Shown here: one piece after another, positions 1-32,008 of the stretch | Numbering within the stretch: the first letter of the stretch is position 1 | Layout of the letters: each line of letters begins with the position of its first letter | Assembly: GCF_014879935.1 (NCBI RefSeq) | Contig: NZ_JACSRD010000162.1 | Span: 1-32,008, forward strand | Source: Prosthecobacter sp. | Lineage (GTDB): Bacteria; Verrucomicrobiota; Verrucomicrobiia; Verrucomicrobiales; Verrucomicrobiaceae | Reading direction: 5' to 3' | Length of the DNA: 32,008 nucleotides | Translations under genes and position numbers: made by a program | The notes under the pieces: model-generated | What the model was told of the DNA's origin: nothing | The model's input: the letters and a program-made list of their open reading frames with translations, nothing else | The model's database searches: none

Positions 1-45
1 GGGACGGCCGTTTTCGTCCACAGCGTCCCAGTAGAGCGTTTTCAT
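1..45 (-). CDS. 5' end of an unidentified gene, running off the left edge
   Basis: Reading leftwards from the ATG at 45, the first 15 codons are open and give MKTLYWDAVDENGRP. The composition looks like a protein N-terminus and not an antisense shadow. No good Shine-Dalgarno sequence is visible upstream, which is also true of most genes in this window. The family cannot be named from 15 residues. The gene would be transcribed in the same direction as the kinase gene at 462-3845 and would lie downstream of it, across the tandem repeat. Confidence 0.35.
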   Translation of the reverse strand, partial: MKTLYWDAVDENGRP

Positions 46-97
46 GGCGGGAAGCGGTTCGAGGCACTTGGTTTGGGCGGGGTAAGCGCGGCAGGTG

Positions 98-325
98 ATG
101 CAGCTCCTGCGGCGGGAGACGGCCGGAATGGGCCGGGAGATCATTCTCCTGCGGCAGGAGACGTCCGGAATGCACCAGGAGACCGTTCTCCTGCGGCAGG
201 AGATGACCGCAATGCGCCAGGAGATCGTTCTCCCGCGTCAGGAGATGCGCCGGATGTGGCGGGAGATCCATCGCCTGCGTCGGCAGATCGCCGGAATGGC
301 GCAGGAGAAGCTTCCCCTGCCGCGC
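98..325. repeat. 42-bp tandem repeat (about 5.4 degenerate copies) with internal dyads
   Basis: A motif of the form CTCCTGCGGCAGGAG recurs at 104, 146, 188, 230 and 272, with a decayed copy near 314. The spacing is exactly 42 bp each time. The motif is itself an inverted repeat around a central base. A second dyad, AGGAGA-N4-TCTCCT, overlaps it in the best unit. Copies diverge from left to right. Because 42 is a multiple of three, every reading frame through the array has a 14-residue period. This is a minisatellite-type array, not a CRISPR: there are no unique spacers. Confidence 0.85.
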
Positions 326-514
326 CTTGTGCGCATTTCGGAGAGAAATCGGGCTGCTGGAGGACAAAACAGTCATTCTGGCGGGGAATACCAGAATGCG
401 GGCATGGCGGTGACAGTGGCCCGGAACTTTTTGTGGCAGCGAACCGCTGTGGGTGACCGCGTTACCGGCAGGGACCTTCTGCGGATGAATGCCGCAGGCG
501 CAACAGCCACTTGA
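98..514 (+). CDS. Possible small coiled-coil protein encoded by the tandem repeat
   Basis: An open frame begins at GTG 95 / ATG 98 and ends at 514. Its first 75 residues are near-perfect heptads of the form (I/T/M)xx(L/M)RQE. Hydrophobic residues fall at a and d, Arg mostly at e and Glu or Gln at g, which is the pattern of a stable coiled coil. The a/d hydrophobics are kept in the most diverged units (for example EIHRLRRQIAGM), which mildly favours this frame being coding. Against this, the last 65 residues look random, the end overlaps the 3' end of the kinase gene by 53 bp, there is no clear ribosome site, and all frames are open in such GC-rich repeats. It could equally be a non-coding minisatellite. 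Confidence 0.28.
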   Translation: MQLLRRETAGMGREIILLRQETSGMHQETVLLRQEMTAMRQEIVLPRQEMRRMWREIHRLRRQIAGMAQEKLPLPRLVRISERNRAAGGQNSHSGGEYQNAGMAVTVARNFLWQRTAVGDRVTGRDLLRMNAAGATAT

Positions 515-3500
515 GCTCTGCCATCAGCGATGGATTGGCCGGGTAGTCGCGGCGGAGAAACGAGAGCGCTTCTCCTGGGTCGTTCCAACCACGGATGAGA
601 GCAAACAAATCGGTGGCCGAGGCTCGTGGGTTTGTCATTTCCTCCACGAGTTGTGCGACGACTCGCGGCAGCCGGGCATCATCACCCTCGCCAGCGAATG
701 AAAAGCCTGATGGACGGAAATACTGCCCGAACATGAGCTGGTAGAAGCGCCGGTGCAGTTCACGCGGCGGGAGCGTGCAGAGAGCGTAATCACGCGCGAG
801 CTGGCGGCCGGATTCCGTGGTGAACAGCGCGTTAAGTGTGTCGATATAATCCGGATCGGCGAGGAAGCTGGTAAGGAACAGGCCTTGCCTCTCGGAGCGG
901 GCATGGTCAGCGACGTTGCGGCTGATGAGGTCGCTGATGACTTCATGAGCGATGGTTTTGTCCCAGGTTTGAGTCAGCGTGTGAAGGATGACCCGGTCAC
1001 AAAGGTGCAGGGGGCTGCGCATGGTGATGGCGGTGGCTTTGTCCAATGCCCGCCGCCAGGCGGCCTGTGCTGCCTCCTCGTCTCCTTGAAGTCGGCACAC
1101 CATGCCGTCGAACAAACCTGCGCTGGTCAGCAGACGCGTGTCCCCTCCTTGCTGCTTGAGAGCCGTTGACGCACCAGCAGCGGCCAAAGAAAGATCGCCC
1201 GCCCTCGCCGCGCGGCGGCCTCCCTCCAATGCGGTGAGGCACCGCACGGTGGGATCATTGGGTATCTCATTTCGCCAGTGCCCGAGCCTTGCGGCGAGTG
1301 AGGAGTCTTTTTCGGAGGGTGAAATGCGGCACCAGAGCGCCAGACAGTTCAGGGCAGCCAGATGATCGGCCGGAACGACGGACAGGCGACGCGCTTCGCT
1401 GATGTCCAGCCCGGCCATCAACAAGCGTCTGGCTCCATCGTCCAACGATGCCTGATGAAAGGAAAAGGCACAGCGGTTGGCAATATCCACATTCGAGCAG
1501 CCGAGCAGGCGGAGGGCCTTGGCGGCGGCAAGGACTTCCCGGGGGTCGGAGTTCAGCAGTCCGCTACCCGCGCCCAAGCGGCGGTAGGCATTGATCAACT
1601 TGACCTGGCTTTGCGGATCCACGCTTCGAATGATGTGGGACGGAACCTCGCCAGGCAGATTTTCCAGCCAGGCAGCGGCGGCCGTCAGGCCCTTGGTGGT
1701 GGCTGTCCGCACCCAGAGGTGATAAGCGCTGAAGTCCCGCCAAGGTGAGGGCGGGCCGGCCAGGATGCCCTCCCAGAGCCTGGCCGCCTCGTCGTATTCC
1801 TTGAGCTGGATATGCACGGCAGCCAGCTTGTAGCGCGCCTCAACGCCATGGTCCGGAGCGCCTGTCAACTCCTCAAAGTGACGCTGCGCGTCCTGCCAGC
1901 GTCCTTGGGAGGCCAGCAGATCCGCCTCCTCCAGCGGGCTGATGGCCTTCCGCTCCAACTGCCGGATGCTGAGTGCCTGGAGTCCGATGGCCTTGGGCCA
2001 GTAGAGGCGGCACCAGTTGGTGTCGGTGGCACTGCTCAATAGGAACAGGTTCTCGGCCTTGACCGAATGAACGCCGTTGATGACCGCCTCTGCACGATTT
2101 TGGTTCACCCGCAGCGCCAGAGTGAAAGGCTTTTGCAAAAGCGCGGTGTCCGGAATGTGGCAGCCTGTCTGAAAACTTCGGTTGTGGGAAAGGTAGAGAA
2201 TGAAGGAGCCCGGATCGGGATCAGACACGCCCACGGCTTTTTTGACAGCCTGCGGAGCATTCCCGGTCTTGTAAACGGCAACGTCCACGCGCGAATCGAG
2301 GTGGGTGACTCCCATGCCGATGTATCGAAAGGCAGACTCGGGAACGCTGAAGGTGGCAGTCACCTCCGCCGGAGTGCGCAGGGTGTCCATGACGGTGATG
2401 GTGGCGGGCTGCTCCGGCGGACCATCGTATTCGGGATGCAGCAGCCCGTCCTCCCCGGAGACGCGCACATGACTCCGGGGGAACAGACCCTGAAGATGCG
2501 TGAATGGCGGGTGCAGGTCGGCGAGGGATCTCCAGCCTCCCCGGCGCGCATCGAGGAGTCCGGTGAGACGGCCCGCCTCCGCCCGGTCATGCGGCCGCAG
2601 CCATTCGATGGCCTCGACCATCCATGTCCATTGTTCATCGCCGACACGAGTCTGGCGAAGGGCGGAGAAGATGTCATGCGACACATCCGCCAGCAGGGCG
2701 GACCTGCGATGGTCGGCACTGTCAGGAGAAAGCAGGGCCAGACGGGCCAGATCCGCCTCCGCCGCCTGGAGCTGGCTGCGGCTCCATTTTTGAAGAACCA
2801 ATGATTCTGCGAGACGCGCCTCCAGCTCCCGCCGCTGCCGTTCGCGCACCGCGCGTTCGCCATTCCAAGCCGCAAAACCTGTGAGCGCAAGACAGGCAAC
2901 CATCGTCGCAGCGAGGGCAGGCTTTCGTCGCGCCCAGCGAAACACTTGGGTGATGCGAGAGACGTGTCGTGCCCTCACGGGATGGCCCTTCAAGAAAAGT
3001 TCGAGGTCGTCGGCCAGTTCTGTTCCATTCGCATAACGATCCGTCGGGCGGTGTGCCAGTGCCTTCAACAGGATGCACTCCAGATCACGCGGAATGGCAG
3101 GATTCAGCGCGGAGGGGCGGGCCGGTGCCCGCTCGTCGTTGTGTCGTTGAACGACGACCGTGAACTCGCCGGGATGCGGCGGCACGTCAGTGAGCAGTTC
3201 GTAGAGCGTGGCCCCGAGCGCATACACGTCTGTCGCGGGGGAGATCGGAGACCGGCGGCGGTCAAACTGCTCCGGAGCCATGTAGTGAACCGTTCCCAAC
3301 GCCTCGTTGGTCAGGGTGAGAGTCAGTTCGTTCTCCACCTTGGCGATGGAAAAATCGACAATGACAGGCTGATGAGTGACGGCGCTGACGAGGATGTTCG
3401 CGGGCTTCAGATCGCGATGCACGACGCCAAGACCATGAAACCAGCCCGCTGCACGGGCCGCCTGAACCATCAGCTTCACCCGTTCCTGGAGGCCCAGCCG

Positions 3501-3845
3501 GTGAGTGGCGCACCACTTACGCAAGTCGAGGCCCGGGATGAACTCCATGACGAGGCAGAAATGCCCGCCTCTGATCTGGAAATCGAGAATGGGCACGACG
3601 GATTCATGCGCACCGGCCTCGCGAAGTTTGGTCAGGGTTTCGCCCTCGACCTCCAGCCGTGCGAGCGCCTGCTCATCGCCCATACGTGACGAATCGAGCA
3701 GCTTCAGGGCCACGACGCGGTCGGTGGCGACCTCACGAGCGCGCCACACCTGTCCCATGGCCCCGGCCCCCACGCGCTCAAGCAACTCAAAGCGTTGATC
3801 CCATCCAAAGGGGGAGAGAAAGGATTGAACCGTCGAAGGCTGCAT
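462..3845 (-). CDS. Membrane Ser/Thr protein kinase with LamG-like and TPR regions
   Basis: A 1127-residue bacterial (PknB-type) kinase starting at the ATG at 3845, which gives MQPSTVQSF; a start 19 codons further up is possible but adds no domain. The kinase domain covers about residues 20-300: Gly loop GAGAMG at 26-31, Lys48, the catalytic HRDLKPAN from 143, and APEQ near 190. The DFG motif reads DFS (164-166), so the metal-loop glycine is Ser. A single membrane segment lies near 308-328 (ATMVACLALTGFAAW). The region after it, to about 600, looks like a LamG/concanavalin-type beta domain, and the rest is helical with TPR-like repeats. By family knowledge the kinase sits in the cytoplasm and the C-terminal half outside as sensor or scaffold. 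The divergent sigma factor 91 bp away is a probable partner or target. Confidence 0.9.
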   Translation of the reverse strand: MQPSTVQSFLSPFGWDQRFELLERVGAGAMGQVWRAREVATDRVVALKLLDSSRMGDEQALARLEVEGETLTKLREAGAHESVVPILDFQIRGGHFCLVMEFIPGLDLRKWCATHRLGLQERVKLMVQAARAAGWFHGLGVVHRDLKPANILVSAVTHQPVIVDFSIAKVENELTLTLTNEALGTVHYMAPEQFDRRRSPISPATDVYALGATLYELLTDVPPHPGEFTVVVQRHNDERAPARPSALNPAIPRDLECILLKALAHRPTDRYANGTELADDLELFLKGHPVRARHVSRITQVFRWARRKPALAATMVACLALTGFAAWNGERAVRERQRRELEARLAESLVLQKWSRSQLQAAEADLARLALLSPDSADHRRSALLADVSHDIFSALRQTRVGDEQWTWMVEAIEWLRPHDRAEAGRLTGLLDARRGGWRSLADLHPPFTHLQGLFPRSHVRVSGEDGLLHPEYDGPPEQPATITVMDTLRTPAEVTATFSVPESAFRYIGMGVTHLDSRVDVAVYKTGNAPQAVKKAVGVSDPDPGSFILYLSHNRSFQTGCHIPDTALLQKPFTLALRVNQNRAEAVINGVHSVKAENLFLLSSATDTNWCRLYWPKAIGLQALSIRQLERKAISPLEEADLLASQGRWQDAQRHFEELTGAPDHGVEARYKLAAVHIQLKEYDEAARLWEGILAGPPSPWRDFSAYHLWVRTATTKGLTAAAAWLENLPGEVPSHIIRSVDPQSQVKLINAYRRLGAGSGLLNSDPREVLAAAKALRLLGCSNVDIANRCAFSFHQASLDDGARRLLMAGLDISEARRLSVVPADHLAALNCLALWCRISPSEKDSSLAARLGHWRNEIPNDPTVRCLTALEGGRRAARAGDLSLAAAGASTALKQQGGDTRLLTSAGLFDGMVCRLQGDEEAAQAAWRRALDKATAITMRSPLHLCDRVILHTLTQTWDKTIAHEVISDLISRNVADHARSERQGLFLTSFLADPDYIDTLNALFTTESGRQLARDYALCTLPPRELHRRFYQLMFGQYFRPSGFSFAGEGDDARLPRVVAQLVEEMTNPRASATDLFALIRGWNDPGEALSFLRRDYPANPSLMAELKWLLRLRHSSAEGPCR

Positions 3846-3936
3846 GAACAAAGGAATGCTCCGGATCTGGGAATGAGACTGGAACGCGAAAAATGTCACC
3901 AAATCATGCGAAAATGGTAGGAACCTTCAAACTCCC

Positions 3937-4683
3937 ATGAATCCCGGCCCGCGCATTTTCCCCACGACTTCCCAAACACTCGTCGAGGCACTCAATTCAC
4001 CGGATGCGAAGAGGCGCGAGATGTCAGTGGCACGGTTCTGCTCGGCTTATTACCCCTCCATCTACGGCTATGCGCGCATGCTTGGACTGCGGGAGGCGGA
4101 TGCGCAGGATCGCGCGCAGGATTTCTTTGTGGAGGTTGTTCGGGATGATCTGCTGAACCGGTTCGACCCCAGACGCGGCACCCGTTTCAGCTCCTGGTTG
4201 ATGAAATGCTTCAAGAACCTGGAAATCAATCATCGCGCCAGCCAGTCGCGCCTCAAACGCGGAGGTGGAAGGGAGTTTGTGGAGTTTGACCCCGACCACG
4301 CTGAGCACAGCTTCCGTGCCGCTCATCTCGCCCAACTGGACCCGGAACCCACCTTCGACCTGATGCTAGCCCGCGAGGTGTGGCATGTGGCGAAGGCGGC
4401 GGTCATTGAGCGGCATGCTCAGAAAAACAATGGTGCCCTTGTTTCCGACCTCCTCCCTCTGGTGCTGATGGATCGTTGGCCTCCACGGCCAGTGCCCACT
4501 CAGGAGGAAATGGCCGCGAAACACGGCACCACGCCGGTGAAATTGAAGGCCTTTTTCAACCGCACGTTGAAGACCCAGGCCCGCAACCGGTTCGACGAAG
4601 CAGCCGCCGTGGCGTGCCCGGGCATCAGCATGCAGGACATCAACCACCTTTGGCACTTGCTGTGCCGATACGGCGACGAGTGA
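3937..4683 (+). CDS. ECF-type sigma-70 family RNA polymerase sigma factor
   Basis: A 248-residue sigma factor. Region 2 is recognisable at about residues 30-95: YYPSIYGYARMLGL, then the acidic stretch EADAQDRAQDFFVEVV and RFSSWLMKCFKNLEINHRAS, the promoter-melting and -10 recognition part. The C-terminal part contains a helix-turn-helix-like stretch (PTQEEMAAKHGTTPVKLKAFFNRTL), consistent with region 4. At 248 residues it is longer than a typical ECF factor of about 190, mostly in the linker. It is divergent from the kinase gene, with the intergenic gap at 3846-3936 shared by both promoters. ECF factors paired with Ser/Thr kinases are known in planctomycetes and verrucomicrobia, where phosphorylation is thought to control the sigma factor. 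That link is inferred here from adjacency. It converges with the next gene with only 7 bp between stops. Confidence 0.88.
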   Translation: MNPGPRIFPTTSQTLVEALNSPDAKRREMSVARFCSAYYPSIYGYARMLGLREADAQDRAQDFFVEVVRDDLLNRFDPRRGTRFSSWLMKCFKNLEINHRASQSRLKRGGGREFVEFDPDHAEHSFRAAHLAQLDPEPTFDLMLAREVWHVAKAAVIERHAQKNNGALVSDLLPLVLMDRWPPRPVPTQEEMAAKHGTTPVKLKAFFNRTLKTQARNRFDEAAAVACPGISMQDINHLWHLLCRYGDE

Positions 4684-4690
4684 CTCGGGC

Positions 4691-6076
4691 TCACTGAAGC
4701 TCGCGCTTCACCTCACCCACACGATAGCCGAAGCCCGGGCCGCTGAGGGTGCTGAGATCGATGATGCCGTTGCGGCGTTGGAAGAGGCCGGGATGGATGG
4801 CTTGTTCGGGCAGGGATGCCTCGGGATAGAACTGCATCGCGTTGCATTCCACGCCCTGGATCGTGCCGGCATGCGCGGCGAGGCGCACGTGGGGGATCAT
4901 GGCGAGCATCGGATTGGTCAAATCCTGCACCATGAGCGGCATGCCGTGCGCCTTGGCCCAGCAGAGGCTCAGCAATGCGCCGGTTTGGGTTTTGCAGGTC
5001 TTCAAAGCGACACCAGACCACCCGAGACGGCGGCCGAGGCGGACGAACTCCCAATCGTGGGCGCTTTCATCGAGGAAGAGCGGCTTGCGGGCGGAAACGC
5101 TGCGCACGTCGATCTGATGCGCCTCAAGATCATACGGGAAGGGCTGCTCAACATAGAGAGTGCGGGCAAAGATCTCCGGCTCATCGCGCAGCAGACGGTC
5201 CATGATCGCATTCACGTAGGCGGGCTCCTTCACGGTGCAGTTGAAGTCGGCGCTGAACCACGTGACACCGCCTGCGAGGCCGATGCGGCCCACGCGCACC
5301 ATGCGCTCGTAGTCCCAGGCCGCGTCGGTGCCACGCAGCTTGACCTTGAGGCACTTCAGGCCGTCGCGCTGGATCCAATCCGCCAGCAGCACGGGATGCT
5401 CGTCCTTCGGCTCGTTGCCGGTGAGGTCGGAGGCCTCCAGCGCATCGACACCACCGACGAGATGCCACACGGGAAGCTGCTTCGGTGCGTCCATGACCAG
5501 AAAGTCCTGCGGATAGCGTCCGGCGAAGCTGATGCCGCTGCCTTCCTCCGGCGTGATGAAGGTGGAAAGGTCGCGGTTCATGAAGTCCGCGTTGTAAGTC
5601 GTGTAAATGTCACGGCCATGCAGGACGCCGTAGGCATCGTGAATGGCGATGTCGAAGGCGCTAAAGGCCACGAGCGAGCCTAGATAGGGCATTTCATCGC
5701 CTCCGGCCTGCGCGTTGGCTTCACGCAATGTCGCGGCCAGCGTGCCGTGCATGAAGTCGTGGCCGATCTCCATCGGGTGTCCGCTCAAGCCGCCTTCGAC
5801 GAGGCGTTTCGCCAGCAGCGTGGAGAAATCCTGCATGCGCTGCGCACGCACGGCCACGCTGAGCGTGCTGGGCCACACCCATGAGACGCTGAGCGGTGTC
5901 TCGCCCCAACCCTGGGCCGTTTTGCCGCTGCCATCGGCCACCGTCACGCGAACGCGCAGGCAGACGACATTCGTGACGGTCTCCGGCCCGAACTTCAGCG
6001 GCACACGCATCGTGACCGGGATGAAAAACACTTCGGCGGCGGTGACACGGACATCGGTGGGCTTGGTGGAGGACAT
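4691..6076 (-). CDS. Mandelate racemase / muconate lactonizing-type enolase-superfamily enzyme
   Basis: A 461-residue protein starting at the ATG at 6076 (MSSTKPTDVRV). A longer frame to 6151 exists but would run into the divergent gene. Enolase-superfamily landmarks are in order: KVKLRG (K244/K246) on the second barrel strand, metal ligands D277 (SADFNC), E310 (YVEQPFP) and D336 (FLDES), and Lys359/Lys362 on a late strand (GVALKTCKTQ). Paired lysines on opposite sides are typical of the MLE/epimerase subgroups, which abstract a proton alpha to a carboxylate. The substrate cannot be read from sequence. It is longer than most MLE-subgroup members because of an extended N-terminal capping region. 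Divergence from an amidohydrolase 67 bp away suggests a shared catabolic route for an acid or lactone. Confidence 0.85.
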   Translation of the reverse strand: MSSTKPTDVRVTAAEVFFIPVTMRVPLKFGPETVTNVVCLRVRVTVADGSGKTAQGWGETPLSVSWVWPSTLSVAVRAQRMQDFSTLLAKRLVEGGLSGHPMEIGHDFMHGTLAATLREANAQAGGDEMPYLGSLVAFSAFDIAIHDAYGVLHGRDIYTTYNADFMNRDLSTFITPEEGSGISFAGRYPQDFLVMDAPKQLPVWHLVGGVDALEASDLTGNEPKDEHPVLLADWIQRDGLKCLKVKLRGTDAAWDYERMVRVGRIGLAGGVTWFSADFNCTVKEPAYVNAIMDRLLRDEPEIFARTLYVEQPFPYDLEAHQIDVRSVSARKPLFLDESAHDWEFVRLGRRLGWSGVALKTCKTQTGALLSLCWAKAHGMPLMVQDLTNPMLAMIPHVRLAAHAGTIQGVECNAMQFYPEASLPEQAIHPGLFQRRNGIIDLSTLSGPGFGYRVGEVKRELQ

Positions 6077-6143
6077 GAAAGTCAAAATGAAGCGCGTGCT
6101 TCTGCCCGCAAAGAAAACCTTGGGTGGCGACGTTGCCTCGCTC

Positions 6144-6929
6144 ATGCGCATCTGGGATCTGCATTGTCATCTTTCCGGCGTCGCCGGCCTCACACCGGAG
6201 GAGCGGCTGAAGCAACTGTTGGTCTATGCGGATCGCATGGGCATCGAGCGGCTGTGTGTTTACATGGGCCTGAAGTGGTCGCAAGACCCGTCGCCTGCCG
6301 ACTTGGTGACGCAAAACAACGAGGTGCTGCGTGCCATCGCGGCGTTTCCGGATCGTGCGTTCGGCTTCGTTTACCTCAGCGCCAAGCATCCCAAAGAAAG
6401 CCTGGCAGAGCTGGAACGCTGCGTGGCAAACGGCCCGATGGTGGGCGTGAAGCTGTGGGTGGCGGAACGCTGCGCCGTGCCGGCGATCGATGCGATCATC
6501 AAACGAGCTGCGGAGCTGAAGGCGGTCATTTTCCAACACACGTGGTTCAAGACGAACGGCAATTACGCGGGTGAATCGACTCCTGACGAGCTGGTGGCGC
6601 TGGCGAAGCGCTTTCCTGAAGTGCCGATCATCTGCGGGCACACGGGCGGCAACTGGGAGCTGGGAATCCGTGCGATTCGTGCCCAGACGAACCTGCATGC
6701 CGATCTGGCGGGCTCGGACCCGACTGCAGGCTTCACGGAGATGGCGGTGCGTGAACTCGGTGCGGATCGCGTGATCTATGGCAGCGATTGCGGCGGGCGC
6801 AGCTTTGCCAGCCAGCTCGCGAAGGTGCACGGCGCTGCCATCAGTGACGCGGACAAGCAGAAGATATTCTGCGACAACTTGCGCGGCCTGATGCTGCCGA
6901 TTTTGAAGGCGAAAGGAATGAAGGCGTAG
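6144..6929 (+). CDS. Amidohydrolase-2 family TIM-barrel metal-dependent hydrolase
   Basis: A 261-residue protein of the COG2159/amidohydrolase-2 type. The chosen start gives MRIWDLHCHL, the usual N-terminus of the family. An ATG at 6087, with GGAGGA at 6068-6073 thirteen bases upstream, would add 19 residues and cannot be excluded. Metal and catalytic residues are complete: HxH (H7, H9), K103 (GVKLW), H132 (FQHTW), H166 (ICGHTGGN) and D215 (YGSD). The protein is therefore predicted to be an active hydrolase or decarboxylase of a small acid or lactone. It lacks a signal peptide and should be cytoplasmic. It is divergent from the enolase-superfamily gene and followed by a palindromic element that separates it from the convergent GYF-like gene. 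Confidence 0.85.
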   Translation: MRIWDLHCHLSGVAGLTPEERLKQLLVYADRMGIERLCVYMGLKWSQDPSPADLVTQNNEVLRAIAAFPDRAFGFVYLSAKHPKESLAELERCVANGPMVGVKLWVAERCAVPAIDAIIKRAAELKAVIFQHTWFKTNGNYAGESTPDELVALAKRFPEVPIICGHTGGNWELGIRAIRAQTNLHADLAGSDPTAGFTEMAVRELGADRVIYGSDCGGRSFASQLAKVHGAAISDADKQKIFCDNLRGLMLPILKAKGMKA

Positions 6930-6937
6930 CCTGACAC

Positions 6938-6998
6938 GGAATGGGGGACTCCGTCCCCCTGGATTTGCAAACGGGGGACGGAGTCCCCGCTCCTTGGT
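6938..6998. repeat. Palindromic REP/MITE-like element, copy A
   Basis: Arms GGGGGACTCCGTCCCCC (6943-6959) and GGGGGACGGAGTCCCC (6973-6988) are reverse complements across a 13-base loop, and each arm can also fold on itself. The flanks GGAATGG (left) and GCTCCTTGG (right) are shared with the copy at 16018-16083. It lies between a plus-strand stop (6929) and a minus-strand stop (7007), where it could act as a two-way terminator. There is no T-tract. Confidence 0.85.
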
Positions 6999-7006
6999 TG
7001 GTGGCG

Positions 7007-7333
7007 CTACTTCTTCTTTCCGAAGCCGAACAGACGCCGGAGCAGGCCGCCACCTTCTTTCTTCTCCGCAGCTTCGGCCGTGGGAGCTTTGGGACCGGCG
7101 AGGCGACGCACGGCGGAGTCTTTCTTTTCCACGACCTCCTTTTTCTCGACGACCGGGGCCACTTTGCCGCCCATCCAGGCTGGCGAGAGCTCGGCGATGG
7201 TCTGCCAGGCCTCGAGTCCGGTGTGCCAGACCAGCGAATCCGGCGCGAGCTTCTTCTCACGGACCAGTTCCGCCATCGCGGCGGCATCTTTCGGCCCTTC
7301 AGCGGCTCCGGCGTTGTTGATGTACCAGTTCAT
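7007..7333 (-). CDS. Small GYF-like (GYF_2-type) domain protein
   Basis: A 108-residue protein. Residues 1-50 look like the GYF_2 module common in planctomycetes and verrucomicrobia: MNWYINNAG at the start, a central GP, the helix MAELVREKKLAPDS, and WHTGLEAWQTIAE at the end. The remainder is a charged, low-complexity linker rich in Lys, Glu and Ala, ending in a short basic tail (LLRRLFGFGKKK). GYF-type domains bind proline-rich peptides in eukaryotes. Their bacterial partners are mostly unknown, so the role here is open. The gene is convergent with the amidohydrolase at 6144 and divergent from the exported amidohydrolase relative at 7424. Confidence 0.8.
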   Translation of the reverse strand: MNWYINNAGAAEGPKDAAAMAELVREKKLAPDSLVWHTGLEAWQTIAELSPAWMGGKVAPVVEKKEVVEKKDSAVRRLAGPKAPTAEAAEKKEGGGLLRRLFGFGKKK

Positions 7334-7423
7334 CGTCGGTCTCAGGCTAAGCCGTGCTCATGAACCGCGCAAGGGCGTGAGGAAAGGCTTTCCTTCATGA
7401 AGCTGATCGTTCAAGCTGGCCGC

Positions 7424-8248
7424 ATGAACCGCCGGAAATTCCTGCTGAGCACCTCCGCCACGCTGGCCGCCACATCGATGCGTGCCGAGACGAACGCCGC
7501 GTTGACCGACTGCCATGTTTATCTCGGCTCCAGCCCGTTTCGCGAATCTGTGGCCGAAAACACGGCCAAGTTCGCCGATTATCTCCACCAACGCGGTGTG
7601 ACTGAGGCTTGGGCGGGTGCGTTTGAAGGGTTGCTGCGTCGTGATGTGGCGAAGGTGAACACGGCGCTGGCGAAGAAGTGCGAAAACACGCTGTTCCGGC
7701 CCTGTGGCACGGTCAATCTGGCTCTGCCATCCTGGCAGGAGGATGTGAAGCGATGCGCTGAGGATCTCGGCATGCGGGTGATCCGGCTGCACCCGAACTA
7801 TCACGGCCATGCGCTCGACACCGCGGCGTTTCGCGAACTGCTCGCGATTGCAGGGCAACACCGGCTGCTGATTCAAATCGTGACCCAGATGGAGGACGAA
7901 CGCACGCAGCATCCACAGGTGCGCGTGCCTGCGGTCGATCTGGCCCCGGTGGCAGGCATCCTGAAGGAGCACAAGGATGCGCGTGTGATGCTGCTGAATG
8001 CCAATGCGTCCATGGTGCTGAGGCATCTCCAGGACTGTCCGAATGTCTGGCTGGACTTCGCGATGATCGAAGGCGTCGGCGGCGTTGAAAACCTGCTCAA
8101 AACCTGGCCGCGGGACCGTCTGGTGTTCGGATCATTCGCGCCGGTGTTTTACTGGGAGTCCGCGAAACTGAAGATGCAGGAGTCGGCGCTCGATGAATCG
8201 CAGCAGCAGAGTGTCTCCTCGCAGAATGCGGCCCGTTTGCTGGCGTGA
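7424..8248 (+). CDS. Tat-exported amidohydrolase-fold protein with degenerate metal site
   Basis: A 274-residue protein starting at MNRRKFLLSTSATLAA, a twin-arginine signal followed by a hydrophobic stretch; an ATG nine codons upstream is less likely. The body aligns by eye with the amidohydrolase-2 fold, but the usual ligands are changed. The first-strand HxH is DCHVY (H31 kept, Tyr33 for the second His), the later GHxG strand is LNAN (191-194), and the GSD strand is GSFAP (F238 for Asp). His residues remain at LHPNYHG (123, 127). If stable, it is probably inactive as a standard metal hydrolase, or it uses another site. It is predicted to be periplasmic. It lies close to a canonical family member at 6144, so it may be a diverged relative, which is an inference. 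It ends three bases before the convergent oxidoreductase gene. Confidence 0.75.
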   Translation: MNRRKFLLSTSATLAATSMRAETNAALTDCHVYLGSSPFRESVAENTAKFADYLHQRGVTEAWAGAFEGLLRRDVAKVNTALAKKCENTLFRPCGTVNLALPSWQEDVKRCAEDLGMRVIRLHPNYHGHALDTAAFRELLAIAGQHRLLIQIVTQMEDERTQHPQVRVPAVDLAPVAGILKEHKDARVMLLNANASMVLRHLQDCPNVWLDFAMIEGVGGVENLLKTWPRDRLVFGSFAPVFYWESAKLKMQESALDESQQQSVSSQNAARLLA

Positions 8249-8251
8249 GGT

Positions 8252-9658
8252 TCAAGCCTTCACTGTCACTGGACGCAAAGGTGCGGCGACGGCATGTGGC
8301 TTTGCCAGTTCGAGCTTCGCGGTGCGTGATCCTGCATTCGCAGCCACCGGACCTATGTTGTCGAAGCCCATCGTCTCCAAAGTGCGCTCGGCCTGGATGA
8401 CGCTGCCATTCCAGGAGGTGACGACGGGATAGACCTGCGCGGTGTTGGCGAGATAAACCTTCCCGCGCACGAGTTCTTCCGGCGGGCGGAGTTTCATCTG
8501 GCCGAGTTTGTAGATCGGCTCGACGAAGGGAGCACGGAAGATGTAGGAGGCCTCGATGTCGTCGTCCTGGAGCTGTGGGAACAGCTTCTTCAACGCCGGA
8601 ATCCATTCGGCACGAATCGCGGCCTCGTCCTGCGTGAAGCGTGCGTCGCTGCGATGCAGGTATTTGGTGAGATAGACCACATGGCGGTCGCCGCGATCGG
8701 CCATTTCGGTGAGCGTGGAGGTTTCGACGACGCCGTCGAAGGGATGCTCGCTCCCCGGCGTGGCGCCCCAGTAGTGCGGCGTGAGCGGCTTCTTGAGGAA
8801 CAACAGGCAGTTGATGACGCCTTGATAGTCGGTGCTGGTGTCGAGCGCTGGCATCTGGGCGCGCATGGCAGGGCCGATGAGCTGATCGATCTGCGGTGTG
8901 GGCAGCGTGGCGACGATTTGATCGAACTGCTCGGCTCCAGCGCTGGTCGTGACAGTAACGCGGCCGTCTTCAGCGAGGTCGATGCTTTGCACGGCGGTCT
9001 TGAGCCGGATGTCAGTGCCGAACGAGCGCAAGGCACTCACAAAGCTGTCGGTGATGTGTTTGTAGCCGCCTTTGATGTAGCCTTTGCACTCGCCCTTCGA
9101 TTCGCCTTTCTCGCGATTGAAGCGGGTCCAGAACCAGAGCGCTGGGACGTCGTGATAGCGATCCCCAAACTTCGCCTCCAGCATTGGCTGCCAGAACTTC
9201 GCGAACGCACGTGCTCCGCTGAGTTTCGAGAGCCATTTCACGGTCGTGACGTCGTCCAGCCCCTTGTCGGACACGAGACGGCCATACAAACCGGTGATGC
9301 CGACACGAATGCGGTCGATGAAGCGCAGCGGGGCGAACTTCAGCAGGTCCAGCGCTGTGTTGAGCGGAAAGAACCGGCCCTGATGCGCATAGGCGAAGGT
9401 CGTGGGCTTCCAATAGACATCTTCACGGATGCCCAGCGTCTCCAGCACGCACAGCAGGGGCCCGTCGCTGGGCAGGGTGCAGTGATAGAACTTTTCAAAC
9501 GTGCGCCCGTCATGCTCGAAGAACGTTCCGAGCCCGCCGAGCTGGTCGGAGCCTTCGATCAGCGTCACGCATTGTCCTGCCTGGGCGAGACGCAGAGCGC
9601 AGGTGAGACCGGAAATGCCTCCACCCAGGACGGCGATGGAATGAGTGACTGGACGCAT
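8252..9658 (-). CDS. FAD-dependent amine oxidase/protoporphyrinogen-oxidase-like oxidoreductase
   Basis: A 468-residue flavoprotein. The dinucleotide fold is at the N-terminus: VLGGGISGL (residues 10-18), an acidic Glu35 closing the second strand, and QLGG shortly after. A C-terminal FAD-binding segment precedes the end (VYLANTAQVYPVVTSWNGSV). The overall layout matches the HemY/amine-oxidase superfamily. Its true substrate is probably not a porphyrin: it is the last gene of a run with a polyprenyl-phosphate-type GT2, a polysaccharide deacetylase and WecB, so a sugar- or lipid-linked substrate is a reasonable inference. The start ATG at 9658 directly follows a short-repeat leader (9667-9700). 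Confidence 0.82.
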   Translation of the reverse strand: MRPVTHSIAVLGGGISGLTCALRLAQAGQCVTLIEGSDQLGGLGTFFEHDGRTFEKFYHCTLPSDGPLLCVLETLGIREDVYWKPTTFAYAHQGRFFPLNTALDLLKFAPLRFIDRIRVGITGLYGRLVSDKGLDDVTTVKWLSKLSGARAFAKFWQPMLEAKFGDRYHDVPALWFWTRFNREKGESKGECKGYIKGGYKHITDSFVSALRSFGTDIRLKTAVQSIDLAEDGRVTVTTSAGAEQFDQIVATLPTPQIDQLIGPAMRAQMPALDTSTDYQGVINCLLFLKKPLTPHYWGATPGSEHPFDGVVETSTLTEMADRGDRHVVYLTKYLHRSDARFTQDEAAIRAEWIPALKKLFPQLQDDDIEASYIFRAPFVEPIYKLGQMKLRPPEELVRGKVYLANTAQVYPVVTSWNGSVIQAERTLETMGFDNIGPVAANAGSRTAKLELAKPHAVAAPLRPVTVKA

Positions 9659-9666
9659 GAGAGATG

Positions 9667-9700
9667 AATGAGGAATGTCGAATTCCGAATGACGAATGAC
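9667..9700. repeat. AATGACGAATGAC-type leader repeat
   Basis: A run of near-identical short units (GAATGTCGAATTC, then CGAATGACGAATGAC) just upstream of the minus-strand start at 9658, filling the gap to the next gene. It resembles simple leader repeats seen scattered in PVC-group genomes; that comparison is from memory and not tested here. Confidence 0.5.
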
Positions 9701-9706
9701 TGCGGA

Positions 9707-10522
9707 TCAGGCGCGCGCACGGAGCTGGGCGCGAAGCTCGCTGAGAGACGGCTCGTCGGATTGCGGCAGAACGTCCTTCGCCCAGTATTTGCCGATCACA
9801 TTGAAGTAGCGGCGGATGGTGCGGAAGATGCGCATCTTGCTGACACCGACTTTGAGGTCGTAGCGCAGGGTGTAGGGAATCTCGATGGCGCGGGCACCGA
9901 CCCAGCGGAGGCGGAGCAGCAGCTCCAGCATGCAGGCAAAGCTGGACTCCTCGATGATCTTTTCACCGGAGTTCTTGATGAGACGGCCCAACGTGAGGCT
10001 GCGATAAGCGCGGAAGCCGGTGGAGTAGTCACGCACGTTGCGATACGGCAGCAGCGTTTTCATCATCACGAAGCAACCCCAGCTCAGTACCTGGCGGAAG
10101 AATGGCACGCCATGCACGATGCTGGTGGCCTGGAAACGCGAGGCGATGACCACGTCGGCGTCGCCGTCGCGGATCGGCTTCACCATTTCCTGGATGTAGA
10201 TCGGGTTGTGCGTGTTGTCGGAGTCCATGACGACGACGACGTCACCGACGAGCCAGCCTGCACGAAGACCGGTCTGGATGCCTTCGCCAAGGCCTTTGTT
10301 CACCTCGTGCTGAACCAGCTTCAGCGGCATCTTTTGGGCAAATTCACGCGCAATTTCGGCTGTGCGATCCTTTGAGCCGTCATCCACGACCACGACGTTG
10401 TAGTTGAAGGGCATGTCCACCATCGTGGTGCGGATGTTTTCGAGCAGCACGGGGAGATCTTTCTCCTCGTTGTAGGCGGGCAGCACGATGGCGACTTCGT
10501 TGACCTGGGTGGGTGTCTTCAT
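9707..10522 (-). CDS. GT2 family glycosyltransferase, dolichol-phosphate mannosyltransferase-like
   Basis: A 271-residue GT-A glycosyltransferase. Landmarks are IVLPAYNEEKDLP at the N-terminus, VVVVDDGSKDRT, and VVVMDSDNTHNP carrying the metal-binding DxD, followed by the VIASRF segment typical of DPM1-like enzymes. No C-terminal membrane helices are obvious, so it is the soluble DPM1 type. The family transfers a sugar from a nucleotide sugar to polyprenyl phosphate at the cytoplasmic membrane. The product could feed the ArnT/PMT-like transferase encoded at 13748-14995. It is third in a minus-strand run, 19 bp after the deacetylase gene. Confidence 0.88.
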   Translation of the reverse strand: MKTPTQVNEVAIVLPAYNEEKDLPVLLENIRTTMVDMPFNYNVVVVDDGSKDRTAEIAREFAQKMPLKLVQHEVNKGLGEGIQTGLRAGWLVGDVVVVMDSDNTHNPIYIQEMVKPIRDGDADVVIASRFQATSIVHGVPFFRQVLSWGCFVMMKTLLPYRNVRDYSTGFRAYRSLTLGRLIKNSGEKIIEESSFACMLELLLRLRWVGARAIEIPYTLRYDLKVGVSKMRIFRTIRRYFNVIGKYWAKDVLPQSDEPSLSELRAQLRARA

Positions 10523-10541
10523 GGTGGTGGTGTGTTTTCGG

Positions 10542-11495
10542 TTAAGCGGTCTGGATGGAAAGCTGCGGGGCCGCGGCCACTGAACCCGCGCAGGCGGCGT
10601 GATCGGCCATCGTGCCGGCCTGCCAGTGGCGCTGCAGGCTGCGGATCGTGTGCTCGACGAGGGCGATCTTCTTCTCCGCAGGCAGTTTCATGCCTGGGAA
10701 GAAGCTCATCTGCGGAACGTCCGTGACATCGAGGAAATCGGTCGGATGCAGCAGCAACGAAGGAGCGACGCCGCGTGCTCGGCAAAGTGTGACGGCAGTG
10801 TTCCAGTAGAGCTTCGCCAGAAACTCTGATTTCTGTGCGAGGAACATCAGATAAGTCGTGTGCACCGGCAGCCGGAAGAGCGGCATGGTGGTCACTGGCA
10901 CTTCAGCGAGACCGTTTTCCCAGGTGAATGGCTTCAACGGGCCGAAAGCGTCGCTGAACTTGCCGTAGAGGCCCTTGCGCCGCTCTTTTTCCTCGGCGGA
11001 GAGTGTGGAGTTCAGGAAGAAGAACAGACGAGCAACGGGGCCGAGCGCGCTGGGGAAGATCGACGCGTCGTACTCGTAACCGCGTTCCGCCAGGACATCG
11101 CGCACGAGAGGCGAGGTGCTGAAGCCAGGACCACGGAATCCGCGTGTCTTCTTGCCGGTGACAGCGGCGATGGCGTTTTCCGCACCACCGATCTCCGCAT
11201 GCAGTTGCTCGCGGCTGTAAAGATGCAGCCAGGGCTCGTGCATGAAGGAATGATTCGCGATCTCATGCCCGGCGTCGGCGATGAGCTTCAGCGACCGGCG
11301 GTTGGACTCGATCACGGCATCCTGACCGACGATGAAGAAGGTGATGCGCTGGTCGCAGCGGGCCAGCACGTCGAGGATGCGCGGCACGACCTTGTCCAGA
11401 TAGCTCGGGAACGTCTCCCATCCCGGAGCGCCCTGCGTTTTCAGGTAGCTCCAGAGATTGTCGAGATCGAGCGAGATGCTGGCGACGGGTTTCAT
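10542..11495 (-). CDS. NodB-type polysaccharide deacetylase (CE4)
   Basis: A 317-residue protein with the CE4 motifs in order: ISLDLDN (catalytic and metal Asp), NHSFMHEP (the HSxxH metal motif) and RGPGFS. It lacks a signal peptide, so it probably acts on cytoplasmic or lipid-linked intermediates and not on finished wall polymer. By family it removes N-acetyl groups from GlcNAc- or ManNAc-containing glycans. Its neighbour WecB would supply ManNAc units, which fits. The gene lies 21 bp after the wecB stop in the same direction and so is probably in the same transcript. Confidence 0.86.
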   Translation of the reverse strand: MKPVASISLDLDNLWSYLKTQGAPGWETFPSYLDKVVPRILDVLARCDQRITFFIVGQDAVIESNRRSLKLIADAGHEIANHSFMHEPWLHLYSREQLHAEIGGAENAIAAVTGKKTRGFRGPGFSTSPLVRDVLAERGYEYDASIFPSALGPVARLFFFLNSTLSAEEKERRKGLYGKFSDAFGPLKPFTWENGLAEVPVTTMPLFRLPVHTTYLMFLAQKSEFLAKLYWNTAVTLCRARGVAPSLLLHPTDFLDVTDVPQMSFFPGMKLPAEKKIALVEHTIRSLQRHWQAGTMADHAACAGSVAAAPQLSIQTA

Positions 11496-11516
11496 GACGC
11501 GAAAGTGGGCAAAAGA

Positions 11517-12698
11517 TCAGGCTGCGAGCGGCAGGGATTGCGCCTGCTTTGCGACGGTCTTTTCCTGGGCACCGAAGAGGAGGTCGCAGATGCGCTCGGC
11601 CGTGCGGCCGTCGCCAAAGACATCGCGGGAACGGCTGGCGCTGGCATGCCAGACGTCATCATTCAGCGCCGTGTCCAGCATCTCACGGAGGCGTTCGGGG
11701 GATTCGCCAACGAGACGCGCCACGCCGCATTCCACAGCCTCAGGACGTTCGGTGTTCTCACGCAGGACAATCATCGGCTTGCCGAGCGCGGTGGCTTCCT
11801 CCTGGATGCCGCCGGAGTCTGAAACAATCAGCCAGGCGTGGGAAAGCAGATGAACGAAGTCGCAGTAGCCCATCGGATCGGTCAGACGGATGCGCGGATG
11901 GTGGTCGAGTTCCGCGGCGACGGCGGCGCGCACGTTCGGATTCGGGTGCACGGGGAAAACCATGCACAGATCTGGCTCCCGCTCGATGAACTCACGCAAG
12001 GCCCGCAGGTGCTGGCTCATCGTCTCGCCAAAATTCTCACGTCGATGCGTGGTGACGAGCACCAGGCGTTTTCCAGCCGCCCACTGCTGCATCAATTCAA
12101 CCGTCTTGCCCGGACGAGTGCCGGAAAGAGTCTGGTGCAGCGCATCGACGACCGTGTTTCCGACCAGGTGAATGGAATCGGCCGAAACACCTTCATCCAG
12201 AAGCGTGCGGCGGTTGCGCACGGTCGCAGCGAAGTGAAACGCGGCAATCTGGCCGACGAGGCGGCGGTTCATTTCTTCCGGGAACGGGCTGAGCGGATTT
12301 CCAGAGCGCAGACCGGCTTCCAAATGGCCGACGGGGATGCGGCGGTTGAAGGCAGCGAGCGATCCCATCACGGCGGACGCTGTGTCGCCCTGCACGAGCA
12401 CGAGGTCCGGCTTTTCAGCCTCCAGGACAGGGTCAAGGCGCTCCAGCAGGCGGCCACCTAGCGCATTCAAGCTCTGTCCGGCCACCATGGTCTCCAACTG
12501 ATGATGCGGGTGGATGCCAAACACCTCAAACAGGGGCGTGAGCAGATCGGTGTGCTGTCCGGTGTTCACCGTGACCAGATCGACGCCCCGTTTCTCCAAC
12601 GCCCGGATCATGGGAGCGAACTTGATCAGTTCAGGACGCGTTCCGAGGCAGACGAGGACTTTGGAGCGGCTTGAACCGGAATTTAAATCTAAATTCAT
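11517..12698 (-). CDS. wecB: UDP-N-acetylglucosamine 2-epimerase (non-hydrolysing)
   Basis: A 393-residue enzyme interconverting UDP-GlcNAc and UDP-ManNAc in the cytoplasm. Family signatures run the full length: CLGTRPELIKFAPM at the N-terminus, QGDTASAV, HLEAGLRSG, FPEEMNRRLVGQIA, GNTVVDAL, THRRENFG, and the UDP-binding SDSGGIQEEA with LRENTERPEAVECG. The length is normal. The ATG at 12698 (MNLDLNSG) is preferred over the ATG at 12707 because the latter lies in the predicted -10 element. It heads the glycan operon 12698-8252. No dehydrogenase (wecC) is visible beside it, so the ManNAc is probably used directly or oxidised by an enzyme encoded elsewhere. Confidence 0.93.
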   Translation of the reverse strand: MNLDLNSGSSRSKVLVCLGTRPELIKFAPMIRALEKRGVDLVTVNTGQHTDLLTPLFEVFGIHPHHQLETMVAGQSLNALGGRLLERLDPVLEAEKPDLVLVQGDTASAVMGSLAAFNRRIPVGHLEAGLRSGNPLSPFPEEMNRRLVGQIAAFHFAATVRNRRTLLDEGVSADSIHLVGNTVVDALHQTLSGTRPGKTVELMQQWAAGKRLVLVTTHRRENFGETMSQHLRALREFIEREPDLCMVFPVHPNPNVRAAVAAELDHHPRIRLTDPMGYCDFVHLLSHAWLIVSDSGGIQEEATALGKPMIVLRENTERPEAVECGVARLVGESPERLREMLDTALNDDVWHASASRSRDVFGDGRTAERICDLLFGAQEKTVAKQAQSLPLAA

Positions 12699-12705
12699 AA
12701 TTACC

Positions 12706-12733
12706 ATGATAAGCCAGCACTTACCGCAAGCAA
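12706..12733 (-). promoter_or_regulatory. Predicted sigma-70 promoter of the wecB operon, leaderless
   Basis: On the minus strand, TTGCTT (12733-12728) is followed after 16 bp by TATCAT (12711-12706). Only 7 bases separate the -10 box from the ATG at 12698, so transcription would begin at or next to the start codon. The surrounding gap is AT-rich. Confidence 0.45.
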
Positions 12734-12862
12734 CTCTAAATTATGGAAATTATCTCAAATGCGGCTAATGGGCTCGAAAAATCTCATGTTTGAGAGGCGA
12801 GTTCGAACGCCGTGCATGAACTAAATAATTGCCATAACAAGCCAAACCCCGATCTTTCCGGC

Positions 12863-13747
12863 ATGTCTGACCGACGCCCAGCAGTTTCCGACAATAAGGT
12901 TTCCTGCCCGCTCTGCGGCGAGGTGAAACTGCGGTGGCTGTTTGAAAAGAAGGGCCGCCAGTTCTGGGCCTGCACCCAGTGCGGGCTGGAGAAGCAAGTT
13001 CCCCTGCCCTCTCTGCAAGATCTGCAGGCCTACTATGACTCGCAGTTCAATAGCGGCATGTACCAGACCTTCACCTCGGCGGAGGAGATGAAGACGATGA
13101 CCGCCAGGCAGCGCCTGAAGGAAATCACGCCCGTGATCAAACCGCAGGGCCGTTGGTTGGACGTTGGCTGTGCGAATGGTGTGTTCGTTCGTGAAGCTAT
13201 GGCACTCGGTGCGCAGGCGGAAGGCGTGGAGCTCTCCAGCGTGGCCGTGGATCAGGCGGTCGCCGCCGGCCTCCCGGTAAAATGCGGAGGCCTGGAAGAT
13301 GTGGCGGACGCGGCCGCCTTTGATTGCATCACCGCCTTCGACGTGCTGGAGCATGTGCTCGATCCGCTGACCTTCCTTCACGACATCGCGAAGCGTCTGA
13401 AGCCCGGCGGTCATGCGGCGCTCACCATGCCGGACAAGTCGAGCCTTTTCTCGAAACTGATGGGGGCGCGCTGGTGGTTCTACATCCCCGAGGAGCACCT
13501 GCACTACTTCGACCACGACATCATCGGCAAGCTGATGCTCAAGGTGGGCCTGGAACCCGTCCTTGTGGCCCGCACCTTCAAGCCGCTCACCTACGACTAC
13601 GGTTTGACGCAGTTCATCGAGTTCAACCCACTCATCTATCGCGTGATGAAGCTCGCATCCGCCGTCATCCCGAAAAAGCTGCGCCAGTGGATCGTGCCGC
13701 TCTACATTGGCGAGATGAAGGTGATCGCCCGCAAGCCGTGTGCGTGA
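12863..13747 (+). CDS. Class I SAM-dependent methyltransferase with N-terminal zinc ribbon
   Basis: A 294-residue protein starting at MSDRRPAV; the frame extends 17 codons upstream without recognisable sequence. A zinc-ribbon-like motif occupies the N-terminus (C15-x2-C18 and C37-x2-C40). The methyltransferase core follows: SAM motif I LDVGCANG (99-106), an acidic end of strand two (GVELSS), and FDVLEHVLDP. The layout matches the Methyltransf_23 group often found in O-antigen and capsule clusters, where members methylate sugars or nucleotide sugars. The acceptor here is unknown. It is transcribed away from wecB and its stop codon directly abuts the convergent stop of the membrane transferase gene. 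Confidence 0.87.
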   Translation: MSDRRPAVSDNKVSCPLCGEVKLRWLFEKKGRQFWACTQCGLEKQVPLPSLQDLQAYYDSQFNSGMYQTFTSAEEMKTMTARQRLKEITPVIKPQGRWLDVGCANGVFVREAMALGAQAEGVELSSVAVDQAVAAGLPVKCGGLEDVADAAAFDCITAFDVLEHVLDPLTFLHDIAKRLKPGGHAALTMPDKSSLFSKLMGARWWFYIPEEHLHYFDHDIIGKLMLKVGLEPVLVARTFKPLTYDYGLTQFIEFNPLIYRVMKLASAVIPKKLRQWIVPLYIGEMKVIARKPCA

Positions 13748-14995
13748 TCAGGCTGGCGTCATTTCCGGCTTCTTCGAAAGCATCGTAGCGATGCCGAGGC
13801 CGATCCACGGCCACAGCACCACGGTGTAACGCGGCAAACCCGGCGCGACACTGCTGCCGCCAATGTAGATGAAAGAAAGCAGCCCGATGACCCAGATCTC
13901 GGGCGGGACCTCCCGCCAGCGCCTCAAGGCGACCACAGAGGCCCAAAGAAGCGCCAGGACGATGGGACCATTGATCACAAGCAACACGATCGCCGTGACA
14001 TCCATCCGCTCGAACGAACGAGGATGGCCGATGATGAGCCGTCCCCAGTTGCAGATCCAGTTTTTGAAGACTCCTGCTGGATTTGCCTTCAACTGCTCCG
14101 CCGCAAGCTGCTTGAAGCGTTCCTCGCGCTCCTTCACCGGCAGTTCGTAGTAAGGCAGGTAAAGCTCGCGGTGATGCGCCACCAACTCCGGCTTCGTCTG
14201 CGCATCTTCCACGGAAAACCAGTGTCCGTTCTCTCCCTCATGGGTGCTGGTCATCCAGTAGAGCAGTTCGCCGCCAACGGTGGACCAGCACAGGTTTTCG
14301 CCGGTTTTGTCCTTCGTGTACGCCAGCCACGGAACACAGAGGCCGAATGAAACCAGCATGACCGTCAGCGCACGCAGGATGCGCCCCCGCTCACGCTTCA
14401 CCAACAGGGCCGACAACACCAAAAATGGCACGGAAGCCATGATGACATTGCCGAAGAACACCCGCGTCATCGTCAGCGAGGCGAAAACGACCGCCGCGCC
14501 GATCATCATGAGCCAGTTTGCCTTCTCCGGACGCAAAGCGGCGGAAAACGACCACGCAAATCCGGCGATGCAGCACACGGCCAGCGCCTCGGTCATCAAG
14601 TAAGGAGCGGTGCGAGCAAGATTGGGATGCAAAGCCGTGATCAAGGCCACGCCCAACGCCCAGCGTGGCCCCGCATACGGCTTCACCGCACGAAAGCTGA
14701 ACCACGCCGCCAGAGCCATGAACAGAGCATTCACCATGCGCAGGCCGATCAACGGCGCTTTCACCATCAGCAACACGGCGAGCAGCAGCGGATAGCCCGG
14801 CCCATTGATGATGTCGGCATTTTTCGGGTCGGCGTAAAAGCCCTGTGTGAGATTCCTCGCAAAGGCCAGATAACGGCCCTCATCCCAGATCAGGTCAGGG
14901 CGGTTCGCCACCAGGGTCACCGCGATGTAAAGCAGCAAGGTGCCTCCAAACAGCAGGAGTTCGAGGCGTTTGGTGGAGGCTGGCACGACAGACAT
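13748..14995 (-). CDS. ArnT/PMT-like integral membrane glycosyltransferase (GT39/GT83 type)
   Basis: A 415-residue polytopic membrane protein starting at MSVVPASTKR. About ten hydrophobic segments are visible. The first loop carries the acidic pair of the GT-C fold in DEGRYLAFARNLTQG after the first helix, the expected catalytic position. A long polar loop lies at about residues 230-315 before the last helices. By family it takes a sugar from a polyprenyl-phosphate donor outside the cytoplasmic membrane and puts it on lipid A, a protein or a glycan. The GT2 at 9707-10522 could make that donor. Its divergent neighbour is the isomerase-like gene at 15100, and it converges directly on the methyltransferase gene. 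Confidence 0.82.
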   Translation of the reverse strand: MSVVPASTKRLELLLFGGTLLLYIAVTLVANRPDLIWDEGRYLAFARNLTQGFYADPKNADIINGPGYPLLLAVLLMVKAPLIGLRMVNALFMALAAWFSFRAVKPYAGPRWALGVALITALHPNLARTAPYLMTEALAVCCIAGFAWSFSAALRPEKANWLMMIGAAVVFASLTMTRVFFGNVIMASVPFLVLSALLVKRERGRILRALTVMLVSFGLCVPWLAYTKDKTGENLCWSTVGGELLYWMTSTHEGENGHWFSVEDAQTKPELVAHHRELYLPYYELPVKEREERFKQLAAEQLKANPAGVFKNWICNWGRLIIGHPRSFERMDVTAIVLLVINGPIVLALLWASVVALRRWREVPPEIWVIGLLSFIYIGGSSVAPGLPRYTVVLWPWIGLGIATMLSKKPEMTPA

Positions 14996-15047
14996 AGCGT
15001 ACCGTCCGCCGAACGCCCGCGTTTTGTCAAAGCCGAACCTTGCAAGG

Positions 15048-15082
15048 CCACTCCATCCCTCCACTAATCCACCACTCCATCC
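15048..15082. repeat. CCACTCCATCC leader repeat
   Basis: The 11-mer CCACTCCATCC occurs at 15048-15058 and 15072-15082 with a degenerate copy (CCACTAATCC) between them, giving a roughly 12-bp period. It lies in the presumed 5' leader of the plus-strand gene starting at 15100. The stretch is almost free of G, so it provides no Shine-Dalgarno sequence. Confidence 0.6.
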
Positions 15083-15099
15083 CCCACCCTTTCCCGACC

Positions 15100-16014
15100 A
15101 TGATCAAGCTCACCGGCATCGCAGACGAAGCAGGCGCATCCCTCGATGTGCAAATCCAGGCCCACCAGGAACTCGGCTGGGACAGCATCGAGTCACGCGT
15201 TGTCGAATTCGACGGTGTGAAAGGCAATCTGCATGAGATTCCGGACGCGGTGTTCGACAAGGTCGCATCCCGTCTGCAGGAGCGTGGCATGAAAGTGAGC
15301 GGTTTCGGCTCTCTCATCGGCAACTGGGCCAAAAAGATCACCGACGACTTCAGCATCACCGAGGCCGAGATCAGCCGCGCCATCCCGCGCATGCAGCGCC
15401 TTGGAGCCAAACTCATTCGCGTCATGAGCTACGCCGTGTGCAAAACCGACGGCCAGGACGACGCGGAGCAGTTTGCTCCCGAGCGCATCAAGCGCATGAA
15501 CGAAATCAACAAGCGCTTCGCCGACGCCGGCCTCACCGTCGTGCACGAGAACTGCATGAACTGGGGCGGCATGAGCCCCACCTATGTGAAGCGCATGGCC
15601 GAGGCCGTGCCGGGCATGAAGTGGGTCTTTGACACCGGCAATCCCGTCTTCATCGATGACCGCGACCGTCCCGGCCACAAGCAGGACTCGTGGGAGATGT
15701 ACCAGGCCATCAAACCCTTCATTGCCCACGTTCACGTCAAAGACGGCATCTGGGACAAGGCAAAGAACGACGCCACCTACACCTTCCCCGGCGAAGGCGA
15801 AGGCCAGACCGAGCGCATCATGAAGGACCTCGTCGATACCGGTTACGAAGGCTACATCAGCATCGAACCGCACGTTGCCGTCGTCTTCCACGGTGCCGGT
15901 GCCGCCGACAACCTCTCCCCCGAGCAGAAGGCCAAGGAGCAATACGACAGCTACGTCAAATACGGCCGCATGCTGGAGGCCATCCTCAAGAAAGTCGGCG
16001 CGAAGCTGGGCTGA
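15100..16014 (+). CDS. Sugar phosphate isomerase/epimerase-like TIM barrel
   Basis: A 304-residue protein starting at MIKLTGIADEAG (frame open upstream to 15040 but through the leader repeat). It has the xylose-isomerase-like (AP endonuclease 2) barrel pattern. Acidic and His ligands appear on successive strands: VVHENCMNWGG, FDTGNPVF, HVHVKDG and YISIEPH. A divalent metal and an aldose/ketose or hydroxy-acid substrate are expected for the family. No signal peptide is seen. The specific reaction cannot be assigned. A palindromic element follows its stop codon within a few bases and separates it from the convergent HNH gene. Confidence 0.85.
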   Translation: MIKLTGIADEAGASLDVQIQAHQELGWDSIESRVVEFDGVKGNLHEIPDAVFDKVASRLQERGMKVSGFGSLIGNWAKKITDDFSITEAEISRAIPRMQRLGAKLIRVMSYAVCKTDGQDDAEQFAPERIKRMNEINKRFADAGLTVVHENCMNWGGMSPTYVKRMAEAVPGMKWVFDTGNPVFIDDRDRPGHKQDSWEMYQAIKPFIAHVHVKDGIWDKAKNDATYTFPGEGEGQTERIMKDLVDTGYEGYISIEPHVAVVFHGAGAADNLSPEQKAKEQYDSYVKYGRMLEAILKKVGAKLG

Positions 16015-16017
16015 CGC

Positions 16018-16083
16018 CCAAGGAATGGGGGACTCCGTCCCCCTTCAGAGATTTCACGGGGGACAGAGTCCCCCGCTCCTTGG
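16018..16083. repeat. Palindromic REP/MITE-like element, copy B
   Basis: A 66-bp inverted repeat. Outer arms are CCAAGGA (16018-16024) and TCCTTGG (16077-16083). Inner arms are GGGGGACTCCGTCCCCC (16027-16043) and GGGGGACAGAGTCCCCC (16058-16074). Over 26-bp arms only three positions fail to pair. It is the same element and orientation as the copy at 6938-6998 and sits, like it, between convergent stop codons (16014 and 16084). Confidence 0.88.
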
Positions 16084-16689
16084 TCACACCTCAAACACAC
16101 CGCTGCCTCCCGACAAAAACACCTCCCAGTCGCGCACCTTGTGGTGGTTCTTGATGAGATGCGTCACCGGCAGCTCACGCGGCACAAAGGGACGCCGCAG
16201 CAGCTTCAATCCCGCCTCCTCAGGCAGCTTGCTGCCCTTGCGGCTGTTGATCTTGCGGTCCGCCAGCACGCAATTCTCCCAGGTGCTCGCCCCACCGCGT
16301 GAGATCGGCACCACATGATCGATGTTGCCCTCGCTTGGCTTGAGCTTGCGGCCTGTGTATTGGCACACGCCCCCGTCTCGCTCCCAGATCGCCTTCGCGC
16401 AGAACTTCGGCCGGCGTTTTGGCACCTTGTCAAAGCGGGCCAGCACCAGGACCGACGGCACACGCACCGGACGGTGCACCGTGCCGATGCTGTTGTCGCC
16501 CTCACGCACCGGCAGAGTCAGCCACTCCTCCCAGGTCACGGGTCGCATGTCCCCTTCCCCGTGAATGTCCAGCGCGGTGGCGTTTCCTGCCGCCATCATG
16601 CCAAAGGCCTCAATGGGCGTTTTCGAGTCGATGGCCTGCCAGTGCCGGTTCAGCACTAGTACCGTTGATTTGGTCAACACTTCATTCAT
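16084..16689 (-). CDS. HNH endonuclease family protein
   Basis: A 201-residue protein starting at the ATG at 16689 (MNEVLTKSTVLVLN). The start is fixed by an AGGAG ribosome site at 16696-16700, one of the few clear ones in this window. The longer frame to 17019 has no coding character. The C-terminal half holds an HNH motif: IDHVVPISRGG (D124, H125), N139 in WENC and N148 in DRKINSRKG. Only part of a zinc-binding Cys set is present (C109, C140). The N-terminal part (NRHWQAIDSKTPIEAF) is typical of a widespread stand-alone HNH family of unknown target. There are no intron, intein or phage genes around it, so a housekeeping or stress role is more likely than homing. Confidence 0.87.
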   Translation of the reverse strand: MNEVLTKSTVLVLNRHWQAIDSKTPIEAFGMMAAGNATALDIHGEGDMRPVTWEEWLTLPVREGDNSIGTVHRPVRVPSVLVLARFDKVPKRRPKFCAKAIWERDGGVCQYTGRKLKPSEGNIDHVVPISRGGASTWENCVLADRKINSRKGSKLPEEAGLKLLRRPFVPRELPVTHLIKNHHKVRDWEVFLSGGSGVFEV

Positions 16690-16985
16690 GCACAGCTCCT
16701 GAGTTTGGAATTTCGGCACGAAGGAAATCACACATGCAGCGCGAGTTCCTTGATGTTGGACGAGCATGCTGGCGAGTCCCGGCGATTTGCCAAGTGGCAA
16801 GTTTGTTTCTGCCTGCCTCTTCCTCCTTCTTCTACTCCTACTCTTCCTCCTACGCCCTTGGTCAGCGGTCCAAACACCCAAACCGAAGGGTGGTGCATTC
16901 AGGGCAGGAGGACGAGGGAGATTTGCTTGTTGAGGCCGTATTTGAAGCCCAATCCGCCTCGTTTTGGCACTTGCGAGAGATTGCG
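16690..16985. other. 296-bp intergenic region upstream of the HNH gene
   Basis: No gene is supported here. It contains the HNH ribosome site (16696-16700), the 14-bp palindrome at 16787-16800, and a pyrimidine-rich tract of C/T triplets at about 16815-16855 (purine-rich on the coding strand of the HNH gene). A minus-strand frame through it gives only low-complexity Arg/Lys/Ser sequence. Confidence 0.6.
16787..16800. promoter_or_regulatory. Perfect palindrome TTGCCA-AG-TGGCAA, possible operator
   Basis: Two perfect 6-bp arms are separated by 2 bp, 98 bp upstream of the HNH start codon. The size and symmetry fit a dimeric repressor site; no regulator gene is adjacent. The assignment is inference from symmetry alone. 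Confidence 0.35.
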
Positions 16986-19463
16986 CTACTTCACCGCCTC
17001 CAACTGCCAGTGAACGCACTCCGCCATGAAGAAGAGACAGGTGTGCAGGCGGCTCCAGTCGTAGTGTGTGAGGGCAGCGTGAATGTCGTTGCGTGATTGG
17101 GCGATGATTTTGACGTTGTCACTGAGGCTCACGATCCAGGCGGCAAAAAGCGGATCACGCATGCCTTCAAACTCGGCGAGGCGGCGCGGGCTTTGCTTGT
17201 TCCAGACGCGGTATTGCTGCTTCGCGAGCGTCACGGACTCGCCGATGTCTTTTTGCGGTTTCCAGCCTTCGAGGACGTTTCGCCAGTGGATGTCAAAGAC
17301 AAGCGTGTTGGCGTTGTCGTAGCCCTGGCAGCGCGAAATGTGCCGGGCGGCGCTGGCGGCGTTCGCATCGAGACCGCGCTGGAATTGCGCCCTTTGCGCG
17401 GGATCGCTTTCCATTTCCCACAGTGCCCGCAGCGCGGCCTGCGAGCTGGCGGAGGTCCAGATCGGCGGGCTTTCGGGATAACGCGGCGGCTCGCCAGGCG
17501 CGACGTATTGCACGCCGTCCGCACAAACCTGCGCACGCGTGCGATTCGAGCCAGGAGCCTTCTCCACGAGGCGTCCGCGATACATCGCAAGCCACCGCGC
17601 ATTGCCCGTGAGCTGGTGCAGTGCCCGCAGAACGAAGAGGAACCGCGTCGCGGCATCAAACTGCGGCTCCGCACCGGAAAGGATGCCAGTGGTGCCCTCG
17701 AAGCCGCCTGCCCAGCGACCGAAATAGCCGAGTTCTTTTCGCTCGCAGGGCATCCTCCACTCGTTCGCCTCCAGACCGCGTGCCACGCTGACCATGGTGT
17801 CGATCACGCGTTGTTTTTCATCAGCAGAAGCCAAGCCGCTCGTCGCATAGCGCCACATGCCGTAAAACCACGGATAGGTCTGGTCGCTGGAACTCGCCGC
17901 GTAGTGACCTTTGCCATCTGCGGCGATCCCGCGAGCGATGAAGCCCGGCGTGCGGCCGATGTCCGCGAGTTTCAAAAGGCCGCCCGCGATCTTCCGCGCC
18001 TCCGCGGCCGTGCGTGCATCGTTCGTGGCCTTCCATCGATTGCACAATGCATCGAGATACAGACCGCCAAAGAACGCGCCGTTCTCAATCGGCGACCACC
18101 AGCCCAGCGCGTTCGGTTTGTCCGCCGCGCACTCTTCGGCGGTTGGCAATTCAACCGCGCCATTGAGCGAGGTGTAGTCGAAGAACGTGCCGTGAGGAGA
18201 GATGAAGCGTTTCCAGATCTCCACGTGTGCTTTTTCGATGAATTCTGCTGCGCGACTCGTTGTGAGCGGCTTCTCAGGCATTTGAACGGCATCGACATCA
18301 CTGAGCCTCACCTTGAGCAGTTCGACGCTTTGCTTGCCTCCGGCGAAGGCGATGAAGAGGCTGCCTTCGTGCTCGATGACGTGTGGGTAGTCGATGTGCC
18401 TGCCGCCGACGAGATAGAGCATCTTGGTGAAGACGAGGCCGTCATTGCTGATCGAGAGCGTGAGCGGATCACGCTTCTTCGGGTTCGGATTCGAGACGAG
18501 GACATAGCGGCCGTCGAGGAGGCGCAGGCCGCTGATTTTGGAGGTGGCGTCGGGGAAGTTCGTCTTCTGCGGCGTGCTCCAGGTGCGGCCATCGTCTTTG
18601 GAGAAGGCGCGGTAGAGGAAGCCGCTGCGGCGGTTGTCACGGAAGACGGCGGCGAGCGTTTGGTCCGGCAAAATCCACCAATCGGGCTCCTCGGCCTTCA
18701 ATTCCGAGGCGCTGCCGAGCACGGGGAAGGACTGCCAGTCGCTCAACGACTTCACGCCGCCGACGAGGAAATGGACACCGGTCGTCTTGTAGTCGTGCTG
18801 GCGGCGCGACATCATCCAGTCGCCCGTGCGCAGCCTCATCGGCGGGAAGTTGTTGATGGTGTCGTCAAAGACGAGGCCTGCATCGCGCCACTCGCTTGCG
18901 GCTTTATCGAAGCGGAAGGCTCGGAGTTCGAGGCTGGGGCCGAAAAAGCCAGCCGCCTCGTCCAGCGAAGCCAGTGCGAGCAACTCGCCTTCGCGTTTCC
19001 AGAAGCCGCGCGAGATCCAGCGCATGCCTTTGTCGGTTCTCGTGCCGTAGTGCGGCGAATCAGGCCCCGAGTTCGGCGGAATCGGCGTCAGGAACTTCGG
19101 CTCGCTCCATTGCAAGCCATCAGCACTCGTCGCAAACTTCACCCGCTGCCCCACTCGGTCCTCGATGCCCGGTCCATCGCTCCACATGGCCCAGAACTGC
19201 CCGTCATGATGCGCGAGGTAGTTGTGCTGGTTCACCCCGCCTCCCTTTTTGTCCAGCTTGGCAAGATCAGCACCTTTCGCCCGCACATCGCTGATCACCG
19301 CATGCTCACACGGCACCCTCGGCAGCGCGGCGAAGTCGATGTCATGCGTGTTTTCCGGCACCCACGACCCGGAAAGCATGATGGGGGATGATGCATCCGG
19401 TGCCGCGATGGAGGCACCGCAAGCGACACAGTGGATCGCGAGCAAGAAAGTGACAGTTTTCAT
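16986..19463 (-). CDS. Exported sialidase-like propeller fused to an alpha/alpha-toroid domain
   Basis: An 825-residue protein starting at MKTVTFLLAIHCVACG, a signal peptide that may be a lipoprotein type because of the Cys. Residues about 25-400 form a six-bladed sialidase/BNR-like propeller, with Asp-box-like motifs FATSADGLQWSEP and SKDDGRTWSTP and a WSDGPG strand near the N-terminus. From about 405 the protein changes to a helical region rich in Trp, Tyr and Gly pairs (WWSPIENGAFFGGLYLD, YPWFYGMWRY, GRWAGGFEG), the pattern of alpha/alpha-toroid glycosidases or epimerases. It is predicted to act on a polymeric sugar outside the cytoplasm. The start codon overlaps the upstream stop (ATGA), so it is translationally coupled to the VCBS protein. 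The exact glycosidase family is not assignable by eye. Confidence 0.75.
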   Translation of the reverse strand: MKTVTFLLAIHCVACGASIAAPDASSPIMLSGSWVPENTHDIDFAALPRVPCEHAVISDVRAKGADLAKLDKKGGGVNQHNYLAHHDGQFWAMWSDGPGIEDRVGQRVKFATSADGLQWSEPKFLTPIPPNSGPDSPHYGTRTDKGMRWISRGFWKREGELLALASLDEAAGFFGPSLELRAFRFDKAASEWRDAGLVFDDTINNFPPMRLRTGDWMMSRRQHDYKTTGVHFLVGGVKSLSDWQSFPVLGSASELKAEEPDWWILPDQTLAAVFRDNRRSGFLYRAFSKDDGRTWSTPQKTNFPDATSKISGLRLLDGRYVLVSNPNPKKRDPLTLSISNDGLVFTKMLYLVGGRHIDYPHVIEHEGSLFIAFAGGKQSVELLKVRLSDVDAVQMPEKPLTTSRAAEFIEKAHVEIWKRFISPHGTFFDYTSLNGAVELPTAEECAADKPNALGWWSPIENGAFFGGLYLDALCNRWKATNDARTAAEARKIAGGLLKLADIGRTPGFIARGIAADGKGHYAASSSDQTYPWFYGMWRYATSGLASADEKQRVIDTMVSVARGLEANEWRMPCERKELGYFGRWAGGFEGTTGILSGAEPQFDAATRFLFVLRALHQLTGNARWLAMYRGRLVEKAPGSNRTRAQVCADGVQYVAPGEPPRYPESPPIWTSASSQAALRALWEMESDPAQRAQFQRGLDANAASAARHISRCQGYDNANTLVFDIHWRNVLEGWKPQKDIGESVTLAKQQYRVWNKQSPRRLAEFEGMRDPLFAAWIVSLSDNVKIIAQSRNDIHAALTHYDWSRLHTCLFFMAECVHWQLEAVK

Positions 19464-21451
19464 GGGGTTGTTTGGAGCTTGTTGCCCGGCAGCAGGAACA
19501 TGCGTCCGGCCTCGTTGCAAATGAGCAGGTTCGGGCCGTTGCCGCCGAGCAGGGTGCCGACAGCGCCCGTTTCATGTGCGCCGCCCGGCTGAATGACAAC
19601 ATTCTGCTCATCTCGGAAGACGAGCGGACGAGCGAACTTCATTGCTTCATTCGTGCCGGTGTTCAGCATCACCAGCGGTGTGCCGATGGTCTTCTTGAGC
19701 TTCGCTGGAAGCGCCTTGTCCACGAGACTTCCGATCAAACCTCCGACAACCGGGTTTTGGCCGAGCGCAGCCATGGGATAGCCTGTTTCACGATCCGGAA
19801 TCGCGACCACACGTCCGGTGCCGATGACGAAGTCGAGAGCACCATCTTGATTCCAGTCGAAGAAATCCAGTTTGCAGCGTCCGCTCATGCCTCCAACTCC
19901 GCCACTGGTGCCGATGAGCCTTCCGTCGTCGAGCTTCAGCTTGCCACCGTCTTCAACGTTGTAGTCATCAATGCGCCAGTAGAGGTGAAAATGGTCGTCG
20001 CCATCCACGATGGCCAATGCAATCCGGCCACCGATCTTCGCCAAGGCAGGACGGCAGCGCCACATGCCATGCAGGTCGATGCCGTCGCAGTAAAGCGGGC
20101 GTGCGGCATCGAGTTTCGCCGCTGTCTTTGTGCCACGGTTCAAATAGATCAGGTAATTGCCTGTGATGTCGCCGGTGATGAGGTCGAGCACGCCGTCGTC
20201 ATTCCAATCGATGGCATTGGGCGAGAGATAGCCCCAGCGAGCTTCTTGAAGACCCTGCAAGCTGCCGGAATAGCCCGCCTGCACCTGAATTTCGCGGCCG
20301 CCAGCCTGCACACGCGTCGCAGGCAGAAACTTCGGCTCGTCGTTGCTGCCGACGTTCTCAAAGAAAAGGACAAAGCCCTCCGAATTGCCCGCCAGGATGT
20401 CGAGCACGCCATCGCCATTCCAGTCCACCGTCGTCGGCGAGGGCAGTGTGCCCGCATAAAGGTCCGCATGTTCCTGCAAAACGGAAACCGGCTCCGCAAA
20501 CACTGGCGCACCCGTCTTCGCCCACTTCCCGGTGAAGCGGTAAAAATACAACGATCCCTCGCCACACGCGATCAGCCCACCCGGATACGCCGCCACGCTC
20601 GGATTGATGCTCGGATGCCGCAGTGCATTGCCATCTTCGCCTGCGACGAGGCGCTTCGTTCCGAGAGCAAAACCGCCCTCCGCTTTGTTGTGATAGAACA
20701 CCAGGTTGCCCTGCCGCGATCCCGTGATGAGATCGCGCTCGTGCCCGGAGCCGAGGTCGATGCCGGTGATGCCGTGCATCGAAAAGAACACTTCCCTCTT
20801 TGTCTTCGTGATCTGTCTCACCTCACCCTTCGCCGGCCAGCCGATCAGGTAACGATAGCGAAGCTCGCCAACCGCGATGCCCGATGAGTTGAACGGACGC
20901 CATTCCTCTGTGTTCGCGCTGCCCTCGGCGCCTTTGCCGCCATTCGATAGCTCAAACGCGAGATCGTAACCCTCACCATTCGTCAGCACACCGAGACTCG
21001 ATGGCGACTTCACCGCCTTGGGCAGTTTCTCACGCTTTGTTTCGCGAAACTCGAGCTTCTCCCGATCAAATTCGGTGGTGACGAGTTCCTCCTTGTCGAT
21101 CCAGAGGCCGATCACGGCACCGCCGTCCCGCTGAAACACGCTGCCCTTGTCTTTGAACGCGCATTTCACCACCACGGGCTCCGCAAACACCGGCGCGCCG
21201 TTTTCAGACGTGTCCACCCACTTGAACAAATGCACCGCCTGCGGCCCGCCATACCCAGCCACGAACAAATCCGGCTGCTTTCCGCCAAACACCCGTGCAT
21301 GCCCCAGCACGTGATGGTTCAAATTCACCAGTGCCAGCGGCCCGCGCCCGTTCGGAGCTGCGGATTGCAGCGCCTTCGTGCCTGGCGGCAGATGCGGTTC
21401 GGCGGCACTGCAAAGCGTGGCGACCAGCAAGAGGTAGAGCGGTTGTTTCAT
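19460..21451 (-). CDS. Exported VCBS/FG-GAP repeat propeller protein
   Basis: A 663-residue protein with a signal peptide (MKQPLYLLLVATLCSA). The start at 21451 is supported by GGAG ten bases upstream. At least three calcium-binding-type VCBS/FG-GAP repeats are visible in the C-terminal two thirds: DWNGDGVLDILAGNSEG, DWNDDGVLDLITGD and DWNQDGALDFVIGTG. Further weaker repeats lie nearer the N-terminus (DLFVAGYGG and similar). Such proteins form beta-propellers that bind ligands or carbohydrates outside the cell. It overlaps the start of the sialidase-like gene by 4 bp, so the two are probably made together and may act on the same substrate. Confidence 0.85.
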   Translation of the reverse strand: MKQPLYLLLVATLCSAAEPHLPPGTKALQSAAPNGRGPLALVNLNHHVLGHARVFGGKQPDLFVAGYGGPQAVHLFKWVDTSENGAPVFAEPVVVKCAFKDKGSVFQRDGGAVIGLWIDKEELVTTEFDREKLEFRETKREKLPKAVKSPSSLGVLTNGEGYDLAFELSNGGKGAEGSANTEEWRPFNSSGIAVGELRYRYLIGWPAKGEVRQITKTKREVFFSMHGITGIDLGSGHERDLITGSRQGNLVFYHNKAEGGFALGTKRLVAGEDGNALRHPSINPSVAAYPGGLIACGEGSLYFYRFTGKWAKTGAPVFAEPVSVLQEHADLYAGTLPSPTTVDWNGDGVLDILAGNSEGFVLFFENVGSNDEPKFLPATRVQAGGREIQVQAGYSGSLQGLQEARWGYLSPNAIDWNDDGVLDLITGDITGNYLIYLNRGTKTAAKLDAARPLYCDGIDLHGMWRCRPALAKIGGRIALAIVDGDDHFHLYWRIDDYNVEDGGKLKLDDGRLIGTSGGVGGMSGRCKLDFFDWNQDGALDFVIGTGRVVAIPDRETGYPMAALGQNPVVGGLIGSLVDKALPAKLKKTIGTPLVMLNTGTNEAMKFARPLVFRDEQNVVIQPGGAHETGAVGTLLGGNGPNLLICNEAGRMFLLPGNKLQTTP

Positions 21452-21679
21452 AGGCATCAAACTCCACCTCAACGACGGTCGTCGCGCCAGAATTCACGCG
21501 CATTCATCATGTCTGAATGAAGCGTCTAGAATGGACTTGGGGTGCCTGGATCTGCCTCGATAAAGGTTTGCATAGGTCGCTGCTGCCAGGGTTCGGCTGA
21601 AGTTTTCATATTGAATGGTGTAACCAGCAGTTGAAACCAATGGCATTGGCGACTTAATCCAGCCTGGATCCAACAAAGT

Positions 21680-21754
21680 GTCCCGGTAGTTCAATGGATA
21701 GAACGAGGGTTTCCTAAACTCTAGATACAGGTTCGATTCCTGTCCGGGATACCA
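21680..21754 (+). tRNA. tRNA-Arg (anticodon CCT), CCA encoded
   Basis: The cloverleaf closes fully. Acceptor stem GTCCCGG/CCGGGAT (one G-T end pair), D stem GTTC/GAAC, anticodon stem AGGGT/ACTCT with loop TTCCTAA (anticodon CCT, reading AGG), T stem ACAGG/CCTGT with loop TTCGATT. The discriminator A and CCA are genomically encoded (21751-21754). No protein gene overlaps it; the minus-strand frame across it is the usual antisense artefact. Confidence 0.95.
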
Positions 21755-21944
21755 GCGAGAGAAGCGCTGTGTGGGAGGGTGAAAGGACGTGGAGGGACGA
21801 AAAGGGACGTCCAAAGACGGGTGTTGAGGTGACGGGGGCGTGACGAGCGGACATCGACGCATGCGGCGGCCTCCCAAACGGCTCCGGGCTGCAAAGCCTG
21901 ATCAGCTTCCAAACAAGGCGGTGTGACAACATTTTAAATACAAA
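21755..21944. other. Intergenic region downstream of the tRNA
   Basis: No gene is supported. The first 90 bases carry short degenerate GGGACG-type units and a weak GGACGT...ACGTCC inverted repeat. The last part is AT-rich and leads into the TonB receptor promoter region. Confidence 0.5.
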
Positions 21945-21964
21945 TAACTTGCACATGCAAGTTA
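21945..21964. promoter_or_regulatory. Perfect 20-bp palindrome before the TonB receptor gene
   Basis: Nine-base arms TAACTTGCA and TGCAAGTTA flank a CA centre, ending 23 bp before the receptor start codon and just downstream of an AT-rich stretch (TTTTAAATACAAATAA) that could hold the -10 region. Position and symmetry fit a metal-responsive repressor operator. The His-rich receptor points to zinc, but no known Zur or Fur consensus is matched. Confidence 0.5.
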
Positions 21965-21987
21965 ATTGCGGTTAATCGGCGGCTCGC

Positions 21988-24042
21988 ATGAAAACCTCTC
22001 CCTTTTTCTTTGCCTTCGTTTTTGTCGCAGGTTCTGCCGTGAACTTGCTGGCCCAGCAGCGCCATGATCCGGCGCATAATCATGAGGGGGAGGTGATCAC
22101 ATTGGATGAGATTGTGATCTCGGCTCCGCTGGACCGGCCGCTGCATGAGCAGGCTCAGGCGGCGTCGATCATGACGGCGGAGCAGTTGAATCTGGCTCTG
22201 GAGCCGTCGCTGGGCCAGACGCTGGCACGGATGCCTGGGGTGAGCAGTTCGTTTTTCGGCCCGGCGGCCAGCCGACCGGTGATTCGCGGCCTTGAGGGCG
22301 ACCGGGTGCGGATTCTGCAGAATGGTCTGAACACGACGGATGTCTCGGCGGCGAGTTTCGATCATGCGTTGAGTTTTGATCCGTCGAATCTGAAGTCTGT
22401 GGAGGTGATCCGTGGTCCGGCGACGCTGCTGTATGGTTCCGGGGCCATCGGTGGCGTGGTGAATGCGATTGATGGCCGGATCGTGGACGAAAAGCTCGAT
22501 GGCACTCTGCGTGGATCGATGGGGGGCCGCTTTTCATCGGTGGATCAGGGTTACCAGACCAACATGATGTTGGAAGGCGGGCTCGGCGGCCTGGCGTTTC
22601 ACGTGGAGGCATTCACGCGGGCTTCGGAGGATTACCATATCCCGGGAAACACCCGGACGGTGGGGGAGCAGGAGCGCAATCCGCCTCCGTTTGAGCAAAG
22701 TGGCGTGGCACCCAACACGCGTCTGCGGAACGAGGGTTTCTCCGCCGGCATGAGCTATGTGTGGGACGAGGGCTTTGTGGGTTTCTCCTGGACGGAGTTT
22801 CACAACATCTACGGTTCCCCGGCGGAGGAATCGGTGTTCATCGATCTCTATCAGACACGTCTGGACGTGCGTGGTGCCTTTTACAAGCCGCTCCCGTTCA
22901 TCAAGGAGATCGACTGGCGCTTTGCATGGTCGGACTATGAGCATACCGAGTACGAGGACGGGATGGACAACACGGTTTTCAAGAATGACGGCTACGATGC
23001 GCGTGTGGAAGTGAAGCACGAGAAGGTCGCCGGCATGGAGGGCGTGATCGGCTTCCAATCGGATCGCAGCGACTTCTTTGTGGCCGGGGCTGAGGCCTAC
23101 ATGCCGCCCTCAGTGACCGAGTCGAACTCGCTCTTTTTCTTTGAGGACATCAGTCGGGGGCCTCTCAGCTTCCAGTTCGGCGGTCGATACGACCACATTT
23201 CCACGCGTTCGCGTGACAACGACGTGTTTGGCAGCCCACGCCAGCGCAGCTTTGACAATCTGAGCGGGTCGGCAGGCGTCGTTTACAAGGTGGATGAAGA
23301 ATACTCCGGGGCCTTCACCATCACCTACTCCGAACGTGCGCCGACGGCGCAGGAACTGTTCTCGAATGGAGATCATGCCGCGACGGGCACGTTTGAGGTC
23401 GGAGATTTCGGCCTCGGGATCGAGCATGCGGTCAGCTTCGATCTGAACCTGCGCAAACGCACCGGCTGGGTCACCGGCAGTGTGGGTGGCTACTACAGCA
23501 TGTATGACAGCTTCATCGGCCTGTTTCCCACGGGGGGCACCGGCCCCGGGCCCGACTTCAATCCTGAGTACGCGTATCGTGGCGTGGGGGCGCAGTTCAT
23601 CGGTGGCGAACTGGAGGCCACGCTGCATCTGCTTCATCCGGTGACGGAGGAGAAGAAGGCTGCGACGAACCTGCACTGGGAATTCAAGGCAGACGCCGTC
23701 CGAGCCCGCGATGACAGCACAGGCGGGTCCCTGCCACGCATTCCGCCGTTCCACCTGACGAACGCGCTGGTGCTCGAGCGCGGCGGTTTTGGTGCACGGC
23801 TGGAAGGCATCTACGCAGCGCCGCAGAATCGCGTGGCGATGAATGAAACCGCCACGGACGGCTACTTCCTGGTGAACCTGGCGCTGAGCTACCGGTGGGT
23901 GCAGGGGCCGACCACGGTCGATTTCTATGTCAAAGGGATGAACCTGACGAATGAGGATGCCCGTGAACACACGTCCTTCCTGAAGGAACGTTTACCGTTG
24001 CCGGGGCGTGGGTTGGTGGCAGGGATGAAGGTGTCGTTTTGA
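21988..24042 (+). CDS. TonB-dependent outer-membrane receptor, ZnuD-like
   Basis: A 684-residue protein with a signal peptide (MKTSPFFFAFVFVAGSAVNLLA). A His-rich stretch, HDPAHNHEGE, directly follows cleavage, then a TonB-box-like segment (ITLDEIVISAP). The plug domain covers about residues 45-160 (MPGVSSSFFGPAASRPVIRG, VEVIRGPATLLYGSGAIGG). The 22-strand barrel follows and ends in the expected terminal Phe (GMKVSF). Length and His-rich N-terminus resemble zinc receptors such as ZnuD, but iron or vitamin ligands cannot be excluded. It is probably controlled through the palindrome 23 bp upstream. A hairpin begins at its stop codon. No ABC transporter or TonB/ExbBD genes are nearby. Confidence 0.9.
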   Translation: MKTSPFFFAFVFVAGSAVNLLAQQRHDPAHNHEGEVITLDEIVISAPLDRPLHEQAQAASIMTAEQLNLALEPSLGQTLARMPGVSSSFFGPAASRPVIRGLEGDRVRILQNGLNTTDVSAASFDHALSFDPSNLKSVEVIRGPATLLYGSGAIGGVVNAIDGRIVDEKLDGTLRGSMGGRFSSVDQGYQTNMMLEGGLGGLAFHVEAFTRASEDYHIPGNTRTVGEQERNPPPFEQSGVAPNTRLRNEGFSAGMSYVWDEGFVGFSWTEFHNIYGSPAEESVFIDLYQTRLDVRGAFYKPLPFIKEIDWRFAWSDYEHTEYEDGMDNTVFKNDGYDARVEVKHEKVAGMEGVIGFQSDRSDFFVAGAEAYMPPSVTESNSLFFFEDISRGPLSFQFGGRYDHISTRSRDNDVFGSPRQRSFDNLSGSAGVVYKVDEEYSGAFTITYSERAPTAQELFSNGDHAATGTFEVGDFGLGIEHAVSFDLNLRKRTGWVTGSVGGYYSMYDSFIGLFPTGGTGPGPDFNPEYAYRGVGAQFIGGELEATLHLLHPVTEEKKAATNLHWEFKADAVRARDDSTGGSLPRIPPFHLTNALVLERGGFGARLEGIYAAPQNRVAMNETATDGYFLVNLALSYRWVQGPTTVDFYVKGMNLTNEDAREHTSFLKERLPLPGRGLVAGMKVSF

Positions 24043-24062
24043 GGGCTCATCAGGCGAGCCCT
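24042..24062 (+). terminator. Hairpin at the TonB receptor stop codon
   Basis: A 7-bp stem AGGGCTC/GAGCCCT with a 7-base loop starts on the last base of the stop codon. Only a weak T-rich stretch follows (GGAGTTTCTC), so efficiency is uncertain. Confidence 0.45.
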
Positions 24063-24133
24063 GGAGTTTCTCAAATTTGAACGACTCAATTGAATGTCTT
24101 CGTCATATTTGAAATAAATTCAATAACATTGGC

Positions 24134-24162
24134 TTGCTGGAATGGCTGTGGATTGTTATAAT
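24134..24162 (+). promoter_or_regulatory. Predicted sigma-70 promoter of the glycosylphosphotransferase gene
   Basis: TTGCTG (24134-24139), a 17-bp spacer and a perfect TATAAT (24157-24162) are followed by the start codon at 24191. This leaves a leader of about 20 bases. The gap upstream is AT-rich and also contains the palindrome TCAAATTTGA (24071-24080). Confidence 0.6.
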
Positions 24163-24190
24163 TACAATCAATCAGCCCTCCGGCTCGCTT

Positions 24191-25681
24191 ATGGAAGCCA
24201 CCACTCCAACCGCCAACTTGCTAAATCACGCTTCAGCCGTCCCGGCTTTGGAAGCGCGGCGTGCGTGGCGTGAGCAGCAGCCTCTGTCGGCCCACTTTTG
24301 GGTTTTGATCACCATTCTCGGCGACCTCGTCATGGCGATCCTGGCCGCCTACTCGGCCTACGGTCTGCGGTTTCACACGATGCTGCGGGATTTCGGGAAC
24401 TTCGACGCCATGACCTTCCGTCAATATGGCGGCCACATGGCGCTCGGCAGCCTTTCGCTCGTGCTGGTGCTCGGCTGGCAGGGCATCTACCATCAAAACG
24501 TGCTGCTGCGCAGCCGTTGGATTTCCTCAAAGATCGCAAAAGCAGTCCTGACCTGGACTGGCGGCTTCCTGGCCATCACCCTGGCGCTGAAATTGCAGCC
24601 TGGCATTTCCCGCGCCTACGTGATGCTGAACGGAGCCACGGCGCTGCTGCTGCTGCTCGGCTGGCGCTCGCTGTTGATGTATTTCCTGCGGGTGTCGGAT
24701 TGCATCAAGGTGCTGCGTCAGCGCACGTTGTTTGTGGGCTGGAACAACGAAGCCATGGCGCTTTGGAAGACCCTGAAGCGTGATCAGGCCGGCGCGTATG
24801 AGGTTCTGGGCTGGGTACACGCCGGCAGCCCGGAGACCAAGTCTCCTTCGGACGGGTTGTTCTCCTGCCTGGGCAGCCTGGACCAGGTCGAGCATCTGGT
24901 GATCAACCACGCGGTGGACATGGTCGTAGTGGCGGACCTCCATGGTCCGCGCGAACAGATGATCGCCCTCGCCAACCTGTGCGAGCGCGAAATGATCCAG
25001 TTCAAGGTGATACCGTCCTGCTTCCGGGTGTTTGTTTCCGGGCTGACGCTGGAAACCATCGCTGGAACGCCCGTTCTGGGGGTGAACCGCCTGCCGCTGG
25101 ACGACACCTTCAATTTCGTCATGAAGCGCTTCGTGGACATTGCCGGCGGAGTGTTCGGTTTGATCGTCAGCGCCCCGGTGATCGCCGTTTTCAGCGCCAT
25201 CGTATGGCTGGAGTCCCGCGGGCCGGTATTTTATCGCCAGCGTCGCTGGGGGGTGAACGGCGTCCCCTTTGAAATCATCAAGATACGCTCGATGCGTCTG
25301 GACGCCGAGAAGTCCAGCGGAGCCCGGTGGTGCGTGAAGGACGACCCCCGTCGGCTCAAGATCGGCGCCTTCATGCGCAAGTGGAACATCGACGAGCTGC
25401 CGCAGTTCTGGAACGTGCTAAGAGGCGAAATGAGCCTCGTGGGCCCGCGTCCCGAGCGGCCGGAGCTCATCGCCGCCTTCAAGCATGAGATCCCGCACTA
25501 CAACGCACGGCATCACTCCAAACCGGGGATGACGGGCTGGGCGCAGGTGAACGGGTTGCGCGGCGACACCGACCTCGGTGAACGCATCCAGTGTGACCTC
25601 TGGTATCTGGAAAACTGGAGCCTATGGCTCGACCTCCAGATCATGCTGCTGACCTTCTTCAAGCGCGACAACGCCTATTGA
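24191..25681 (+). CDS. Polyprenyl glycosylphosphotransferase initiating exopolysaccharide synthesis
   Basis: A 496-residue membrane enzyme starting at MEATTPTANLL, just after the predicted promoter. Four or so N-terminal membrane helices (about 30-170) are followed by a CoA-binding-like Rossmann domain and another helix at about 315-340. The C-terminal bacterial sugar transferase domain is complete: YRQRRWGVNGVPFEIIKIRS, WNIDELPQFWNV, SLVGPRPERPE, and the conserved GMTGWAQVNGLRG. This is the WcaJ/WbaP/CpsE type, which moves a sugar-1-phosphate onto undecaprenyl phosphate as the first step of a repeat unit. Which sugar is used cannot be told. A GT2 gene follows 54 bp downstream in the same direction. 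The rest of the export machinery (Wzx, Wzy, Wza, Wzc) is not in this window. Confidence 0.92.
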   Translation: MEATTPTANLLNHASAVPALEARRAWREQQPLSAHFWVLITILGDLVMAILAAYSAYGLRFHTMLRDFGNFDAMTFRQYGGHMALGSLSLVLVLGWQGIYHQNVLLRSRWISSKIAKAVLTWTGGFLAITLALKLQPGISRAYVMLNGATALLLLLGWRSLLMYFLRVSDCIKVLRQRTLFVGWNNEAMALWKTLKRDQAGAYEVLGWVHAGSPETKSPSDGLFSCLGSLDQVEHLVINHAVDMVVVADLHGPREQMIALANLCEREMIQFKVIPSCFRVFVSGLTLETIAGTPVLGVNRLPLDDTFNFVMKRFVDIAGGVFGLIVSAPVIAVFSAIVWLESRGPVFYRQRRWGVNGVPFEIIKIRSMRLDAEKSSGARWCVKDDPRRLKIGAFMRKWNIDELPQFWNVLRGEMSLVGPRPERPELIAAFKHEIPHYNARHHSKPGMTGWAQVNGLRGDTDLGERIQCDLWYLENWSLWLDLQIMLLTFFKRDNAY

Positions 25682-25735
25682 GCCCAGGGCGATTCATCGG
25701 GTGACAGGTCTGTTCTTGTTGCTAATTCTGCCGAA

Positions 25736-26653
25736 ATGCCGCTCTTCACGGTCTATACCCCCACTTTCAACCGGGCGCACACGCTTCACCGCGTGTTTGA
25801 CAGTTTGCAGGCACAGAGCTGCCGGGACTTTGAGTGGCTGGTGATCGATGACGGCTCCACCGACGGCACAGCGGCTTTGATGGCCCGGTATCAACAGGAA
25901 GCCACGTTTCCGCTGCGGTACCTTCAAGAGCCGCATCGCGGCGCACATCACGCGCACAATCTCTCCCTCCGTGAATCCCGTGGCGAGCTCTGGGTGAAGC
26001 TCGATTCCGATGACGGCTGCGTGCCTCAGACCTTGGAACGCCTGAAAAACCACTGGGAAAGCATTCCGCTGGAACTCCGTGACCAGTTCTCCGGCGTCAC
26101 CGGACTCTGCCTTGATCAAAACGGAACCCTCGTCGGCTCACGTTTCCCATCCGATCCGCTCGACTGCTCGGCTGCCGAGCTGGAATACGTTCACAAAGTG
26201 CGTGGTGAGAAGTGGGGATGCCTCCGGCTTGATGTTCTCCGCCGCTTTCCCTATCCGGAAGGCGTGTCTGGAAACTTCATTCCCGAGTCCTTCATCTGGT
26301 GCCAGGTGTCGAAGATCTTCAAAACGCGTCATTTCAACGAGGCACTGCGCATTTACTGGATGGATGCTCCTTCGCTCGTTCATGGCCGGTCCGATCCGCG
26401 CACGAATGCCGCAGGCCACCGCCTCATGTTCAAAACGGTGCTCGATCTCGAGAGCGGCTGGTTTTTCAGCGCCCCGCTGCGCCTGTTGCGTGCGGCGGTG
26501 CAATACAGCCGCTTTGCCTGGCTGAGCGGCCGCGGACTGGCGCGTCAGTTTTTCGAATTGAACAGCCTCGGCGGCCGTTTGCTCTGGCTCATGGCACTGC
26601 CGGGCGGTTGGTGGCTGTGGCTGCGCGACTGCGCCCAGTTTCCGCTGCCTTGA
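25736..26653 (+). CDS. GT2 family glycosyltransferase
   Basis: A 305-residue GT-A enzyme. It has VYTPTFNRAHTLHR at the N-terminus, the nucleotide-binding WLVIDDGSTDGT, and WVKLDSDDG with the DxD metal motif. The C-terminal third, with aromatic and hydrophobic helices (LWLMALPGGWWLWLRD), suggests membrane association. It is likely to add a sugar to the lipid-linked unit started by the preceding gene, with which it is probably co-transcribed. Donor and acceptor are unknown. It is convergent with kamA (stops 7 bp apart). Confidence 0.88.
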   Translation: MPLFTVYTPTFNRAHTLHRVFDSLQAQSCRDFEWLVIDDGSTDGTAALMARYQQEATFPLRYLQEPHRGAHHAHNLSLRESRGELWVKLDSDDGCVPQTLERLKNHWESIPLELRDQFSGVTGLCLDQNGTLVGSRFPSDPLDCSAAELEYVHKVRGEKWGCLRLDVLRRFPYPEGVSGNFIPESFIWCQVSKIFKTRHFNEALRIYWMDAPSLVHGRSDPRTNAAGHRLMFKTVLDLESGWFFSAPLRLLRAAVQYSRFAWLSGRGLARQFFELNSLGGRLLWLMALPGGWWLWLRDCAQFPLP

Positions 26654-26660
26654 GATCAGT

Positions 26661-27869
26661 TCACGCCCGCACCAGCGCCGGTTCGGGGTACTCAAAGGTC
26701 CGTCCCTCGTAGTTGCGGATGAGGACACGTTGTTCATCCCGCAGCAGCACGTAATCCGGGTTCACCGGCACCTTTCCGCCGCCGCCGGGGGCGTCGATGA
26801 CGAACTGCGGCACGGCATAGCCGGTCGTGTGGCCGCGGAGCTGCTCAATGATCTCGATCCCGTCGGCCACGCTGGTGCGCAGGTGCGACGAGCCCTGGAT
26901 CAAATCGCACTGGTAGAGGTAATACGGACGCACGCGGCACATCAGCAGCTTGTGCAGCAGGCTCTTCATCACATCCGCGCTGTCGTTCACGCCGCGCAGC
27001 AGCACGCTCTGGTTGCCGAGTGGCACGCCATGATTCGCCAGCAGCGCCAGACCGTCACGCACCTCCGTCGTCAGTTCGCGTGGATGATTGGTGTGAATGC
27101 TCAGCCACAGCGGGTGGTGCTTCTGCAGCATGCGGCAAAGCTCCGGCGTGATGCGTTGCGGCAGGAAAATGGGCACGCGGCTGCCGATGCGGATGAATTC
27201 GATGTGCTTGATCGCCCGCAGACGCGTCAGGATGCCATCCAGCTTCCCGTCCGAGAAGAGCAATGGATCGCCTCCGGAAAGCAGCACATCACGCACCTCC
27301 GTGTGCCGCTCCAGATAGCGGAAGGCGGCCTCGAATTCGGTGTGAAGTTCCTGTTCGCCCACGCCGGACACCACACGACTGCGGGTGCAGTAGCGGCAGT
27401 AGCTGGCACACCGGTCCGTCACGAGAAACAGCACACGGTCCGGGTAGCGATGCACCAGTCCGGGCACCGGCATGTGGCTGTCCTCGCCACAGGGATCGCT
27501 CATTTCATCGGCATCCTCCCAGGTCTCCTCGATGCGCGGGATCACCTGACGGCGGATCGGGCAGTTCGCATCTTCCGGGTCGATCAGATTGAAATAGTGC
27601 GGCGTGATCGCCATCGCCAGCTTGTTGCCGGAGAGCAAAACACCTGCGCGTTCCTCTTCAGTGAGCGTCAGATGCTCCTCGAGCTGCGCCAGCGTGGTGA
27701 TGCGGTTCTTGAGCTGCCAGGTGAAGCTGTTCCAGTCAGCCGGAGAGACGTTCTTTTCGGACCAAAAGCCAGGAGCGTGGGAGCGGAACTCCTTCTCAGG
27801 CAGCGTGGGGGATTCGTGCATGTGCTGCGGGTCGGTGGGCGCGGAGGTTAGGCGTGGAGTGGCTGCCAT
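26661..27869 (-). CDS. kamA: KamA-type radical SAM lysine 2,3-aminomutase
   Basis: A 402-residue enzyme starting at MAATPRLTS; the frame runs on upstream into the ppk1 gene and is not used there. The radical-SAM cluster motif is CASYCRYC (C154, C158, C161). The PLP lysine lies in APGGGGK near the C-terminus. Both substrate-binding aspartates known from clostridial lysine 2,3-aminomutase are kept (QCDLIQGS and VIDAPGGGGK), which favours true aminomutase activity over the EpmB branch. It converts L-lysine to L-beta-lysine. No beta-lysine acetyltransferase (ablB) lies next to it here, and no efp/epmA. It is divergent from ppk1. Confidence 0.88.
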   Translation of the reverse strand: MAATPRLTSAPTDPQHMHESPTLPEKEFRSHAPGFWSEKNVSPADWNSFTWQLKNRITTLAQLEEHLTLTEEERAGVLLSGNKLAMAITPHYFNLIDPEDANCPIRRQVIPRIEETWEDADEMSDPCGEDSHMPVPGLVHRYPDRVLFLVTDRCASYCRYCTRSRVVSGVGEQELHTEFEAAFRYLERHTEVRDVLLSGGDPLLFSDGKLDGILTRLRAIKHIEFIRIGSRVPIFLPQRITPELCRMLQKHHPLWLSIHTNHPRELTTEVRDGLALLANHGVPLGNQSVLLRGVNDSADVMKSLLHKLLMCRVRPYYLYQCDLIQGSSHLRTSVADGIEIIEQLRGHTTGYAVPQFVIDAPGGGGKVPVNPDYVLLRDEQRVLIRNYEGRTFEYPEPALVRA

Positions 27870-27967
27870 GTCAAACGTCCCCTGCGCCCGTTTGGGTGCA
27901 TTCGCGGCCCATCTTCGTGGCGGATGGCATTTGTCGTGACCTGACACCGGCGTCGGGTGGTCGAAGG

Positions 27968-27998
27968 CGGGCACGGAACGTTGCTTGCAGCGTGCCCG
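27968..27998 (+). promoter_or_regulatory. Hairpin in the kamA-ppk1 divergent gap
   Basis: Arms CGGGCACG (27968-27975) and CGTGCCCG (27991-27998) form a perfect 8-bp stem with a 15-base loop, ending about 10-22 bases before the candidate ppk1 starts. It could be a leader structure or a dimer-type operator. Function is unassigned. Confidence 0.4.
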
Positions 27999-28020
27999 GG
28001 TCCTCCGCATGATGAACTCG

Positions 28021-30165
28021 ATGTCCACGCCAGCGCCCTCAAACACGCCCGCCTCACGCCCAACGCCGCCGAAACTGCGGTTCACCGAGGAGCACTTCTT
28101 CAATCGTGAGCTGAGCTGGCTGGCCTTCAATTCACGCGTGCTCGATGAGGCCGCCCGCACCACGCTTCCAGTGCTGGAGCGCGTCAAGTTCCTCGCCATC
28201 ACCGCCTCGAACCTGGACGAATTCTTCATGGTCCGCGTCGGCGGTCTCCAGTTGCTGCGGGAGCAGGGCATTCGTGCGCGTGACAGTGCCGGTCTCACGC
28301 CATCGCAGCAGTGGGACCAGATTCATCAGCACGCTGCCACATATGTCGCCCGCCAGTATGAGATCCTGGGCCAGTTGGTGCCGCTGCTGATTGAAAACGG
28401 CATCCGCCGCCTTCCTGGAGCCGATTTGACACCGGCGCAGCGCACGCATCTCCGCGAATACTTCGACGAGCACATCTTTCCGGTGCTGTCCCCGGTCGTC
28501 GTCGATGACGCCGGTGCCCGTGCGGCCATTCCGGCGCTGAACATCGTGCTGCTATGCACCGTGAGCGACGATGAGGCCAGACGTCATGTCTTGCTGCCGC
28601 TGCCGGCCAATCTGCCGCGCCACGTGGCAGTTCCCGACCCGGATGGCGGCCAGTTCCTCTACGTGAACCTCGAAGACGTCGTCGCCCTCTTCATCGGCGA
28701 GTTCTTTCCGTCTGAGAAGGTGTCTGAGCCCGCCCGTTTCCGTGTCAGCCGCAACACCGACATCACCGTCGATGACGAAAGCGCCTTCGACCTCGCCAGC
28801 GAGATGGAGGAGGTGCTCGAAGCGCGTCTCAAGAGCCCCGCCATCCGCATCGAAATCGAGTCCGGTGCCTCCCGCGAGCACACACGCATCATTCGCGATC
28901 TTTGCGGTGCGAAAACCGCGCAAATGTATGAAGTGCCGGGTGAACTCGACCTTCGTGCCTACTTCCAGATCGCCAGCATCTCTGGTTTCGATGAGTTGAA
29001 GGTCGATTCGTGGGACAGCCATCTCAGCACCTCGATCACACCCGGTGAGAGCATCTTCGACGCGATCAAACGCGGCGACATCCTGCTGCACCATCCGTAT
29101 GAGAGCTTCGATCCTGTCCTCGCACTCGTCGAAGAGGCTGCGGCTGACCCAAATGTCATCGCGATCAAGCAGATCCTCTATCGCACGGCGAAGAACAGCC
29201 GCATTATCTCCGCCCTCATCCGTGCGGCGCAGGCTGGAAAGCACGTCACCGTGCTCGTGGAGCTGAAGGCCCGCTTCGACGAGGCCCGCAATCTCGAACG
29301 TGCCGCCGATCTCATCAACGCGGGTGCCCAGATCATCTACGGCGTCGCCGGTTTGAAGACCCATGCGAAGGTCTGCCTCGTCATGCGCCGCGAATCAGGC
29401 CACATGACGCGCTACATGCACTTCGGCACGGGCAACTACAACGAAAGCACCGCAAGGCTTTACACCGACATCAGTCTCCTCACCTGCCGCGCCGAATACG
29501 GCACGGACGCCTCCGCGTTCTTCAACACCGTCACCGGCCGTTCCCGCTTCGTGCATTTCAACAAGCTCAGCATGGCCCCCTACGGCCTGCGCGAGCGCCT
29601 GCTGTCCATGATTCGCAGTGAAACCGAGCGCGCACGCCAGGGCGATGCCGCCGAGATCATGCTCAAGATGAACGCGCTCGAGGACCGCCAGATGATCGAG
29701 GCGCTCTACGAGGCCTCGCAGGCCGGCGTGAAGATCCGGCTCAACGTCCGCGGCATCTGCTGCCTGCGTCCCGGCGTCAAAGGCGTCAGCGAAAACATCA
29801 GCGTCGTCAGCATCATCGACCGCAATCTGGAGCACGCCCGCATCTTCTGGTTCCGTCAGGGCGGCAAGCCGGTCGTCTTCATCGCCAGCGCCGACTTCAT
29901 GAACCGCAACCTGTCGAAGCGCGTCGAGTTGCTCACTCCGGTGGAGGACAAGGAGGCCCGCAAACGCCTCCAGCACATCCTCGAAGTCCACTTCGCTGAC
30001 ACCGCCCGTGGTCGCATTCTCAAATCCGACGGCACCTGGCAGCTTCCAAACGTCACCGCCGCCAAAACGGTGCGTTCACAGGAGCAATTCGCCAAGGAAA
30101 TGGCCAAACGTGCCCGTCAGGCGAACGAGTCTCCGGACGTCCTCGTGCCGCACACGCCGAAGTGA
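28021..30165 (+). CDS. ppk1: Polyphosphate kinase 1
   Basis: A 714-residue enzyme making long-chain polyphosphate from ATP (reversible). The start at 28021 gives MSTPAPSN; ATGs at 28009 and 28012 are also possible and none has a clear ribosome site. Conserved blocks are FFNRELSWLAFNSRVLDEA and NLDEFFMVRVGGL in the N-terminal domain, SFDPVLALVEEAA and VELKARFDEARN in the first PLD-like domain with the autophosphorylated His in MHFGTGNYNESTARLYTD (codon at 29419), and the second His in LEHARIFWF (codon at 29833). Length is normal. Its stop codon directly abuts the remains of a broken aquaporin gene, the last native-looking DNA before the AT-rich segment. Confidence 0.95.
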   Translation: MSTPAPSNTPASRPTPPKLRFTEEHFFNRELSWLAFNSRVLDEAARTTLPVLERVKFLAITASNLDEFFMVRVGGLQLLREQGIRARDSAGLTPSQQWDQIHQHAATYVARQYEILGQLVPLLIENGIRRLPGADLTPAQRTHLREYFDEHIFPVLSPVVVDDAGARAAIPALNIVLLCTVSDDEARRHVLLPLPANLPRHVAVPDPDGGQFLYVNLEDVVALFIGEFFPSEKVSEPARFRVSRNTDITVDDESAFDLASEMEEVLEARLKSPAIRIEIESGASREHTRIIRDLCGAKTAQMYEVPGELDLRAYFQIASISGFDELKVDSWDSHLSTSITPGESIFDAIKRGDILLHHPYESFDPVLALVEEAAADPNVIAIKQILYRTAKNSRIISALIRAAQAGKHVTVLVELKARFDEARNLERAADLINAGAQIIYGVAGLKTHAKVCLVMRRESGHMTRYMHFGTGNYNESTARLYTDISLLTCRAEYGTDASAFFNTVTGRSRFVHFNKLSMAPYGLRERLLSMIRSETERARQGDAAEIMLKMNALEDRQMIEALYEASQAGVKIRLNVRGICCLRPGVKGVSENISVVSIIDRNLEHARIFWFRQGGKPVVFIASADFMNRNLSKRVELLTPVEDKEARKRLQHILEVHFADTARGRILKSDGTWQLPNVTAAKTVRSQEQFAKEMAKRARQANESPDVLVPHTPK

Positions 30166-30346
30166 TCAAACCGCCGGCCACAGCGCCTTGTAAACCAGCG
30201 CACCGAGGATGCCGCCGATGATCGGGCCTGCGACGGGAATCCAGGCGTAGCTTCAGTCGGCGCCGCCTTTCACGCGCGGGGTTGATGGCATAGGCGGTGG
30301 TGGGAGCATACATCCAGAACAAGGAGCAGTAAGACAAGCGTCTCAT
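30166..30346 (-). pseudogene. Broken 3' end of an aquaporin/glycerol facilitator (MIP family) gene
   Basis: Reading leftwards, one frame gives YAPTTAYAINPAR, the second NPA box of a MIP channel (NPAR codons at 30272-30283). About ten bases later another frame gives VKGGAD-stop-SYAWIPVAGPIIGG and ends at 30166. In intact members, NPAR is followed by about 20 residues before GG(S/A)DW(S/G)YAWIPV. So an internal segment is missing, the frame is shifted, and the Trp codon of ADW is TGA (30253-30255). The N-terminal 80 percent of the gene is absent; homology fades near 30320-30346. This is a decayed remnant cut by the arrival of the downstream DNA or by a deletion. Confidence 0.7.
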
Positions 30347-30531
30347 ACACCGCTTTGAGCGGTTAACACATTACAAGCCCCCGGCTCTGCCGGGGTATCT
30401 GAATGGGTTACCATGGCAATCTAAGAGTGTTAACACGGTTAAAATACCGGGGTAAGCCGAAATTGTTGAGATGGTAACCCGCTAAACCAAATGGGTTAAC
30501 CCGCGCCAGACGCTAATATCAATATTACAGC
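30347..30531. other. Dyad-rich intergenic region at the island edge
   Basis: No gene. It holds ACCGCT-TTG-AGCGGT (30349-30363), a 7-bp-stem hairpin (30379-30395), perfect palindromes GTGTTAACAC (30427-30436) and GGGTTAACCC (30493-30502), and a 10-bp inverted pair GGGTTACCAT (30405-30414) / ATGGTAACCC (30471-30480). A direct repeat CCGGGGTA lies at 30390 and 30447, and TAATAT-CA-ATATTA (30514-30527) sits just before the next start codon. GTTAAC or GTTA/TAAC cores recur throughout. It could be a cluster of binding sites (iteron- or operator-like), a recombination site, or a structured RNA. Confidence 0.6.
30379..30395. terminator. Strong short hairpin CCCCGGC-TCT-GCCGGGG
   Basis: A perfect 7-bp GC stem with a 3-base loop. 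There is no T-run on the plus strand (TATCTGAAT follows). On the minus strand TTGTAATGTG follows, which is also weak. It may act as a terminator or as part of a larger structure. Confidence 0.35.
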
Positions 30532-31083
30532 ATGGTTAATATGTACATGAGCTTCAAAAGACAGAACTTGCCATCAAGAATCTTGCACAAGCTAATGAGC
30601 GAAGGGGTAGGGGTCCCGGTTTCAGCTGAACATGTGCTGTCCTTAGCTGGCAACAGTAGCTGGTATGTAATTCGTGAGCTGGCTAAAGCAGGGGATCTGC
30701 TAAATCCGGAACTTTATAAAGGCCCTTTGCCGCTAGGAGTAGCGCTCAAGCTCGAAAGGCTTGGGATACTTAATCGAGACATGCTCCGTGAGAAGCTCAT
30801 GTCACACGAATTAGATTTGGGTTCAATGAGTTACATTGGGAAAAAACGCGCAGATCGCATTTTAAAGTGGGCCGGGATCGATCCAGCATCCAATCGAATG
30901 GTGTCTATCAGGTTAAGGCTGCCACTAAGAGTGCTTCAGCAGCTTCGCCGTTTTGGGAAATCGTCTGAAACCATGACTGAAGATAAAGCTGCCCGCATCA
31001 CGATTAATCACGTTCTCAAATGCTTCGGCAGGTCAAAAGAATCTCATCATAAAGAACCAGATAATCCAAGAATAAATAGATAG
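30532..31083 (+). CDS. Unrecognised small protein, possible HhH/ribbon-helix-helix nucleic-acid binder
   Basis: A 183-residue protein not recognised from any family. In-frame starts at 30532, 30541 and 30547 are all without a ribosome site; the first is used here. Residues about 72-115 (KLERLGILNRDML ... YIGKKRADRILKWAG) resemble a helix-hairpin-helix of the RNA polymerase alpha-CTD/RuvA kind, with the hairpin at IGKKRA. Residues about 123-163 (MVSIRLRLPLRVLQQL, then a turn and ARITINHVLK) have the strand-helix-helix spacing of a ribbon-helix-helix. The protein is basic, especially at the C-terminus. Its base composition is much more AT-rich than the genes to the left. It lies just after a cluster of dyads it might bind; this is inference. 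Confidence 0.65.
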   Translation: MVNMYMSFKRQNLPSRILHKLMSEGVGVPVSAEHVLSLAGNSSWYVIRELAKAGDLLNPELYKGPLPLGVALKLERLGILNRDMLREKLMSHELDLGSMSYIGKKRADRILKWAGIDPASNRMVSIRLRLPLRVLQQLRRFGKSSETMTEDKAARITINHVLKCFGRSKESHHKEPDNPRINR

Positions 31084-31169
31084 ATCTACTGAAAAATAAT
31101 CCCAGGAAATGAACTCGGGCGAATACTGCATCTCCCAAGTGGTCAGTTAGTTCATAAAACACAAACAAT

Positions 31170-32000
31170 ATGATGTCTTTATCAAGCGCTCAGAAAAACA
31201 TTTGGCGTTTAGCCAAGCGGATTCTCTTTGTGGCTTTAGCGCCAACCCTGTTGCTTATACAATTATTATGGGTATGGACCTATGATTCGAGCGCCAACAT
31301 ATTGAACAGCACCTTCACCGATTTTGCTGTTGGTGGCGCGGTGTTAATGATCATCGCTGTCTGCATCTATTTCATCTTTACGACCGCTTCTGGTCACGCA
31401 GACTGGCGATGTTATCATCGCGGTCAACTAAACACGCAGAGCTTGACACCTCGCGTCTCAGATTCAGCGGAACTGGGGCGTTTTTATAGCGGAGGCGCAG
31501 TGGCGATGAAGCCCTTGGTTGACCTCATGGGCGATTTCTCCGCTAGGCACAAGAATCTGCCGCTCGTTCTTTTGCTTTCAAGAAACGGTGCGTTAGAATT
31601 CAAAGCGGGCTGGTACTGCTCTCCCACCCTCGGTTTATCCCTTGCGGCCCAAATCGAAGCCAACTCGCCGAACTATGTCACTCACCAATGCATCGTTAAG
31701 GTGGCGGAACGCCTTATGTCTGTATTCTCCGTGCCTTTTGCCACGCGTCTTGGCACCGCAACGCTTCTCATCTTACAGCCCGATGAGCCTTCATTAGATA
31801 TGGCAAGGAACGCATTCATGCAGGGAGCCGCACCTGAAATTCCTTCTCTTGTTAGTTCGATGGCTCGACTTTTGGAGACTCAAGCGGGACTGGACGGCTT
31901 GGGCATTGTGCTTCCACCGCCAAAGAGGCTGCGAATGATAACGAGTCTTCGCTGTCCTGAGTGGGTATCGAAGGTAGCAGCGGCGAAAGCGGAGTGGTAG
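31170..32000 (+). CDS. Unrecognised membrane protein with two N-terminal TM helices
   Basis: A 276-residue protein starting at ATG 31170 or 31173, with no ribosome site. Two membrane helices lie at about residues 18-37 (ILFVALAPTLLLIQLLWVW) and 52-73 (FAVGGAVLMIIAVCIYFIF). A soluble C-terminal region of about 200 residues follows, with mixed alpha/beta character (LPLVLLLSRNGALEFKAGW, GTATLLILQPDE). Basic residues before the first helix and the short outside loop place the soluble part in the cytoplasm. No catalytic motif is recognised. It is 86 bp after the previous gene in the same direction, with similar AT-richer composition, so both probably arrived together. The complete gene ends 8 bases before the window edge. 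Confidence 0.68.
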   Translation: MMSLSSAQKNIWRLAKRILFVALAPTLLLIQLLWVWTYDSSANILNSTFTDFAVGGAVLMIIAVCIYFIFTTASGHADWRCYHRGQLNTQSLTPRVSDSAELGRFYSGGAVAMKPLVDLMGDFSARHKNLPLVLLLSRNGALEFKAGWYCSPTLGLSLAAQIEANSPNYVTHQCIVKVAERLMSVFSVPFATRLGTATLLILQPDEPSLDMARNAFMQGAAPEIPSLVSSMARLLETQAGLDGLGIVLPPPKRLRMITSLRCPEWVSKVAAAKAEW

Positions 32001-32008
32001 GAAGAGGG

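Follow-up and report, generated by a model that had tools for sequence, protein, structure and literature searches.

A degenerate 22-bp tandem array beside an insertion-sequence relic, upstream of a 183-aa gene in Prosthecobacter sp.

We found that the dyad-rich leader at 30349-30531 is not one element but two adjoining units: an IS200/IS605 right-end relic and a degenerate array of 22-bp repeats. Coordinates refer to the window, the whole 32,008-nucleotide stretch of DNA that was analysed. A preliminary description, made from the letters alone, had read the leader as a single cluster of dyads and offered several explanations. All the elements it listed are present in the sequence. For the right-hand part (30398-30507) its suggestion of an operator array or an origin is apt; roughly one third of the feature (30349-30402), by contrast, is the IS200-family relic. 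What we observe directly is the relic, the precise 22-bp register, the stronger conservation in the core columns, the single occurrence of each of the two palindromes in this genome and where the array lies. The likeliest function of the array is that of a cooperative operator of the adjacent 183-aa gene, to which we give somewhat less than an even chance. The features are as follows.

30170..30312, minus strand: 3'-end relic, with deletions, of a presumed aquaporin-like gene behind ppk1 (similarity to contig C197)
30350..30402 (the end may be 30404), plus strand: IS200/IS605-family right-end relic (identity to four ends)
30349-30363: 15-bp dyad ACCGCTTTGAGCGGT, accounted for by the IS relic
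30379-30395: GC hairpin CCCCGGCTCTGCCGGGG, within the IS relic
30398..30507, plus strand: degenerate tandem array of five 22-bp units, consensus TCTAAATGGGTTAACCCGCTAA (autocorrelation and harmonic statistic)
30398..30419, plus strand: unit 1, GGGTTACC core, 16/22 to the consensus of the five
30420..30441, plus strand: unit 2, perfect palindrome GTGTTAACAC (30427-30436) as its core, 16/22 to consensus
30442..30463, plus strand: unit 3, the weakest, GGGGTAAGCC, 11/22 to consensus
30464..30485, plus strand: unit 4, GGTAACCC core, mirror of unit 1, 15/22 to consensus
30486..30507, plus strand: unit 5, perfect palindrome GGGTTAACCC (30493-30502) as its core, 17/22 to consensus
30405-30414 with 30471-30480: inverted 10-bp pair, GGGTTACCAT with ATGGTAACCC, cores of units 1 and 4
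30514-30527, plus strand: AT dyad TAATATCAATATTA, in which TAATAT at 30514 may be a -10 element
30532..31083, plus strand: 183-aa ORF, weakly predicted to have a helical N-terminal part and a helix-hairpin-helix-like middle part
31943..32008, no strand assigned: repeat at the contig end (own-genome comparison)

The insertion-sequence end and other flanking DNA

A comparison of 30330-31200 with 48 genomes of the genus gave four matches apart from the window itself, with G021 and G012 contributing two each. They cover query positions 21-73 or 21-76 with identities of 94, 94, 93 and 89%. The flanks differ among the four copies, and all of them stop together at TCTGA(CT). This sharp end, common to copies at different sites, points to membership of 30350-30402 in the IS200/IS605 family. 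At one of the four copies (L009) we found an adjoining Y1 transposase gene (PF01797, E 3.1e-37), which stops about 90 bp before the same IS end. Its product carries DHVH and YIQNQ, as read from the sequence, and the sequence for its last codons was judged by eye to be common to two of the other loci (L006 and L008).

TnpA of the IS200/IS605 family recognises subterminal hairpins, according to passages of PMC6006769. When the window, L007, L008 and L009 were folded as single-stranded DNA, 30349-30404 made both hairpins seen in L007 and L008. The GC stem has 7 bp in the window versus 9 bp in those two loci, and is weakened in L009; compared with the four relatives, the hairpin at 30379-30395 lacks one G. 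The window thus shares the subterminal hairpin with IS200/IS605 right ends, including the one that follows the Y1 transposase gene in L009, but it keeps only about 53 bp, has lost one base of the hairpin and has no transposase gene. A second copy of the right end was not found in the own genome, and no left end with a hairpin and target tetranucleotide was recognised by eye in the window. The relic holds the CCGCTTTGAGCGG dyad, GGTTAAC and the subterminal hairpin, and accounts for the 15-bp dyad, the GC hairpin and the first GGTTAAC of the cluster. At a locus of G012 (L007, 1501-2885) an ISL3-family transposase gene (PF01610) was found about 300 bp from the same IS200 right end, so that the end may survive there as a relic too.

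Other decayed or repeated sequences lie on either side. To the left, 30170-30274 is 92% identical to positions 1783-1887 of own-genome contig C197, where a longer copy of the gene continues; the extension of this relic to about 30312 was made by eye, and we take it to be aquaporin-like from a reading of the protein. The longer copy on C197 adjoins a putative transposase gene (by eye). To the right, 31943-32008 was compared with six own-genome loci, with 100% identity over 66-67 bp in five and 96% over 75 bp in the sixth. This 66-bp stretch is present in at least six other own-genome contigs and stands at the contig end in all six compared; own-genome protein matches number 12, the window's own included. 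The stretch is probably an insertion-sequence end that cuts the ORF at 31170-32000, whose last codons it supplies. The homolog in G015 (L049) has 331 aa.

Dyads, period and core columns of the array

The cluster was compared with 3000 dinucleotide shuffles, the control by which the preliminary description wished it to be judged. The counts in 30349-30527 were reached in 0.8-2.7% of shuffles (palindromes 2.7%, short dyads 0.8%, distant 9-mer inverted pairs 1.6%), while three GTTAAC cores in 179 bp were never reached. Among 1592 sub-windows of the whole window, on-site ones included, 18 matched the palindrome count, 12 the short-dyad count and 27 the distant-pair count; the GTTAAC count was matched by two, both on the site itself. 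A density far above the rest of the window had been claimed, which holds for GTTAAC but is overstated for dyads. By dyad counting the cluster is only moderately above chance, uncommon and not unique. The AT dyad, described as touching the start codon, stops four bases before the ATG at 30532. We rejected the inverted pair GGTTAACACATT/AATGGGTTAACC as a unit because one of its arms is IS-derived.

The stronger signal is a 22-bp periodicity, which is absent from the preliminary description. Measured from centre to centre, the palindromes and the arms of the inverted pair lie about 22, 44 and 22 bp apart. Autocorrelation of 30403-30531 gave 44, 22 and 66 as the three strongest lags; the best single lag was reached by 13/2000 shuffles and lags 21-23 by 4/2000. 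Local self-alignment was matched by 24/1000 shuffles in direct and 26/1000 in inverted orientation. Taken singly these tests are weaker, but they agree with the period. As the value of 22 bp was suggested by the data itself, maximisation over lags was needed, and we used a harmonic statistic (lag plus double lag plus triple lag, maximised over lags 8-30). It picked 22, and its value was reached by none of 5000 dinucleotide shuffles for each of four end choices. With the possibly IS-derived bases removed (30405-30507), 0/5000 mononucleotide shuffles reached it. Among 3188 sub-windows taken across the whole window the value also ranked first, lags divisible by 3 being left out. In a control on other fetched loci, from which the seven loci holding the array were excluded, 4 of 3040 overlapping sub-windows reached it, with periods of 12, 8, 21 and 21. 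Tandem Repeats Finder at score 30 did not see the array, because the units are too degenerate. A degenerate iteron-like array can therefore hide inside what looks like a cluster of dyads and be missed by tandem-repeat software; here it could be separated from the IS relic that had inflated the cluster. The second-best periodic signal in the window lies at 71-290, where a strong 14-bp periodicity was observed in an ORF with repeated AAGDxRNxPGDxSP-like motifs.

Beyond the five units, the next unit in register to the right matches the consensus at 4/22 positions, while the two on the other side, which fall in the IS relic, match at 7 and 9. A coding stretch in register at 30574 reaches 12/22, so that unit 3 on its own is not distinguishable from chance. 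Unit 1 begins with 5-7 bases that derive from the IS; their match to the consensus is either fortuitous or a sign that the IS cut into an array that may once have been longer.

Conservation is concentrated in the middle of the units. Columns 8-18 have a mean of 4.1/5 identical bases versus 2.7 elsewhere, a difference matched by 219/20000 column permutations. By direct reading, unit 2 carries two matching changes from the consensus core, one in each arm, which keep the palindrome. Core conservation together with a kept palindrome gives the units the look of protein sites, though five units are few. The core spacer varies between GGT-N-ACC and GGT-NN-ACC (GGTTACC and GGTAACC versus GGTTAACC), and this variation of one or two central bases is a point against a strict dimer site.

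These data bear on whether the array is no more than a decayed tandem duplication without function. Pairwise identity of the units is only 8-14/22 and no relative of the array was found in the 47 other genus genomes searched, as a decayed duplication would have it. Identity is, however, concentrated in the palindromic core, and the five units stand in register without a net indel. Uniform decay predicts neither the core-focused identity nor the kept register, and we regard a decayed duplication as improbable.

The 183-aa gene and its product

The array is separated from the ATG of the 183-aa ORF by 24 bp. Of 67 other family genomes, three, which all belong to the same genus, hold a homolog of the product, with identities of 39, 34 and 34%; one homolog has an internal stop and one lies at a contig end. 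None was detected in the 386 other genomes of a phylum-wide draw (387 with the own genome), in the plasmid collection or, with the alignment as query, in viral contigs. The genome-contig collection gave no match to the single protein and three to the alignment.

Searches with the 183-aa ORF gave no convincing match in Pfam (best E 0.047, below the cut-off), NCBIfam or PHROGs, and its profile had one chance match (E 1.3) among PDB sequences. Two AlphaFold2 models built from four sequences were mediocre (pLDDT 66 and 68). Foldseek of the model against PDB returned 46 matches up to E 10, the best at E 2.0, and gave no support for DNA binding. With VIA-align, where Z below 8 can be chance, the middle part was superposed on PolX (Z 7.0, rmsd 2.6, 60 residues) and on NAD-dependent DNA ligase (Z 4.0 and 3.7); we take the aligned regions of both to be helix-hairpin-helix. 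The N-terminal part aligned with helical parts of clamp-loader, RuvB, sigma-factor and ribosomal-protein chains. These rows were set aside, as was a Hel308 row with Z 5.2 but rmsd 7.4. From the models it is plausible that the 183-aa product is a DNA-binding protein. By eye its C-terminus has a strand-helix-helix-like pattern, while the models show helices without a strand. A ribbon-helix-helix domain found no support when three fragments of the C-terminus were searched in Pfam and one among PDB sequences.

The unbroken homolog in G041 (L011/L058) is the only one with a readable upstream region, and no array was found there. A single GAATGGGTTACC lies upstream of it, and this sharing was reached by 1/500 shuffles. 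With the possibly IS-derived bases removed, the longest shared word is 9 bases, which 47/500 shuffles reached, and the matrix score at the G041 GAATGGGTTACC (8.7) is lower than that at an unrelated place in the same locus (11.6). In G041 (L011) and G015 (L013) the homologs adjoin, by eye, the same two genes, of 140-141 aa (presumably a DoxX-like protein) and 243-244 aa, so the 183-aa gene seems to have a shared place in these two genomes.

Possible roles of the array

A repeat of 22 bp is about two helix turns, and sites on one face of the DNA allow side-by-side cooperative binding. Most likely several copies of one DNA-binding protein bind the GGTTAACC-like cores side by side, the best candidate being the 183-aa product itself. 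With a gap of 24 bp to the ATG, any promoter of the 183-aa gene would have to be placed upstream of the array or share sequence with it or its edge. The array fills the expected promoter space, so that its occupation would shut the gene off, and the outcome would be cooperative autorepression. Among the options of the preliminary description, the operator array is the best. Protein binding, the identity of the binding protein and repression are steps that we infer, since the one relative with a readable upstream region has no array there. Counted against an operator are the poor unit 3, the variable core spacer, the weak models and a scan of 30150-31250 that gave no match to a sigma-70 consensus promoter. 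Confirmed binding would give an uncharacterised family of verrucomicrobial proteins a target and a role as regulator.

Iterons typically take the form of tandem repeats about 22 bp long, and the five units agree with the tandem direct repeats of about 17-24 bp expected at an iteron origin. The array could accordingly be iterons or a centromere (parC/parS-like) of a plasmid or mobile element now in the chromosome, with the 183-aa protein as initiator or centromere-binding protein, a reading that we consider unlikely while giving it some weight. G+C is only 46-49% in the last windows, versus about 60-62% in most others, and the region is flanked by two IS ends. However, no Rep or ParA was recognised before the contig stops at 32008. 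One longer ORF lies between the 183-aa ORF and the contig end; Pfam and PHROGs gave no match to it, and its NCBIfam matches were at chance level. Plasmid records (72,556) match neither the array nor the protein, and phage records do not match the array. The contigs that carry the three homologs of the 183-aa protein are 78 to 417 kb long, and two of the homologs have ordinary-looking genes as neighbours. The array therefore resembles iterons of plasmid origins in having five 22-bp repeats in a row, and differs from them in the lack of a recognised Rep and of a match among the plasmid records.

Partition systems offer a second comparison. Omega repeats are 7-bp heptads. Operators of the omega-parS/ParG type (PMC5016525) likewise place several repeats with inverted-repeat cores immediately before a small gene, whereas the array has degenerate 22-bp units, and neither a ribbon-helix-helix match nor a ParA was found. 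According to PMC5016525, type Ib partition centromeres are direct and inverted repeats upstream of the operon, and the small centromere-binding proteins of these systems also repress. By analogy, type Ib plasmid partition may be seen as a close functional counterpart of the array and the 183-aa gene. We prefer autorepression as the simpler reading, because the visible 1.5 kb has no recognised replicon or ParA genes. It is doubtful that the array and the protein form a self-contained regulatory or DNA-partition pair, in which a helix-turn-helix plus helix-hairpin-helix protein would act on GGTTAACC sites every 22 bp; its family would be one that Pfam, NCBIfam and PHROGs models do not recognise and that we found only in one verrucomicrobial genus.

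That the leader acts as a structured RNA, another of the early suggestions, is highly improbable. The segment 30347-30531 folds at z -2.55, with 2/200 shuffles as good, but the IS hairpins supply part of this: 30403-30531 alone gives z -1.72 (13/200). Rfam returned no match at E up to 1, and a five-fold 22-bp register is unexpected for an RNA fold. The suggested recombination site found no positive evidence; the three ORFs at 27985-32000 include no recombinase in Pfam, and the contig ends 1.5 kb on. Integron attC/attI sites were weighed by eye and dropped.

The array might instead serve as operator for another regulator of the island and not for the 183-aa protein. The missing array at the only readable homolog upstream (G041) and the weakly supported DNA-binding fold of the 183-aa protein would agree with this, but we think it unlikely in view of where the motifs occur. 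The preliminary description proposed looking for the motif set elsewhere. In the own genome of 7.7 Mb, GTGTTAACAC and GGGTTAACCC have one copy apiece, at this site. A near-consensus pattern of 18 bases, allowed up to 3 mismatches, had 44 matches in 23/48 genus genomes versus 77 for the reversed pattern used as control; in the own genome it matched unit 5 and one other place, versus three control matches. Unique palindromes and a lack of near-consensus enrichment argue against a regulator with many other targets, though this search is blunt: the pattern recovers one of the five array units and could miss degenerate arrays elsewhere. BLAST of 30403-30531 against the 48 genus genomes (E up to 10) gave, apart from the array's own site, no match better than chance (best 0.20), and plasmid and phage records (E up to 1) gave none. 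Because its period is 12 bp, we did not count as a relative a 5.5-kb IMG/VR viral contig with a doubled GGGTTAACCC (L061), which carries an array of GTGGGTTAACCC-like words at 2810-2890.
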